A stretch of 64,000 nt of DNA from Achromobacter xylosoxidans. Lineage in GTDB: Bacteria > Pseudomonadota > Gammaproteobacteria > Burkholderiales > Burkholderiaceae_B. Location: NCBI RefSeq assembly GCF_001457475.1, contig NZ_LN831029.1:620001-684000 (forward strand), written 5' to 3'. A program made the position numbers and the translations under genes. Every line of letters begins with the position of its first letter. Position 1 is the stretch's first letter. Positions 1 to 64,000 of this stretch are shown here, one piece after another. The notes beneath the pieces are model-generated. The model did no database searches. It was given only the letters and a program-made list of their open reading frames with translations, and was not told the origin of the DNA.

Positions 1-1
1 G

Positions 2-433
<432 letters not shown>

Positions 434-558
434 CGCGAAAGCCGCAAATGCGGCGCGGGCCGCGGTGTTTCTTTCGATATAAAACGCAATAAACGCGAGG
501 TTCGTCCGGATCGGCCGGAAATAGGCTGACCTTTGGCAAATCCGCGTGTTTACGCCTG

Positions 559-587
559 TTTCCATTCATCCCGTGGTTCTCTACACT
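559..587 (+). promoter_or_regulatory. possible sigma-70 promoter for the sia-like operon
   Basis: TTTCCA at 559-564 and TACACT at 582-587 are separated by 17 bases, each matching 4 of 6 consensus positions, about 60 bases upstream of the chosen start at 651. This is weak, by-eye evidence. The 434-650 gap otherwise shows only short GC-rich dyads after the livF stop. Confidence 0.25.
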
Positions 588-650
588 TAGCGCGCCGTGC
601 GTACCGCGTGGATGCGTCACGTCTTAACAAGCTGTCAGGGAAGACTTCGC

Positions 651-2645
651 ATGGCGAAATGGGGTTTGCGCAAAAAATCATTGATGGCGCTGTTGCTGGC
701 CTGCCTGGTCGCGCTGGCGCCGGCCGCGCTGATCGGCTGGCAGGTGCTGGACGGCGTGCGCGATCACTTCGGCCGCGCCTTCGCCGACAACTTCACGCAG
801 CTGAACCGCCAGCGCATCCTGGCGCCGGTGTCGCGCGAGCTGGCGCTGTCGCAGCGGCTGGCCGACAGCGAGGTCACGCGCCGCTGGCTGCGCAATGAAA
901 GCGACCCGGCCGCGCGCGAACTGTTCTTCCGCGAGGCCGACGGCTACCGCCGCGACCTGCTGGGCCGCGCCTATTTCATCGCCAGCGCCGCCACCGGCCA
1001 TTACTACTTCAACGACGACCAGCCGCTGTCGGAAGCGCCGCGCTACACGCTCAGCCGCCAGGCGGCCGACGACGGCTGGTTCTACAACTCGCTCAAGGCG
1101 GGCGCGCGCTACAACATCAACGTCAATCCGGACCTCAAGCTCAAGACCACGCGGGTCTGGATCAACGTGCAGGTGCGCGACGGCGACAAGGTCATCGGCC
1201 TGACCGGCGCCGGCCTGGACGTGGGCGGCTTCCTGCGCGACTTCGTCAACAGCGGCCAGCCCGGCGTGACGCCCATCATCGTCGACGAGGATGGCGCGAT
1301 CCAGGCGCACATGGATCCGACGCTGATCGCCTACAACTCGGGCGCCAGCGGCACGCAAGGGGCCAGCGGCCGCGGCATGGTGTTCAACCTGCTCGACCCC
1401 GGCAGCGGCCGCGACGAACTGCGCTCGGCATTGCATGCGGCCCAGGCCGACCCGCAATCGGTGCAGTCGGCCTGGGTCTCGATCGACGGCGTGCGCCAGC
1501 TGGTGTCGGTGGCCTACATGCCCGAGCTGCACTGGCACGTGCTGACGGTGGTCGACCTGGGCGCGGCCCGGGTGCTGGACACCGATTGGCTGTGGCCGGC
1601 CGCCATCGGCCTGGTGCTGCTGTTCGCGGCCCTGCTGCTGTGCTTCGGCTATGCCATCGAGCGCCTGATGCTGCGGCCGCTGCGCCGCCTGCAGCAATCG
1701 GCCCGCGCCATCGCCAACGGCAGCTACGACGTGCGCCTGCCGCCGGGCGGACAGGACGAGATCGGCGACCTGAGCCGCGCCTTCGGCGTCATGGCCGACA
1801 AGGTGCGCCAGCACACCGCCGAGCTCGAGAGCAAGGTGCGCGAGCGCACCTCCGAGCTGGAGGACGCCAACCGCGCCATGGCCGCCGCGCACAAGAAGAT
1901 CGGCGATTCCATCGACTACGCCAGCCTGATCCAGCGCGCCATCCTGCCCGACCGCCAGCTGACGCAGTCGCTGGGCGCCCACCACTTCGTGCTGTGGAAG
2001 CCGCGCGACGTGGTCGGCGGCGATTTCTACGTGTTCCGCTCGGACGGCGCCAACTGCCTGCTGGGCATCATGGACTGCGCCGGCCACGGCGTGCCGGGCG
2101 CGCTGATGACCATGCTGGCGCGCGCCGCCATCGACCTGGCGATCACCGAGGCCGGCCCGGCCGATCCGGCCGGCATCCTGACGCGCACCGACAGCGCCAT
2201 CCGCGCCATGCTGGCCGACGCCCAGCTGCCGCGGGCGCTGGCCACCAACACGGACGCGGGGCTGGTATATATTGACCGCCAATCCGGCAGCTTGCGGTAT
2301 GCCGGCGCCAAGATCAGCCTGTACGCCAGCGACGGCGAGACCCTGCGCGAAGTGCCCGGGGGCAAGCGCGCGCTGGGCGACAAGCGGATCGGGACTTACC
2401 AGAACATCGAATTGCGCATGGAGCCGGGTTGGACCTATTACCTGGCGACCGACGGCTTCCTGGATCAGGCCGGCGGCGAGCATGGCTTCGGTTTCGGCAA
2501 CACGCGTTTCGCCGAAATGCTCAAGAGACACGCGCGGCAGCCGTTAACCGACCAGGCGGCGGCCTTTACCGAGGCCCTGGCCCGGTACCAGGGCGAGATG
2601 CCGCAGCGCGACGACATTACCTTGCTGTCTTTCCGTTTCGAATAA
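651..2645 (+). CDS. siaA: SiaA-like membrane PP2C/SpoIIE phosphatase with HAMP domain
   Basis: A 664-residue membrane phosphatase. TM1 covers about residues 11-32, then a large periplasmic Cache-like sensor, TM2 at about 312-336, a HAMP linker (about 337-390), a short coiled coil and a SpoIIE/PP2C domain from about 437 to the end. The phosphatase Asp motifs are GGDFYVF, MDCAGHGVPGALMT and, near the end, QRDDITLLSF. Length and order match Pseudomonas SiaA, which dephosphorylates SiaC and so frees it to activate a diguanylate cyclase. The ATG at 651 is preferred over the in-frame GTG at 597: GGGAAG lies about 7 bases upstream and the product then begins with a normal positive-inside TM1. It is followed by siaB-, siaC- and siaD-like genes in close order, so the periplasmic domain probably supplies the input for c-di-GMP output. 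Confidence 0.88.
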   Translation: MAKWGLRKKSLMALLLACLVALAPAALIGWQVLDGVRDHFGRAFADNFTQLNRQRILAPVSRELALSQRLADSEVTRRWLRNESDPAARELFFREADGYRRDLLGRAYFIASAATGHYYFNDDQPLSEAPRYTLSRQAADDGWFYNSLKAGARYNINVNPDLKLKTTRVWINVQVRDGDKVIGLTGAGLDVGGFLRDFVNSGQPGVTPIIVDEDGAIQAHMDPTLIAYNSGASGTQGASGRGMVFNLLDPGSGRDELRSALHAAQADPQSVQSAWVSIDGVRQLVSVAYMPELHWHVLTVVDLGAARVLDTDWLWPAAIGLVLLFAALLLCFGYAIERLMLRPLRRLQQSARAIANGSYDVRLPPGGQDEIGDLSRAFGVMADKVRQHTAELESKVRERTSELEDANRAMAAAHKKIGDSIDYASLIQRAILPDRQLTQSLGAHHFVLWKPRDVVGGDFYVFRSDGANCLLGIMDCAGHGVPGALMTMLARAAIDLAITEAGPADPAGILTRTDSAIRAMLADAQLPRALATNTDAGLVYIDRQSGSLRYAGAKISLYASDGETLREVPGGKRALGDKRIGTYQNIELRMEPGWTYYLATDGFLDQAGGEHGFGFGNTRFAEMLKRHARQPLTDQAAAFTEALARYQGEMPQRDDITLLSFRFE

Positions 2646-2668
2646 TCGTTATCAGGGCGGTAACTCCC

Positions 2669-3208
2669 ATGAATGCCTCCGATCTCTACGCATTGGGCGA
2701 GCGGTTCGACCAGAATCGCACGCTGTTGTGCTTCAACGGGCCGATCTCCCGCAGCCTGATCGAGGAAATCGGCAATGCGCTGAAGAACTACCTGAACGCC
2801 GAGCATGCGCGGCCGGCCGAAGCCATGGACGTGTTCTCGGTGTATATCGAGATGATCCAGAACATCCGCCAGTACGCCGCGCAGAACGGCGACGCCGACG
2901 CCGCCGCCACCGTGGTCATCGGCCGCCGCGACGAGAGCCGCTACGTGGTCTCCGCCGGCAACCTGGTCAAGGCCGAGGACGGCCACAACCTGGTGGCCCG
3001 CATCCAGCAGCTGGCCGCGCTGGACAAGGCCGCCCTGAAGGCCGAATACAAGGCCCAGCTGCACAAGCCGCGCACGCCCGGCGTGGCCTCGGGCGCGGGG
3101 CTGGGCCTGATCGATATCGCCCGCCGCGCCGGCGCGCCGCTGGAAGCCAGCCTGACGCCCGCGGCGGGCGAGGGCCGGGCCTTCTTCAGCCTGAGCGTCG
3201 TGATCTGA
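2669..3208 (+). CDS. siaB: SiaB-like kinase (HATPase-type fold, DUF6272 family)
   Basis: A 179-residue soluble protein. It has an N-box-like helix EMIQNIRQYA (about residues 61-70), in which the Asn would hold the Mg-ATP, and a late glycine-rich segment SGAGLGLIDIARRAG that resembles the G2 ATP-lid motif of GHKL kinases. In Pseudomonas SiaB is the kinase that phosphorylates SiaC and opposes SiaA. The family name comes from gene order and these motifs, not from an alignment. The ATG at 2669 lies 23 bases after the siaA-like stop; the long open frame upstream of it is a shadow of the phosphatase gene. Confidence 0.85.
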   Translation: MNASDLYALGERFDQNRTLLCFNGPISRSLIEEIGNALKNYLNAEHARPAEAMDVFSVYIEMIQNIRQYAAQNGDADAAATVVIGRRDESRYVVSAGNLVKAEDGHNLVARIQQLAALDKAALKAEYKAQLHKPRTPGVASGAGLGLIDIARRAGAPLEASLTPAAGEGRAFFSLSVVI

Positions 3209-3246
3209 CCGCGCCCGCGAGCCATAGACCCTTTTCGGAGTTATTG

Positions 3247-3624
3247 ATGAAAGACCTGAACATTCCCGGGACCCAGTCCACGCCCGCCATCACCGCCGAC
3301 GCCGCCGCCGGCGTGCTGGCGATGCGCGGCGACTCCTACCCGGAGAATTCCTTCGAACTGTTCGGCCCCGTCATCGAGTGGGTGGAAGCCTACCTGCTCA
3401 ACGGCACGGCGCCGCTCAACCTGGAACTGGAGCTGCTGTACCTGAACACCAGCAGCATCAAGTCCGTGATGGACATCTTCGACCTGCTGGAAGCCGCCCA
3501 CGCCAAGGGCCGCGGCGTCAGCGTGACCTGGTTCTACGACATGCGCAACGAGCGCGTCGGCGAGCTGGCCGAGGAATTCAAGGAAGACTGCACCTTCCCA
3601 TTCTCGGTCGTCGGCCGCCAATGA
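3247..3624 (+). CDS. siaC: SiaC-like phosphoswitch protein (DUF1987)
   Basis: A 125-residue protein with the DUF1987/STAS-like SiaC pattern: a central NLELELLYLNTSSIKSVMDI segment in which Thr falls at residue 68. This is the residue number reported as the phosphorylation site in Pseudomonas aeruginosa SiaC. In that system unphosphorylated SiaC binds and activates the diguanylate cyclase SiaD, while SiaB and SiaA add and remove the phosphate. GGAG at 3237-3240 is a good ribosome site for the ATG at 3247. The stop overlaps the next start by four bases (ATGA, 3621-3624), suggesting tight coupling and matched amounts of the switch and the cyclase. Confidence 0.9.
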   Translation: MKDLNIPGTQSTPAITADAAAGVLAMRGDSYPENSFELFGPVIEWVEAYLLNGTAPLNLELELLYLNTSSIKSVMDIFDLLEAAHAKGRGVSVTWFYDMRNERVGELAEEFKEDCTFPFSVVGRQ

Positions 3625-4418
3625 AGCCCGGCAACGCCGAGCTGGACGAACGCATCGCCGCCTTGCTGGCGGATCCTGCCTACGCCGGGCATCCGTTGCG
3701 CGAGGCCTTGCAGGACCTGTGGCGCCACACCGCCGAGCAGATGTCGCGGATCGAACGCATCACGCACCTGTCGGACGCCTACCAGTCCATGGCGCACCAG
3801 CGCGAAATGGGGCTGTGCGAGCAGTTCGACCGCCAGCTGCGGCGACTGGCGCGGATTGCGCGCATCTCCGACCACTACCAGAACATGATGCGCGACCTGA
3901 ACGCGACGCTGGAAGAAACGTCGCGCCGCGATCCGCTGACCGGATTGCTGAACCGCCGCGCCCTGATGGAGCTGATCAAGCAGGAAGTGCAGCGCGCGGC
4001 CCGCGGCGGCCAGGCTTTCGTGGTCGCCATGCTCGACGTCGACCACTTCAAGGCGGTCAACGACCGCTACGGCCACGAAGTCGGCGACCGCGCCCTGGTC
4101 GAGCTGGCCGGCGCGATGCGCCACAGCGTGCGTGAATACGACCTGTGCGGCCGTTGGGGCGGCGAGGAATTCCTGGTGCTGCTGCCGGCCACGCCGCCGG
4201 AAACGGCGCAGGGCGTGATGGACCGGCTGGTCGGCGCGGTGCGCGCCCTGGCCATCGATGTCGGCGCCGACGTGCTGCGCCTGACGGTCAGCATCGGCAT
4301 GGCCTATCACCAGCTCGGAGAAACCTTTTCAGAAACGCTCAGCCGGGCGGACCAGGCCTTGTACCTGGCCAAGCAGGACGGACGCGACCGCGTCGCACTT
4401 GGATTCCCCCGGCGCTGA
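3621..4418 (+). CDS. siaD: SiaD-like GGDEF diguanylate cyclase
   Basis: A 265-residue cytoplasmic diguanylate cyclase without membrane segments. The N-terminal ~95 residues are predicted helical (rich in L, R, Q, E) and would be the docking and dimer stalk for SiaC. The GGDEF domain runs from about residue 100: RRDPLTGLLNRR, LDVDHFKAVNDRYGHEVGD and GGEEF at 180-184. The product-inhibition I-site RxxD (REYD, 171-174) lies exactly five residues before GGEEF, so both catalysis and feedback should be intact. The ATG at 3621 overlaps the siaC-like stop. The next gene starts at the base after its stop, so the operon probably continues. Confidence 0.9.
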   Translation: MKPGNAELDERIAALLADPAYAGHPLREALQDLWRHTAEQMSRIERITHLSDAYQSMAHQREMGLCEQFDRQLRRLARIARISDHYQNMMRDLNATLEETSRRDPLTGLLNRRALMELIKQEVQRAARGGQAFVVAMLDVDHFKAVNDRYGHEVGDRALVELAGAMRHSVREYDLCGRWGGEEFLVLLPATPPETAQGVMDRLVGAVRALAIDVGADVLRLTVSIGMAYHQLGETFSETLSRADQALYLAKQDGRDRVALGFPRR

Positions 4419-7034
4419 ATGAACCCGGAGCCGCTGTCTTCCGGTATGGAGCCCCTTATGCTTGATTCTCATCCAGGCGGTTCGAGCGTGGCCCCGCAGG
4501 GCGCCGCGTGGCAGGTGGGCAACTATCTGGCGACGATGGACCGGGCACTGCTGCTGTTCGACTTCGATGCCGCCGGCTCCCTCCTGAACGCGAACGACAA
4601 CTTCCTGGCCGCGCTCGACTATTCCCGCGCCGATGTGGCCGGATTGCGCCACGACCTGCTGTGCGACAGCATGGACGAAGGCAAGGGCATCGCCAGCGCC
4701 GAGCAGATCTGGGCGCGGCTGCGTCGTGGCGAGTTCTTCTCGGGCACCTGCCGCTATCGCAAGCGCAGCGGGACCTCGGTGTGGATCGAGGCCACTTATC
4801 TGCCGATGCGCGACGAAAGCGGCGAGGTCCGCCGCATCGCGGTCATCTCGCGCAAGTCCATCGCCGACGCCGAGCGCCAGGAGGAAATCCGCCTGCTGCT
4901 GCTGGGCATCAACGAAACCGGCAACGCCGTGGCCGTGTCGGGCCGCGATGGCCGCATTGTCTACGTCAACGACGGCTTCCAGCGCATGCTGGGCTTCTCG
5001 CGCGCCGACGCGCTGGAGCAGGAGCTGGGCGAACTGCTGGCCGGCGGCCGGCCCGACGGCGGCACGCGCGAGGAACTGGACCGCCGCATCGCCTGCCGCG
5101 ACGGCTATCACAAGGACGTGCTGGTGTATGACCGGGGCGGCAAGCCGCTATGGGTGTCGGTCATGGCCAATTCCGTGTTCGACGAACGCGGATCGCTGGT
5201 CAACATCGTCGACGTGTTGACCGACATCACGCCCACCAAGGTGCACGAGGTGCTGCAACGGCGGGTGCTGCAGGCCATGGTCAACGAGGCCTCGGTGGTG
5301 GAAGTGATGAACATGGTCTGTCGCGAGGTCGAGCGCCTGGCGCCCGAGGTCGCGGCCACGGTGCTGCGGGTCGACGAGGCCGGCAAGCTGCGCCCGCTGG
5401 CCGCGCCCAGCATGCCGCCCGCCTACGCCGACGCCCTGGACGGCGAGGCCATCGGGCCGCAGGCGGGCGCCTGCGGCACGTCGGCCTTCCTGGGGCGCCC
5501 GGTGATCGTGCCCGACATCGCCACCGACCCGCTGTGGGACAACTACCGCCACTTGCCGCTGCCGGAGGACATCAAGGCCTGCTGGTCCTCGCCGATCAAG
5601 TCGAGCGACGGTCGCGTGATCGGCACGTTCGGCTTCTACTTCCGCGAACGCCGCCTGCCGGACGATTTCCATCATCGCCTGGTCGACGTATGCGTGTACC
5701 TGTGCGCGCTGGCGCTGGAGCGCGAAGAGGCCCGCGCCCGCATCCGCCAGCTGGCGTTCTACGACGAACTGACCGGCCTGCCGAACCGCAACCTGCTGCT
5801 GGCCCAGGCCGAACAGGCCATCGCCCGCGCCGAGCCCGAGCGCAAGCGCGTGGCGGTGCTGTTCCTGGACCTGGACCGCTTCAAGCAGGTCAACGACACG
5901 CTCGGCCATCCCATCGGCGACGCGCTGCTGCGCGACATCGCCCAGCGCCTGCGCCGCCTGGCGCGCGCCACGGATATTGTCGGCCGCCTGTCGGGCGACG
6001 AGTTCGTGATGCTGATGCCCGATTTCGAGCATGGCCGCCTGACGGCCGCGGCCGAGCACATCCTGGTGTCGCTGTCGCATCCCTTCGTGGCGGGCGGCGT
6101 CACGCTCAACCCGTCGGTGAGCATCGGCATCAGCGTGTTCCCGGAGAACGGCCGCGACATGGACACGCTGCTGCGCCACGCCGACATGGCGATGTACCAG
6201 GCCAAGACAGCCGGGCGCAACCGCATTTCGTTCTTCAGCGCCGAGATGAACCGGCAGGCCCAGGAACGCCTGGCACTGGAAGCGGCGTTGCGCGATGCGC
6301 TGGAGGGCCGCGCGTTGCGGCTGCACTACCAGCCGCAGGTGGGGCTGAAGAATGGCAGCCTGTATGGCGTGGAGGCGCTGGCCCGATGGCGCCATCCGAC
6401 GCTGGGCGATATCTCGCCGGCCCGGTTCGTGCCGCTGGCCGAGGAGTGCGGGCTGATCGGCGACCTGGGCGACTGGGCGGTGCGCGAGGCCTGCTCGCAG
6501 CTGTCGATCTGGCGCAACAACGGGCTGCGGGTGCCATCGGTGTCGGTGAACCTGTCGGCGACCAATTTCCACAACCTGAACCTGCCGCGGATGATCGCGG
6601 CGACGCTGGCCGAGTTCGGGCTGGCGGCGTCGGACCTGATGCTGGAGATCACCGAGGGCGTGGTGCTCGACGCCACGGCGGGCACGCTGCGCACGATCGC
6701 GGAGCTGCACCGCCTGGGGGTGCGCCTGTCGATGGACGATTTCGGCACGGGCTATTCCAGCCTGGGGCATTTGCGGCGCTTGATCGTGGACGAACTGAAG
6801 CTGGACCGCAGTTTCGTCCAGGGGCTGGAGAGCGATGACGCGGCCCGGGCGCTGACGAGCGCGGTGATCCGGATCGGGGAGAGCCTCAGCCTGCCGGTGG
6901 TGGCAGAGGGGATCGAGAATGAGGAGCAGCGGCGCTTCCTGATCGAGCAGGGGTGCGCGGCGGGGCAGGGGTTTCTGTTTTCGCCGCCGTTGCCGGCGGG
7001 GGATCTTGAGGAGTGGCTGCGGGCTAGGGGGTGA
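4419..7034 (+). CDS. PAS-PAS-GAF-GGDEF-EAL c-di-GMP signalling protein
   Basis: An 871-residue soluble protein. Visible domains are a PAS at about 35-150, a second PAS at about 160-275 (GRIVYVNDGFQRMLGFSRADAL), a GAF at about 285-435 (MPPAYADALDGEAIGPQAG), a GGDEF at about 445-605 and an EAL at about 620-868. The cyclase signature is SGDEF rather than GGDEF, though the I-site RATD is five residues upstream and the RFKQVNDTLGH metal region is kept. The EAL domain has VEALARW, NLSATNF and DDFGTGYSS, so phosphodiesterase activity is likely. The start at 4419 touches the previous stop; ATGs at 4446 and 4458 are also possible. Codon choice drifts to GGG- and GTG-rich usage in the last ~700 bases, next to a repeat-filled gap. 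In the operon it would remove or tune the c-di-GMP made by the upstream cyclase. Confidence 0.9.
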   Translation: MNPEPLSSGMEPLMLDSHPGGSSVAPQGAAWQVGNYLATMDRALLLFDFDAAGSLLNANDNFLAALDYSRADVAGLRHDLLCDSMDEGKGIASAEQIWARLRRGEFFSGTCRYRKRSGTSVWIEATYLPMRDESGEVRRIAVISRKSIADAERQEEIRLLLLGINETGNAVAVSGRDGRIVYVNDGFQRMLGFSRADALEQELGELLAGGRPDGGTREELDRRIACRDGYHKDVLVYDRGGKPLWVSVMANSVFDERGSLVNIVDVLTDITPTKVHEVLQRRVLQAMVNEASVVEVMNMVCREVERLAPEVAATVLRVDEAGKLRPLAAPSMPPAYADALDGEAIGPQAGACGTSAFLGRPVIVPDIATDPLWDNYRHLPLPEDIKACWSSPIKSSDGRVIGTFGFYFRERRLPDDFHHRLVDVCVYLCALALEREEARARIRQLAFYDELTGLPNRNLLLAQAEQAIARAEPERKRVAVLFLDLDRFKQVNDTLGHPIGDALLRDIAQRLRRLARATDIVGRLSGDEFVMLMPDFEHGRLTAAAEHILVSLSHPFVAGGVTLNPSVSIGISVFPENGRDMDTLLRHADMAMYQAKTAGRNRISFFSAEMNRQAQERLALEAALRDALEGRALRLHYQPQVGLKNGSLYGVEALARWRHPTLGDISPARFVPLAEECGLIGDLGDWAVREACSQLSIWRNNGLRVPSVSVNLSATNFHNLNLPRMIAATLAEFGLAASDLMLEITEGVVLDATAGTLRTIAELHRLGVRLSMDDFGTGYSSLGHLRRLIVDELKLDRSFVQGLESDDAARALTSAVIRIGESLSLPVVAEGIENEEQRRFLIEQGCAAGQGFLFSPPLPAGDLEEWLRARG

Positions 7035-7078
7035 GCGGTTTGCTTTTTTTCGCGGGGGGGTTCTTAAGGCGCGCGTGT

Positions 7079-7222
7079 CGGGGTCGGTGGGGGATGGCGG
7101 GGCTACGATTGCGGTCCGGAGCGTTCGCTCCGGACTTCCCCGGGCTCAACCTCGTCCGCCTTCGGCTCCCTACGGTTTCCGCCGGGCGCATCTACACGCC
7201 CCGCCATCCCCCACCGACCCCG
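7079..7222 (+). repeat. type 1 variable-arm inverted repeat (copy A)
   Basis: Perfect 25-base arms at 7079-7103 and 7198-7222 enclose a core with an inner hairpin at 7115-7134 (arms TCCGGAGCG and CGCTCCGGA) and the box GGGCGCATCTACAC. The same core occurs with other arm sequences elsewhere in the window. Confidence 0.9.
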
Positions 7223-7323
7223 CCACGCGCTCGCGATGAGACTTAGCCCCGGGCGTTGGGGCGGGCGGTGTGCTTGGCATGCTGGTGACCGTCACGGGGC
7301 GGGGAGAGGGTCTTGCGGGGCCC

Positions 7324-7358
7324 GCCGCAAGCCGGCCGCGCGGGCGGCCTTTTGCGGC
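7324..7358 (+). repeat. GC hairpin, class 2 (copy A1)
   Basis: Core GGCCGCGCGGGCGGCC flanked by arms GCCGCAA and TTGCGGC and preceded by TGCGGGGC. It is not followed by a T-run, so it is not a standard terminator. Confidence 0.85.
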
Positions 7359-7714
7359 TTACGCGGCGTCTTGCGTCGGGGTGATGGCGCTCTCGCGTGT
7401 GGGGACGGCGGAACCGTTTGCTATTGATAGTCTGTTGGCATCCCGACGGCTTGTGGTCGGCGGGAGGGCGCGTCATGCGTAACATGCCGCCGAGTCAGCA
7501 CGAGCAGCCTGGCTGCGTGGGCACATCGCAATCATGCGCCAATGAAACACCGCCCGCACCACGCCTGTTTTTGGTCGGCGCGAGAGGTCGTCACGCGCAA
7601 CATGTCTTATGCCGCGCCGACCACCACCGCCCCTCCCCCTGACGTGCGGAATCATTAAAAAAACCGCTCGCCGCCAGCGCGCAGCGCACCCGCAACACGT
7701 TCAAATGCACAGAC

Positions 7715-7748
7715 GCCCATCGTGGCCGCCCGCGCGGCCGCGATGGGC
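7715..7748 (-). repeat. GC hairpin, class 2 (copy A2)
   Basis: Arms GCCCATCG and CGATGGGC around the class 2 core, with the lead-in TGCGGGGC on the minus strand side. The equivalent copies at 34072 and 41253 have arms GCCAGTTG and CAACTGGC at the same place, so both arms differ together. Confidence 0.88.
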
Positions 7749-7810
7749 AGCCCCGCAGATTCCATTCCCCGCACACAGGTCTAGCAGCGCGACAAGCCTA
7801 GACGCACGTA

Positions 7811-7989
7811 GCCCCTCGGGCGGGCGGACCCGGTGGCGGGCAACCTCGATGCGCCCGAGGGAATCCGTAGGCAGCCGCCGGCAGGCGGCAACGAGGATGA
7901 CGAAGGGGGGGCCGCCTAGGCAAGTCCGGAGCGAACGCTCCGGACCGCAATCGTGGGCGCCCGCCACCGGGTCCGCCCGCCCGAGGGGC
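7811..7989 (-). repeat. type 2 variable-arm inverted repeat (copy A)
   Basis: Perfect 31-base arms at 7811-7841 and 7959-7989 enclose the same core as type 1, in inverted orientation (hairpin TCCGGAGCG with CGCTCCGGA; GATGCGCCC box). Type 2 differs from type 1 in the arms and in the core-to-arm junctions. Confidence 0.9.
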
Positions 7990-8204
7990 GACCTACGAAG
8001 ATCAAACGACGCCCCAAACCTCCACTGCACCCCCACTGCCAATCCCCCCAGCACCCCAAACCCGTCCCCAAAATCCCCCCCACGTTTCCCCCATTTGCGA
8101 TCCTCCCATTCCAGGTATATATTTCAAGCCTAAACTATCAAGGCCTAAAAATAGCAGCGACCCGCCCCAAGCTTCCGGGCCGCACTTCTTGGAGCGTTAC
8201 GGCA

Positions 8205-10556
8205 ATGAAAATCGTATGCATTGGTGGTGGTCCCGCCGGCCTGTATTTCGGTCTGCTCATGAAGCTGCAAGACCCGGCCAACGAAGTCACCGTGATCGAG
8301 CGCAACCGGCCCTATGACACCTTTGGCTGGGGCGTGGTGTTCTCGGATGCCACCATGCAGAACCTGCGCGAAGCCGATCCGGTTTCGGCCCAGACCATCG
8401 GTGACGCCTTCAACCACTGGGACGACATCGACATCCATTTCAAAGGCCGCAGTATCCGCAGCGGCGGCCATGGCTTCATCGGCATCGGCCGCAAGAAGCT
8501 GCTCAACATCCTGCAGGCGCGTTGCGAAGACGTTGGCGTCAAACTGGTATTCGAGAACTTCGTCCAGGACGACCAGGCCATCGCCCGCGAATACGACGCC
8601 GACCTCGTCATCGCCTCCGACGGCATCAACAGCCAGGTCCGCACCCGCTACACCGACACCTTCCATCCCGATATCGACCAGCGCCGCTGCCGCTTCGTCT
8701 GGCTCGGCACCAAGAAGGTGTTCGATGCCTTCACCTTCGCCTTCGTGCAGACCGAACACGGCTGGTTCCAGGCGCATGCCTACCGCTACGAAGACGGCAT
8801 GTCGACCTTCATCGTCGAAACGCCCGAGGAAACCTGGCAGGCCGCCGGCATCGAGCAGATGAGCCAGGAAGAAGGCATCGCCTACTGCGAAAAACTGTTT
8901 GCGCCCTGGCTGGACGGCAATCCCCTGGTCAGCAACGCCTCGCATCTGCGCGGCTCGGCCATCTGGATCCGCTTCCCGCGCGTCATCTGCAACACCTGGG
9001 TCCATTGGAACCAGCTGGAAACCAGCCGCGGCAAGCGCGCCGTGCCCGTGGTGCTGATGGGCGACGCGGCGCATACCGCGCACTTCTCCATCGGCTCGGG
9101 CACCAAGCTGGCGCTGGAAGACGCCATCGAACTGGCGCGCTGCCTGAGCGGCGCCGAAGGCAGCGTCGAGCGCGGCCTGAAGCATTACGAGGAAGTGCGC
9201 AGCGTCGAAGTGCTGAAGATCCAGAATGCCGCCCGCAACTCCACCGAGTGGTTCGAGAACGTGGCGCGCTACGCCGAACTCGAACCCGAACAATTCGCCT
9301 ATTCGCTGTTGACCCGTTCGCAGCGCATCTCGCACGAGAACCTGCGGCTGCGCGATCCGGCCTGGCTGGAAGGCTTCGAGCGCTGGATCGCCGAGCATGC
9401 CGGCGCTCAGGCGCCGGCCGGCCAGCGGCCGCCGCTGCCCATGCTGACGCCGTACCAGGCGCGCGGCGTCAAGCTCAAGAACCGCATCCTGGTGTCGCCG
9501 ATGGCCATGTATTCCTGCACCGACGGCGTGCCGGGCGACTTCCACCTGGTGCACCTGGGCGCCCGCGCCATGGGCGGCGCCGGGCTGGTGATGGTGGAAA
9601 TGACCTGCGTCTCGCCCGATGGCCGCATCACCCCGGGATGCCCGGGCCTGTGGAACGACGAGCAGCAGCAGGCCTTTGCCCGCATCGTCGGCTTCGTCCA
9701 CGGCAACAGCGACGCCCGCATCGGCGTGCAGCTGGGCCATGCCGGCCGCAAGGGCTCGACCCAGCTGGGCTGGCAGAAGATCGACCATCCGCTGGCCGAA
9801 GGCAACTGGCCGCTGCTGTCGGCCTCGGCCCTGCCGTACATCGAAGGCGTGTCGCAGACGCCGCGCGCCATGACGCGCGCCGACATGGACGACGTGCGCG
9901 ACAACTTCGTGGCCGCCGCGCGCCGCGCCCAGGCCGCCGGTTTCGACTGGCTCGAACTGCACTGCGCCCACGGCTACCTGCTGTCCAGCTTCATCTCGCC
10001 GCTGACCAACCGGCGCGACGACGAATACGGCGGCAGCCTGGAAAACCGCCTGCGCTTCCCGCTGGAAGTGTTCCGCGCGGTGCGCGCCGTGTGGCCCGAG
10101 GACAAGCCGATGTCGGTGCGGATCTCGGCCAGCGACTGGGTCGAGGGCGGCATCACGCCCGATGACGCCGTCGAGATCGCGCGCCACTTCAAGGCCGCCG
10201 GCGCCGACATGATCGACTGCTCGTCGGGCCAGGTCAGCAAGGAAGAAAAGCCGGTCTACGGCCGCATGTTCCAGACGCCGTTCGCCGACCGCGTGCGCAA
10301 CGAGGCCGGCATCCCCACCATCGCGGTGGGCGCCATCTTCGAGGCCGACCACGCCAACGGCATCATCGCCTCGGGCCGCGCCGACCTCTGCGCGCTGGCG
10401 CGTCCCCATCTGGCCGACGCCTCCTGGACGCTGCGCGAATCGGCCCGCGTGGGCTATCGTGACGTGAGCTGGCCGAGCCAGTACTTCGCCGGCAAGCGCC
10501 AGCTGGAAACCAATTTCGAACGCGCCGCCGCCATGGCGCAACTGGACATCAAATGA
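8205..10556 (+). CDS. FAD monooxygenase / Old Yellow Enzyme fusion, probable 2-aminobenzoyl-CoA (or salicylyl-CoA) monooxygenase-reductase
   Basis: A 783-residue two-domain flavoprotein. Residues 1 to about 395 are a group A aromatic monooxygenase: dinucleotide motif [10 protein letters not shown] near the start and [20 protein letters not shown] at about 285-304. Residues from about 410 form an Old Yellow Enzyme barrel ([44 protein letters not shown]). This architecture is that of 2-aminobenzoyl-CoA monooxygenase/reductase, which hydroxylates C5 and then reduces the ring; closely related fusions are annotated salicylyl-CoA 5-hydroxylase. The downstream CoA ligase, SDR, hydratase and acyl-CoA dehydrogenase favour a CoA-thioester pathway and make anthranilate the best guess, with salicylate as the alternative. 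The ATG at 8205 is where FAD-domain homology begins; the longer frame upstream lies in repeats. Its stop overlaps the next start. Confidence 0.87.
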
Positions 10557-11344
10557 GCACGTCCTCCCTTCCCTTGGCCGGACGCCACGCGCTGGTGACG
10601 GGCGGCGCCCGCGGCATCGGCCTGGCCAGCGCCCGCGCGCTGCTGGCGCGCGGCGCCCGCGTCACGCTGCTGGGCCGCGACGGCGGCGCGCTGGAGGCGG
10701 CCGTCGACAGCCTGGCCAGCCTGGGCCAGGTGCAGGCGGTCAGCGCCGACATCGCCGACGAGGCCTCGGTGCGCCAGGCCTTTGTCCAGGCCGAGGCCGA
10801 ACTGGGTCCGGTGCTGGTGCTGGTCAATAACGCCGGCCAGGCCGTCAGCCAGCGCTTCGACCGCACCGACGCGGCGCTGTGGCAGTCGATGCTGGCGGTC
10901 AACCTGACCGGCACCTTCCACTGCATCCAGGCGGCCTTGCCCGGCATGCTGGCCGCCAAGTGGGGCCGCGTCATCAACGTGGCCAGCACCGCCGGCCTGA
11001 TCGGCTACGCCTACGTCAGCGCCTACTGCGCGGCCAAGCACGGCGTGATCGGCCTGACCCGCTCGCTGGCGCTGGAGACGGCGCAGAAGGGCGTCACCGT
11101 CAACGCCGTCTGCCCCGGCTATACCGAGACCGACATCGTGCGCGGCGCGGTCGCCAATATCGTCGAGAAGACCGGCATGACGCCGGACGCCGCCCGCGCC
11201 AAGCTGGCCGAGCGCAATCCGCAGGGCCGCCTGGTGCAGCCCGAGGAAGTGGCCGAGACGGTCGCCTGGCTGGCGCTGCCGGCCTCGTCGTCCATCAACG
11301 GCCAGGCCATCGCCGTCGACGGCGGCGAAGTGATGACCGGCTGA
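10553..11344 (+). CDS. SDR-family dehydrogenase (3-hydroxyacyl-CoA dehydrogenase-like)
   Basis: A 263-residue classical short-chain dehydrogenase: [10 protein letters not shown] (NAD(P) binding, about 15-24), NNAG, the catalytic Ser region INVASTAG and YCAAKHG with the YxxxK pair, and a C-terminal [11 protein letters not shown]. It overlaps the monooxygenase stop by ATGA, so the two are co-translated. In this operon it probably oxidises the 3-hydroxyacyl-CoA formed after ring reduction or hydration. The exact substrate cannot be read from the sequence. Confidence 0.88.
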
Positions 11345-11382
11345 GCCCCCGCCCACCCCTAAGATTCCAGAACGGAGACACC

Positions 11383-12240
11383 ATGAGCACGCAGCCCGAA
11401 GAGCACACCATGAAGCACCACAAGCGCCCGCTGGCCGGCTACCAGGCCCGGACGTTCCTGTGGCAGGTGTCGGCCGACGGCAAGGTCGCCACCATCACGC
11501 TCAACCGGCCCGAGCGCAAGAACCCGCTGACCTTCGATTCCTATGCCGAGCTGCGCGACCTGTTCCGCGCGCTGGTGTACGCGACCGACATCAAGGTAGT
11601 GGTGGTGACGGGCGCCGGCGGCAACTTCTGCTCCGGCGGCGACGTGCATGAAATCATCGGGCCGCTGACCAAGATGAGCATGCCCGAGCTGCTGGACTTC
11701 ACCCGCATGACGGGCGACCTGGTCAAGGCCATGCGCGCCTGCCCGCAGCCGATCGTGGCGGCGGTGGACGGCGTCTGCGCCGGCGCTGGCGCGATGGTGG
11801 CGCTGGCCTCCGACATGCGCCTGGGCACGCCGGCCGCGCGCACCGCCTTCCTGTTCACCCGGGTGGGCCTGGCGGGCGCCGATATGGGCGCCTGCACGCT
11901 GCTGCCGCGCATGATCGGCCAGGGCCGCGCCTCCGAACTGCTGTACACCGGCCGCGCCATGACGGCCGAGGAAGGCGCCAGCTGGGGCTTCTTCAACGCC
12001 CTGCACGAGTCCGACGCGCTGATGGAGGCCGCCGCCAAGCTGGCCGCGCAACTGGCCGCGGGCCCCACCTTCGCCCACGGCGTGACCAAGAAACTGCTGC
12101 ACCAGGAATGGAACATGGGCGTGGACGAGGCCATCGAGGCCGAAGCCGAGGCCCAGGCCATCTGCATGCAGACGCGCGATTTCCATCGCGCCTACGAGGC
12201 CTTCGTGGCCAAACAGAAGCCGGTCTTCGAGGGGAACTGA
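11383..12240 (+). CDS. enoyl-CoA hydratase/isomerase family protein
   Basis: A 285-residue crotonase-fold protein. [17 protein letters not shown] leads the fold, [15 protein letters not shown] is the first oxyanion-hole loop, and [21 protein letters not shown] carries the second. The usual second catalytic Glu region reads as [18 protein letters not shown], so the classical hydratase Glu pair is not complete and isomerase, hydrolase or ring-opening chemistry is also possible. CGGAGACACC precedes the ATG at 11383; a second in-frame ATG at 11410 would trim nine residues. It lies 38 bases after the SDR and its last base is shared with the next gene. It is expected to work on an alicyclic CoA thioester. 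Confidence 0.87.
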
Positions 12241-13412
12241 TGATGCGCGACGCAAGCTGGCTGGACTGGCCCTTTTTCGACGACGCCCACCGCAAGCTGG
12301 CGCATGAGGTCGACGGCTGGTGCGAAAGCGCCCTGGGAGACGTCGACCACCACGACGCCGACGCCGCCTGCCGCAAGCTGGTCAAGGCCATGGGCCAGGC
12401 CGGCTGGCTGCGCTACGCGGTCGCCGGCGGCCCCGGCGGCGCCTGGGGCGGCGCGCTGCCCGAGGTCGATTCGCGTTCGGTCTGCATCCTGCGCGAGACC
12501 TTCGCGCGCCACGAGGGCCTGGCCGACTTCGCCTTCGCCATGCAAGGCCTGGGCAGCGGCGCGATCTCGCTGATGGGTTCGGACGCGCTGCGCCAGCGCT
12601 ACCTGCCGCGCGTGGCCCGCGGCGAGGCCATCGCCGCCTTCGCGCTGTCCGAACCGGATGCCGGCTCGGACGTGGCCGCGCTGGCCTGCGAGGCCCGGCT
12701 GGAGGGCGATCACTACGTGCTCAACGGCGCCAAGACCTGGATTTCCAACGGCGGCATCGCCGACTTCTATTGCGTGTTCGCCCGCACCGGCGAGGCGCCG
12801 GGCGCGCGCGGCATCAGCGCCTTCGTGGTGGATGCCGACACCCCGGGCTTCGAGATCTCGGAGCGCATCGAGCTGATCGCGCCGCACCCGCTGGCCACCA
12901 TCACCTTCGACAACTGCCGCATCCCGGTGTCGCAGCGGCTGGGCGAGGCGGGGCAGGGCTTCAAGCTGGCGATGATGACGCTGGACATCTTCCGCGCCTC
13001 GGTGGCGGCCGCCGCGCTGGGCTTTGCGCGCCGCGCGCTGGACGAAGGCCTGGCGCGCGCCAGGTCGCGCCGCATGTTCGGCCAGACCCTGGCCGACCTG
13101 CAACTGACGCAGGCGGCGCTGGGCGACATGGCCACGGCCATCGACGCCTCGGCGCTGCTGACGTATCGCGCCGCGTGGATGCGCGACGTGCAGAAACAAC
13201 GCACCACGCGCGAAGCGGCCATGGCCAAGATGACGGCCACCGAATCGGCGCAGAGCGTGATCGACCGCGCGCTGCAGATGTTCGGCGGCGCGGGCGTGGT
13301 GTCGGGGATGCCGGTGGAGAAGCTTTACAGGGAAATCAGAGCGCTGCGTATCTACGAAGGCGCCACCGAAGTGCAGAAGTTGATCATCGCCCGGGAACTG
13401 CTGAAGGCCTGA
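12240..13412 (+). CDS. acyl-CoA dehydrogenase
   Basis: A 390-residue FAD acyl-CoA dehydrogenase with the full three-domain pattern: [29 protein letters not shown] in the middle beta domain, [19 protein letters not shown], and the C-terminal [21 protein letters not shown], where the Glu of IYEG is the usual catalytic base. Two tandem ATG codons (12240 and 12243) follow the previous gene; the first overlaps its stop. It passes electrons to ETF. In the operon it should desaturate a cyclohexane- or pimelate-like CoA ester produced from the aromatic acid. Confidence 0.9.
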
Positions 13413-13472
13413 AGAAACCATCGAGTTTCCGCTTTCGGCAGTCAACTACACCGCATCAGCAAGGGGAATTTC

Positions 13473-15113
13473 ATGGAAGTATCCGCCCACATCGACACTT
13501 TCGCCCGGGACAATCTGCCCCCGGGCGAACAATGGCCCGAGTTCCTGCTGGACGGCCCCGACGTGGCCTATCCCAAGCGCTTCAATTGCGCGGTTGAGCT
13601 GGTGGACGCCATGGTCGACCGTGGCCACGGCGAGCGCGTCGCGCTGCGCTGGGCGCAGGACGGCAAGCCGGCCACCATGACCTACCGCGAGCTGGCCGCG
13701 CTGACCAACCGCATTGCCCGCGTGCTGGTCGAGGACATGAAGCTGGTGCCGGGCAACCGCCTGCTGCTGCGCGGCCCCAACAATCCGATGATGGCCGCTT
13801 CGTGGCTGGCCGCCATCAAGGCGGGCCTGGTGACGGTGCCGACCATGCCGCTGCTGCGCGCCAAGGAGCTCAAGCAGATCATCGACAAGGCGCAGATCCA
13901 GGCGGTGCTGTGCGACGTGCGCCTGAAGGACGAGGCGCAGTTCTGCGCTCAGCCGGACCACGAACATCATTGTCCGGGGCTGGCGCAGATCGTGTATTTC
14001 AACGACACGGCGCCCGAGGCGCTGGACACGCTGGCAGCGGCCAAGCCGGATGATTTCACGGCCTGCGATACCGCCGCCGATGACGTCTGCCTGATCGCCT
14101 TCACCAGCGGCACCACCGGCGCGCCCAAGGGCTGCATGCATTTCCATCGCGATGTGCTGGCGATGTGCGACCTGTTTCCCAAGCATGTCATCAAGCCGGG
14201 TCCGGATGACATTTTCTGCGGCACGCCGCCGCTGGCGTTCACCTTCGGCCTGGGTGGCCTGCTGTGCTTTCCGCTGCGGGTCGGCGCCAGCACCGTGCTG
14301 GCCGAGCGCCTGACGCCGGAAAGCCTGCTGCAGCTGATCCAGGACTTTCGCGCCACCATCGTCTTCACCGCTCCGACTTTCTACCGCCAGATGGCGGCGC
14401 TGGTGGGCAAGTTCGACCTGTCCTCGCTCAAGAAGAGCGTGTCGGCCGGCGAGGCCCTGCCCGACGCGACGCGCCAGTTGTGGAAGGAGGCCAGCGGCAT
14501 CGAGATGATCGACGGCATCGGCGGCACCGAGATGATCCACGTGTTCGTGTCCAGCCCGCCGGAGTCGGTGCGCCGCGGCGCCATCGGCCGCGTGGTGCCC
14601 GGTTACATCGCGCAGATCGTGGACGACGACATGAACCCGGTGCCCAATGGCACGGCGGGCCGCCTGGCGATCAAGGGGCCGACCGGCTGCCGCTACCTGG
14701 CCGACGAGCGCCAGCGGCGTTTCGTGCAGAAGGGTTGGAACCTGCCGGGCGATACGTTCGTGCAGGACGATGACGGCTATCTGTTCTACCAGGCGCGCAA
14801 CGACGACATGATTGTCTCGGCCGGCTACAACATCGCCGGGCCGGAGGTCGAGGACGCGCTGCTGCGCCACGAGGCGGTGGCCGAATGCGGCGTGGTGGGC
14901 GCGCCCGACGACGAGCGCGGCCAGCTGGTCAAGGCGTTCGTGGTGCTCAAGCCCGGCTTCGAGCCGAGCGAGGCGCTGGTGGCGGCGCTGCAGCAGTTCG
15001 TCAAGGCCAACATCGCGCCCTACAAGTATCCCCGTGCCATCGAGTTCGTCTCCGCGCTGCCGCGCACCGAGACGGGCAAGCTGCAGCGTTTCGCGCTGCG
15101 CAAGATGGCCTGA
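13473..15113 (+). CDS. AMP-forming aryl-CoA ligase, probable 2-aminobenzoate-CoA ligase
   Basis: A 546-residue member of the ANL superfamily, benzoate-CoA ligase branch. FARDNLPP near the N-terminus is a hallmark of this branch. The P-loop-like motif is FTSGTTGAPKGCMHFHRD, followed by DGIGGTEMIHVFVS (A4/A5), and the C-terminal catalytic Lys lies in RTETGKLQRF. The ribosome site AAGGGGAA precedes the ATG at 13473. It would activate an aromatic acid to its CoA thioester with ATP, which is the entry step for the monooxygenase/reductase at the start of the operon. Anthranilate is the preferred substrate by context; benzoate or salicylate cannot be excluded. Confidence 0.87.
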   Translation: MEVSAHIDTFARDNLPPGEQWPEFLLDGPDVAYPKRFNCAVELVDAMVDRGHGERVALRWAQDGKPATMTYRELAALTNRIARVLVEDMKLVPGNRLLLRGPNNPMMAASWLAAIKAGLVTVPTMPLLRAKELKQIIDKAQIQAVLCDVRLKDEAQFCAQPDHEHHCPGLAQIVYFNDTAPEALDTLAAAKPDDFTACDTAADDVCLIAFTSGTTGAPKGCMHFHRDVLAMCDLFPKHVIKPGPDDIFCGTPPLAFTFGLGGLLCFPLRVGASTVLAERLTPESLLQLIQDFRATIVFTAPTFYRQMAALVGKFDLSSLKKSVSAGEALPDATRQLWKEASGIEMIDGIGGTEMIHVFVSSPPESVRRGAIGRVVPGYIAQIVDDDMNPVPNGTAGRLAIKGPTGCRYLADERQRRFVQKGWNLPGDTFVQDDDGYLFYQARNDDMIVSAGYNIAGPEVEDALLRHEAVAECGVVGAPDDERGQLVKAFVVLKPGFEPSEALVAALQQFVKANIAPYKYPRAIEFVSALPRTETGKLQRFALRKMA

Positions 15114-15133
15114 TTCCGCATCAAGGAAATTCC

Positions 15134-15559
15134 ATGGCAGCTCCGTTCGTCAGCCAGGTTGAAGTCCGCTTCCGTCATTGCGATCCGGCGGGCATCGTTT
15201 TCTACCCGCGCTATTTCGAGATGATCAATGACTTTGTCGAGGAGTGGTTCGACAAGGGCATGGGCTTGCCATTCCACGCGCTGCACGTGGAGCGCCATAT
15301 CGGCACGCCGATGGCGTCGGTGACGTGCGATTTCAGCGCGCCGAGCCGCTGGCACGAGAAGCTGCGGCAGACGCTGCAGGTGCAGCGCATCGGCGGCGCG
15401 TCGTTCAAGGCGTTGGTGCGCTTCGAGGGGCCGGACGGGCAGTTGCGGCTGTCGGCGACGTTGACGATCGTGACGGTGGATCTGCGCACGATGAAGTCGA
15501 TGCCGTTGCCGGCGGATCTGCGCGAGCGCATGCAGGATTATCTGGTTGCCGCCGAGTGA
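15134..15559 (+). CDS. 4HBT-type acyl-CoA thioesterase
   Basis: A 141-residue hot-dog thioesterase. FRHCDPAGIVFYPRYFEMIND holds the catalytic Asp and the conserved Gly of the 4-hydroxybenzoyl-CoA thioesterase family. It starts 20 bases after the ligase stop, behind AAGGAAA. Thioesterases in such operons often release stalled CoA esters and recycle CoA; a dedicated step is also possible. The coding strand becomes G-rich towards its end. Confidence 0.88.
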   Translation: MAAPFVSQVEVRFRHCDPAGIVFYPRYFEMINDFVEEWFDKGMGLPFHALHVERHIGTPMASVTCDFSAPSRWHEKLRQTLQVQRIGGASFKALVRFEGPDGQLRLSATLTIVTVDLRTMKSMPLPADLRERMQDYLVAAE

Positions 15560-15611
15560 GTTCGGCGGGGGCCGCCCTGGTGTTTGTTTTTTGAAAATAG
15601 GATGAGACGTT

Positions 15612-16016
15612 ATGAAGATTCTGCAACCGCCGGATTGGATGGCGCCGCGGGGCTATTCGAATGGGATCCTGACCGAGATGACGGTGGGGAGCAAGCTGGT
15701 GTTCGTGGGCGGGCAGGTGGGCTGGAACGGGCAGCAGCAGTTCGAGTCGGATGAACTGGCCGATCAGGTGCGGCAGACGTTGGCGAACATCGTGGCGATT
15801 CTCGCCGAGGGCGGGGCCAGGCCGGAGCATATCGTTCGGATGACGTGGTATGTGACGGACAAGGATGCGTATGTGGCGGCTTATCCGGAGATCGGGAAGC
15901 ACTATCGTGAATTGATCGGGAGGCATTTCCCGGCGATGACGGCGGTGGAGGTGGCGGATCTGGTGGAGGATCGGGCCAAGGTGGAGATTGAAGTTACGGC
16001 TGTTGTGCCGGCTTGA
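15612..16016 (+). CDS. Rid-family (YjgF/YER057c/UK114) protein lacking the RidA arginine
   Basis: A 134-residue protein with the Rid fold pattern: GSKLVFVGGQVGW, ADQVRQTLANIVAILAEGG and the C-terminal KVEIEVTAVVPA. In archetypal RidA the motif VEVARLP carries the imine-binding Arg; here the same place reads VEVADLV, so this is a non-archetypal Rid. Rid proteins hydrolyse enamines or imines to ketones and ammonia, and the predicted pathway product, 2-amino-5-oxocyclohexenecarboxyl-CoA, is an enamine. The context therefore suggests a deaminase role, but the missing Arg weakens that. The coding sequence is strongly G-rich on the plus strand, unlike the genes further upstream. Confidence 0.88.
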   Translation: MKILQPPDWMAPRGYSNGILTEMTVGSKLVFVGGQVGWNGQQQFESDELADQVRQTLANIVAILAEGGARPEHIVRMTWYVTDKDAYVAAYPEIGKHYRELIGRHFPAMTAVEVADLVEDRAKVEIEVTAVVPA

Positions 16017-16063
16017 GTATGGGCCGGCCTGGCGTGTGATGCGCTGGGTTGGGTTCTTTAGCC

Positions 16064-16227
16064 GCGGGTGACGGGGCAGGCGGGGGATGGCGGGGCTACG
16101 ATTGCGGTCCGGAGCCTTCGCTCCGGACTGCCCCTTCCTCATCTTCGTCACAGCCTTCGGCTGTTCCTTCAGATTCCGTCGGGCGCATCTACACGCCCCG
16201 CCATCCCCCGCCTGCCCCGTCACCCGC
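16064..16227 (+). repeat. type 1 variable-arm inverted repeat (copy D)
   Basis: Perfect 33-base arms at 16064-16096 and 16195-16227 around the type 1 core (inner hairpin TCCGGAGC with GCTCCGGA near 16108). Compared with copy A, the arm segment TCGGT has become CAGGC and the opposite arm has changed from ACCGA to GCCTG, so complementarity is kept. Confidence 0.9.
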
Positions 16228-16320
16228 TCACGATAAGAATTAATGGCGGATGCCGGGGAGGACGCGTTTCTTGGCGATCTTAGCGGCGGTAATTCTTGTT
16301 CAGAGCGATTTGCGGGGCCC

Positions 16321-16355
16321 GCTTCAAGGCGGCCGCGCGGGCGGCCTTTTGAAGC
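16321..16355 (+). repeat. GC hairpin, class 2 (copy D)
   Basis: Arms GCTTCAA and TTGAAGC around the core GGCCGCGCGGGCGGCC, preceded by TGCGGGGC. No type 2 element follows, so copy D is half of the composite. The rest of the 16017-16487 gap holds only the AT-rich operator-like site at 16408-16443. Confidence 0.85.
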
Positions 16356-16407
16356 TTACGTGGTGTCTTGCGGGGGCGGATGACGCTGCGCGCTTGCGGG
16401 GTGATTT

Positions 16408-16443
16408 ATCACATATGTAGTGATTCAACTACGTTAGTGATTC
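16408..16443. promoter_or_regulatory. AT-rich operator-like site
   Basis: An AT-rich island in a GC-rich gap. ATCAC at 16408 and GTGAT at 16420 form an imperfect 17-base dyad, and TAGTGATTC is repeated directly at 16418 and 16435, with a 17-base period. The site lies between two convergent gene ends, so no target promoter is evident. Confidence 0.35.
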
Positions 16444-16487
16444 TGTGCCCTTGGCTGCGGGGTTGGCGCATGGCGCCAGGTGGCTGG

Positions 16488-17474
16488 CTATTTGCCGGCT
16501 TGGAAAGTTTCGCGGGGGAGTTCGCCGAAGCGGTCGCGGTAGTACTCGGAGAAGCGGCCCAGGTGGCTGATGCCTACGGATACCGCCACCTCGGTCACGC
16601 TTTCGCAGGCGCCTTGTTGCAGTTTTTCGCGGGCGGCGTCCAGGCGCAGGACGCGTAGCGCCTGCATGGGGGTGGTCTCGCGGTGTTGCTGGAACAGGCG
16701 GGTGAGGGCGCTGGGGCTGGCGCCGGCGCCGCGGGCGATGTCTGTCAGGGTCAGGGGGGCGGCCAGGTGGGCGCGCATGTAGGCTTCGGCCTGGGTGATG
16801 CGGCGGGGCAGGGCGGGGGCCAGGCCGGCGTGGCGTTGCCAGGTGTTGGGCTGGTTGTAGAGCAGGTGCAGGACGAGCGTGTCTTCCAGGTGTTCGAGCC
16901 AGGCGGCGGGGGGCCTTGGGGCGCCGTCGTCCAGGGTGGGCAGCAGGTGGATCAGGCTGGTCATCATGCTGCGCCAGGCGGCGCCGACGGGGGTGTCCAG
17001 GCGTAGCGAGGGGCTGAAGTCCAGGGGGCGGGCGGCGGCGTCGCCGAAGATGCGGTGGCCGATGGCTTCGAGCTTGCCGCGCGGGATCTTCAGCAGCAGT
17101 TGCTCGCAGCCGGCTTCCCAGTGCAGTTTCAGGGCGCGGTTGGGGGCGATGACGGCGGCGCAGTCGGGGTGGGCGTCGACGCAGTCGGTGCCGCATTCGA
17201 TGCGGGCGCGGCCGCGCAGCGGCACCTGCACCAGCATGAAGTCCTGCAGGCGGTCGGGTTCGATGTGGACTTCGGCGCCGTAGCGCAACGTACAGACGCT
17301 CAGGGCGCCGAAGCGGGCGCGGTTCAGTTCGGCGTCGACGCGGCCGCCTTTCCAGGTCAGGCGGTGTTCCTTGAGCGCTTCGGAGACGCGTTCGCGCGTT
17401 TCGGCGGGCTGGGTGGAACTGAAGACGCGTCGTTTGAGCAATGGCGCCAGCTCGATGCGGGACCAGCCGTGCAT
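16488..17474 (-). CDS. AraC-family transcriptional regulator
   Basis: A 328-residue regulator. The N-terminal ~200 residues resemble the AraC_binding_2 domain of the BenR/AntR/XylS type (FGALSVCTLRYGAEVHIEPD, PHPDCAAVI-like region). The C-terminal AraC DNA-binding domain has two helix-turn-helix units: PLTLTDIARGAGASPSALTRLFQQH and SVTEVAVSVGISHLGRFSEYYRDRFG. The ATG at 17474 is chosen because GGAGGC lies directly upstream; an extra 17 codons to 17525 have no such site. It is divergent from the solute-binding protein gene at 17737 and convergent with the aromatic-CoA operon. An aromatic acid effector is likely by family and position. Confidence 0.9.
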   Translation of the reverse strand: MHGWSRIELAPLLKRRVFSSTQPAETRERVSEALKEHRLTWKGGRVDAELNRARFGALSVCTLRYGAEVHIEPDRLQDFMLVQVPLRGRARIECGTDCVDAHPDCAAVIAPNRALKLHWEAGCEQLLLKIPRGKLEAIGHRIFGDAAARPLDFSPSLRLDTPVGAAWRSMMTSLIHLLPTLDDGAPRPPAAWLEHLEDTLVLHLLYNQPNTWQRHAGLAPALPRRITQAEAYMRAHLAAPLTLTDIARGAGASPSALTRLFQQHRETTPMQALRVLRLDAAREKLQQGACESVTEVAVSVGISHLGRFSEYYRDRFGELPRETFQAGK

Positions 17475-17736
17475 GGATGCCTCCGGGACGGGAACGCTCC
17501 CGTATCGCCGTCGAGCGTAATGCAATCGTCAAGCGTTTGGAATTAAGTGAATCCCGGATATGCGTGCGCCGATTCGGATAGAGCCGCGCGCCCGGCCGTC
17601 CTAAGCTGGGGGTTGTTGGAAGGCGGCGCCGTGGCGCGTAAGCTGGCAGTTTTCATCGGTGGCTGGGTGTACCGACGGCAGACGGATTCTGTCAGCATTG
17701 CGCCGGCGGCGCCGGCGGATACCTGCGGGGTGGCTC

Positions 17737-18924
17737 ATGAACGGAAAACTATGGCGCCGGCGCGCGCTGGCGGCGCTGGTCGCGGTGGGCTGTATGACGG
17801 CGGCCGGCGGCGCGTCGGCGGCGGACAAGATCAAGGTCGGCCTGCTGACCACGCTGTCTGGACCGGGCGCGGCGCTGGGCAATGAGATCCGCGACGGCTT
17901 CAATCTTGCGCTGCAGCATACCGGCGGCAAGCTGGGCGGCCTGCCGGCCGAGGTGGTAGTGGCCGATGACCAGCAGAAGGCCGATGCCGGGCGCCAGGCG
18001 GTCGAGCGCCTGCTCAAGCGCGACAAGGTCGACGTCATGACGGGGATCGTGTTTTCCAATGTGCTGCTGCCGGTGATGCCGGCCATCCTGCAGTCGGGCA
18101 CGATCTACCTCAGCACCAACACCGGGCCCGAGAACTATGCCGGCGCGGGTTGCAATCCGAATTTCTTCGCGGTGGCCTGGCAGAACGAGGACATCCCGGC
18201 GGCGATGGGCAAGTACGCCGCCGACCAGGGTTTCAAGCGGGTGGCGCTGATCGCGCCGGATTATCCGGGCGGGCGAGAGTCGCTCAATGGCTTCAAGCGC
18301 CTGTACAAGGGCGGTCTGTCGGAAGAGATCTATACCCAGCTGGGCCAGCTCGACTACGGCGTCGAGATCACGCGGCTGCGCGCCAGCAAGCCCGACGCGG
18401 TGTTCTTCTTCCTGCCGGGCGGCATGGGCGTGAATTTCATCAAGCAGTTCAACGGCGCCGGCCTGGGCAAGGAGATCGTGCTGCTGGCGCCGGGCTTCTC
18501 GGGCGACGAGGATACGATCGCGGCGGTGGGCGCGCCGATCGAAGGCCTGCATAACTCGTCGCAATGGGCGGCCGACCTGGACAACCCGGCCAACCGCAAG
18601 TTCGTCGAGGACTTCAGGAAAACCTACAACCGCATCCCCACGCTGTACGCCTCGCAAGGCTACGACGCCGCCATGCTGCTGGACAGCGCGGTCAGGCAGA
18701 CCGGCGGCAAGCTGGGCGCCGATGCGCTGCGCCCGGCCCTGCGCCGCGCTGATTTCAAGTCGGTGCGCGGCGAATTCAAGTTCAATCGCAATCAGTACCC
18801 GATCCAGAACTACTACCTGCGCACCATCGTCAAGGGCGCGGACGGCAAGCTGGCCAACAAGCTGTCGGGCACGGTGCTGACGCAGTATCACGACCCGTTC
18901 GCCGCCGCCTGCCAGATGAAGTAA
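17737..18924 (+). CDS. periplasmic solute-binding protein, branched-chain amino acid type (Peripla_BP_6)
   Basis: A 395-residue secreted binding protein. The signal peptide covers about residues 1-28 (positively charged LWRRRALAAL, then a GGASAAD cleavage region). The mature part begins KIKVGLLTTLSGPGAALG, typical of LivJ/LivK-like proteins that bind amino acids, aromatic acids or amides. The ATG at 17737 gives the clean signal peptide; the open frame extends 26 codons upstream without one. No permease or ATPase gene is adjacent, so it must share a transporter encoded elsewhere. It leads an operon of aromatic-oxygenation genes, so an aromatic ligand is probable. The 262-base gap upstream separates it from the divergent AraC gene and should hold both promoters. 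Confidence 0.88.
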   Translation: MNGKLWRRRALAALVAVGCMTAAGGASAADKIKVGLLTTLSGPGAALGNEIRDGFNLALQHTGGKLGGLPAEVVVADDQQKADAGRQAVERLLKRDKVDVMTGIVFSNVLLPVMPAILQSGTIYLSTNTGPENYAGAGCNPNFFAVAWQNEDIPAAMGKYAADQGFKRVALIAPDYPGGRESLNGFKRLYKGGLSEEIYTQLGQLDYGVEITRLRASKPDAVFFFLPGGMGVNFIKQFNGAGLGKEIVLLAPGFSGDEDTIAAVGAPIEGLHNSSQWAADLDNPANRKFVEDFRKTYNRIPTLYASQGYDAAMLLDSAVRQTGGKLGADALRPALRRADFKSVRGEFKFNRNQYPIQNYYLRTIVKGADGKLANKLSGTVLTQYHDPFAAACQMK

Positions 18925-18965
18925 GGCAGGCGACGCACGCATCAGCACGCATCAAGGAGAGACGC

Positions 18966-20210
18966 ATGACCGCAACCATCACGACGCGCGAGGTGTCCAT
19001 CGCCTCGCACGACGGCAAATCATTCAGCGCCTACCTGGCCGTGCCGGCCTCGGGCCACGGACCCGGGCTGGTGCTGTGCCAGGAGATATTCGGCATCAAC
19101 GACTTCATGCGCCGCACCGCGCAGTCGCTGGCCGAGGAGGGCTACGTGGTGCTGGCGCCGGACCTGTTCTGGCGCCAGCAGCCCGGCATCCAGCTGACCG
19201 ACGGCCCGGCCGACATGCCGCGCGCCTTCGAGCTGTATCAGCGTTTCGACGTCGAGCTGGGCGTCAAGGACATCGCCGCGACCCTGGCGGCGCTGCGCGT
19301 CCTGCCCGAGCAGCAGGGCGGCGCCGGCGTGCTGGGCTATTGCCTGGGCGGCAAGCTGGCCTACCTGGCCGCCTGCCGCACCGATGCCGACGTGGCCATC
19401 GGCTACTACGGCGTGGGCATCGAGGACAGCCTGGAAGAAGCCGCCAACCTGCGCGGCCGGCTGGTGCTGCACATCGCCGAAAAGGACGGCTTCTGTCCGC
19501 CGCCGGCGCGCCAGCGCATCCTGGAGGCGCTGGGCGGCAAGGCCAACGTCGAGCTGTATGTATACCCCGGCATGGACCACGCCTTCGCCCGCACCGGCGG
19601 CGCGCACTATGACAAGCCGTCGGCGCTGATGGCGCACCAGCGCAGCATGGCCGCGCTGCAACGCGTGATCGGGCCGCAGTTCGATTATTCGTATCTGTGG
19701 GACAAGCACTGCGAATACGAGTTCGGCACCCGTGACGTGGCCGCGACCATGGCCACCATGGTGGCCGAGCCGTACGTCAACCACATCCCCACCATGACCG
19801 GCGGCGTGGGCTACCGCGAACTGTCGCGCTTCTATCAGCACCACTTCGTCAACAGCAATCCGCCCGACACCAGACTGGTGCCGTTGTCGCGCACCGTGGG
19901 CGCGACGCAGATCGTCGACGAACTGCTGTTCTGCTTCACTCACACCACCGAGATAGACTGGCTGCTGCCCGGCGTCGCGCCCACCGGCAAGTACGTCGAG
20001 ATCCCGCTGGTGGCCATCGTCAAGTTCCGCGGCGACAAGCTCTGCCACGAACACATCTACTGGGACCAGGCCAGCGTGCTGGTGCAGATTGGCGTGCTCG
20101 ATCCCAAGGGCCTGCCGGTGGCCGGCCGCGAGACCGCGCAGAAGCTGCTGGACGAGACCCTGCCTTCCAACACCCTGATGGCGCGCTGGAAAGACAGCGA
20201 GAACAAGTAG
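18966..20210 (+). CDS. dienelactone hydrolase fused to a SnoaL/NTF2-like domain
   Basis: A 414-residue two-domain protein. Residues 1 to about 235 are a dienelactone hydrolase: nucleophile motif GYCLGG, Asp in AEKDGFC, His in GMDHAF, and the E of CQEIFGIND that is typical of the family. Residues from about 240 form an NTF2/SnoaL-like domain (VAEPYVNHIPTMTGGVG, FYQHHFVN, DELLFCFTHTTEIDWLLPG, VAIVKFRGDKLCHEHIYWDQ). Fusions of this type are known as carboxymethylenebutenolidase-like proteins. CAAGGAGAG precedes the start. With the Rieske oxygenase downstream it may hydrolyse a ring-cleavage lactone, but the substrate is not known. Confidence 0.88.
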   Translation: MTATITTREVSIASHDGKSFSAYLAVPASGHGPGLVLCQEIFGINDFMRRTAQSLAEEGYVVLAPDLFWRQQPGIQLTDGPADMPRAFELYQRFDVELGVKDIAATLAALRVLPEQQGGAGVLGYCLGGKLAYLAACRTDADVAIGYYGVGIEDSLEEAANLRGRLVLHIAEKDGFCPPPARQRILEALGGKANVELYVYPGMDHAFARTGGAHYDKPSALMAHQRSMAALQRVIGPQFDYSYLWDKHCEYEFGTRDVAATMATMVAEPYVNHIPTMTGGVGYRELSRFYQHHFVNSNPPDTRLVPLSRTVGATQIVDELLFCFTHTTEIDWLLPGVAPTGKYVEIPLVAIVKFRGDKLCHEHIYWDQASVLVQIGVLDPKGLPVAGRETAQKLLDETLPSNTLMARWKDSENK

Positions 20211-20219
20211 GAGACCGCC

Positions 20220-21563
20220 ATGCCGTATAGCGATCAACAATTGGGCGAGATGGTGCGCGGCGACAGCGTGCACCGCGCCCTGTACACCGACCCGGCGATC
20301 TTCGAACTGGAGATGCAGCGCATCTACGGCCGCGCCTGGGTCTACGTCGGCCACGAAAGCCAGGTGCCCAAGACGGGCGACTATCACACCACGCGCCTGG
20401 GCGACCAGGACGTGCTGATGGTGCGCGCCAGCGACGGCCGCGTGCACGTCCTGTACAACCGCTGCCCGCACAAGGGCGCCAAGGTGGTGGCCGACGGCGA
20501 CGGCTGCGTCGGCAAGTTCTTCCGCTGCCCGTACCACGCCTGGACCTTCAAGCTCGATGGCAGCCATCTCGGCGTGCCGCTCAAGCAGGGGCTGGAAGGC
20601 ACCGCCTACGATCCCACCGACCCCGGCTTCTCCATGCGCCGCCTGCCGCGCGTGGAAAGCTATCGCGGCTTCGTCTTCGCCAGCCAGGCGCGCGACGGCC
20701 AGGGCCTGGCGGAATTCCTGGGCGGCGTGCGCTCGTCGATCGACAACCTGTGCGACCGCTCGCCGGTGGGCGAAGTGGAAGTGGCCGGCGGCATCTTCCG
20801 TGTGATGCAGCGCTCGAACTGGAAGGTGTTCTACGAGAACCTGCACGACACCATGCACGCCCGCGTGACGCACGAATCGTCCTTCGCCGCCGCCCGCGAC
20901 GAAGCCAAGGAGATCGGCGAGATGCCGTTCGAGCTGCACATCATGGACGGCAACGGCGAGCCCTACGAGTTCTGGGAAAAGCTGGAGCTGCGCGCCTACG
21001 ACAACGGCCACGGCTACATGGAAGGCATCTTCAACCCGGGCGCGGCCGAACGCGACCCGGTGTCGCGCGCCCATTTCGAGGCGCTGACCGCGGCCTACGG
21101 CGCAGACCGCGCCCGCGAGATCCTCGGCATGAACCGCCACAACACCGTCATCTACGGCAGCGGCTCGCCGCACACGGTGTTCCAGCAGTTCCGCGTGATC
21201 CGGCCGATCGCTGTCGACCGCACCCTGATCGAGATCCAGACGTTCCGCTGCAAGGGCGCGCCGGACGGCGTGTTCAAACGCGCCATGCTGTACGCCAACG
21301 TCATCAATTCGCCGTCGTCCAACGTCATGCCGGACGACATCGAGCTCTACAACCGCTGCCAGGAAGGCAACGCCACCCGTGGCGGCGAGTGGGTCAGCAT
21401 GCACCGCTACCATGGCACCGACCGCAGCGACGCCGACGGCATGGTGTCGGTCAACGGCACCAGCGAGCTGCCGATGCGCAACCAGTTCCGCGCCTGGAAA
21501 AACTACATGGAGGCCGGTCCCGTGGCGCCCGCACACGGCCAAGGAGAAGGCGCATGCTGCTAG
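20220..21563 (+). CDS. Rieske aromatic ring-hydroxylating oxygenase, alpha subunit
   Basis: A 447-residue terminal-oxygenase large subunit. The Rieske [2Fe-2S] ligands are CPHKGA and CPYHAW (about residues 82-107). The mononuclear iron site is the ENLHDTMHARVTH stretch, with D-x2-H-x4-H spacing. TAGGAGA precedes the ATG at 20220. It pairs with the small subunit gene that overlaps its 3' end. Related enzymes dihydroxylate benzoate-, anthranilate- or terephthalate-like acids. No reductase or ferredoxin gene is nearby. Confidence 0.92.
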   Translation: MPYSDQQLGEMVRGDSVHRALYTDPAIFELEMQRIYGRAWVYVGHESQVPKTGDYHTTRLGDQDVLMVRASDGRVHVLYNRCPHKGAKVVADGDGCVGKFFRCPYHAWTFKLDGSHLGVPLKQGLEGTAYDPTDPGFSMRRLPRVESYRGFVFASQARDGQGLAEFLGGVRSSIDNLCDRSPVGEVEVAGGIFRVMQRSNWKVFYENLHDTMHARVTHESSFAAARDEAKEIGEMPFELHIMDGNGEPYEFWEKLELRAYDNGHGYMEGIFNPGAAERDPVSRAHFEALTAAYGADRAREILGMNRHNTVIYGSGSPHTVFQQFRVIRPIAVDRTLIEIQTFRCKGAPDGVFKRAMLYANVINSPSSNVMPDDIELYNRCQEGNATRGGEWVSMHRYHGTDRSDADGMVSVNGTSELPMRNQFRAWKNYMEAGPVAPAHGQGEGACC

Positions 21564-22087
21564 ACCTGGAATTCGACGTATCCACCGCCAACCTGGCGCC
21601 GGCCGACGTGCCGGCCGAGGCCTATCACCGCATCGCCCAGTTCCTGTACCGCGAGGCGCGGCTGCTAGACGAGCGCCGCTACGACGACTGGCAGTCGCTG
21701 TGGACTGACGACGGCATGTACTGGATGCCGCGCGAACCGGGCCAGTCCAGCCCCTACGACCACATCTCGCTGTTCTGGGAAGACCGCATGCTGCGCGACG
21801 TGCGCATCCGCCGGCTGCAACACCCGCGCAACTGGTCGCAGCAGCCGCCCACGCGCAGCGCGCGGCTGGTGGGCGCGGTGCAGGTCGAGGGCGTGGACGC
21901 CGGCGGCAACCTGGTGGTGCACTCGGCATTCCAGATGACCGAATGGCGCAAGCGCCAGCCGCGCCAGCTGGCGGGACGCTACACCCATAAGCTGGCCGCC
22001 GACGGCGACAGCTGGCGCATCCGCATGAAGCGCGTTGACCTGGTGAACTGCGACGACGCGCACGACGTGTTCGAGGTGTTCGTGTGA
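21554..22087 (+). CDS. Rieske ring-hydroxylating oxygenase, beta subunit
   Basis: A 177-residue small subunit of the NTF2-like fold: FLYREARLLDERRYDDWQSL, DGMYWMPREPGQ, ISLFWEDRMLRDVRIRRL and WRIRMKRVDLVNCD are the usual family blocks. The ATG at 21554, behind AAGGAGAAGG, lies inside the alpha gene in another frame and overlaps its stop by ten bases, which implies translational coupling of the two subunits. It stabilises the alpha3beta3 oxygenase. Confidence 0.92.
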   Translation: MLLDLEFDVSTANLAPADVPAEAYHRIAQFLYREARLLDERRYDDWQSLWTDDGMYWMPREPGQSSPYDHISLFWEDRMLRDVRIRRLQHPRNWSQQPPTRSARLVGAVQVEGVDAGGNLVVHSAFQMTEWRKRQPRQLAGRYTHKLAADGDSWRIRMKRVDLVNCDDAHDVFEVFV

Positions 22088-22695
22088 GCGCGATCGACGC
22101 CGCGGTGCTGGCGCTGCACTACCAGAACGACGTGCTGCATCCCGAAGGCAAGATCCGCGTCGGGCTGGACGCCGATGGCGCGGTGCGCCAGCGCCTGCTG
22201 CGTGGCGCCGCCGACCTGCTCGACGGCGCCCGTAGCCATGGCCTGCCGATCGTGCACGTGCGCATCGCCTTCAGGCCCGACTATGCCGACCTGCTGCCCA
22301 ACTGCGACATCTTCCGCAACGTCGCCAGCATCGGCGCCGTGGCCGAGGGGCAATGGGGCAGCGCCTTCTACGACGGCCTGCAACCGCTGGCCGGCAGCCC
22401 GCGCGAGTTCGTGGTCAAGCACACCCGCATCAGCGCCTTCTACGGCACGCCGCTGGAAGAGACGCTGCGGCTGCTGGGCGCGCGCCGGCTGGTGGTGGCG
22501 GGCGTGGCCACCCACTCGGTGGTCGAGGGCACCGTGCGGCATGCGGCGGATATCGGTTTCAATGTCATGGTGGCCGAAGACGCCTGCGCCTCGGCCGATC
22601 CGGCGGTGCATGACGCTTCGCTGGCCAGCATGCGCCTGATCGCGCAGACCGGCTCGGTGGCGCAGGCGGTGCGCTGGGCGGCCACCGCGCACTGA
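22084..22695 (+). CDS. isochorismatase-like hydrolase lacking the usual Asp and Cys
   Basis: A 203-residue protein with the isochorismatase/cysteine-hydrolase fold. The usual first-strand motif DxQND reads LALHYQNDV (His instead of Asp). The conserved Lys is present in VVKHTRISAFYGTPLE. The nucleophile motif usually read as TNxCVExT is THSVVEGT here, so the Cys is replaced by Val. It is therefore unlikely to be a cysteine amidase and may be an isochorismatase-type or unexplored enzyme. The GTG start overlaps the preceding stop (GTGA). Confidence 0.8.
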   Translation: MSAIDAAVLALHYQNDVLHPEGKIRVGLDADGAVRQRLLRGAADLLDGARSHGLPIVHVRIAFRPDYADLLPNCDIFRNVASIGAVAEGQWGSAFYDGLQPLAGSPREFVVKHTRISAFYGTPLEETLRLLGARRLVVAGVATHSVVEGTVRHAADIGFNVMVAEDACASADPAVHDASLASMRLIAQTGSVAQAVRWAATAH

Positions 22696-22709
22696 ACGAA
22701 GGACACATC

Positions 22710-23516
22710 ATGGATTTTTCCGGCTTTCCCGGCCTGGCCGGCAAGACCGCCATCGTCACCGGCAGCACGCAGGGCCTGGGCGCGGACATCGCGCGCGGGC
22801 TGGCGGCGGCCGGCGCCAACGTGGTGCTGGTGGGGCGCAACGCGCAGGCGGGGCAGGCGTTGGCCGCCGCCCTGGGCGACCGCGCGTTGTTCCACGAGAC
22901 CGACATCGGCCAGGACGACCAGATCCGCCACTGCCTGAATGCCGCGCTGGCGCGCTTCGGCCGCGTCGACATCCTGGTGAACAACGCCTGCCAGTACAAC
23001 GATCGCGGGCTGGCCTCCAGCCGCGAGGAATGGCACGCCACGCTCGACACCAACCTGGTGTCGGCCGCCATCTTCACGCAGATGGCGGCGCCGCTGCTGC
23101 CGCGCGGCGGCGTGGTGGTCAACCTGGGCAGCACCGGCGGCAAGTTCGGCGCGGCCGGGCGCGCGCTGTATCCGGCCTCCAAGGCGGCCTTGCTGCAGAT
23201 CACCAAGAACTTCGCCGTGGAACTGGCGCCGGCCGGCATCCGCGTGCTGGCGGTGTCGCCGGCCTGGACCTGGTCTCCGTCGGTCGAACAACTGGCCGGC
23301 GGCTCGCGCGAAGCCGCCGACGCGGTCGGCGCGCACTTCCATCCGCTGGGCCGGGTCGGCTCGGGCGAGGAGATCGCGGCGGCGGTGTGTTTCGCCTGCT
23401 CCGACGCGGCCTCGTGGATGACGGGCGTGGATATCCCGGTGGACGGCGGTTTCTCGATCCTGGGGCCGGACCGCGGCATTTCGCCGCGCGCCTGGTTCAA
23501 GCAGTTGGCGCCCTGA
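22710..23516 (+). CDS. SDR-family oxidoreductase (candidate cis-diol dehydrogenase)
   Basis: A 268-residue short-chain dehydrogenase. TGSTQGLGADIA binds the cofactor, the usual NNAG is NNAC, the catalytic Ser lies in NLGSTGGKFG, and YPASK is the YxxxK pair. The C-terminal VDGGFSILG is typical. It lies 14 bases after the isochorismatase-like gene, last in an operon with a Rieske oxygenase, so re-aromatising a cis-dihydrodiol is a reasonable guess. Confidence 0.86.
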   Translation: MDFSGFPGLAGKTAIVTGSTQGLGADIARGLAAAGANVVLVGRNAQAGQALAAALGDRALFHETDIGQDDQIRHCLNAALARFGRVDILVNNACQYNDRGLASSREEWHATLDTNLVSAAIFTQMAAPLLPRGGVVVNLGSTGGKFGAAGRALYPASKAALLQITKNFAVELAPAGIRVLAVSPAWTWSPSVEQLAGGSREAADAVGAHFHPLGRVGSGEEIAAAVCFACSDAASWMTGVDIPVDGGFSILGPDRGISPRAWFKQLAP

Positions 23517-23646
23517 GGCGGGCTGCCGGCCGGAGGGACGCGGGATCGGACCGCGCGGGCATGGCCGGCATCGCGCCGCGATCCCGGCGCGGGCCGGGGG
23601 GCGCCGGGGCGTGATGCCGGGGGCCGGCCAGGCCGCGGGGCGCGCG

Positions 23647-25374
23647 TCAGCGGATGACGATCTCGCCTTCTTCCAGGGCGGCCTTGCCTCCCACCTGGTC
23701 TTCCAGGAATTCCTGCATGCGGTTGCCCACCTGGATCTTGGTGCCGCCGCAAAAGCGCCGCGCGGCGATGATGGTGGCCGTATGCAGCGGCTGCAGGTCG
23801 CGGATCAGCTGGGCTTCTTCCTCGTCCAGTTCGATCAGGTCGCGGCCCAGCTTGGTGTGGGTGTTGCGGGCGCGCTCGACCACGTCGCCGGCGGCGCGCC
23901 CGGGGTTGGCGTGCAGGAACAGCAGCAGCTGTTCGAGCTTGGCCTTTTCCTCGTTCATCTTCAGGCGCTTGCGCGTCAGCGCCGAACGCTTGATGTCGGC
24001 ATGCGGATCCAGGCCGGCCTGCACCAGCGTGGGCACGCCCGCCGGCGAACCGATGGTGCCGGCGCGCACCGATTGCAGGGCGCGGGTCTGGCCGCCGGTG
24101 ATGGCGGTCTGCTGGGTATTGGGCGGGCCGACGTTGACGCTGCCGCCGGCGGCGATGCTGCTCTGGCGGATCTCGCGTTCCACTTCCACGTTCTGGCCGG
24201 CGCTGATGATGGCGTTGGTGATGAAGCGGGCCCGCACTTCGCCGCCACAGACGATGTGGGCAGTGCGCGCGGCGGTGTTGGCGGCTCCGCCACCGGCGCC
24301 GTCCGCCACGGCCTCGGCCATGCCGATGATGCCGCCTTTGACCGTGACGTTGCCGCCGGCCTCGACCAGCGCGGCCTCCATGGTGCCGTTGACGACCACG
24401 TCGCCGGTCACCCGCACTTCCATGGTGGCGCTGATGTCGCCGCGCACCTGCAGCGAACCCTGGAAGTTGATGTTGCCGGTGGACAGGTCGACCGCGTCGA
24501 CCTCGACCACCGGATTGACCTGCGCGCCCTGGTGGATCAGCTTGGGCGAGCCGGCGATGGCGGCGCGCAGCAGGTTGGGGTCTTCCGGATCGATCTCGAC
24601 GCCGGACATCTCGGCATTGAACGGCGTGTCGGGCAGTTCATCCGGCAGCACCGGCTGGCCCAGCACGTTGCAGCCGTCGATGCCGGGCAGCGGCGGAATG
24701 CGGCGCATCAGCGGCATGCCCGGGGTCACCAGCAACAGGCTGCCGAGGTCGCGGTAGTCGATCTGGGCCAGTTCGTCGATTTCCTGCGCGCGCGGCTTCA
24801 GGCGGTCCAGCAGGCTCTCGAAGCGGGTCGGGGTGCCGCGCGTGGGCGGCGTGCCTTGCGCGATCAGCACGGTCTGCGCGCCGCCGCGCTCGACGGCTTC
24901 GGCCAGTTCCTTTTCCAGCACGCCGTGGACGATGCCCTGGTCGGCGATGGCCTGGCGCAGCACGGCCAGGGCCACCGGCTTGCCGCCCTTGGGCGGATGC
25001 AGCGTGACCAGGGCGGACATGCAGGTCGCGTCCACTTCCAGGTCGAACGAACCGTCGATCAGCTTGCCCACCGGCACCTGGACCGGTTCGGCGGCGTGGC
25101 GGCACAGGTCGATGAAGGCGATGACGGCGTGGTTGTCCAGCGCCTCCGTCGACCAGCCCTGGGCAGTGGCCAGGGCGGCCAGGGTATCCCAGCTGGGCAG
25201 GGTGGCGGCCAGCGGAGCGGCGATGACGGTGTCCGAGGCTTCGGCCGATTCGCCTTCGGACGGCGCGGCCGGGGGCGCGTTGGCGCCCTCCGGGGCGGAT
25301 GGCGGCGTGTAGATCGCCGTCAGGACGTTGGTAGTGGCATCCAGCACCAGCTGGAGCGTGTTGTCTGCGCCCAT
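23647..25374 (-). CDS. FapA-family DUF342 protein (polymer-forming, beta-helix)
   Basis: A 575-residue cytoplasmic protein. An acidic linker (PEGANAPPAAPSEGESAEAS) follows the first 25 residues. The central DUF342 region is rich in G-N-V-x-V-x-G repeats (STGNINFQGSLQVRGDISAT, VTGDVVVNGTMEAALVEAGG), which predicts a right-handed beta-helix. A coiled coil follows (LTRKRLKMNEEKAKLEQLLL and QLIRDLQPL region), then a short C-terminal strand domain. FapA in Vibrio has been tied to flagellar assembly; no flagellar gene is seen here. GGAGGCGGAG precedes the ATG at 25374. The 23517-23646 gap before its 3' end shows only GC-rich sequence. Confidence 0.86.
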   Translation of the reverse strand: MGADNTLQLVLDATTNVLTAIYTPPSAPEGANAPPAAPSEGESAEASDTVIAAPLAATLPSWDTLAALATAQGWSTEALDNHAVIAFIDLCRHAAEPVQVPVGKLIDGSFDLEVDATCMSALVTLHPPKGGKPVALAVLRQAIADQGIVHGVLEKELAEAVERGGAQTVLIAQGTPPTRGTPTRFESLLDRLKPRAQEIDELAQIDYRDLGSLLLVTPGMPLMRRIPPLPGIDGCNVLGQPVLPDELPDTPFNAEMSGVEIDPEDPNLLRAAIAGSPKLIHQGAQVNPVVEVDAVDLSTGNINFQGSLQVRGDISATMEVRVTGDVVVNGTMEAALVEAGGNVTVKGGIIGMAEAVADGAGGGAANTAARTAHIVCGGEVRARFITNAIISAGQNVEVEREIRQSSIAAGGSVNVGPPNTQQTAITGGQTRALQSVRAGTIGSPAGVPTLVQAGLDPHADIKRSALTRKRLKMNEEKAKLEQLLLFLHANPGRAAGDVVERARNTHTKLGRDLIELDEEEAQLIRDLQPLHTATIIAARRFCGGTKIQVGNRMQEFLEDQVGGKAALEEGEIVIR

Positions 25375-25463
25375 CTCCGCCTCCCGCCCGGCGGTCTGCG
25401 CCGGGTTCCATTCATTTAGTAATTAAACGAAATATTGCGACATGTTAACCCATGAATCCGGGG

Positions 25464-25477
25464 CTACTGCGCAGTAG
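25464..25477. promoter_or_regulatory. perfect 14-base palindrome in divergent gap
   Basis: CTACTGCGCAGTAG lies in the 305-base gap between the divergent fapA-like and lytic transglycosylase genes, near an AT-rich tract (25417-25450) that could hold the fapA-side promoter. It is an operator candidate. No other structure was seen in this gap. Confidence 0.4.
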
Positions 25478-25679
25478 AAGGGGGCTGGAGGGCATAAAAA
25501 GATGTAGGTCCGGCCCTTATTTCAGACGGATTGCCGCCCGAGTCGCTGGGGGGGCGGGGCGCGCTCGAACCGCAACGCCAGCGCGTCCTAGTCCATAGGC
25601 AGGAGCGACAAAGCGCGCGCAGCGGCTCAGCATAGGCGTTCGATCCCGCGTCCCCGGACGCCGCCGGAGCCTCGATGCC

Positions 25680-26423
25680 ATGTCATCCCCCTTTTCCTTC
25701 CCGTCGGCCAGGCCGCGCCGCTGTCGTGGGCGCGTGGCCGGCCTGGTGATCGCGGCCCTGGTGGCCGGGGTGGCGGCGCTGGCGCCCGCCGGCGGCGCCA
25801 GCGCCGCAGAAATTTATCGTTACAAAGATCCGTTCGGCGTCTGGCGCGCCATGAAGGTGCCCAATGGCTATGCCAAGTATTACAAGCGCGCCCAGGTCCG
25901 CACCGCGCCGCGCGGCTCCCGCCTCAAAGTCTGCCTGGACTGCGAACCGCGTGCGGGTGACGGCGCGAGCCTGCTGACCCTGGGCGATCGCGCCGCCCGT
26001 TGGCGGGCGGCGCCGCCGTCCACCGCGCATGACGAATTGATCGCGCAGGCAGCCAGGGATTCAGGCGTGGACCGGGCTTTGCTGACCGCCGTCATCGCGG
26101 TGGAATCCGGGTTCCGCAGCGATGCGCGCTCGCCCAAGGGGGCGCTGGGCCTGATGCAACTGATGCCGGCGACGGCGGCGACCCTGCTGGTGTCGGACGA
26201 CATCGAGCGGGCGCTGGTGGATCCGGCCACCAACGTGAAGGCGGGTTCAAGCCTGCTGCGGCGCCTGATCGACCAGTATCCCAACCGCCTGGACCTGGCG
26301 CTGGCGGCCTACAACGCGGGCGAGGGCGCGGTGCGCAAGTACGACGCGGTGCCGCCCTATGCCGAGACCCAGCAGTACGTGCGCAACGTCACGGCGCTGT
26401 ACCAGCAATACAAGACACCCTAG
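25680..26423 (+). CDS. secreted SLT-domain lytic transglycosylase
   Basis: A 247-residue exported protein. A signal segment (VAGLVIAALVAGVAALAPAG, then GASAAE) is followed by a DUF4124-like stretch (EIYRYKDPFGVWRAMKVPNG) and a soluble lytic transglycosylase domain from about residue 120. The catalytic Glu lies in IAVESGFRSDARS; ALGLMQLMPATA and LAAYNAGEGAVRKY are standard goose-lysozyme-like motifs. It cleaves peptidoglycan glycan strands in the periplasm. It converges with hemL. Confidence 0.9.
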   Translation: MSSPFSFPSARPRRCRGRVAGLVIAALVAGVAALAPAGGASAAEIYRYKDPFGVWRAMKVPNGYAKYYKRAQVRTAPRGSRLKVCLDCEPRAGDGASLLTLGDRAARWRAAPPSTAHDELIAQAARDSGVDRALLTAVIAVESGFRSDARSPKGALGLMQLMPATAATLLVSDDIERALVDPATNVKAGSSLLRRLIDQYPNRLDLALAAYNAGEGAVRKYDAVPPYAETQQYVRNVTALYQQYKTP

Positions 26424-26432
26424 GGCTGGATA

Positions 26433-26472
26433 CAAAAACGCCCCGCAAGCCCTTCCAGGGCCGCCAGGGCGT
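26433..26472 (-). terminator. rho-independent terminator of the thiD-thiE-hemL operon
   Basis: On the minus strand ACGCCC (from 26472) pairs with GGGCGT (to 26438) over a GC-rich loop and is followed by TTTTT. It lies about 50 bases after the hemL stop. Confidence 0.7.
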
Positions 26473-26523
26473 GTTGCAGCGCGTTCGGCAGGCCGGGACC
26501 CGCCGGCGCGCTTCGCGCCGCGC

Positions 26524-27801
26524 TCAGACCGTCGCGAAGACCTTCTCGGCGATATCCAGGGTGGCCTGGATGACGGCGTCGTCGTGGGTGGCCGAGACGA
26601 AGCCGGCCTCGAACGCCGACGGCGCGAAATGCACGCCGTGGTCCAGCATGGCGTGGAAAAAGCGGTTGAAGCGCGCCGTATCGCAGGCCGAGACCTCGGC
26701 GAACGTGGCCGGCACCTTGTCGCTGAAGTAGATGCCGAACATGCCGCCGACCGAATCGGCCGAAAAAGCCAGGCCGGCGGCGCGGGCGCGTTCCTGCAGT
26801 CCCTGGGCCAGCTTGGCGGTCTGCGCCGCCAGCTTGTCGTAGAAGCCGGGCGCGGCGATCAGGCGCAGCGTGGCCAGGCCGGCGGCCACGGCCACCGGGT
26901 TGCCCGACAGCGTGCCCGCCTGGTAGACGCCGCCCAGCGGCGCGATGTGTTTCATGATCTCGGCGCTGCCGCCGAAGGCGCCCACCGGCATGCCGCCGCC
27001 GATCACCTTGGCCAGCGTGGTCAGGTCGGGCTTGACGCCCGACAGGCCCTGCACGCCCTGCGGGCCGACGCGGAAACCGGTCATGACTTCGTCGAAGATC
27101 AGCAGCGCGCCGTGCTGCGTGCAGACCTCGCGCAGCCCTTCCAGGAAGCCGGCGGCCGGCTTGATCAGGTTCATGTTGCCGGCGATCGGCTCGACGATGA
27201 TGCAGGCGATGTCGGCGCCGTGCTGGGCGAAGGCCTCGCGCACCGCTTCGAGGTTGTTGTATTCCAGGGTCAGCGTGTGCGAGACGAACTCGGGCGGCAC
27301 GCCCGCCGAGCTGGGGTTGCCGAAGGTCAGCAGGCCCGAGCCGGCCTTGACCAGCAGGCTGTCGGAGTGGCCGTGGTAGCAGCCTTCGAATTTGACGATC
27401 TTGTTGCGGCCGGTGGCGCCGCGCGCCAGGCGGATGGCCGTCATGGTGGCCTCGGTGCCGGAGCTGACCAGGCGCACCTGTTCCAGCGACGGCAGGCGCG
27501 CGATCAGCACCTCGGCCAGCTCGATCTCGGCCTCGGTGGGGGCGCCGAACGACAGGCCATTGACGGCCGCTTCCTGCACCGCGCGCACCACGTCCGGATG
27601 CGAATGGCCCAGGATGGCCGGGCCCCACGAGCCGACGTAGTCGATGTACTGCTTGTCTTCCGCGTCCCACACGTACGGGCCTTGCGCGCGCTTGATGAAG
27701 CGCGGCGTGCCGCCCACGGAGCGGAAGGCGCGCACGGGCGAGTTGACGCCGCCGGGGATGCTGCGGCTGGCGCGTTCGAAAAGCTGAGCGTTACGGGACA
27801 T
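26524..27801 (-). CDS. hemL: glutamate-1-semialdehyde 2,1-aminomutase
   Basis: A 425-residue PLP enzyme that converts glutamate-1-semialdehyde to 5-aminolevulinate in the C5 route to tetrapyrroles. Family blocks are [60 protein letters not shown], the PLP Asp in [12 protein letters not shown] and the Schiff-base Lys in [18 protein letters not shown]. The ATG at 27801 gives the usual [11 protein letters not shown] start. It lies five bases after the thiE stop and is the last gene before the terminator. Confidence 0.96.
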
Positions 27802-27806
27802 GGCGA

Positions 27807-28472
27807 TCAAGGCTTCAGGTTGCGGTTGATGGAGTAGGGCGCGGCGCAGGCCGCGGCGGCGGCGCGGATGGCGGGCGCCTCGAACAGGCCGGTGATGACG
27901 GCGATCGAGTCGGCGCCGGCCGCGGCCACCTGCGCCGCGTTCTCGGGCGTGATGCCGCCGATGGCGACCACCGCGGGGCGCGGCGCGTCGCGTTCCTCGA
28001 CCAGCGCGCGGGCCTCGGTCAGGACCGACAGCGGCGCGCGCACGGTGTCCGGCTTGACGCGCGAGGCGAACATGGCGCCGAAGGCGATGTAGTCGGCGCC
28101 GGCGTCCAGCAGTTCGCGGGCGCGGGCCAGGTCATCGTAGCTGGAGCCGCCCAGGATCAGGTCGGGGCCGGCTTCGGCGCGGATGCGGGCCAGGCTGTCG
28201 TCGTCGCGGCCAACGTGGGCGCCGTCGGCGCCGACCTCGAGCGCCAGGCGCCAGTCGTCATTGATGAGGAACACCACGCCCAGTTCGCGGCACAGCGGCG
28301 CCAGGGCGCGCGCCTGCTCGGCGCGCACCGTGTCGGGCACGTCCTTGCGGCGCAGCTGCAGCGCGCGCATGCCGCCCTCGGCGGCCTGGCGCACCGCGCG
28401 CATCAGGCGCTCGGTGTCGTCCCATTCGGGGGTGACGCCGTACAGGCCGGCGGGAAAACGCAGGGCTTTCAT
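27807..28472 (-). CDS. thiE: thiamine-phosphate synthase
   Basis: A 221-residue TIM-barrel enzyme that joins HMP-pyrophosphate and thiazole phosphate to thiamine phosphate. [10 protein letters not shown], the substrate strand [51 protein letters not shown] and [10 protein letters not shown] are the standard blocks. The ATG at 28472 overlaps the stop of thiD by four bases. Confidence 0.94.
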
Positions 28473-29278
28473 TGCGGTTGGATCCGGTTGGGAATGCGCC
28501 GGCCCATGCCCGGCAGGAAGCTGGCGGCGACCGCCGCGTCGGCGTGGGCCAGGCCCTGGCGCACCGCCTCGGGCATTTCCAGGCCGCGCGCCAGCAGGGC
28601 GGTGATGGCGGTGGCCGCCAGGCCGCCGGCATCGCCGTTGCGGTCCGGGGGCGCCTGCCACGGCAGGGTGGTGGTCTGGCCGTTGGGGCCGAGCAGCACG
28701 TTGGCATGGTGGCCGGGCCGCTGCGGGCTGCCCAGCACCAGCACCCATTCGGCGCCGGCCGCCACCAGGGCGTGCATCGGCGACGGTGCGTCCCCGATAT
28801 CGATGTCGCCGTCGGCATGCCATTGCGCCAGGCGCAGGTGTTCGACGATCAGCAGGTCGGTCTGCGGCAGCACCAGCTCAAGAACGGCCGCCAGCAGATC
28901 GTCGGCCTCGTCCTCGTCGGCGGCGTCGGCCGGCACCTGGGCGCGCTGGCCCAGGTGCAGCACCAGCGGCACCTGGCTGTAATCGGCCGCTACCTGGGCG
29001 GCCACGCTTGCCGTTTCGGCGGTGTATAGTCCGCCCACCTTGATCGCCTGTACCGACATGTCTTCGAGCAGGCAGCGGGCCTGGTCGTCGAGCAGGTCGG
29101 GCGACACGGGATGGATTTCTTCGATGCCGGCGGTATCCTGCACGGTCAGCGCCGTGACGGCCGCCAAGCCATGACAGCCCAGGCGGGCGCAGGTGACGGC
29201 ATCCGCGGGCAAGCCGTCGGCGCCCGAAGGATCGAGCGGGCCGAAGACCAAAACGAGAGGGGGAGTAACGGGGGCCAC
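28469..29278 (-). CDS. thiD: ThiD-like HMP/HMP-phosphate kinase, diverged
   Basis: A 269-residue ribokinase-fold protein. The N-terminal FGPLDPSGADGLPADAVTCARLGCHGLAAVTALTVQ tract and VKVGGL-like IKVGGLY match ThiD. The C-terminal catalytic motif usually read as GTGCTLSSA is NGDAGGLAATAI, so the Cys and the GTGC anion hole are changed, and an acidic insert (ADAADEDEADD) interrupts the middle. Coupling to thiE supports a thiamine role, but kinase activity cannot be assumed. No TPP riboswitch pattern was recognised upstream. Confidence 0.8.
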   Translation of the reverse strand: MAPVTPPLVLVFGPLDPSGADGLPADAVTCARLGCHGLAAVTALTVQDTAGIEEIHPVSPDLLDDQARCLLEDMSVQAIKVGGLYTAETASVAAQVAADYSQVPLVLHLGQRAQVPADAADEDEADDLLAAVLELVLPQTDLLIVEHLRLAQWHADGDIDIGDAPSPMHALVAAGAEWVLVLGSPQRPGHHANVLLGPNGQTTTLPWQAPPDRNGDAGGLAATAITALLARGLEMPEAVRQGLAHADAAVAASFLPGMGRRIPNRIQPQ

Positions 29279-29433
29279 GTGGACAGCGCTAGAGTAAGGG
29301 TGCCCGGACTCAATTGCGAAGAATCAGGGGAACCCCTATTGGGTTTCGGTAAGATTGTCCCCATTCTAATGGATGCCTCCCGCCTTTGCCCCGTAGGGGG
29401 GACGACGGCAGGGATTTGATGTAAGAGAGAACT

Positions 29434-29598
29434 ATGCGTACTTGGATGTGTCTGATTTGTGGCTGGGTCTACGACGAAGAGGCAGGCCTGCCCGACGAAG
29501 GCATCGCGCCCGGCACCCGCTGGGAAGACGTGCCGCCGAACTGGGTCTGTCCTGAATGCGGCGCCCGCAAAGAGGACTTCGAACTGATGGAAATCTGA
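29434..29598 (+). CDS. rubredoxin
   Basis: A 54-residue one-iron electron carrier. The two knuckles are CLICGWVYD and CPECGARK, giving four Cys ligands, with the family's DEGIAPGTRWEDVPPNWVCP segment between them. AAGAGAG precedes the ATG. The dyad AGGGGAACCCCT at 29326-29337 lies upstream in the gap to the divergent thiD. Confidence 0.95.
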   Translation: MRTWMCLICGWVYDEEAGLPDEGIAPGTRWEDVPPNWVCPECGARKEDFELMEI

Positions 29599-29645
29599 TC
29601 CGCAGCGCCGACGTATTCCGCCAAGGCTTGCAACGAGGGGAGGCC

Positions 29646-29729
29646 ATGTCCACCCCGCGCTCCCGACGGGCCACGCCAGTGCGGCGGGCCCCCGGTTCTA
29701 TCAGACTACCCACAGAGGGGTTGCCATGA
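29646..29729 (+). CDS. 27-codon small ORF overlapping the yqgE start (uncertain)
   Basis: An ATG behind a strong GAGGGGAGG opens a 27-residue Arg- and Pro-rich frame (MSTPRSRRATPVRRAPG...) whose stop overlaps the YqgE ATG by four bases. It may be a coupled leader or chance; no family is recognised. Confidence 0.25.
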   Translation: MSTPRSRRATPVRRAPGSIRLPTEGLP

Positions 29730-30313
29730 CGGAAAAACACCACGAAGAAACCACCACGCAGGCCGCCAACTTCGCCAACCAGTTCCTGATCGCCATGCCC
29801 GGCATGGTCGAGGGCAGCCTGGCCGGCTCGGTCATCTATATCTGCGAACACTCCGAACGCGGCGCGTTGGGCCTGGTCATCAACCGGCCCACGGACCTGA
29901 CGCTCGGCACGCTGTTCGAGCGCATCGACCTGGCGCTGGAAATCGGCCCGGTCAAGGACACGCTGGTGTTCTTCGGCGGCCCGGTGCAGACCGACCGCGG
30001 CTTCGTGCTGCACGCGCCGGCCGGCGACTACAGCTCCAGCATCAAGCTGGGCGCCATGGCCCTGACCACCTCGCGCGACGTGCTGCAGGCCGTGGCCGAC
30101 GGCAACGGCCCGGCCCGCATGCTGGTCACGCTGGGCTACGCCGGCTGGGGCGCCGGCCAGCTCGAAAGCGAGATGGGCCAGAACGCCTGGCTGTCGGTCG
30201 GCGCCGACGACCACATCATCTTCGACGTGCCGCCCGAGGATCGCTACCCCGCCGCGCTCAAGCTGCTGGGCATCGATCCCGTGATGCTGGCCGGCGACGC
30301 GGGCCATGCCTGA
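29726..30313 (+). CDS. yqgE: YqgE/AlgH family protein (UPF0301)
   Basis: A 195-residue soluble protein of the DUF179/UPF0301 family: FLIAMPGMVEGSLAGSVIYICEHSERGALGLVINRP, GGPVQTDRGFVLH and LVTLGYAGWGAGQLESEMGQNAWL are the defining blocks. The molecular role is not settled; it is a common neighbour of ruvX, as here, where the two overlap by eight bases. Confidence 0.93.
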   Translation: MTEKHHEETTTQAANFANQFLIAMPGMVEGSLAGSVIYICEHSERGALGLVINRPTDLTLGTLFERIDLALEIGPVKDTLVFFGGPVQTDRGFVLHAPAGDYSSSIKLGAMALTTSRDVLQAVADGNGPARMLVTLGYAGWGAGQLESEMGQNAWLSVGADDHIIFDVPPEDRYPAALKLLGIDPVMLAGDAGHA

Positions 30314-30707
30314 AGAAACCCTGCTGGCGTTCGACTTCGGCGAGAAGAAGATCGGCGTGGCCATCGGCAATACGCTGACGCGCCACGCGCGGCCGCTGGA
30401 AATCATCTTCAGCGAAGTGCGTGATGTGCGTTTCGCGCGCATCGAGGCGCTGCTGCGGGAATGGCAACCGCATCGCGTGGTGGTCGGCCTGGCGCTCGAT
30501 GCCGATGGCGGCGAGCAGCCCGCCACCGCGCGCTGCCGCCGCTTCGCCAATCAGCTGCACGGCCGCTTCGGCGTCGCGGTGGAACTGGTCGACGAGCGCG
30601 GCTCCAGCATGGAGGCGCAACGCCTGCTTGGCACGCACGCGGCCGACGACGCCATGGCCGCGGCCGTCATCCTGCAACGCTACCTGGACAAGCCGCCGGC
30701 GCCTTGA
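30306..30707 (+). CDS. ruvX: Holliday junction resolvase-like YqgF/RuvX
   Basis: A 133-residue RNase H-fold protein. AFDFGEKKIGVAIGN carries the first Asp, VVGLALDADGG the usual G-x-P region (here ALDAD), and VELVDERGSSMEA the second acidic site, with AAAVILQRYLD at the end. Family members act on 16S rRNA 5' maturation or junctions. It overlaps yqgE and precedes the pyrB-like gene. Confidence 0.92.
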   Translation: MPEETLLAFDFGEKKIGVAIGNTLTRHARPLEIIFSEVRDVRFARIEALLREWQPHRVVVGLALDADGGEQPATARCRRFANQLHGRFGVAVELVDERGSSMEAQRLLGTHAADDAMAAAVILQRYLDKPPAP

Positions 30708-30726
30708 CGCCGGCGCCGGCCCGCCC

Positions 30727-31716
30727 ATGCTCAATCCGCAACTCGACCGCCGTGGCGAACTGATTCATCTGCTGACCACGGAAGGGTTGCCGCGCCGCCA
30801 TGTCGAGCGGCTGCTCGACATGGCGGCGCGTTTTGCCGATGGCTCGCAGCCCGCCGCGCCCGCCGCCGACTTGCCATTGTTCTTGAGCCTGCCGGCCGGC
30901 GACATCGACCTGCGCCAGGGTTTCGAGGCCGCCGCCGGCCAGTTGGGCCTGCGGCCGGTGCCGCTCGCGGGCAGCGCGGGCGTCGATGCGGGCGTGGATC
31001 GAGGCCATGGCGTGGGCGCCGGGGACCCGCCCTCGACGCATGCTCCCGCCACGCCGTCGCCCGCCGCCGTTGCCGCCGGCCTGCCGGCCGGCATCCTGGT
31101 GCTGCGGCATCCCGCCAGCGGCGCGGCAGTCTGTGCCGCCGGCGCCCAGGCGCCGGGCCTGCGCATCATCAACGCTGGCGACGGCGCCCATGCCGACCCG
31201 CTGCCGGCCCTTGCCCGGGTGCAGGTAATGCTGCGCGCCAAGCGCGACCTGACCAACCTGGCCGTGGCGCTGGTGGGCGACATTCGCCATAGCGCCGTGG
31301 CTCGCAGCCTGATCCATGCCATGACCACGCTGGGCGTGCCGGAAGTGCGCGCCACCGCGCCGCGCACCCTGCTGCCCGATGGCCTGCCGCAACTGGGCGT
31401 ACGGGCCTGCGGCACGCTGCGCGAATGCCTGGCCGACGCCGATGTCGTGATCGTGCTGCCGCTGCGCGCCGAACGCATGAGCGGCGCGCTGCTGCCGTCG
31501 GCCCGGGACTACACGGCCGCCTGCGGACTGACGCCGGCCCGCCTGGCCGGGGCGAAAGCGGACGTCCTGCTGTTGCCCGCCGGCGGCTTGACGCCCGGCA
31601 TCGAGATCGACGGCGACATCGGCGCCGGCCTGCCCGACACCGAGGCCAGCCTGGCGCGATCCGAACGCGATCTGCGCCTGGCCGCCCTGAGCGTGCTGGC
31701 AGGAGGCGCCGCATGA
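30727..31716 (+). CDS. degenerate aspartate carbamoyltransferase-like protein
   Basis: A 329-residue PyrB homologue (MLNPQLDRRGELIHLLTTEGLPRR is the usual N-terminus) that has lost most catalytic motifs. The carbamoyl-phosphate loop STRTR is replaced by an unrelated GDIDLRQGFEAAAGQLG; the HPTQ motif reads DPLP in INAGDGAHADPLPAL; RxQxER reads PLRAERM; HPGPMNRG reads LPAGGLTPG. RHPASGAA and VGDIRHSAVARS are kept. The 80s loop is replaced by a Pro/Ala/Gly-rich tract (about residues 82-118). The fold is probably intact but ATCase activity is not expected. It overlaps the pyrC-like gene by ATGA. Confidence 0.8.
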   Translation: MLNPQLDRRGELIHLLTTEGLPRRHVERLLDMAARFADGSQPAAPAADLPLFLSLPAGDIDLRQGFEAAAGQLGLRPVPLAGSAGVDAGVDRGHGVGAGDPPSTHAPATPSPAAVAAGLPAGILVLRHPASGAAVCAAGAQAPGLRIINAGDGAHADPLPALARVQVMLRAKRDLTNLAVALVGDIRHSAVARSLIHAMTTLGVPEVRATAPRTLLPDGLPQLGVRACGTLRECLADADVVIVLPLRAERMSGALLPSARDYTAACGLTPARLAGAKADVLLLPAGGLTPGIEIDGDIGAGLPDTEASLARSERDLRLAALSVLAGGAA

Positions 31717-33017
31717 GGCTGCACATCGCCAACGGCCGCCTGATCGATCCGGCCCACGGCCGCGACGGCCAGCAAGACCTGTTCATTGCCCACGGCCGCG
31801 TGGTCGCGAGCGGCCAGGCGCCGGACGGCTTCCAGGCCGACCAGCGGATCGACGCGGCTGGCCTGGCCGTGTTGCCCGGCCTGGTGGACCTGTCGGCGCG
31901 CCTGCTGCGCCAGGACGCCGGCGCGCCGGCGGACTCGCGCCTGTCCAGCGCCGAGTTGCGCGCCGCCCTGGCTGGTGGCGTAACCACACTGGCCATGCCT
32001 CCGGATGCCGACGCGCCGCTAGACGAGCCGGCCAAGATCGAGGCGCTGCTGCGCGAAGCGCCGTCCGGCCACGGCCGGGTGCTGCCGATCGGCGCGTTGA
32101 CAGTCGGCCTGCGCGGCGAAACCCTGGCGGAAATGGGCCTCCTGGCGCAGGCGGGCTGCCTGGCGTTCTCGCCGGGCGAGTGCGGCATCGCCGATACGCG
32201 GGTGCTGTGGGGCGCCATGCGCTACGCCGCGGGGCTGGGCCTGGCATTGTGGCTGCGGCCGCAGGACCCATGGCTGGCGCAGGGCGCCGTGGTCGCCGCC
32301 GGCGCCTACGCCGACCGTCTCGGCCTGCCGGGCCTGCCGCCGCAGGCCGAGGTGCTGGCCCTGCAAACGATTTTCGAGCTGCAACGCGCCACGGGCGCGC
32401 GTGTGCATCTGTCGCGCCTGTCGACCGCCGGCGGCCTGGAACTGTTGCGCGCCGCGCGCCGCGAAGGACTGCCGGTCAGCGCGGACGTTTCGGCCAACAG
32501 CCTGCACCTGACCGATGTGGACATCGGTTATTTCAATACCGATTTCCACCTGCGCCCGCCGCTGCGCGGCCAGCGCGACCGCGATGCGATCCAGGCGGCG
32601 TTGCGCGAGGGGCTGGTGGAGGCGCTGTGCTCGGATCACGCGCTGGTGGACGATGCGGGCAAGGCCCTGCCGTTTCCCTATTCGCAACCCGGCGCCACGG
32701 GCCTGGAATTGCTGCTGTCGCTGGCGCTGAAATGGGCCCGCGACTGCCGCCTGCCGCTGACGCAGGCGCTGGCCCGGGTGACCGCGGGGCCGGCGGCGGT
32801 GCTGCGTGGCCTGTCGCCGGGCTTGTCCGGCCTGGGCGAGCTGGGCGTGGGCGCGCCCGCGGATCTGTGCCTGGTGGACCTGGAGGCCGAATGGCTGGTG
32901 GCGCCCGGCGCCCTGCAAAGCCACAGCCGCCATACGCCGTTCGCGGGTATGATGCTGCCCGGCCGTGTCCGCGCCACCCTGGTGGGTGGCAACCCGGCCT
33001 GGGAGACCCCTGCTTGA
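31713..33017 (+). CDS. pyrC': dihydroorotase-like PyrC' without metal ligands
   Basis: A 434-residue dihydroorotase-fold protein. LAVLPGLVDLSARLLRQ occupies the place of the metal-binding PGxxDxHxHLR motif, so both His ligands are gone; ALCSDHALVDD keeps the late Asp region. In Pseudomonas an inactive PyrC' of this kind is a structural partner of an active PyrB. Here the coupled PyrB is itself degenerate. The stop overlaps the TTG start of the next gene. Confidence 0.85.
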   Translation: MRLHIANGRLIDPAHGRDGQQDLFIAHGRVVASGQAPDGFQADQRIDAAGLAVLPGLVDLSARLLRQDAGAPADSRLSSAELRAALAGGVTTLAMPPDADAPLDEPAKIEALLREAPSGHGRVLPIGALTVGLRGETLAEMGLLAQAGCLAFSPGECGIADTRVLWGAMRYAAGLGLALWLRPQDPWLAQGAVVAAGAYADRLGLPGLPPQAEVLALQTIFELQRATGARVHLSRLSTAGGLELLRAARREGLPVSADVSANSLHLTDVDIGYFNTDFHLRPPLRGQRDRDAIQAALREGLVEALCSDHALVDDAGKALPFPYSQPGATGLELLLSLALKWARDCRLPLTQALARVTAGPAAVLRGLSPGLSGLGELGVGAPADLCLVDLEAEWLVAPGALQSHSRHTPFAGMMLPGRVRATLVGGNPAWETPA

Positions 33018-33754
33018 AGCTGCTGCGCTTTGTCCTTCGCCTGATGCTGGTGGTGCCGTTGATCGTCTTCGGCCTGCTGTGCGTGGGCCTGGTGTATCCG
33101 CTGCTGCGCCCGAAGTCGCGGGCCTGGCTCAATCGAACCTGGTCGCGCTGCCTGATGGCGGCCTGTGGCCTGCGGGTCGTCTTCAAGGGCGAGCCGCGCA
33201 TGACGGGTCCAGTACTGCTGGTGGCGAACCACGTTTCCTGGATCGACATCTTCGTGCTGAATTCGGCGCGGGCAACGTCGTTCGTGGCCAAGAGCGAGAT
33301 CCGCAGCTGGCCGGTGATCGGCTGGCTGGTGGCGGGCGCGGGCACGCTGTTCATCGAACGCGGCCAACGCCACGCGGTGCACGCGATGGGCGAGTCGATG
33401 CAGGCGCGCTTCAAGCTGGGCGACGCGGTGGGCCTGTTCCCGGAAGGCACGACCAGCGAGGGTTTCACGCTGCGCCCGTTCCACGCCAGCCTGTTCGAAC
33501 CGGCCCGCGCGGCGGCGGTCGAGATCCAGCCGGTGGCGCTGCGCTTCCTGCAACACGGCGAACGCAGCGGTTTCGCGGCGTTCGTGGGGGAGGAAACGCT
33601 GGTGGCGAATCTGTGGCGGGTGATGGGGACGACGGGGCTGTCGGTGGAGGTGGTGTTCTTGCCGGTATTGGCGGCGAAGCATGCCGATGGGACGTTGCCG
33701 ACGCGGTTGGAACTGTCGCATCAGGCTCGGGATGCGATTCAGGCGGTGCTTTGA
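33014..33754 (+). CDS. 1-acyl-sn-glycerol-3-phosphate acyltransferase (PlsC-like)
   Basis: A 246-residue membrane acyltransferase. An N-terminal TM (about 4-31) is followed by NHVSWIDIF (the HX4D catalytic block), FIERG and FPEGTTSEGFTLRPFH (glycerol-phosphate binding). It adds the second acyl chain in phosphatidate synthesis, or acylates lipids such as ornithine lipids. The TTG at 33014 overlaps the pyrC' stop; ATG at 33044 is an alternative but would cut the TM. The last 150 bases turn G- and T-rich before the repeat region. Confidence 0.86.
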   Translation: MKLLRFVLRLMLVVPLIVFGLLCVGLVYPLLRPKSRAWLNRTWSRCLMAACGLRVVFKGEPRMTGPVLLVANHVSWIDIFVLNSARATSFVAKSEIRSWPVIGWLVAGAGTLFIERGQRHAVHAMGESMQARFKLGDAVGLFPEGTTSEGFTLRPFHASLFEPARAAAVEIQPVALRFLQHGERSGFAAFVGEETLVANLWRVMGTTGLSVEVVFLPVLAAKHADGTLPTRLELSHQARDAIQAVL

Positions 33755-33843
33755 GGTTTTTGTTGCTGCGGGCTTGGGGGGGTGACTCTTGCTTGTGGCG
33801 GGTTGTGTGTTTTTCTTGGCGTCGGCGTTGTGCTTCGTAGGTC

Positions 33844-34009
33844 GCCCCTCGGGCGGGCGGACCCGGTGGCGGGCGCCCACGATTGCGGTCCGGAGCGTTC
33901 GCTCCGGACTTCCCCTTCGTCATCCTCGTTGCCGCCTGGCGGCGGCTGCCTTCGGATTCCCTCGGGCGCATCGAGGTTGCCCGCCACCGGGTCCGCCCGC
34001 CCGAGGGGC
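33844..34009 (+). repeat. type 2 variable-arm inverted repeat (copy B)
   Basis: Perfect 31-base arms at 33844-33874 and 33979-34009, identical to copy A's arms, around the common core. Confidence 0.9.
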
Positions 34010-34071
34010 TACGTGTGTCTAGGCTTGTCGCGCTGCTAGACCTGTGTGCGGGGAATGGAATCTGCGGGGCT

Positions 34072-34105
34072 GCCAGTTGCGGCCGCGCGGGCGGCCACAA
34101 CTGGC
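34072..34105 (+). repeat. GC hairpin, class 2 (copy B2)
   Basis: Arms GCCAGTTG and CAACTGGC around GGCCGCGCGGGCGGCC, preceded by TGCGGGGC. Confidence 0.85.
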
Positions 34106-34341
34106 GTCTGTTCATTTGAACGTGTTGCGGGTGCGCTGCGCGCTGGCGGCGAGCGGTTTTCTAATGATTCCGCACGTCAGAGGGAGGGGCGGTGGTGGTC
34201 GGCGCGGCATCAGACATGTTGCGCGGGACGACCTCTCGCGCCGACCACAAACAGGCGTGGTGCCAGCAGACTTTCAATAGCAAACATTCCGCCGCGCCCA
34301 CACGCGAGAGCGTCACCAGCCCGACGCAAGACGCCGCGTAA

Positions 34342-34376
34342 GCCGCAAAAGGCCGCCCGCGCGGCCGGCTTGCGGC
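34342..34376 (-). repeat. GC hairpin, class 2 (copy B1)
   Basis: Inverted equivalent of 7324-7358, with the same arms GCCGCAA and TTGCGGC and the same TGCGGGGC lead-in on the minus strand. Confidence 0.85.
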
Positions 34377-34477
34377 GGGCCCCGCAAGACCCTCCTCTCC
34401 AGCCCCGATGTGCGCCAAAACGCCAAGCACACAGACCGCCCCAACGCCCGAGGCTAAGTCTCATCGCGAGCGCGTGG

Positions 34478-34621
34478 CGGGGTCGGTGGGGGATGGCGGG
34501 GCGTGTAGATGCGCCCGGCGGAAACCGTAGGGAGCCGAAGGCGGACGAGGTTGAGCCCGGGGCAGTCCGGAGCGAACGCTCCGGACCGCAATCGTAGCCC
34601 CGCCATCCCCCACCGACCCCG
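34478..34621 (-). repeat. type 1 variable-arm inverted repeat (copy B)
   Basis: Perfect 25-base arms at 34478-34502 and 34597-34621, identical to copies A and C, with the core inverted. Confidence 0.9.
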
Positions 34622-34669
34622 CCACGCGCGCCTCAAGAACCCAACCCCGCGACACAAAAAACCCCCGCC

Positions 34670-35566
34670 TCAATGCCGCCCATTAGAAGAAAAATCACAA
34701 CAACTACGCGCCACCTCCGCCACACTCTCACAAAACGCGTCATCAGCCCCCTTCCGGTACATCGCGCAGTACACCGATTGCGGCGCCGCGGTGCTGGTCC
34801 GCGCTATCACCAGTTGCCTGGCGCTCACCATCTCCGCGAAATAATCCCGCGGCAGGCAGCTCACCCCGAAGCCGGCCGCGGTCAGGCCCGCCATGGCGAT
34901 CAGGCTGTTGATGGTGAACATGTTGCTGGCCGGCGTATGGGGCTTGAGCCAGCCGTCGTAGATCATGTTCAGGCCCGACTCGCGGCTTTGCCGCAACAGC
35001 GGCAGGGCGGCGATGTCGGCGGGGGTGTAGACCCGGCTCGGGTCGATCATGTCGGGGCTGCCCATCCAGGCGAACTCCAGCCGCTGCAGCGCCACGACCT
35101 CCAGCCCGGGCTCGGCGAATTCGCCGTGCAGGAATGCCATGTCCAATTGCCCGGCCTGCAATCGCTTCTGCAGGTCCGCGCCCAGGTCGATATGCGGCTC
35201 CAGCGTGATGCGCGGATAGTGCGCGCGCAGCAGGCGGATCAGGGCCGGCAGCCAGGTCATCGCGGTGATCTCGGTGATGCCGAAGCGGAACGTGCCGGTC
35301 AGCGTGTGCTGGCCCTTCAGGCGCACCAGCAGCCGGTCGCGGTGGCCCAGCATTTCCTCGGCCAGCGCATAGACCTCGTGGCCGCGCGCGGTCAGTTCGG
35401 CGCGGTGCCCGGAGCGGTCGAACAGGGCCACGTCGAAGTCCGCCTCCAGCTCCTGGATGCGCTTGGTGATGGCCGACTGGGTGGTGTGCAGCTTCTGCGC
35501 CGACGCCGAGAACGTGCCCAGGCGCACGGTCCAGTAGAGCGCCTCGATCTGTTTGAAGGTCAGCAT
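34670..35566 (-). CDS. LysR-family transcriptional regulator
   Basis: A 298-residue LysR regulator. The winged helix-turn-helix is LTFKQIEALYWTVRLGTFSASAQKLHTTQSAITKRIQELE; the effector domain follows from about residue 90. It is divergent from the aldolase gene at 35733, the classical arrangement for LysR control of a catabolic operon. Its 3' end near the repeat region is CA-rich on the plus strand. Confidence 0.92.
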   Translation of the reverse strand: MLTFKQIEALYWTVRLGTFSASAQKLHTTQSAITKRIQELEADFDVALFDRSGHRAELTARGHEVYALAEEMLGHRDRLLVRLKGQHTLTGTFRFGITEITAMTWLPALIRLLRAHYPRITLEPHIDLGADLQKRLQAGQLDMAFLHGEFAEPGLEVVALQRLEFAWMGSPDMIDPSRVYTPADIAALPLLRQSRESGLNMIYDGWLKPHTPASNMFTINSLIAMAGLTAAGFGVSCLPRDYFAEMVSARQLVIARTSTAAPQSVYCAMYRKGADDAFCESVAEVARSCCDFSSNGRH

Positions 35567-35732
35567 GCGGGGTTCCGCGAGACAGTCTGATTCATTCCGA
35601 AATTTCCGATAAGGGCTAACCCCTATATTCCTAAAAGGGATGAAGTTCGTGGAAATTTAATCCCTTTTTCGGATTGCCGAAAGCGCCGACCATTCGGTCT
35701 GACTCATTCGATTCAGGACTACGCAGACCGCC
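35567..35732. promoter_or_regulatory. divergent regulatory region with LysR-like dyads
   Basis: An AT-richer 166-base gap between divergent lysR and the aldolase gene. AGGGCTAACCCCT (about 35613-35625) is a near-dyad, and AATCC and GGATT flank a T-tract near 35660-35676. These are candidate LysR sites by position only. Confidence 0.35.
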
Positions 35733-36407
35733 ATGGCCACCCTCATCACCGGCACGCGCATATTGCCGGCCGCTCCCGTTGCCCCCGACTCCATCCTGCA
35801 GGCGCTGGCCGGCATCGTCACGCCGCATCTCAGCGACAACCTGGCGCGCCGCGAAGGCATCGCCGGGCTGCATCGCTACAACCGCGCCGGCAAGCTGGCC
35901 GGCACCGCCCTCACCGTCAAGACCCGGCCGGGCGATAACCTGATGATCTACAAGGCCATGATGCAGGTGCAGCCCGGCCACGTGCTGGTGGTGGACGCCG
36001 GCGGCGACCTGTCCAACGCCGTGCTGGGCGAGATCATGAAACGCTACCTGCAGGCGCACGGCTGCGCCGGCGTGGTGGTGGACGGCGCCATTCGCGATGT
36101 CGGTGCGTTCGAGGCCGACGCGTTTCCCTGCTATGCGCGCGGCCACATCCACCGCGGCCCCTACAAGGACGGCCCGGGCGAGGTCAACGTGCCCGTGTCC
36201 ATCGGCGGCCAGGTGATCCACCCCGGCGACATCGTCGTGGGCGACGAGGACGGCCTGGTGAGTTTCGCGGCCGACGAGGCGCCTGCGCTGATCGCGGCGG
36301 CGCGCGCGCATGCCGACAAGGAGGCGCGCATCATGGCCGAGATCGACGCCGGCGCGCGTACGCAAAGCTGGATGCAGGCTGCCTTCGCCGCCAAGGGGCT
36401 GGCATGA
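35733..36407 (+). CDS. RraA-fold aldolase (4-hydroxy-4-methyl-2-oxoglutarate aldolase-like)
   Basis: A 224-residue RraA/HMG-aldolase fold protein. CAGVVVDGAIRDVGAFE contains the Arg-Asp pair that binds pyruvate enolate and metal in class II pyruvate aldolases, and HPGDIVVGDEDGLV is the second family block. At 224 residues it fits HMG/CHA aldolases rather than the ~160-residue E. coli RraA RNase regulator. It overlaps the aminotransferase gene by ATGA, which points to a shared pathway in which a 4-hydroxylated 2-oxo acid is cleaved to pyruvate. Confidence 0.85.
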   Translation: MATLITGTRILPAAPVAPDSILQALAGIVTPHLSDNLARREGIAGLHRYNRAGKLAGTALTVKTRPGDNLMIYKAMMQVQPGHVLVVDAGGDLSNAVLGEIMKRYLQAHGCAGVVVDGAIRDVGAFEADAFPCYARGHIHRGPYKDGPGEVNVPVSIGGQVIHPGDIVVGDEDGLVSFAADEAPALIAAARAHADKEARIMAEIDAGARTQSWMQAAFAAKGLA

Positions 36408-37621
36408 ACGGCGCCGATACGGAGTTCCTGGCGGCGCGCGCCCGCGCCATCAAGCCTTCGCCCAGCATGGCGGCCAAGACCCGGGTGGACCAATTGCGGG
36501 CGCAGGGGCGCGACATCATCGACTTCACCGTGGGCGAGCCCGACCTGCCGACACCGCCGCACATCGTGCAGGCCGGCATCGACGCGCTGAACAGCGGCGA
36601 CATCCGCTACACCGCGTCGGCCGGCTCGCGGCCGCTGCTGGAAGCGGCACGCGCCAAGTTCCAGCGCGAGAACGGGCTGGATTACGCGCTTGACGAACTG
36701 ATCGTCGGCGTGGGCGCCAAGCAACTGCTCTATACCGCGCTGGCCGCCACCGTGCAGGCCGGCGACGAGGTCATCATTCCCGCGCCGTACTGGGTCTCGT
36801 ATCCCGACATGGTGTTGGTCAATGACGGCACGCCGGTGGTGGTGGCGTGCCCGGAGGCCGACGGCTTCAAACTCACGCCCGAGGCGCTGGAACGCGCCAT
36901 CACGCCGCGCACCAAGTGGCTGCTGTTGAATACGCCATCCAATCCGACCGGCGCGATGTACAGCGCGGCGGAACTGCGCGCGCTGGCCGACGTGCTGGCG
37001 CGCCATCCCCAGGTCTGGCTGATGACCGACGAGATCTACGAGCATCTGGCCTATGGCGACGCGCGCCATGCGTCGCCGGCCGCCGTCGCGCCGGAATTGG
37101 CCGGGCGCACGCTGACCATCAATGGGGTCTCCAAGGCCTACGCGATGACCGGCTGGCGCCTGGGCTATGCCGGCGGCCCCAAGACGCTGGTCAAGGCCAT
37201 GGCCACGCTGATCTCGCAGAGCACCAGCTGCGTCAGCGCCATCAGCCAGGCCGCCGCGCGCGTGGCATTGAGCGCCGACCAGGCCTGCGTCGGCGAGGCA
37301 GCCGCCGTGTTCCACGCGCGCCGCGACCGCATCGTGACGCTGCTGGACGCGGTGCCGGGCATCCGCTGTCCGCGGCCGCAGGGCGCGTTCTACGTCTACC
37401 CCAACGTCGAGGGCCTGTTGGGACGACGCACGCCGGCCGGCGCGTTGATGCGCACCGACCTGGACGTGGTCATGTTCCTGCTGGACGAGGCCGGCGTCGC
37501 GGTGCTGGACGGCACGGCCTACGGCCTGTCGCCCTACCTGCGCCTGAGCTTCGCCACTTCGATGGACAACATCGAGGAAGGCTGTCGCCGCATCGCCCAG
37601 GCCTGCGGCCGGCTGACCTGA
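36404..37621 (+). CDS. class I/II aminotransferase (aspartate aminotransferase-like)
   Basis: A 405-residue fold type I PLP aminotransferase. DFTVGEPDLPTPPHI, GAKQLLYTALAA, PAPYWVSYPDMV, NTPSNPTGAMYS and the Schiff-base Lys in NGVSKAYAMTGWRLGYAGG mark the aspartate-aminotransferase Ib group. Clear coupling to the aldolase and, downstream, to an amino-acid importer suggests it deaminates the imported amino acid to the aldolase substrate. The true substrate is not known. Confidence 0.9.
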   Translation: MNGADTEFLAARARAIKPSPSMAAKTRVDQLRAQGRDIIDFTVGEPDLPTPPHIVQAGIDALNSGDIRYTASAGSRPLLEAARAKFQRENGLDYALDELIVGVGAKQLLYTALAATVQAGDEVIIPAPYWVSYPDMVLVNDGTPVVVACPEADGFKLTPEALERAITPRTKWLLLNTPSNPTGAMYSAAELRALADVLARHPQVWLMTDEIYEHLAYGDARHASPAAVAPELAGRTLTINGVSKAYAMTGWRLGYAGGPKTLVKAMATLISQSTSCVSAISQAAARVALSADQACVGEAAAVFHARRDRIVTLLDAVPGIRCPRPQGAFYVYPNVEGLLGRRTPAGALMRTDLDVVMFLLDEAGVAVLDGTAYGLSPYLRLSFATSMDNIEEGCRRIAQACGRLT

Positions 37622-37627
37622 ATCCGA

Positions 37628-37646
37628 CGGCCCCGCGCAGGGGCCG
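37628..37646 (+). promoter_or_regulatory. intra-operon hairpin
   Basis: CGGCCCC (37628-37634) pairs with GGGGCCG (37640-37646) over a 5-base loop between the aminotransferase and binding-protein genes, without a T-run. It may stabilise the downstream mRNA or partly terminate transcription. Confidence 0.5.
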
Positions 37647-37689
37647 CCATTGTTGGCAGTACCCATACCTATATTTCAAGGGAATCGAC

Positions 37690-38517
37690 ATGAAGCACTG
37701 GATCATCACCTGCGCGGCCGCCATCGGCCTGGCCGCCACCCTGGCGCCCGCGGCCCACGCGGACACGCTGCAGGACATCAAGGCGCGCGGCAAATTCATC
37801 TGCGGCACCATGGGCACGGCCGAACCATTCAGCTTCCAGGACCTCAAGACCCGCGCCATCGTCGGCTACGAGGTCGACATGTGCCAGGCGGTGGCCGACA
37901 GCCTGGGCGTGCCGCTGGAACTCAAGCTGATCGCGGTCGAGGCCCGCATTCCCGAACTGATCGCCGGCCGCGTCGACGTGGTCGCGGCCAACCTGGGCTG
38001 GAGCCCCGAGCGGGCGCAGCAGATCGACTATTCGCACCAGCATTTCGTGAGCCTGCAGAAGGTGCTGGCGCGTGAATCGGACAAGGACCTGAAGGCGCCC
38101 GCCGACCTGGCCGGCAAGCGCGTCAGCGCGGTGCGCGGCTCGTCGTCGGAACAAGGCGCGCGCAAGTTCATCCCCAACGTCGAGCCGGTGACCTTCAAGG
38201 ACCCCAGCGGCGCCTTCCTGGCGTTGCAGCAGGGCAAGGTCAGCGGCTTTGTCGGCTCCGAGCTGATGCTGGTCAAGCTCAAGCAGCAGGCCGCGAGCAG
38301 CGCAGTGCCGGCCAAGATCCTCGAACCCGCGCTGTTCGTGGAGCCGTGGGGCATGGGCGTGCGCCGCGGCGATACCGCGATGCTGAACCAGGTGAACAAG
38401 GTGCTGGACGGCCTGGAAGCCTCGGGCAAGGCGACGCAGATCTTCGACAAGTGGTTCGGCGCCGGCACCCCGTTCAACATGAAGCGCGACTTCCGCATCG
38501 AAGCGATCAAGGGTTGA
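37690..38517 (+). CDS. polar amino-acid ABC transporter, periplasmic binding protein
   Basis: A 275-residue SBP_bac_3 protein. The signal peptide ends at about PAAHA-D (residues 1-24). The mature part begins LQDIKARGKFICGTMG, with GYEVDMCQAVADSLG and RVDVVAANLGWSPERAQQIDYS typical of the family. The ATG at 37690 is the first that gives a signal peptide. It heads the transport part of the operon. Confidence 0.92.
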   Translation: MKHWIITCAAAIGLAATLAPAAHADTLQDIKARGKFICGTMGTAEPFSFQDLKTRAIVGYEVDMCQAVADSLGVPLELKLIAVEARIPELIAGRVDVVAANLGWSPERAQQIDYSHQHFVSLQKVLARESDKDLKAPADLAGKRVSAVRGSSSEQGARKFIPNVEPVTFKDPSGAFLALQQGKVSGFVGSELMLVKLKQQAASSAVPAKILEPALFVEPWGMGVRRGDTAMLNQVNKVLDGLEASGKATQIFDKWFGAGTPFNMKRDFRIEAIKG

Positions 38518-38545
38518 CGCGCCGCGCGCGCCGGAGCCTTCGCCG

Positions 38546-39247
38546 ATGCATTACGTCTTCGACTTCTCCGCCATCTTCCAGGGGGAGTACCCGGCCTGGC
38601 TGCTCAGGGGGCTCGTCACCACCCTGGCGCTGGCCGGACTGGCCTGGATCCTGGCGTTCCTGGTGGGCAGCCTGCTGGCGGTCATCCGCCTGACGGGCTC
38701 GCCCGTGGCCAACGCGTTGATCGCGCTGTACGTGGCCTTCCATCGCAACGTGCCGATGCTGGTGCACATCCTGTTCTGGTATTTCGGCGTGCCGGCCCTG
38801 CTGCCACAGGCCGCCACCGACTGGCTCAACACGCATGGCAGCGAGTTCATCCTGTCGTGCATCGCCATCGGCCTGGTGATGTCGGCCTATGTCTGCGAAG
38901 ACCTGCGCAGCGCGGTGCGCGGCATCCCGCCGGGCCAGGTCGAGGCGGCGCGCGCGCTGGGCCTCGGTTTTCTGCGCACCATGCGCTGCGTGGTGCTGCC
39001 GCAGGCCTTCCGCATCGCCATCCCGCCGCTCTTGAACCAGACGCTGCTGCTGGTCAAGAACACCAGCCTGGCCATGGCCATCGGCGTGGCCGAGCTGACC
39101 GCCGCCGGCCGCGAGATCGAGAACTACACGTTCCGCACCTTCGAGGCTTACGCGGTGGTGACGGCGATCTACCTGCTGCTGTCGTTCCTGATCATGGGCG
39201 GCGGCGCGCTGCTGCAGCGGCGCTACCGTCCGCTGGGAGGCCATTGA
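38546..39247 (+). CDS. amino-acid ABC transporter permease 1
   Basis: A 233-residue HisM/GlnP-type permease. Multiple TM segments ([20 protein letters not shown] onwards) and the EAA loop [30 protein letters not shown] are clear. It pairs with permease 2, which starts at the base after its stop. Confidence 0.92.
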
Positions 39248-39964
39248 ATGTGGGATATCCTCAAAGACAACTGGCTGCTGCTGCTCATCGGCCAGTATCC
39301 GCATGGCCCGATCGGCGGCCTGGCCGCCACGCTGGGCCTGGCCGCCGTCAGCCTGGCGCTGGCCCTGCCTTGCGGCGTGCTGCTGGCGCTGGGCCGCATC
39401 AGCCCATACCGGGCGCTGCGCTGGCCGGCCTCGGCCATGGTGTACCTGGTGCGCGGCCTGCCGCTGCTGATGTTCATCTTCTGGGCCTACTTCTTCGTGC
39501 CGCTCATCATCGGCCGGCCGGTGGCGGGCACCACGACGATGGTGGTGGCGCTGGTGTGCTACGAAAGCGCCTACCTGGCCGAGATCATCCGCGCCGGCAT
39601 CCAGGCGCTGCCCCCCGGCCAGCAGGAGGCCGGCCGCGCGCTCGGCCTGTCGTACATGCAGACCATGCGCCGGGTGATTCTGCCGCAGGCGCTCTACAAC
39701 ATGCTGCCCAGCATGCTGAGCCAGTTCGTCTCGACCGTGAAGGAAACCTCGCTGGCCTACGTGATCAGCGTGCAGGAACTGACGTACGCCGCCAACCAGA
39801 TCAACAGCGTGCTGCTGACCAAACCGTTCGAGGTGTTCGCGTTGCTGGCGCTGACTTATTTCATCCTGAATTTCGGCCTGAGCGCCCTGGTGCACCTGAC
39901 CGAAAAGCGCATCGGCAGCCGCCGCGCCGGCCGCGCACCCGTTCCCAAGGTGGTCCCGACATGA
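39248..39964 (+). CDS. amino-acid ABC transporter permease 2
   Basis: A 238-residue HisQ/GlnP-type permease with about five TM segments and the EAA loop [30 protein letters not shown]. It overlaps the ATPase start by four bases (ATGA). Confidence 0.92.
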
Positions 39965-40686
39965 TCCGATTTTCCGAAGTGCAGAAGTGGTACGGCGACT
40001 ATCAGGCGCTGGCCGACGTGACCGCGCAGGTGCGCCGCGGCGAGGTGGTGGTGGTGTGCGGCCCGTCCGGATCGGGCAAGTCGACACTGATTCGCACCGT
40101 GAACCGATTGGAGCCTATCCAGAAGGGCGTGATCGAGGTCGATGGCCAGGACATCTACGGCGGCAAGGTGCACCTGGACACGCTGCGCAGCCACATCGGT
40201 TTCGTATTCCAGCAGTTCAACCTGTTTCCGCACCTGTCGGTGCTGGAGAACCTGATGCTGGCGCCGCTGCAACTGAAACGCGCCCGCCGTCCAGAGGCGC
40301 GCGAACGGGCGATGCAATTGCTCGACCGCGTTGGCCTGGCGCACAAGGCCGAGGCCTATCCGGCGCAGTTGTCCGGCGGGCAGCAGCAACGCGTGGCGAT
40401 CGCGCGGGCGCTGGCGATGAATCCGCCGGTGATGCTGTTCGACGAGCCGACCAGCGCGCTGGATCCCGAGATGGTGGGCGAGGTGCTGCAGGTGATGAAG
40501 GGCCTGGCTCGCGACGGCATGACCATGGTGTGCGTGACGCACGAGATGGGGTTTGCGCGGGAGGTGGCCGATACGGTCTGGTTCATGGATGCGGGGCGGA
40601 TTGTGGAGGTGGCTGGGCCGGAGGCGTTTTTCGGTCGGCCGGAGACGGAGCGGGCGCGGAAGTTTCTGGCTGAGATTCGGAGGTGA
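39961..40686 (+). CDS. polar amino-acid ABC transporter ATPase
   Basis: A 241-residue ATPase of the GlnQ/HisP group: Walker [11 protein letters not shown]-loop [12 protein letters not shown], signature [15 protein letters not shown], Walker [15 protein letters not shown] and the switch His in CVTHEMGFA. It closes the operon next to a composite repeat, and its last ~130 bases are G-rich. Confidence 0.95.
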
Positions 40687-40729
40687 ATGGGGTGTTGCGC
40701 TTGGGGTTGGGTTCTTGAGTCGCGCGTGT

Positions 40730-40879
40730 CGGGGTCGGTGGGGGATGGCGGGGCTACGATTGCGGTCCGGAGCGTTCGCTCCGGACTGCCCCTTCGTCAT
40801 CCTCGTTGCCGCCTGCCGGCGGCTGCCTTCGGATTCCCTCGGGCGCATCTACACGCCCCGCCATCCCCCACCGACCCCG
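40730..40879 (+). repeat. type 1 variable-arm inverted repeat (copy C)
   Basis: Perfect 25-base arms at 40730-40754 and 40855-40879, same arms as copy A. The inner core segment differs: it carries the GCCGCC and GGCGGC hairpin found in type 2 copies. Confidence 0.9.
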
Positions 40880-40980
40880 CCACGCGCTCGCGATGAGACT
40901 TAGCCTCGGGCGTTGGGGCGGTCTGTGTGCTTGGCGTTTTGGCGCACATCGGGGCTGGAGAGGAGGGTCTTGCGGGGCCC

Positions 40981-41015
40981 GCCGCAAGCCGGCCGCGCGG
41001 GCGGCCTTTTGCGGC
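40981..41015 (+). repeat. GC hairpin, class 2 (copy C1)
   Basis: Identical in structure and arms to 7324-7358. Confidence 0.85.
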
Positions 41016-41252
41016 TTACACGGCGTCTTGCGTCGGGGTGATGGCGCTCTCGCGTGTGGGAGAGGCCGAATCGCTTGCTATTGAAAGCCTGTTGGCACCC
41101 CGCCTGTTTGTGGTCGGCGCGAGAGGTCGTCACGCGCAACATGTCTTATGCCGCGCCGACCACCACCGCCCCTCCCCCTGACGTGCGGAATCATTAGAAA
41201 ACCGCTCGCCGCCAGCGCGCAGCGCACCCGCAACACAGTCAAATGCACAGAC

Positions 41253-41286
41253 GCCAGTTGTGGCCGCCCGCGCGGCCGCAACTGGC
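41253..41286 (-). repeat. GC hairpin, class 2 (copy C2)
   Basis: Arms GCCAGTTG and CAACTGGC; position equivalent to 7715-7748, whose arms are different. Confidence 0.88.
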
Positions 41287-41348
41287 AGCCCCGCAGATTC
41301 CATTCCCTGCACACAGGTCTAGCAGCGCGACAAGCCTAGATACGCGTA

Positions 41349-41512
41349 GCCCCTCGGGCGGGCGGACCCGATGGCGGGCAACCTCGATGCGCCCGACGGA
41401 ATCCGAAGGAGTCGCCGAAGGCGAGGACGAGGATGAGGATGGGGCAGTCCGGAGCGAACGCTCCGGACCGCAATCGTGGGCGCCCGCCATCGGGTCCGCC
41501 CGCCCGAGGGGC
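41349..41512 (-). repeat. type 2 variable-arm inverted repeat (copy C)
   Basis: Perfect 31-base arms at 41349-41379 and 41482-41512. Relative to copies A and B there is one G-to-A change in the left arm (CCCGATGG) and the matching C-to-T change in the right arm (CCATCGGG). Confidence 0.9.
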
Positions 41513-41593
41513 GACCTACGAAGATCAACGACGACGCCAAAAAAACACCAAACCCCAAAAGCAGCAGCAGAAAAAACCCGCCACCAAGCACAA

Positions 41594-42427
41594 TCACTCA
41601 GCCAACGGATCCTGAAACTGCGAACACTTCACCTGCACCAGCTTCCGATCCTGCAACCGCAACGCCGTCAACGCCCCGCCCCATACGCATCCCGTATCCA
41701 GGCAGATCACATCCGGCCGCACCATCAGCCCCAGCGTCGACCAATGGCCGAACACCGTCGTCACGTTGCGCGTCGCGCGGTTCGGCACGTCGAACCACGG
41801 CACCAGGCCCGCCGGCCAGGCGCCCGGCGTCACCTTGGTCGCGAACTCCATATGGCCATTCGGCGTGCACAGGCGGATGCGCGTCAGCGCATTGATGATC
41901 ACCCGCATCCGCTTGCCGCCCTTGTGGTCTTCCTTCCACGTGGCCGGCTCGTTGCCGTACATCTTCTGCAGCGCCTTCTGCCAGTTCGGGCCGCGCAGCG
42001 CATCCTGCACCTCGGCCGCCAGCGACAGCGTCTTGGCCACGTCCCACTTGGCCAGCGTGCCCGCGTGCACCATCAGGTGGTCCTGCTCGAAATGCGCCAG
42101 CGGCCGCGAGCGCAGCCAGTCGATCAGGTCGGCCGAATCCGGCGCCCGCAGGATCTCGTCCAGCGTGTCCGACTTGGACGGCTTGCGCACGCCCGCGGCG
42201 GCCGCCAGCAGGTGCAGGTCATGGTTGCCCAGCACCACCGTGGCGCGGTCGCCCAGGTCGATGATGCGGCGCAGGGTCGCCAGCGATTGCGGGCCACGGT
42301 TGACCAGATCCCCGGCGAACCAGAAGCGCGACTTCGGATCGCCGACCAGTTCGGGGTGGGACAGCAAGCGATCCAGCGGCGAGCAGCAACCTTGCACGTC
42401 GCCGATCATCCAGATACTGCCGTTCAT
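41594..42427 (-). CDS. apaH: symmetrical bis(5'-nucleosyl)-tetraphosphatase
   Basis: A 277-residue metallophosphatase that hydrolyses Ap4A to two [43 protein letters not shown] and [12 protein letters not shown] are the canonical metal-site motifs, and [10 protein letters not shown] follows. The ATG at 42427 overlaps the lptG stop. The 3' end near the repeat is CA-rich on the plus strand. Confidence 0.96.
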
Positions 42428-43602
42428 GCGGGACTCTTGCTCCAGGGCCAACGTTGTTGGACGATACGGGTGATGGTGTGGCGGTACTCCATGTAGCTCA
42501 TGGCGCCCAGCGCCAGGGCCATGGCGCCGATGTTCGGCCCCAGGGCGGTGAGCCAGGGCGGCCACTTGCCCAGCATGCCTACGTTCAGCGCCAGCTGGTT
42601 GAGCATGAAGAAGCCCACGCCCAGCAGGATGCCGATGAACACCTTGGCGCCCACGCCGCCACGGCGCGTCTGCATCAGGCCGATGGGGGCGGCGATGGTG
42701 ATCATCACCAGCAACGTGAACGGATACGCCAGTTTGCGCCACAAGGCGACCACCTGTCGACCATATTGCAGCTGGTTGTTGCGCAAATAATCCACATAGT
42801 CCAGCAGCGTCACGATCGACATGCGCTCGGGGGTCAGGACCCGCGCCAGCAGGCGTTCCGCGCTCAGGGTGGTGTCGACAGTGCGCTCGGGCACCTTGAC
42901 CACCACCGCCGGGGGATTCTTGGGCGGACGGGCGTCGGCCAGCGTCTCGGCGGCGTTGTCGTCCAGGCGGGTTTCCGAGACGTCCTTGAGGACCAGGTCG
43001 CCGTGGGCGAACAGGCCATTGGGCGCGGTCGACAGCACCGACAGCGTCAGGTCCTTCTTGAATTCGTAGAGGGTGACGCCGGTGACCTGGCCGTCGCCCT
43101 GCAGCGCGGCGATGTTGATGATGCGGGTGCCGCCGTTGGCCGTGGGTTCCTTGAACCAGTAGCCGCTGTTCAGGCGGTCGCCGCCGGCCTTGCCGCGGAA
43201 CATCAGGTTGGCCTCGCCGGATTTCATCTCGGCCCAGGGGGTGACGTACTCGGACAGCAGGGCGGCCCCGATCATCAGCGGGATGGTGACGATCCAGAGC
43301 ATGCGCAGCAGGCGCATGCCGCTGACGCCCGAGACCCGCAGGATCACCAGCTCGTTGCGCTGGGCCAGGCCGGCCAGGGCCAGGATGGCGCCGATCAGCA
43401 GGCCGATGGGCAGCAGGTCGTAAAGTCGGGTCGGGATGGCCAGCGCCTGCATGTACAGCAGGGCCATCATGGAGAACTTGTCACCCACGTTGTCCAGGTC
43501 GTCCACCAGTGCGAAGAACGTGAAAAGACCCAACAGGGCCATAAGGACCACTGCGCAAGAGCGATAGATCTCGCGGGCCAGGTAGCGACGGGCGGTACGC
43601 AT
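42424..43602 (-). CDS. lptG: LPS export ABC permease (YjgQ family)
   Basis: A 392-residue inner-membrane permease. It has N-terminal TMs ([19 protein letters not shown] onwards), a periplasmic beta-jellyroll of about 200 residues, and C-terminal TMs ([39 protein letters not shown]). It belongs to the LptF/LptG family that moves LPS to LptC. The usual LptF neighbour is absent here; the name G rather than F is based on overall resemblance. Confidence 0.88.
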
Positions 43603-43693
43603 GTAAGGGACGAAGGAGCGCGTAAACGTGAAAGCTTAACAAATCCGGCCGCCCAAGGTGGGCGGGAACCGGTCCGGATGGCGGGTTTCCGTA

Positions 43694-44428
43694 TCAGGGG
43701 ATGTCGACCATCTGCATCCGCCGGGTCAGGGTGTACACGCGCGAATTCAGGTAGTTGGAATTGCGGTGGCTGTCATAGAAGCGCGGATTGGGCAGCATGG
43801 CCGCCAGACGGGCCGACTGGCTGGCTCCCAGGTTGGCCGCCGGCACGTTGAAATAATGCCTGGCGGCCGCCTGGGCGCCGAACACGCCGGTGCCCCATTC
43901 GGCCACATTCAGGTACAGCTCCAGGATGCGTTCCTTGGTCATGACGTGTTCGATCATGTAGGTCAGCACCAGTTCCTGGCCCTTGCGCAGGTAGCTGCGG
44001 GAGCTGGACAGGAACAGGTTCTTGGCCAGCTGCTGGGTGATGGTCGAGCCGCCGCGCATCTTGCTGCGTCCGGCCGCTTCCTGTTTCTGGTTGTATTCCC
44101 AGGCCTTGCGGATGGCATCCCATTCGACGCCGTCGTGTTCCGTGAAGTTGGAATCCTCGGACGCCACCACCGCCCGCTTCAGGTTGCGGTTGATCTTGTC
44201 ATAGGGCACCCACTCGTACTTCAGCTGGAAATCGGGGTTGCCGTCGCGCAGGCGCGCCAGTTCCTCGCGCATGATGGCGCTGCTGCCGGGGTTCTGGTAG
44301 TTGTACCAGACCACCAGTCCGAACAGCCAGAACTGGTAGAGCAGCACCGCGCACACCAGCGCCATCAGCGTGCCGGTGATGATACGGAACCAGGAGCGGC
44401 GCTTGCCGCTCTTGCCGCGGGCGGCCAT
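43694..44428 (-). CDS. mtgA: monofunctional peptidoglycan glycosyltransferase
   Basis: A 244-residue membrane-anchored GT51 enzyme: an N-terminal TM (about 16-42), catalytic Glu in AVVASEDSNFTEHDG, then GGSTITQQLAKNLFL, EHVMTKERILELYLNVAEWG and GVFGAQAAARHYF. It polymerises lipid II glycan chains. It follows aroE with a four-base gap. Confidence 0.95.
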   Translation of the reverse strand: MAARGKSGKRRSWFRIITGTLMALVCAVLLYQFWLFGLVVWYNYQNPGSSAIMREELARLRDGNPDFQLKYEWVPYDKINRNLKRAVVASEDSNFTEHDGVEWDAIRKAWEYNQKQEAAGRSKMRGGSTITQQLAKNLFLSSSRSYLRKGQELVLTYMIEHVMTKERILELYLNVAEWGTGVFGAQAAARHYFNVPAANLGASQSARLAAMLPNPRFYDSHRNSNYLNSRVYTLTRRMQMVDIP

Positions 44429-44432
44429 GCCC

Positions 44433-45296
44433 TCAGGTCCCGGCCATGAGCGCCTCGCGCAGCGCCGTCAGCACCGGGGCGGGGTCGGGCCGCACCCCGT
44501 GCCAGATGAAGAAACTCTCGGCCGCCTGGCCGACCAGCATGCCGAGGCCGTCGGCCGTCAGCGCGGCGCCATCCTGGCGCGCCTGGCGCATGAACGCCGT
44601 CGGCTGGGCGCCGTACATCATGTCGTAGGCGGCGGCGCCTTCGGCGTACAGGCCGGCGGGCAGCTCGGGGGCGGCGTCCTGCAGCCCGCTGGCGGTGGCG
44701 TTGACGACCAGGTTCCAGCCGCCGGGCAGGGCGGCGTCGGGCAGGCCGCCGGCAGTAACGCGGGTCTGCGGCTCGGCGCCCGTCTCGCGCCAGCTTTCGG
44801 CCAGCTCCAGGGCGCGGGCAGCGGTGCGGTTGACGATATGGATGCGGGCGCAACCGGATTGCGCCAGCGGTTGCAGCACGCCGCGGGCGGCCCCGCCCGC
44901 GCCCACCAGCAGCACCGAGGCGCCGCTCAGGCGCACGCCCAGGCGCAGCAGGTCGGAAACCAGGCCGACGCCGTCGGTGTTGCAGCCGTGCCAGGCGCCG
45001 TCGCGCCAGGACAGGGTATTGACCGCGCCCGCCAGCCGCGCGCGGCTGGACAGATGCCCCGAGGCCAAGGCATAGGCTTCCTGCTTGAACGGCACCGTTA
45101 CATTCAGCCCCAGGCCGCCCTCGGCGGCGAACCCGGCCACGGCCGCCGTGAAGCCGTCCACCGGCGCCAGCAGGCGCTCATAGCGCAGCGGCTTGCCGGT
45201 CTGGCGGGAAAACAGGGCGTGGATCTGGGGCGAACGGCTGTGCGCGATGGGGTTGCCGATCACGGCATAGCGGGCAAGAGGGGGCGCCTCGGTCAT
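44433..45296 (-). CDS. aroE: shikimate dehydrogenase
   Basis: A 287-residue NADPH enzyme of the shikimate route. RYAVIGNPIAHSRSPQIHALF binds shikimate, NVTVPFKQEAY has the catalytic Lys, GAVNTL follows, and GAGGAARGVLQPL and VNRTAARA form the NADP site. The ATG at 45296 overlaps the TonB-like stop by four bases. Confidence 0.95.
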   Translation of the reverse strand: MTEAPPLARYAVIGNPIAHSRSPQIHALFSRQTGKPLRYERLLAPVDGFTAAVAGFAAEGGLGLNVTVPFKQEAYALASGHLSSRARLAGAVNTLSWRDGAWHGCNTDGVGLVSDLLRLGVRLSGASVLLVGAGGAARGVLQPLAQSGCARIHIVNRTAARALELAESWRETGAEPQTRVTAGGLPDAALPGGWNLVVNATASGLQDAAPELPAGLYAEGAAAYDMMYGAQPTAFMRQARQDGAALTADGLGMLVGQAAESFFIWHGVRPDPAPVLTALREALMAGT

Positions 45297-46192
45297 GGGG
45301 CTTCGGTTTCCAGGGTGTCGTTGACGAAATGCCAGGTGCGGGTGATGACCAGCACATCGGTGTCGCGCGCGATGTCGGGCGGGAACGGCGGAAACGGCGC
45401 GGCCAGTTGCACGATGCGGCGGGCGGCCTGGTTCAGCACCGCGTGCGGCGACGGCTGGTCGATCTCGACATTGGCGATGCTGCCGTCGGCCCGCACCGAT
45501 ACGGTGATGCGCAGCGAACCGTAGATGCGGCCGCGGGCTTCGTCGGGATAGTGCCGGGTGCCGACCGCCTCGATGCGCGCGCGCCAGGCGTCCAGGTAGG
45601 CGGCGTAGCGCGAGGCCTGGGCGGAGGGCGCCACGAACTGCTTGCGCGGTTCGGCGTTGTATTGCTGGACCTTGGCCGCCAGGGCGGCGACCTGGGCGTT
45701 CTGGATGACGCTGGCCTGGTCCTCGGCGTCCTTGCCCCGCTCGTTGCCGTCTGGCCAGGGGTTGACGGCCTGGCGCTCGGCGCCGGCCTTGTCGGCGGCC
45801 CGCAGCTGGGTCATCAGGCGGGTCTGTTCGGCCTCCAGCTGGACCTGGCGCTTGCGCATGGCCTCGAGCACGATGGTCTCGGCCGAGGCGCCGGTCTGGG
45901 GCAGCGGGGTGGTGGCCAGGCCGCGTTCGGCGTTGCCGCCGCCGCTCATCTGGTTCTGCGCCTGGGCGCGCGGTGTGTCGGGCGGGGTTTCGCTGCGCGC
46001 ATTGAGCAGCACGACTTCCAGGCTGGTGGCCGGCGGGCGCGACAGGGCGGGCGCGCCGAAGCGCCACGCCAGCGCGCCGGCGTGCACCAACAGCGAAATC
46101 GCGATGCCGATGCGCAGGTAGTGCTGGGCGGGCGCGCCCAGCCACCGCAGCGGCCGGCTCAGCGGGGAGGGGGAGTCAGCGAGGCGTTGCAC
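45293..46192 (-). CDS. TonB-like energy transducer / TonB C-terminal domain protein
   Basis: A 299-residue protein with an N-terminal signal-anchor (IGIAISLLVHAGALAWRF, the usual HxxxxxF TM of TonB), a Gln/Ala-rich periplasmic coiled region (about 100-190), and a TonB_C-like domain with YPDEARGRIYGSLRITVSVRADGSI. The Pro-rich spacer of classical TonB is short. No ExbBD genes lie nearby. It fits the conserved order RNase II, TonB-like, aroE, mtgA. Confidence 0.82.
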   Translation of the reverse strand: MQRLADSPSPLSRPLRWLGAPAQHYLRIGIAISLLVHAGALAWRFGAPALSRPPATSLEVVLLNARSETPPDTPRAQAQNQMSGGGNAERGLATTPLPQTGASAETIVLEAMRKRQVQLEAEQTRLMTQLRAADKAGAERQAVNPWPDGNERGKDAEDQASVIQNAQVAALAAKVQQYNAEPRKQFVAPSAQASRYAAYLDAWRARIEAVGTRHYPDEARGRIYGSLRITVSVRADGSIANVEIDQPSPHAVLNQAARRIVQLAAPFPPFPPDIARDTDVLVITRTWHFVNDTLETEAP

Positions 46193-46230
46193 GCACGCAT
46201 TGTAGAGCCACTCCGCCCGCCGCCGTCACC

Positions 46231-47319
46231 CTACTTGGCCGGGCGCGGGAACACCCACACCTTGCCGGCCGGCAGCGCCAGGCGGCAGGGGCCGGGTTCG
46301 CGGCCCTCGGGGCCGTAGGCGCGCAGCGCCAGGGTATTGGCCGGATCCGCGTCGGGGGTGCGGAACAGGTATTCCCAGCGGTCGCCCAGGTACATGCTGG
46401 TCAGCAGCGGCATGTCGATGTGGTTGCCGTCGGGGTCGTCCGCCAGGCGGACCTGTTCGACCCGGATCACGGCGGTGGCGTCCTGGCCCGCGGCCACGCC
46501 TTCGCCGGCCTGGCCCCACAGCGCCCAGCCGCGGCCCTCGATGCGGGCGCGGCCATCGCGCACTTCGGTGACCTTGCCGTCCAGGCGGTTGTTGCTGCCC
46601 ATGAACTCGGCGGTGAACAAGGTCTTGGGCGCGCCGTACATCTCCTGCGGCGTGCCCTGCTGTTCGATCTTGCCGTTGTTCAGCAGCAGGATGCGGTCGG
46701 AAATGGCCATGGCTTCGCTCTGGTCATGCGTCACCATCAACGCCGACAGGCCCAGGCGGATGATCAGCTCGCGCAGGAAGGCGCGGGCCTCCTCGCGCAG
46801 CTTGGCGTCCAGGTTGGACAGCGGCTCGTCCAGCAGGATCACGGGCGGGCTGTAAACCAGGGCGCGGCCGATGGCCACGCGCTGCTGCTGGCCGCCGGAC
46901 AGCGCGTGCGGATGGCGCTGGCCCAGCTTGCCCAGGCCGAGCTGGTCCAGCACCGCCTGCACGCGTTCGCGCACTTCGCCCGACGGCACCTTGCGCAGCT
47001 TGAGCGGGTAGGCGACGTTGTCGAACACGGTCTTGTGCGGCCACAGGGCATACGACTGAAACACCAGGCCGAGATTGCGCTCCTCGGCCGGGATCTCCTG
47101 GCGCGCGGCGCCGTCGTAGACGGTGCGATCGCCGATGGTGATGCGGCCGCGCTTGGGGCCTTCCAGGCCGGCCACGGCGCGCAGCAGGGTGGTCTTGCCG
47201 CTGCCCGAGGGGCCCAGCAGCGACACCACTTCGCCCTGGCGCAGTTGCATCGACACGCCCTTGAGCACCGGGTTGTCGCCGTAATCCAGGTGCAGGTCTT
47301 CTACAGAAAGCTCAATCAT
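46231..47319 (-). CDS. ferric/spermidine-type ABC transporter ATPase (FbpC-like)
   Basis: A 362-residue ATPase: Walker A GPSGSGKTT, Q-loop VFQSYALWPHKTVFDNVAYPL, signature [15 protein letters not shown], Walker B ILLDEPLSNLDAK and THDQSEAM. A TOBE/regulatory domain fills about 240-362. The FQSYALWPH string is seen in iron (Fbp) and related importers. It overlaps the permease by eight bases. Confidence 0.93.
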   Translation of the reverse strand: MIELSVEDLHLDYGDNPVLKGVSMQLRQGEVVSLLGPSGSGKTTLLRAVAGLEGPKRGRITIGDRTVYDGAARQEIPAEERNLGLVFQSYALWPHKTVFDNVAYPLKLRKVPSGEVRERVQAVLDQLGLGKLGQRHPHALSGGQQQRVAIGRALVYSPPVILLDEPLSNLDAKLREEARAFLRELIIRLGLSALMVTHDQSEAMAISDRILLLNNGKIEQQGTPQEMYGAPKTLFTAEFMGSNNRLDGKVTEVRDGRARIEGRGWALWGQAGEGVAAGQDATAVIRVEQVRLADDPDGNHIDMPLLTSMYLGDRWEYLFRTPDADPANTLALRAYGPEGREPGPCRLALPAGKVWVFPRPAK

Positions 47320-49090
47320 GAAGTTTGACTCCGAATCGCAGGGCGATGCCCAGGCCGATCACGACCAGAACGATATTGATGAAGGAAAGCGCGGCCACGA
47401 TGTCGATGGCGCCCGAGGCCCACAGCGACACCAGCATGGAGCCGATCGTCTCGGTGCCGGGCGATAGCAGGTAGACGCCGGTGGAGTATTCACGCTCGAA
47501 GATCAGGAACATCAGCAGCCACGAACCGATCAGGCCGTACTTGGCCAGCGGCACGGTGACGTGGCGCGTGACCTGGCCGCGGCGCGCGCCGGCGCTGCGG
47601 GCGGCTTCTTCCAGTTCGGGGCCGACCTGCAGCAGCGTCGACGAGATCAGCCGCAGGCCGTAGGCCATCCACACCACCGTGTAGGCCAGCCACACGCTGA
47701 AAATGGTGCTGCGCATGGCGCGCAGCCATTCGACGAAGTTCTCGCGCGCCCACTCGGCGAACGGCAGTCCCGACAGCCAGCCGCCCAGGTCGGCGTCGAG
47801 CGCGTTGTCCAGCCACATCGGCACGAACAGGAACACCCACAGGAAGGCCAGGCCCGCCAGCAGGCCGGGCACGGCGCGCGGCACCAGCACGCTGTAGTCC
47901 ATGAAGCGCGTGACGTTGTCCGGCTTGCGGTGCATGGCCAGGCCGACGAAGGTGTAGCAGATCACCGCCAGCGCGCCGCCGAACACGCCGATGGCCACCG
48001 AGTTGACGATCGCGCGCATCAGGTTGGGTTGCGAGAACACGGTGCGGAACGCGTCCAGCGACAGCACGTCGAACAGCGACACGCCCATGCCCCAGTTGGA
48101 CACGAAGGCGCGCAGCAGCACGCCCAGCAGCGGCACCACGATGGTGACCAGCAGCCAGAACGCCACCACGCCGCCGGCCACCCAGCGCCACTTGCCCAGC
48201 GGCAGCGGACGGGCGCGCGAGGCCTTGCCCTTGACGGTGACGAAGCGGTTGGCGGTGCGCATCAGGCGGCGCTGCAGCATGACCAGCGGAATCGTCATGC
48301 AGATCAGCACCACGGCCACCGCGGCCATCAGGTGGTACGAGGGGATGCCGAGCTTGTTGGTCAACTTGTACAGGTAGGTGGCCAGCACCAGGTTGCCTTC
48401 GGGGTCACCCAGCACCAGCACCAGGCCGAACACTTCCAGGCCCAGGAAGAACAGCAGCACGGTGGCGTACAGCATGGCCGGCCGCACCATCGGCAGGCTC
48501 ACCGACACCATCACGCGCAGCGGCGAGGCGCCGCTGACGCGCGCCGCCTCCTCGACGTCCGAGCCCATGCTGCGCAGCGCCGACGAAATGTACAGGTAGG
48601 CGTGCGGCACGTGCGTCAGGCCGGCGATGATGACGATGCTGGTCAGCGAATAGACGTTCCAGGGCACGAAGCCCAGGATGTTCTGCGCCCAGGTCGAGAA
48701 GAAGCCGACCGGGCCCGCCGCCACCACGTAGCCGAAGCCCAGCACCATTGGCGACACGAAGATCGGCACCAGGATCAGCGGTTCGATCCAGCGCCGGCCC
48801 GGCAGGTCGGTGCGGATCATCAGGAACGCCAGCATGCCGCCCAGCGGAATGGCGATGATGGCCAGCCCGAACGCCAGGATGAAGCCGCTTTTCAGCGCCT
48901 TGTAGAAATCGGGGTCCGCGAAGATGAAGCGGAACGCATCCAGGCTGAAGACCTTGGACGGCGTGAAGAAGGGCGCGGATAGAAAGCTCTGGATGATGAT
49001 GAACGACAGCGGCACGTAGATGGCCAAGGCTGTGATCAGCACCACCACGCCGCGTGGCAGGGACTGCCATTTTCTGCGCAATGACTGCAT
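47312..49090 (-). CDS. fused double permease of a ferric-type ABC importer (FbpB-like)
   Basis: A 592-residue membrane protein with two BPD_transp_1 halves and about twelve TM segments. EAA-type loops occur in both halves (EEAARVSGASPLRVMVSVSLP and EEAARSAGARRGQVTRHVTVP). The fusion of two permeases is usual for FbpB/AfuB transporters. It lies 148 bases after the binding-protein gene; the gap has GC-rich dyads but no T-run. Confidence 0.93.
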   Translation of the reverse strand: MQSLRRKWQSLPRGVVVLITALAIYVPLSFIIIQSFLSAPFFTPSKVFSLDAFRFIFADPDFYKALKSGFILAFGLAIIAIPLGGMLAFLMIRTDLPGRRWIEPLILVPIFVSPMVLGFGYVVAAGPVGFFSTWAQNILGFVPWNVYSLTSIVIIAGLTHVPHAYLYISSALRSMGSDVEEAARVSGASPLRVMVSVSLPMVRPAMLYATVLLFFLGLEVFGLVLVLGDPEGNLVLATYLYKLTNKLGIPSYHLMAAVAVVLICMTIPLVMLQRRLMRTANRFVTVKGKASRARPLPLGKWRWVAGGVVAFWLLVTIVVPLLGVLLRAFVSNWGMGVSLFDVLSLDAFRTVFSQPNLMRAIVNSVAIGVFGGALAVICYTFVGLAMHRKPDNVTRFMDYSVLVPRAVPGLLAGLAFLWVFLFVPMWLDNALDADLGGWLSGLPFAEWARENFVEWLRAMRSTIFSVWLAYTVVWMAYGLRLISSTLLQVGPELEEAARSAGARRGQVTRHVTVPLAKYGLIGSWLLMFLIFEREYSTGVYLLSPGTETIGSMLVSLWASGAIDIVAALSFINIVLVVIGLGIALRFGVKLHD

Positions 49091-49238
49091 GGGGAAATCC
49101 TGTTATCTCGATAGACGCGGGCCGCGCCCGTGGGCCATGAACACCCGGCCCGCGGGCGGCCTGGCGGGCGGCGGTGCTACGCCCGCCCGCGTGCTTGCGG
49201 CCGGGGGCGCGCGGCCCCCGGCTGTACCGGCGACAGCC

Positions 49239-50336
49239 TTACTTGCCGGCGGCGGCGCGCCAGTCCTTGATGAACTGCAGGCGCTTGTTCTGCTCCAGGT
49301 AGTCGAGCAGGGTCTCGTTGACCGGGATCGGCTTGAGCGAGGCGCCCAGCTTCTTGGTCATGCCGTCGACGTCGTTGTCGCCTTCGATGTCGTCGCGGAC
49401 CGAGGCCAGGTCGGCCTGGTTGGCCATGATTTCCTGGCCCTTCTGCGACAGCAGGTAGTCCATCCACAGCTTGGCGGCGTTGCGGTTCTTGGCCTTCTTG
49501 CTGATGAACGCCACGCGCGACAGCACCAGCGCGTAGTCGGTCGGATAGGCCACGCCCAGCGACGGGTCGGTCTTGGCGCGGGTCTCGGCGTACGAACCCA
49601 GGATGTTGTAGCCGACTAGGTTCTCGCCCGACGAGACGCGTTCCATCATGGTGCCGGTGGACGACTGCACGATCAGGCCGCCCTTGGCGATGTCCTTGAG
49701 CGTCTCGAAGTACTTGGGATCGTTGGCCTTGTCCTGCACCGCCAGCATGAAGCCCACGGCCGACTTCTCGATGTCGTAGGTGGTGACCTTGTTCTTGAAC
49801 TTGTCCGGCTGGCTGGCGATCAGCTTGGCCAGGGCGCCGTGCGTGGTCGGCACTTCGTTGGCCGGGATCAGGCGCTTGTTGTAGATGAACACAGCCGGTT
49901 CGTAGGTGGTGCCGTAGGCCGAATCCTTCCACACCGCCCAGGCCGGCAGCTTGCCGATCTCGGGCGACTTGTACTGCAGCGCGTAGTCGGTGGCCAGCTT
50001 GAGGGCCGAGTCCATCGACGAGCTCCAGACGATGTCGCCGCTGCTGCCGCCCGCCGCCTGCTCGCTGATGTAGCGGTTGTACAGCTCGGTGCTGTTCATG
50101 TCGTTGTATTCGACCTTGACGCCGGGATACAGCGCTTCGAAGCCCTTGATGATGGGGCCGGCCGCCTTGGTGTCGGTGGTCGAGTAGATCACGACCTTGC
50201 CTTCCTTCTTGGCGCCGTCGAGGATCTTCTGGTAGTCGGCCGGGTAGCCCGCGGGCACTTGCTGGGCGTAGGCGCTGCCGGCGGCGATGGCGAATGCTGC
50301 GGCGCAGGCGGCCGCCAGTCTGGACTTGGCAAGCAT
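49239..50336 (-). CDS. periplasmic substrate-binding protein, ferric-type (SBP_bac_1/Fbp-like)
   Basis: A 365-residue exported protein. The signal peptide ends at SAYA-QQ (about residue 24). The mature protein has KVVIYSTTDTKAAGPIIKGF, SSMDSALKLA, YEPAVFIYNKRLI and GYNILGSYAETRA. It clearly resembles the C-terminal domain of the histidine kinase upstream (AWAVW, YEPAV, TYDI, VGYNILGSYA, DYALVL at corresponding places). The ligand may be ferric iron or a small organic acid or phosphonate; family alone does not decide. Confidence 0.92.
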   Translation of the reverse strand: MLAKSRLAAACAAAFAIAAGSAYAQQVPAGYPADYQKILDGAKKEGKVVIYSTTDTKAAGPIIKGFEALYPGVKVEYNDMNSTELYNRYISEQAAGGSSGDIVWSSSMDSALKLATDYALQYKSPEIGKLPAWAVWKDSAYGTTYEPAVFIYNKRLIPANEVPTTHGALAKLIASQPDKFKNKVTTYDIEKSAVGFMLAVQDKANDPKYFETLKDIAKGGLIVQSSTGTMMERVSSGENLVGYNILGSYAETRAKTDPSLGVAYPTDYALVLSRVAFISKKAKNRNAAKLWMDYLLSQKGQEIMANQADLASVRDDIEGDNDVDGMTKKLGASLKPIPVNETLLDYLEQNKRLQFIKDWRAAAGK

Positions 50337-50533
50337 GTCTTGTCTCCGTTTGGAATTGGTATCGACAGGCGCATGGACCTGTTGGCGCCCATCTTAGGAT
50401 TCGGCGTCTGTCGTCGTCCTGTCATGGGGCGACAGCCGGGATAGGGGTAATCCCGGTGTTCGCGCAAGGGGCCGATCTTTTGGGGGCGGCCGTTCGCCTG
50501 CCTTGCCGCGCGCGAGTCCGGGGCAGCCGCGCC

Positions 50534-53020
50534 CTACGGCCGTTCGGGCGTGTCGGTGACCAGCCGGATCCAGTTCTGCACGAAGCGCGAATGGCGCCGC
50601 TGGTCCAGCCCCACCAGCAACGCCGGCGACAGCACCACCGGCTGCACGATGCCCTGCGAGCGCGCCAGCACCGCCTCGGAGGTCCAGCGGCCGGGCGTGT
50701 CCTCCATGATCGAGCCGAGCGCCGCGTGGCTGGACGCCACCTGCTGGCCGGCGGGCGACAGCAGCCAGTCGACCAGCGCGCGCCCCAGGTCGGGGTTGGG
50801 CGCGCGCCGCGCGATCAGCACCGAGCGCGCCAGCACCAGCACGTAGTCCTGCGGGAACACCACGCCGATTTTCGCGCCCGCCGCCTGGCGCGACAGGGCG
50901 TACGACCCGAGGATGTTGTAGCCCAGGTCCATCTCGTCGTTCTCGATGGCGTCCAGCAGTTCGGCGGTGGTGGCCGACAGCCGCACGCCGACCTGGCCGA
51001 AGGCGTTGGCCAGGCCCCAGAAGTTCGACGACACCAGCTCGTCCTGCTCGGCCATCAGGTAGCCCACGCTGCTGCGCGAGATATCGTAGGTGCCGACGCG
51101 GCCATGCAGGCGCGCGCGGTCCTGCTCCAGCGTGCGCAGCAGGTCCTGGCGCGAGCGCGGCACGGTGGCTTCGCTGTAGCGCTTGGGGTTGTAGACGATC
51201 ACCGCCGGCTCGAAAGTGAAGCCGTAGACCTCGTTGCGCCACACCGCCCACGATGGCAGCCGCGCGGCATAGGGAGAGGTGTAGCGCTGCGCGTAGCCGT
51301 CGTTGGCCAGGCGGATCTGCAGGTCCGAGGCCGAACTCATCAGCACGTCCACGTCCTTGAGGCGGTCCTCGATCGCCGCTTCGTACAGTTCGCGGCTGCC
51401 CATCTCGCGATAGACCACGGTGACGTCGGGCCGCTGCGCCTGGAAGCCGAGGATCAGCGGCGCCACCACCGGTGTGTCGGTGGGGCCGGCAATGGTCAGC
51501 ACGCGCGATGACGGCTGCGGCGCGGGATAGCGGGTGACGATCTCAGGGACCTCGGCGGCGCGCACGTCTGCCGGCGCGGCGGACAGCAGCAGGAACGCCG
51601 CGCCGACTACGCCTATCCATCCCGCCAGCCCGCGTCCCGTCCGCGGGCGCGCCAGCGGCAGGATGACGCGCGCCGACAGGCCGCCGCCGGACCGATCCTG
51701 CAGCCACAGCGAGCCGCCGTGCGCTACCGCGACCGATCGCACGATGGCCAGCCCGAGGCCCGAGCCGGGCTGCGATTCACCGGTGCGCCCGCGCGTGAAG
51801 CGTTGCTGCACGGCTTCCTTTTCATCGTCGGCGATGCCTGGGCCGCGGTCGGACACCGTCAGCGCCACGCGATACCCCGCCACCGGCGTCGCCTGGATGT
51901 CGACGTTGCCCTGCGGCGCATAACGCAGGGCATTGTCCACCAGGTTGCGCAGCATCTCGCGCAGCGCCACGCGATCGCCCGCGATGCGGGCACGGCGCAC
52001 CTCGGGGGCGATCTCGATGCGCAGGCGCTGCGCCTCCAGCGGTCCGATGCGGCGCCGGGTTTCGTTGATGGTCTCGGCCACGCCCACCGGCGCGCGCGCG
52101 CCCTTGCCCAGCCGGTGCGTGATGGTGGCGTCCATCAGCAGCTGGTTGATGAGCTGGCTGGCGTGGGTGGCATTCTGGTGGATGCGGCCCAGGCGCTCGT
52201 GCAGGCGCTTGGGGTCGGTTTCGTCCAGCGCCACTTCGGCCTGGGCGCGCAGCGAGGCCAACGGCGTGCGCACCTGGTGCGCGGCATCGGCAACCAGGGT
52301 GTTGAGGGTGTCCATGATGCCGGACAGGCGTTGCATGAAGGCGTTCAGGGCCTCGACCAGGCGCCGCACCTCGGTCGGCACCGGCGTGACCAGCGGCGCC
52401 AGGTCGTCCGGCGCCCGGTGCCGCAATTCGCCTTCGACCACGGCCAGCGGCGCGAAGGCGCGCTGCACGCCGAACCACAGCAGGCCCAGCGCGACCAGCG
52501 ACACCACGATCAGCGGCAGCACGCTGCGGCCCAGGATCTCGTCGGCCAGCTCCTCGCGCGAGCCCAGTGTCTCGGCCACGCGCACGGTGACCCAGCCGGC
52601 GTGCTGGCTGGCCGACACCAGCCGTCCCACCGTGGCCACGCGCACCGGCTCATCGTGATAGCGCAGATAGGCGAACACCGGCGTGGCCGACTGCGCCAGC
52701 GGCAGGCCGGGCGCCAGGTCGGCATAGCCGGTGATGAGCCGGCCGTTGGACGCGCGGGCTTCGTAGAACACCCGTTCGCTGCCCGACAGCATGGCCAGCG
52801 ACGATACCGGCGGTTCGACCGTGACGCCGTTGTCCTCGATCTGCACGGAACCGGCAATCGTCAGTGCCGACGCCGCCAGCAGCCGGTCGAAGGCCTGTTC
52901 GGCGGCGCGTTGGGCATAGTCGCGCAGGAAGAACACCAGCCCGATCAGCGCGCAGGCGAGCAATGCCGCGCCCAGCGTGAAGACGCGGCGGCGGATCGAG
53001 AAGCTGTCAGGCAGGGTCAT
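50534..53020 (-). CDS. histidine kinase with C-terminal periplasmic substrate-binding domain (fusion)
   Basis: An 828-residue fusion. Residues 14-32 TM1; about 33-165 a TctE-like periplasmic 2CSK_N domain; 166-190 TM2; a HAMP-like linker; phospho-acceptor His248 in ADAAHQVRTPLASL; N-box LRNLVDNALRYAP (358-370); G1 DRGPGI (391-396); G2 GSGLGLAI (419-426). A second export segment follows (about 463-490: basic RPRTGRG, hydrophobic GVVGAAFLLLSAA, then DVRAAE). Residues 495-828 are a ferric-type substrate-binding domain with SWAVW, FEPAVIVYN, TYDISRSSVG and GYNILGSYALSR, similar to the separate binding protein 197 bases downstream. The ATG at 53020 overlaps the response regulator by 14 bases. The kinase probably senses the transporter's ligand directly. 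Confidence 0.9.
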   Translation of the reverse strand: MTLPDSFSIRRRVFTLGAALLACALIGLVFFLRDYAQRAAEQAFDRLLAASALTIAGSVQIEDNGVTVEPPVSSLAMLSGSERVFYEARASNGRLITGYADLAPGLPLAQSATPVFAYLRYHDEPVRVATVGRLVSASQHAGWVTVRVAETLGSREELADEILGRSVLPLIVVSLVALGLLWFGVQRAFAPLAVVEGELRHRAPDDLAPLVTPVPTEVRRLVEALNAFMQRLSGIMDTLNTLVADAAHQVRTPLASLRAQAEVALDETDPKRLHERLGRIHQNATHASQLINQLLMDATITHRLGKGARAPVGVAETINETRRRIGPLEAQRLRIEIAPEVRRARIAGDRVALREMLRNLVDNALRYAPQGNVDIQATPVAGYRVALTVSDRGPGIADDEKEAVQQRFTRGRTGESQPGSGLGLAIVRSVAVAHGGSLWLQDRSGGGLSARVILPLARPRTGRGLAGWIGVVGAAFLLLSAAPADVRAAEVPEIVTRYPAPQPSSRVLTIAGPTDTPVVAPLILGFQAQRPDVTVVYREMGSRELYEAAIEDRLKDVDVLMSSASDLQIRLANDGYAQRYTSPYAARLPSWAVWRNEVYGFTFEPAVIVYNPKRYSEATVPRSRQDLLRTLEQDRARLHGRVGTYDISRSSVGYLMAEQDELVSSNFWGLANAFGQVGVRLSATTAELLDAIENDEMDLGYNILGSYALSRQAAGAKIGVVFPQDYVLVLARSVLIARRAPNPDLGRALVDWLLSPAGQQVASSHAALGSIMEDTPGRWTSEAVLARSQGIVQPVVLSPALLVGLDQRRHSRFVQNWIRLVTDTPERP

Positions 53021-53678
53021 GGCTGCGGGCCTGGTAGCCGACGCCGCGCACGGTGACGATATCGATGGAGGCGCCGGCCAGTTTCTTGCGCAGGCGCGAG
53101 ATCAGCAGTTCCAGCGCGTTGAGGGAACCGTCGTCCAGGTCGAACAGCTGGTTCATGAGCCGTTCCTTGGCCACGGTCTGGCCCAGCTTGCCCAGCAGGA
53201 TCTCCAGCAGCCGGAACTCGCGCCGGCCCAGTTCCAGCGGCGCGCCGGCCAGCGTGACGTGGCGATTGGCCAGGTCCAGGCTCAGGTTGCCGTAGGCGGT
53301 GACGCTGCTGGTCTGCCCGGCCGGGCGCCGCAGCAGGGCGCGCAGCCGCGCTTCGAGTTCGCGCAGGTCGAAGGGCTTGACGAGATAGTCGTCGGCGCCC
53401 AGGTCGAGCATGTCGATCTTGTCTTCGATTTCGGAACGGGCGGTCATGACCAGCACGGGCGCTTCCAGCCCGGCGGCGCGCAACTCGCGGATGACGCTGA
53501 AGCCGTCCTTGCCGGGCAGGTTGATGTCCAGCACCAGCGCATCCCATGTTTCGTCCAGCCCCCAGCGCAACGCGGCGACGCCGTCGCGCACCCATTGCAC
53601 GCTATGGCCCGCCGAACGCAGTTTGCTCTCCACGGCATCGCCCAGGTCGAGGTTGTCCTCGACCAGCAGAATGCGCAT
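53007..53678 (-). CDS. OmpR/PhoB-family response regulator (TctD-like)
   Basis: A 223-residue regulator: receiver domain with VEDN near the start, phospho-acceptor Asp51 in LVLDINLPGKDGF, T in VMTARS and K in YLVKPFDLRELEAR; C-terminal winged helix (GRREFRLLEILLGKLGQTV, LMNQLFDLDDGSLNALELLISRLRKK). The ATG at 53678, behind GGAGGAC, starts the receiver exactly. Together with the kinase it should control the importer genes downstream. Confidence 0.93.
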   Translation of the reverse strand: MRILLVEDNLDLGDAVESKLRSAGHSVQWVRDGVAALRWGLDETWDALVLDINLPGKDGFSVIRELRAAGLEAPVLVMTARSEIEDKIDMLDLGADDYLVKPFDLRELEARLRALLRRPAGQTSSVTAYGNLSLDLANRHVTLAGAPLELGRREFRLLEILLGKLGQTVAKERLMNQLFDLDDGSLNALELLISRLRKKLAGASIDIVTVRGVGYQARSHDPA

Positions 53679-53772
53679 GTCCGTCCTCCGATATCGATTG
53701 TGATTTTTTCGGGAGTTTAACGGGAGGCTTTGGTGCTGTCGCTGTCGGAGGGGGTGTGGTGTTCTTTTGGCC

Positions 53773-53940
53773 GCCCGTGGCGTCGGCGGCCGGTGGGGCG
53801 CGGGGCTACGATTGCGGTCCGGAGCCTTCGCTCCGGACTGCCCCTTCGTCATCCTCGTTGCCGCCTGCCGGCGGCTGCCTTCGGATTCCCTCGGGCGCAT
53901 CTACACGCCCCGCGCCCCACCGGCCGCCGACGCCACGGGC
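53773..53940 (+). repeat. type 1 variable-arm inverted repeat (copy E)
   Basis: Perfect 34-base arms at 53773-53806 and 53907-53940. Only the inner few bases (GGGGC and GCCCC) resemble the arms of copies A-D, yet the arms pair perfectly; the core with TCCGGAGC and GCTCCGGA is the common one. Confidence 0.9.
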
Positions 53941-54031
53941 TACAGCGTGATCACTTCACCGGCGCGGGGGCGAATCGTGTGCTTGGCGTTTTGGTGGAAG
54001 ATCTAGTCGGGACGGAAGATTTTGCGGGGCC

Positions 54032-54065
54032 GCCAAAACCGGCCGCGCGGGCGGCCGGTTTTGGC
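54032..54065 (+). repeat. GC hairpin, class 2 (copy E)
   Basis: A perfect 15-base stem: GCCAAAACC and GGTTTTGGC arms around the core GGCCGCGCGGGCGGCC (four-base loop GCGG), preceded by TGCGGGGC. Confidence 0.9.
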
Positions 54066-54330
54066 ATTTAGGGGGAGGTCGGGCGAGATGCGGAGGAATC
54101 GGTGAGGCAATGCCAGAGGTGTTCCGCTTGGAGGAATCCGGGATGCATCGCCAAGCATCTTCCCCGTCAGCCGTTCTTCCTCAGATCAGGCGCGCGCCAA
54201 GCCCGTCACGCACACGCCAGCCCCCATCGCGCGCCGCCACTCTCCTCCCCCCGACTGGACGGCACCCCAAGCAAGCAACCCGTCACCCGCGCGCAGCGCC
54301 AACGCGCCAAGCCAAGACACCGCGTAAGTT

Positions 54331-54496
54331 GCGGGCGGCCGCCCGGGCGGCGGGCAACCTCGATGCGCCCGACGGAATCCGAAGGCAGCCGCCGGCAGGC
54401 GGCAACGAGGATGAGGCAGGGGGGGGCCGCCGAGGCCAGTCCGGAGCGAACGCTCCGGACCGCAATCGTGGGCGCCCGCCGCCCGGGCCGCCTGCC
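54331..54496 (-). repeat. type 2-like inverted repeat (copy F)
   Basis: Arms pair perfectly over 15 bases (54341-54355 with 54474-54488) and imperfectly beyond. The core is the usual one, inverted, but the arm sequence is new and richer in CCGGGCGG. Confidence 0.8.
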
Positions 54497-54563
54497 AGAC
54501 GGGCGGCCTAAGAAAGCCCCCCGCCGCCAGCAGAAACAACCCAGCGACAAGCCAAATGCCGCC

Positions 54564-56471
54564 CTAAGCAGCAGCCTCTTCAGCCGCCGGCCCCACCTGC
54601 CCCACATACCGGCAATCCAGCTCCAGCGACAACTCATCCATCCCCAGAATCTCCACCTCCACCGCCGTCCCGCGCTCCAGCTCGGGCATCCCCCCGATCC
54701 GGGTGACGAGCGGGCAGTTGGCGAAGCGCACCAGGTCTTCGCGCAGCACGTGCGCCACGGTGCGGGTGATGTTGTGCTGCTTGAGCCAGCGCAGGCACCA
54801 GTAGCGCTCCATCGCGCTCTGGAACTCGGCCCAGGCCGCGTACTGCGCGTCGAACGCGCCGATGATCGCGAACAGATCCGCGTCGCGCGGTTTGAAGGGA
54901 GCCACCAGGCGCGCCGAGACGCCGTGCTCGACGGCGGCGATCAGCTGCCACTGGTTCACCAGGTCGACGTAGCGGCGCAGCGGCGACGTGCTCCAGGCGT
55001 ACTGCGGCACGCCGATGGCCTCGTGCGGCAGCGCCTGGGTGCTCATGCGCACACGGCCGGCCTGTTGCGAGCGGTAGATGCCCGGCACGCCGTGCTGGTT
55101 CAGCAGGCCGCCCCACAGGTTATTGGCCAGGATCATGTACTCGGCCACCATCCGGTCCAGCGGCGCGTTGCGCTGGCGCGGCACCAGGCGCACCGGGGTG
55201 TCGGGATCGTCGGGGTCGCCGTCCAGGTAGAAGCTGTACTCCACCCGCGAATTGTTCTCGGGCTTGCCGCGCACGTTCTCGCGCTGCGCCGACAAGGCCT
55301 GCGCCAGCTTCCACAGCGGGCGCAGCCAGTGGCCGTAGGGCAGGTCAGTGGAAGTGTCGTTCAGGCTGTCTTCGGTGACCTGGGCGTCCAGCATGTTGTG
55401 GCGCAGGTTTTCGCGCACCACCACGCGCTCCAGGCGCGTGTCGGATTCGATGACCTCGCCGGTCTCCGGGTTGGCCACCACGTACAGCGACAGCACCGGC
55501 ACCTCGCGGCCCGCGTCCAGCGAGAAGGCCTTGATGACGTTGTCGGGCTGCATCGGGATCTTGTCGCCCGGCATGTAGACCGTGGACAGACGCGCGCGCG
55601 CCAGCTTGTCGAATTCGCTGTCGCGCGTCACCGTCAGGCCGGGCGCGGCCACGTGGATGCCGACGCGCAGGTTGCCGTCGGGCAGGGTGGAAACCGACAG
55701 GGCGTCGTCGATCTCGGTGGTGGTGACGTCGTCGACCGAATAGATCTCGGCGTCCGACAGCGGCAGTTCGCGGTCGATCGGCGGCAGTTCCAGCTCGGGA
55801 AAGGCCAGGCCCCGGGGAAAGTTCACCGCCAGGAAGCGGCGCTTGTGCAGCGCCAGGGCGTGCGGCCAGGCGCCCAGTTCCAGCAACAGGCGGTCGGGGC
55901 TCTTGCCGAGCCTGGCGCAGGCGGCGTCCAGCGCCTTCCATTGCTGCGAATTCTTGTCGGGCCGGATCAACAGCGATTCGGCGACCTGGGCGATGGGCTC
56001 GGGCAGGCGGCCGGCGGCCATCTCGTCCACCCATTCCTGCTGCTGCTCGGCCTGGCGCTGTTTCTTTTCCAGCGCGGCCAGGGCGGCGGCCAGGATGTCG
56101 GGCGGGGCAGGGCGGTAACTGCCCTTGCCGCGGCGGTGGAAATAGGCGGGCGCGCCATGCAGGCGCATCAACAGGGCGGCCTGCTCGACCGGGGTGGGGG
56201 CGTGGCCGAAATAGTCGGCCGCCAGGGCCGGGGACTCGAATTCCTCCTGGGGCGCGCATTCCCACAGGAATTGCAGGTCCAGGGTTTCGGCCAGCGCGGC
56301 CGCCTGGGCCATCAGCGCGGCGGGTTCGGGCGCGGCGAAATTGAACAGCGTATTGGCGCGCTTGATCTTGCTGCGCTTGCCCGACTCCGACTCCACCTGG
56401 AGGCTGGCGTCGGTTTCGGACAGGATATGGCCGGCCTTGAAGCTGCCGTCGTCTTCGTAAAACACATACAT
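54564..56471 (-). CDS. RNase II/RNB-family exoribonuclease
   Basis: A 635-residue 3'-5' exoribonuclease-family protein. The RNB catalytic region has DDVTTTEIDDALSVS (Asp cluster), HVAAPGLTV, YMPGDKIPMQP and QYAWSTSPLRRYVDLVNQWQL near the end of the domain; an S1-like C-terminal part follows (GTAVEVEILGMDELSLELD). It degrades single-stranded RNA. The 3' end abuts a composite repeat and the sequence there is C-rich on the plus strand. Confidence 0.92.
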   Translation of the reverse strand: MYVFYEDDGSFKAGHILSETDASLQVESESGKRSKIKRANTLFNFAAPEPAALMAQAAALAETLDLQFLWECAPQEEFESPALAADYFGHAPTPVEQAALLMRLHGAPAYFHRRGKGSYRPAPPDILAAALAALEKKQRQAEQQQEWVDEMAAGRLPEPIAQVAESLLIRPDKNSQQWKALDAACARLGKSPDRLLLELGAWPHALALHKRRFLAVNFPRGLAFPELELPPIDRELPLSDAEIYSVDDVTTTEIDDALSVSTLPDGNLRVGIHVAAPGLTVTRDSEFDKLARARLSTVYMPGDKIPMQPDNVIKAFSLDAGREVPVLSLYVVANPETGEVIESDTRLERVVVRENLRHNMLDAQVTEDSLNDTSTDLPYGHWLRPLWKLAQALSAQRENVRGKPENNSRVEYSFYLDGDPDDPDTPVRLVPRQRNAPLDRMVAEYMILANNLWGGLLNQHGVPGIYRSQQAGRVRMSTQALPHEAIGVPQYAWSTSPLRRYVDLVNQWQLIAAVEHGVSARLVAPFKPRDADLFAIIGAFDAQYAAWAEFQSAMERYWCLRWLKQHNITRTVAHVLREDLVRFANCPLVTRIGGMPELERGTAVEVEILGMDELSLELDCRYVGQVGPAAEEAAA

Positions 56472-56536
56472 GGTGAGGGTCGTCCTGGGCGGCGCGCACG
56501 CGCCGCCTTGCGCAGCAATATAAAGAGTGTTGAGAG

Positions 56537-57139
56537 TTATCTGGGGTCGGTTGGAGCGCAGCCAAGGGCGAATTCGAGCACCTCGGGCATCCAGTCGGCG
56601 AAATCCGACAGGCCATGGTCGCTGCCGGCCACGATGCGCTGCCGGCAGCCCGCATAGCGGTCACGCATTTCGCGCCAGTCCAGCACCTCGTCTCCGGTCG
56701 CCGCCACCAGGAAATACCGGTCCGGCTGGCTGATCCGGCTGACGTGCAGGGCGGCCAGTTCCTCCACGTATTCGGGCAGGAACTGGAATGGCGCGTCGGA
56801 ATGATACATGCGGTGTTCGCCCACCTGGGTCGCCAGGTCCCGCGCCGCCTCGACCGCCGGGTTGAGCAGCACCGCCTTGCAACCCAGTTGCTCGGCCAGC
56901 CAGGTCGCGTAGAAACCGCCCAGCGACGAGCCGACCACGGTCAGCGCGCGCGGCTCGGTGGCACGCGCCAGTTGCTGGCGGGCGATGCCCAGCGCCAGAT
57001 CGATGGCCTCGCGCGGGCTGGCCGGCAATTGCGGGCAGGCCCAATCGCCTTCCCTCCCGCGCGCGGCCATGGCGTCGGCCATCATGCGGGCCTTGAACGA
57101 CGTCGGCGAGGAACGAAAGCCGTGCAGGTAAAGGATCAT
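56537..57139 (-). CDS. YqiA/YcfP-family alpha/beta hydrolase
   Basis: A 200-residue esterase-like protein: ILYLHGFRSSPTSFKARMM at the N-terminus, nucleophile Ser in VVGSSLGGFYATWLAEQ, NPAVEA, Asp region in ATGDEVLDWRE, and His in GSDHGLSDF. It lies between mpl and the RNase II gene on the same strand. The physiological substrate is not known. Confidence 0.9.
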   Translation of the reverse strand: MILYLHGFRSSPTSFKARMMADAMAARGREGDWACPQLPASPREAIDLALGIARQQLARATEPRALTVVGSSLGGFYATWLAEQLGCKAVLLNPAVEAARDLATQVGEHRMYHSDAPFQFLPEYVEELAALHVSRISQPDRYFLVAATGDEVLDWREMRDRYAGCRQRIVAGSDHGLSDFADWMPEVLEFALGCAPTDPR

Positions 57140-57189
57140 TTCGTGCCTTTCCGAGGGATCTGCCTGATGCGCGGCGGGGGCGCGGCCCT

Positions 57190-58560
57190 TCAGCCGCGCG
57201 CCTCCAGGGCCGTCAACAGCTTGCCGTGGATGCCGCCGAAGCCGCCGTTGCTCATCACCAGCACCTGGTCGCCAGGCCGGGCGGCCTGCACGACGGCCGC
57301 CACCAGGGCGTCGATGTCATCGTAACTGGAGGCGCGGTCGCCCAGCGGCGCCAGCACTTCGGCCGGGTTCCAGCCCAGCGCGTGCTTGCCGGCGCGGGCG
57401 CCGAAGCAGAACACCAGGTCGGCGTCGCGCAGGGAATCGGGCAGCCGGGCCGCCATGGCGCCCAGCTTCATGGTGTTGGAACGCGGTTCCAGCACGGCCA
57501 GGATACGGGCCGGGCCGACCTGGCGACGCAGGCCTTGCACCGTGGTGGCGATGGCGGTGGGGTGGTGGGCGAAGTCGTCGTAGACCTTGACGCCGTTGAC
57601 CGTGCCGCGCAGTTCCATGCGGCGTTTCACGCCGCCGAAACGGCTCAGGGCCGCCACGCCTTCGGCCGCCGGCACGCCGGCGTGTTCGGCGGCGGCCAGC
57701 GCGGCCAGGGCGTTCATGCGATTGTGCTCGCCGCCCAGGGCCCAGCGCACGGTTCCCACGGCGGCGCCATTGCAGCGCACCTCGAAGGCGCCGTCGGCAT
57801 CGGGCGCGTCGGCCTGCCAGGCGCCGTCGGCGCCGAACGTGACGGTTTCGGACCAGCATCCGCGCGCAATCACCCGGTCCAGCGCGTCGGAGTGGGCGGG
57901 GCGGATGATGCGGCCGGAAGCCGGGATGGTGCGTACCAGGTGGTGGAATTGGGTTTCGATGGCCGCCAGATCCGGGAAGATGTCCGCGTGATCGTATTCC
58001 AGGTTGTTCAGGACGGCGGTGCGCGGGCGGTAGTGGACGAACTTCGAACGCTTGTCGAAGAAGGCCGTGTCGTATTCATCCGCCTCGATCACGAAGGGGC
58101 GGCGCGCGGCGTCGTAGCGCGCCGATACGTGCAGGTCCGGCGCGACGCCGCCGATCAGGAAGTTGGGGGCGAGACCCGCGGCTTCCAGGATCCAGGCCAG
58201 CATCGAACTGGTGGTGGTCTTGCCGTGGGTGCCGGCCACCGCCAGCACATGGGCGCCGGGCAGGATGTTGTCGCCCAGCCATTGCGGGCCCGACACGTAG
58301 CGGGCGCCGGATTCCAGGATGGCTTCCATCAGCGGATTGCCGCGGCTGACCACGTTGCCGATCACGTACAGGTCCGGCTTGAGGGCCATCTGTTCGGGGC
58401 CGAAGCCCTCGATCAGCTCGATGCCCTGTTCGGACAACTGGGTGCTCATGGGCGGATAAACGCCCGCGTCGCAACCCGTGACCTTGTGGCCGGCGGCGCG
58501 CGCGATCAGCGCCAGGCCGCCCATGAACGTACCGCAGATGCCAAGAATATGCAGATGCAT
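57190..58560 (-). CDS. mpl: UDP-N-acetylmuramate:L-Ala-gamma-D-Glu-meso-DAP ligase
   Basis: A 456-residue Mur ligase for murein recycling that attaches the recovered tripeptide to UDP-MurNAc. HILGICGTFMGGLALIARAAGHKVTGCD, the P-loop AGTHGKTTTSSMLAW, EADEYDTAFFDKRSKFVHY, NLEYDHADIF and DDFAHHPTAI are diagnostic. The ATG at 58560 is chosen over an upstream in-frame ATG at 58581 because homology begins at MHLHILG. Confidence 0.95.
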   Translation of the reverse strand: MHLHILGICGTFMGGLALIARAAGHKVTGCDAGVYPPMSTQLSEQGIELIEGFGPEQMALKPDLYVIGNVVSRGNPLMEAILESGARYVSGPQWLGDNILPGAHVLAVAGTHGKTTTSSMLAWILEAAGLAPNFLIGGVAPDLHVSARYDAARRPFVIEADEYDTAFFDKRSKFVHYRPRTAVLNNLEYDHADIFPDLAAIETQFHHLVRTIPASGRIIRPAHSDALDRVIARGCWSETVTFGADGAWQADAPDADGAFEVRCNGAAVGTVRWALGGEHNRMNALAALAAAEHAGVPAAEGVAALSRFGGVKRRMELRGTVNGVKVYDDFAHHPTAIATTVQGLRRQVGPARILAVLEPRSNTMKLGAMAARLPDSLRDADLVFCFGARAGKHALGWNPAEVLAPLGDRASSYDDIDALVAAVVQAARPGDQVLVMSNGGFGGIHGKLLTALEARG

Positions 58561-58656
58561 TGAAAAATCTCCTGCCTGCATTGTATATATAGGCAGCGGT
58601 CAAGCGTCGTCCAGGCCGCGGCGGCGCAAACCGGCCGCAACGGTTATGATCGCGCC

Positions 58657-59187
58657 ATGAATCGACGCCTACTCCTTTCCGCCGCCGTGGCCGTGGCCGC
58701 CACGGTCGCGGGTGGCTACACCCTGCTGGGCCGCAACAAGCCCCAGCCCGCGGCGCCCGCCGCCGAGGATCCCGTCGCCGCCCTGATGCAGTTGCAATTG
58801 CCCGACCTGAACGGCGCGACCCAGTCGCTGGCCGCCTGGAAGGGCCAGCCCATCGTGGTCAATTTCTGGGCAACCTGGTGCGCGCCTTGCGTCAAGGAAA
58901 TGCCCGAACTCGACGCGTTGCAGAAAAAATATCCGCAAATCAAGTTTGTCGGCATCGGCGTGGATTCTGCCGCCAACATGCAAAAATTTGTCGAGAAAGT
59001 ACAGGTTTCCTATCCGTTGTGGGTCATCGGCGCCGGCGCCATCGATACCTTGCGCAAGCTGGGAAATCCGAGCGGCGGCCTGCCGTTTACCATTGTTTTC
59101 AACGCAGATGGCAGCATTAACCGGAAGATATTGGGTGAAATCCAGCCCGATGACCTCGACCGGACGCTCTCTGGTTTGAAGGCGTAA
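58657..59187 (+). CDS. TlpA-like membrane-anchored thiol-disulfide oxidoreductase
   Basis: A 176-residue thioredoxin-fold protein. The N-terminal hydrophobic segment (LLLSAAVAVAATVAGGYTLL) is a signal anchor or signal peptide; the active site is WATWCAPCVKEMP; cis-Pro lies in GGLPFTIVF. It probably reduces periplasmic disulfides, for example in cytochrome c maturation. It is divergent from mpl; the 96-base gap has an AT-rich tract near 58580-58592. Confidence 0.92.
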   Translation: MNRRLLLSAAVAVAATVAGGYTLLGRNKPQPAAPAAEDPVAALMQLQLPDLNGATQSLAAWKGQPIVVNFWATWCAPCVKEMPELDALQKKYPQIKFVGIGVDSAANMQKFVEKVQVSYPLWVIGAGAIDTLRKLGNPSGGLPFTIVFNADGSINRKILGEIQPDDLDRTLSGLKA

Positions 59188-59276
59188 GTCTGTTGGACAA
59201 ATAGTAGGAATTGGCGTAAAAAGCTGGTTTATCGGCTGTTTTGCCAACAATTGGCAATCCACTCATTGGCAAGCGC

Positions 59277-59711
59277 ATGGCGCAAAACATACTGGTATTG
59301 CATGGCCCGAATCTGAACCTGCTCGGCACCCGGGAACCTCACATCTACGGCAGCCTCACGCTGTCCCAGATCAACGAGGGCCTGGAGCGGCTGGCCGGTG
59401 ATTTGGGCGCCACGCTGAGCGCGTGGCAAGGCAATCACGAAGGCGCGCTGGTTGACCGCATTCAGGCGGCCCGGCAAGACGGCACCGATTTCATCATCAT
59501 CAACGCGGCGGCATATACGCACACCAGCGTCGCGATCCGCGATGCGCTGGCCGGGGTCGCGATCCCATTTATTGAAGTACATTTGTCCAACCTGTATAAG
59601 CGAGAGCCCTTCAGGCATCACTCATACCTGTCCGACTTGGCGGTAGGCCTCATCAGCGGCCTGGGCGCGGACGGTTACGAAGCGGCTCTGCGTTACGCAG
59701 TGCGGCATTGA
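59277..59711 (+). CDS. aroQ: type II 3-dehydroquinate dehydratase
   Basis: A 144-residue dodecameric type II dehydroquinase. [21 protein letters not shown] contains the catalytic Tyr, [11 protein letters not shown] and [17 protein letters not shown] follow, and [21 protein letters not shown] has the catalytic His. The ATG at 59277 gives the standard [10 protein letters not shown] start; 12 more codons upstream are unlikely to be translated. Confidence 0.95.
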
Positions 59712-59799
59712 TCTCGCACCAACTCTCAGCTTTTACATCTTATATGGCGCGGACCCGACGACCGGGACGTTGCCGACACTATCTCGGGAAGCAGCTTCT

Positions 59800-60261
59800 A
59801 TGGACCTTCGAAAACTCAAAACCCTGATCGACCTGGTGGCTGAATCGGGCATCGCCGAGCTGGAAATCACCGAAGGCGAAGGCAAGGTTCGCATCGTCAA
59901 GTTCTCGCAGACCCTGCAGCCGGTGGCCTACCACCAGCCGGAAGCCGGCGTCGCCGTCGCCCCGGTTGCGCCCGCCGCCCCGGCCGCGCCCGCCGCCGCC
60001 GCGGCCGAAGCCGCTCCGGTGATCCAGGGCCACGTGGTCAAGGCGCCGATGGTCGGCACCTTCTACCGCTCGCCGAACCCGGGCGCCGCGCCGTTCATCG
60101 ACGTGGGCCAGTCGGTCAAGGAAGGCGATCCGCTGTGCATCATTGAAGCCATGAAGCTGCTCAATGAAATCGAAGCCGACAAGTCCGGCGTCATCAAAGA
60201 AATCCTGGTCGAAAACGGCGAGCCCGTCGAGTACGGTCAACCCCTGTTCGTCATTGGCTGA
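59800..60261 (+). CDS. accB: biotin carboxyl carrier protein of acetyl-CoA carboxylase
   Basis: A 153-residue BCCP. The N-terminal [20 protein letters not shown] helix is followed by an Ala/Pro-rich linker (about 55-80) and a biotinyl domain with the biotin Lys in [20 protein letters not shown] precedes the ATG at 59800. accC follows after nine bases. Confidence 0.96.
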
Positions 60262-60270
60262 TAGCTGAAA

Positions 60271-61617
60271 ATGTTCGAAAAAATCCTGATCGCCAACCGG
60301 GGCGAAATCGCCCTGCGCATTCAGCGCGCCTGCCGCGAGCTGGGCATCAAGACCGTGGTGGTGCACTCCGAGGCCGACCGCGAAGCCAAGTACGTGCGCC
60401 TGGCCGATGAATCCGTGTGCATCGGGCCCGCGCCGTCGCGCGAAAGCTACCTCAACATGCCGGCCATCATTTCGGCGGCCGAAGTCACGGATTCCGAGGC
60501 AATCCACCCGGGTTACGGGTTCTTGTCCGAAAATGCCGACTTCGCCGATCGCGTCGAAAAGAGCGGCTTCGTCTTCATCGGCCCGCGTCCCGACACGATC
60601 CGCCTGATGGGCGACAAGGTCAGCGCCAAGCGCGCCATGATCGAAGCCGGCGTGCCGGTGGTGGCGGGTTCCGAAGGCGCGTTGCCCGACGATCCGCAGG
60701 AAATCATCCGCGTTGCGCGCGAAGTCGGTTATCCGGTCATCATCAAGGCCGCCGGCGGCGGCGGTGGCCGTGGCATGCGCGTGGTGTACACCGAGGCCGC
60801 GCTGCTGAACGCCGTCACCATGACGCGTTCGGAAGCGGGCGCCGCGTTCAACAACCCGGAAGTCTATATGGAGAAGTTCCTCGAGAACCCGCGCCATGTG
60901 GAAATCCAGGTGCTGGCCGACGGCGGTCGCAACGCCGTGTGGCTGGGCGAACGCGACTGCTCCATGCAGCGCCGCCACCAGAAGGTCATCGAGGAAGCGC
61001 CGGCCCCCGGCATCGCGCGCCGCCTGATCGAGCGCATCGGCGACCGCTGCGCCGACGCCTGCCGCAAGATGGGCTACCGTGGCGCGGGCACGTTCGAGTT
61101 CCTGTATGAAAACGGCGAGTTCTATTTCATTGAAATGAACACCCGCATCCAGGTCGAACACCCGGTCACCGAGCTGATCACCGGCGTCGACCTGGTGCAG
61201 CAGCAGATCCTGATCGCCGCCGGCGAGAAGTTCACGCTGCGCCAGCGCGACATCACCTTCAAGGGCCACGCGATCGAGTGCCGCATCAACGCCGAGGATC
61301 CGTTCCGCTTCGTGCCCAGCCCTGGCCGCATCACCAACTGGCACACGCCGGGCGGCCCGGGCGTGCGCATCGATTCGCACGCGTTCAACGGCTATTTCGT
61401 GCCGCCGAACTATGATTCGATGATCGCCAAGGTCATCACCTACGGCGACACGCGCGACCAGGCGCTGGCGCGCATGCGCACCGCGCTGTCGGAAATGGTG
61501 GTGGAAGGCATTTCCACCAACATCCCGCTGCATCGCGAACTGCTGCAGGATGCCCGCTTCGTCGAAGGCGGCACCAGCATCCACTATCTGGAAAACAAGC
61601 TGGCCCAGCGTCCCTGA
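60271..61617 (+). CDS. accC: acetyl-CoA carboxylase, biotin carboxylase subunit
   Basis: A 448-residue ATP-grasp enzyme: [51 protein letters not shown] (Gly-rich ATP loop), [36 protein letters not shown] and the C-terminal [13 protein letters not shown]. It carboxylates the biotin of AccB with bicarbonate and ATP. A terminator follows. Confidence 0.97.
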
Positions 61618-61630
61618 CCAGCCGATAGCA

Positions 61631-61652
61631 GGGGGGCTCAGGCCCCCCTTTT
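61631..61652 (+). terminator. rho-independent terminator after accBC
   Basis: GGGGGGC pairs with GCCCCCC over a short TCAG loop and is followed by TTTTA, 13 bases after the accC stop. Confidence 0.8.
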
Positions 61653-61671
61653 ACTGCCTTAACCGGCTGAC

Positions 61672-61697
61672 CGGGCCGCGGCGTTTGCCGCGGCCCG
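61672..61697 (+). promoter_or_regulatory. GC hairpin in the prmA leader
   Basis: A perfect 11-base stem (CGGGCCGCGGC with GCCGCGGCCCG, loop GTTT) 22 bases before the prmA ATG, followed by TTGG and no T-run. It may limit access to the ribosome site or be part of a second terminator. Confidence 0.6.
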
Positions 61698-61719
61698 TTG
61701 GCCAGATGGAAGAATCATC

Positions 61720-62646
61720 ATGCGTGAACTCGTGCTCCACTGCCAGGAGGCGCAAGCCGAAGCCCTGTCCGATGCGTTGCTGGAGGCGGGCGTGCTGTCG
61801 GTGTCCGTCGAGGATGCCGACCTGGGCACCGATGATGAGCGTCCGCTGTTCGGCGAGCCGGGCACCGAACCCGACGTGCAGGCCTGGGAACGCAACCGCG
61901 TCGTGGCCCTGCTGCCGGACGGCGCCGATCCCGCGCAGATCATGGAAGAAGCCGCCGCGGCGGGCGAACTCGATCCCGCGCTGTTTGCCGGCTGGAGCCT
62001 GCGCGACGTGCCCGACGCCGACTGGGTGCGCCTGACGCAATCGCAGTTCGGCCCCATCCACATCGCCGAACGCCTCTGGATCGTACCCAGCTGGCACCGC
62101 GACAGCCCGGACGTGCCGGGCCTGGAAACGCCCGCCGCCGAGGACGGCGCCATCCACATCGAACTCGATCCGGGCCTGGCCTTCGGCACCGGCAGCCATC
62201 CGACCACGCACCTGTGCCTGGCCTGGCTGGAAGCCGAACTGCCCAAGGGCGCGACCCTGCTGGACTACGGCTGCGGCTCGGGCATCCTGGCGATTGCCGC
62301 GCGCAAGCTGGGCGCGGGCCCGACCCAGGCCGTCGATATCGACGCCCAGGCGGTGCAGAGCACGGTCTTCAACGCCGAGGTCAACCACGTCGAGCTGCAG
62401 GCCATGCTGCCCGACGGCCTGGCCGACGGCACCTTCGAGGTCGTGGTGGCCAACATCCTGTCCAACCCGCTCAAGGTGCTGGCGCCCATGCTGGCCGGCC
62501 GCGTGGCCGCCGGCGGCCACCTGGTGCTGTCCGGCGTGCTGGAACGGCAGGCCGAGGAAGTGGCCGCCGCCTACGCGCCCTGGATCGCCATGTCGGTCTG
62601 GCGCGCCCGTGATGGCTGGGTCTGCCTGCACGGCCAGAAGGCCTGA
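61720..62646 (+). CDS. prmA: ribosomal protein L11 methyltransferase
   Basis: A 308-residue SAM methyltransferase: an N-terminal substrate domain (about 1-110), then [19 protein letters not shown], the SAM motif [19 protein letters not shown] and [17 protein letters not shown] (the NxL/P catalytic-type motif). It trimethylates L11. AAGA precedes the ATG at 61720. Confidence 0.95.
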
Positions 62647-62671
62647 GCCCGGTTCCGCAGGATCCCGCGCC

Positions 62672-64000
62672 ATGGCCCTGACCACCCGCTGCCCGCAATG
62701 CGGTACATCGTTCAAGGTGGTGCCCGACCAGCTTCGGGTCCGCAACGGCCTGGTGCGCTGCGGCGCCTGCGCCACCGTGTTCGACGGCCGCGCCTGCCTG
62801 CTGCCCGAGACGGGCGCGGGCATGCCGGCCGCGGCCATTCCCGCTTCGAACACGCCAATCGCGGCGCCTGCGCCCGCCGCGTCGCAGGCGATCGCCGCGC
62901 CGGTCCTGGGGACGCCGCCGGCGCCGCCTGTCGCCGACGGGGCGCCGCCGCCGGTGCGGCGTCCGTCTGTCGAACCGCGCGAGGTCGCGCCCTGGGACGA
63001 CCTGCCCGATGAGCCCGCCTCGCCGGGCATTCATCCGGGAGCCAGCGGCGCGTCCCCGGCCGCCGCCCCGTCTGTCGCGCCGACCGATGAACCGGCCCCC
63101 CGGCCTCTCGCGTCCGCCGTGCCGCCCGCCGTGCTGCGCGGCCGCGACGACATCCGCCGCCGCATCGAACCCGACGCCGCGCTGGCGGAAGAGGGCGACG
63201 ATGACGAAGACGAAAATGAAGACCTGGATCGCTACGACGACGAACCGCGCCTGAGCCATGCGCCGCCGCGCTGGCCGGCGCCGGCCGCGCCGCGCGACGA
63301 GCCCATCGTGGCGGTGCGCGACAGCGCGAACCACGAGGCGCCGCGCCATGCCCGGCCCGCCGAACCGGTATTCGTGGTGCGTGACGACGCGCGGCCCACG
63401 CCGCCCGGCGATGACGATGAGATCGGCCTGCGTCATCCCGATGACGATGACCAGGACGCCGACGACAGGCGCGACCTCGACGGCGCCGCCGAACCGATCC
63501 TGGGAGACACGCGCACGCGCTATTCCAGCGCCACCGACGTCGGTCGCGCGCCGCCCGAATTCCTGGACCAGGATCGCCAGGAGCGCCATGGCCTGCTGCG
63601 CAAGCTGTGGGGCTACGCCTGCCTGATCGGCCTGCTCGCGCTGGGCTTGCAGCTGCTGTACGTGTACCGCATCGACATTGCCAATTCCGTGCCGGTGCTG
63701 CGGCCGGCGCTCGAAGCCGCCTGCAAGCCGCTGGGCTGCACGGTCGGTTACGCGCGCCGCCTGGAGCGCATCGCCATCTCTTCGTCGTCGTTACAGCCGC
63801 CCACGGGCGCGGCCGCCATCGATGACGGCCGCACGCGGCTGGTGCTGAACCTGGTGCTGCGCAATCGCTACGACAAGCCGCAACATTGGCCGGCGCTGGT
63901 GCTGGACCTGACTGATTTGTCGGACACGGTGGTGGTGCGCCGCGTGCTGATGCCCGAGAATTACCTGACGCCCGAACAACTGCGCGGCCCCTTCGGGCCG
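62672..64000 (+). CDS. zinc-ribbon (MJ0042) and DUF3426 membrane protein, 3' truncated by window
   Basis: An open frame of 443 codons that runs off the window, so the C-terminus is missing. It starts MALTTRCPQCGTSFKVVPDQ with two CxxC pairs (RCPQCG and RCGACA), which form the MJ0042 zinc ribbon. A long Ala/Pro- and Asp-rich low-complexity linker follows (about 40-300), then a TM (YACLIGLLALGLQLLYVY, about 315-332) and the start of a periplasmic DUF3426 domain (ACKPLGCTVGYARRLERIAI). It follows prmA by 25 bases. Function is not known. Confidence 0.9.
   Translation, partial: MALTTRCPQCGTSFKVVPDQLRVRNGLVRCGACATVFDGRACLLPETGAGMPAAAIPASNTPIAAPAPAASQAIAAPVLGTPPAPPVADGAPPPVRRPSVEPREVAPWDDLPDEPASPGIHPGASGASPAAAPSVAPTDEPAPRPLASAVPPAVLRGRDDIRRRIEPDAALAEEGDDDEDENEDLDRYDDEPRLSHAPPRWPAPAAPRDEPIVAVRDSANHEAPRHARPAEPVFVVRDDARPTPPGDDDEIGLRHPDDDDQDADDRRDLDGAAEPILGDTRTRYSSATDVGRAPPEFLDQDRQERHGLLRKLWGYACLIGLLALGLQLLYVYRIDIANSVPVLRPALEAACKPLGCTVGYARRLERIAISSSSLQPPTGAAAIDDGRTRLVLNLVLRNRYDKPQHWPALVLDLTDLSDTVVVRRVLMPENYLTPEQLRGPFGP

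Follow-up and report, generated by a model that had tools for sequence, protein, structure and literature searches.

Several sensor kinases learn of their ligand from a solute-binding protein (SBP) outside the cytoplasm. This is described for CuaDSR and BctC-BctE in the accessible parts of the literature and, judging by the title under which it is cited, for XylFII-LytS, with the SBP being periplasmic or extracellular. The available text on CuaDSR presents a sensory SBP separate from the transport SBP (PMC10384115; SBP-kinase signalling is also treated in PMC9602780 and PMC5812351), and BctCBA/BctDE of Bordetella pertussis is presented, in the part of PMC5812351 that was available, as a two-component pair plus an SBP with citrate as the signal. 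SBP-fold domains of the Venus-flytrap type can also lie in the kinase chain itself, as in BvgS and EvgS (PMC8534201, accessible sections). The locus described here differs from each of these as they appear in those sources. In CuaDSR and BctC-BctE the SBP is a separate gene, whereas here a single frame carries an internal signal-peptide-like junction and a MctA-type SBP; in BvgS and EvgS the SBP-fold domains form the periplasmic sensor region, whereas here a new export signal follows the ATPase domain and the SBP comes last.

The window, i.e., the whole 64,000-nt stretch of DNA that was analysed, belongs to a 6.8 Mb genome in one contig. The sequence-only reading held that one open frame joins a kinase to a complete SBP, and we find an 828-aa frame with Pfam domains of both halves. 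Translated in the plus orientation, 50534-53020 contains a stop; the frame runs on the minus strand, and the closest named relatives of the gene are from Achromobacter. The minus-strand order is response regulator, fused gene, free SBP, double permease, ABC ATPase:

53007..53678, minus strand: TctD/OmpR-type response regulator, start at MRILLVEDN, 14-nt overlap with the kinase start
50534..53020, minus strand: fused gene (828 aa), TctE-like sensor kinase, signal-peptide-like junction and MctA-like SBP
51650..53020, minus strand: kinase half, residues 1-457 (Pfam, hydrophobic segments, invariant H248)
51557..51649, minus strand: junction, residues 458-488, with a basic n-region, a 15-aa hydrophobic core (465-479) and a predicted signal peptidase I site
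50537..51556, minus strand: solute-binding half, residues 489-828, MctA/3c9h-like by sequence likeness
49239..50336, minus strand: the importer's own free SBP, MctA-like, with a signal-peptide-like N-terminal start (Pfam, sequence likeness)
47312..49090, minus strand: double permease of the ABC importer, BPD_transp_1 (profile matches)
46231..47319, minus strand: ABC ATPase of the importer (profile matches)

No promoter- or terminator-like site was found in the 197-nt gap before the importer SBP gene (fold z -1.1), and a search for tRNA genes upstream of the locus found none. Large inverted repeats of 104 nt (78% complementarity), 78 nt (81%) and 34 nt (100%) occur at 53766-54511, in the stretch that separates the regulator gene from an RNB-domain gene (54564-56471, minus strand), and may form a palindromic repeat element.

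The kinase half had been read as a TctE-like sensor with His248 in a HisKA domain and an HATPase_c domain, and Pfam agrees: 2CSK_N (residues 23-162, 1e-33), HisKA (239-301) and HATPase_c (348-457) are all above cut-off. Hydrophobic segments place TM1 at about 13-32 and TM2 at about 167-186. With these three domains, a phospho-acceptor His (H248) that is invariant among 32 aligned fused proteins and an adjoining OmpR-type regulator, the protein has the make-up of a TctE/2CSK_N kinase. At the level of NCBIfam equivalogs, the regulator falls below the TctD cut-off (204.8 bits vs 337); among the 25 of 73 matches listed for the kinase, the best is QseC, again below cut-off (158.3 vs 475 bits), and the TctE model is absent. 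The H-box, at window positions 52262-52279, reads H-Q-V-R-T-P, with H, Q, R, T and P invariant in the 32 proteins. Many kinases carry Glu directly after the phospho-acceptor His; the fused protein has Gln.

The solute-binding half matches SBP_bac_11, SBP_bac_1, SBP_bac_6 and SBP_bac_8 above cut-off at about 510-764 (E 4e-15 to 2e-7). The likeness to the importer SBP (49239-50336) that had been noticed from the letters is borne out by alignment, at ~33% identity. The label ferric-type is not supported: the domain appears nearer to the metal-citrate protein MctA than to ferric-binding proteins. Our facts on MctA come from PDB titles and sequences (7f6e series), in which S26, D28, S79, S164, T199 and Y221 are mutated. 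The fused SBP shares the fold and has D515, S563, S650, T685 and Y707 at positions of this series; the position of S26 differs and is Pro in 23/27 fused SBPs. Ligand positions are common to the fused SBP and the importer SBP. From this conservation, the ligand of the fused SBP is probably citrate or metal-citrate. MctA itself, the nearest comparison along with 3c9h, is entered in the PDB as the SBP of an ABC transporter, without an attached kinase and without the Pro that replaces S26 in most of the fused proteins.

BctCBA/BctDE and the Tct systems resemble the fused locus in pairing a two-component system with an SBP, and citrate would be the signal here too. However, the SBP of BctCBA/BctDE belongs to the TctC family (PF03401) and doubles as the transport SBP, whereas the fused locus has another SBP family and an ABC importer: neither of its SBPs matches PF03401 at E <= 0.001, and both match SBP_bac_11/8/6/1. 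The genome of the window holds 108 matches to the TctC/Bug SBP family vs 6 to the TctA permease.

The domain combination, which the sequence-only reading proposed to look for in related genomes, recurs within the family. A relative of the SBP half occurs at E <= 1e-25 in 26 of 121 sampled genomes of the family, and 20 of these 26 carry it and the kinase in a single open frame. The 20 genomes span 9 of 43 genera, their frames run from 824 to 1140 aa, the SBP halves diverge down to 44% identity, and the importer SBP gene adjoins the fused gene in 20/20. A TAA inside the G076 match is the gene's own end stop (L048: frame end 1504, match 1501). Linker length after the predicted cleavage site varies widely among the fused proteins; the longest is in P0187, where an Ala/Pro/Ser/Thr-rich insert of ~75 residues separates that site from the SBP. 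Among 29 loci of named close relatives, the fused frame is complete in 27, of which 26 are from Achromobacter and one from Bordetella pseudohinzii; the other two, L086 and L087, have one half only because their contigs end there. Alcaligenes and others are also fused among the best 120 of 993 entries of a protein listing.

Outside the family, 24, 59 and 9 genomes matched in the order, phylum and class samples (82 distinct); with the best few candidates per genome scored and most genomes judged by SBP frame length (at most 657 aa), no fusion was seen among them by frame length. Three apparent outside fusions, in G287 (944 aa), G572 (938 aa) and G772 (993 aa), were rejected, as the kinase lies in another frame. 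Pooling by length gave 233 fused sequences, from which 28 representatives below 80% identity were taken; because it was length-selected and includes repeats, the pool is uninformative on the frequency of broken frames.

A second export segment after the kinase had been proposed, and a third hydrophobic segment does lie at residues 465-479. In most of the 28 representatives, the stretch behind HATPase_c opens with basic residues, followed by a short hydrophobic core and then an A-x-A-like site; by eye, Ala occupies -1 in all 28; in the window protein the conserved V-R-A↓A site after A488 is the predicted signal peptidase I site. Across 157 distinct aligned junctions, mostly from close relatives, no column in 456-495 is more conserved than -1, where Ala stands in 153; position -3 is V/A/L/S/T in 156, and -2 is mixed. 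Median hydrophobic cores measure 14.5 aa at the junction, 14 aa in signal peptides, 20 aa in TM1 and 19 aa in TM2.

Cleavage was scored with a matrix trained on 47 signal peptides from two other SBP families of the same genome, with sites set by hand under the A-x-A rule (56 candidates, of which 9 were dropped for wrong frames or as lipoproteins); it recovered 42/47 sites when these were left out. A first matrix, trained without supervision, had slid towards the Ala-rich core, gave TM1 its top scores and was replaced. At or above the 5th percentile of real signal peptides were 22/28 junctions, compared to 6/28 for TM1 and 3/28 for TM2 (junction vs TM1, p 9e-5; two TM1 rows, L034 and L039, come from cut loci and lack the TM1 start). 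Free SBPs of split modules passed in 16/21 cases, although both positive sets are biased towards passing because sites were hand-set and starts were picked partly by the same score. The junctions score below the training signal peptides (p 0.003), with 6/28 under the cut, and in the window protein the matrix places SAAPA↓DV first, ahead of the conserved site VRA↓AE. Since the junction core is shorter than the TMs and its cleavage scores lie in the signal-peptide range, the junction is probably a cleavable internal signal peptide that frees the SBP, and the earlier notion of a covalently attached receptor loses ground.

Alternatively, the junction could be a third transmembrane anchor, and the tethered SBP would activate the kinase in cis or within the dimer. 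Retention of the single frame despite divergence (28 representatives at < 80% identity, SBP halves to 44%) favours tethering, because co-expression alone would not need a single frame. A variable-length linker after the hydrophobic segment, longest in P0187, and a 14-15-residue core, which is sometimes membrane-spanning, also fit. Against this, the core median of 14.5 aa compares with 19-20 aa for TM1 and TM2 of these kinases, the Ala at -1 is the most conserved junction column while its surroundings change, and the SBP is a separate protein in split homologues. We regard a permanent anchor as possible but rather unlikely. An AlphaFold2 model places a low-confidence 14-residue helix (465-478) at the junction; no domain arrangement is claimed from it because its overall quality is middling (pLDDT 75, pTM 0.44).

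Outside the fused loci, regulator, kinase and SBP are commonly encoded by three genes of their own, arranged in this order. Among distinct split pairs on one strand, the SBP start could be placed in 21 (repeats and L147 were filtered out, and L052, L148 and L164 gave no usable start); 18 of these have a kinase stop that overlaps the start of the SBP gene. The genome of the window also has a split copy (L095); within this genome, its kinase (42%) and its SBP (41%) match the two fused halves best. The fused SBP scores 203 bits against the L095 SBP and 195 against the importer SBP. At L095:7349-12407 (G000:C1:1426000-1442000), the split SBP, kinase and regulator genes are divergent from a CitMHS citrate transporter gene. 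For 6/38 modules (L148, L149, L151, L153, L223 and L229), no transporter of the three kinds sought was found nearby. L229 is close to the end of its contig and the L153 locus spans only 10 kb; in the tree, the SBPs of L149, L151 and L153 fall on the side of the importer SBPs. Kinases of the TctE type often have TctA in their neighbourhood when a MctA-like SBP is missing, too, so a TctA neighbour supports the kinase at least as much as the SBP. In another family of the order, L157:3034-9205 has a MctA-like importer and a divergent regulator-kinase pair, with no sensory SBP gene found alongside; there, the importer SBP itself may report to the divergent kinase.

Trees were built by quick search with SH-aLRT support only, one for 82 SBPs and one for 56 kinases. 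The fused members form a single clade supported at 100 in both, with 27 rows in the SBP tree. Importer-type SBPs sit behind another branch (99; 28 rows plus two regulator-divergent SBPs, with labels partly set by score). The branches joining the SBP groups are weak, and the sister of the fused clade is not settled by the tree. The proposal that the kinase carries its own copy of the ligand receptor thus fails for a recent duplication, and for a recent one only, because deep branching between the groups is weak. Read most simply, two overlapping genes fused once and the product was then inherited vertically.

The SBP half might also be a second binding protein for the adjacent ABC importer, fused for co-expression only and without a signalling role, a reading in line with the adjacency of the importer SBP gene and the fused gene in 20/20 fused family genomes and with the ligand positions that both SBPs have in common. 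But the importer already has its own SBP, behind its own branch, and related SBPs are encoded with kinases beside CitMHS and 2HCT transporters, which to our knowledge use no SBP; we consider this reading highly improbable. An assembly or gene-calling artefact can be dismissed, since 20 family genomes from 9 genera, and 27 named genomes that were sequenced separately, all have the frame uninterrupted, and no stop or frameshift was seen in orthologues at residues 458-495.

The fused SBP is encoded with a kinase and is distinct from the transport SBP, as in a three-component system. We favour, with some confidence, a citrate-type three-component sensory module in which the kinase and SBP genes have fused and the SBP is cut free and reports to the kinase. 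The fusion, its conservation, the signal-peptide features, the conserved ligand site and the gene order are read directly from the DNA; from them we infer cleavage, ligand, docking and the direction of regulation. In a module of OmpR/TctD regulator, 2CSK_N kinase and sensory SBP, the last two genes would have fused, most simply once. The chain would insert via TM1 and TM2 with the kinase in the cytoplasm, and the segment after HATPase_c would act as an internal Sec signal peptide that exports the SBP half. Signal peptidase I would cut after A488, leaving the SBP in the periplasm at 1:1 with the kinase. Loaded with citrate or metal-citrate, the SBP would dock on 2CSK_N and change kinase output, a scheme of the kind reported for CuaDSR and BctC/BctE. 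The regulator would control the downstream MctA-like ABC importer, the whole set lying in the importer operon.

FbcH, the cytochrome b/c1 precursor of Bradyrhizobium, is likewise one gene for two proteins with an internal signal cut by signal peptidase, but it serves a respiratory complex, whereas the fused locus would encode a signalling pair. The arguments seem to us evenly balanced on whether this gene is a polyprotein receptor that yields a kinase and a private periplasmic receptor at 1:1, within a citrate lineage found beside ABC, TctA, CitMHS and 2HCT transporters.

No description of a C-terminal kinase-SBP fusion was found among the matches listed from the mostly open literature, or in the accessible parts of PMC8534201, PMC9602780, PMC10384115 and PMC5812351. 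The available part of PMC4618731 tabulates Azospirillum kinases with an SBP_bac_1 input domain without giving the layout, and could include a related case. Among the matches listed in our literature search, no description of a kinase-linked citrate SBP lineage was found. Sensing of this mode is already known; for a single gene that places the SBP behind the ATPase domain, no description turned up among the matches listed.

What may be a gene with two products is masked, in Achromobacter, Bordetella and Alcaligenes, by automatic names such as 'extracellular solute-binding protein' and 'histidine kinase'. Kinases assisted by an SBP are well known; in our judgement, the way in which cells balance the sensory SBP against its kinase is not. 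If the proposed mechanism is true, that balance would be set by one frame and one protease cut, and the split and fused homologues in one genome make tethering vs stoichiometry directly testable. More broadly, the fused gene points to a widespread kinase-linked SBP for citrate.
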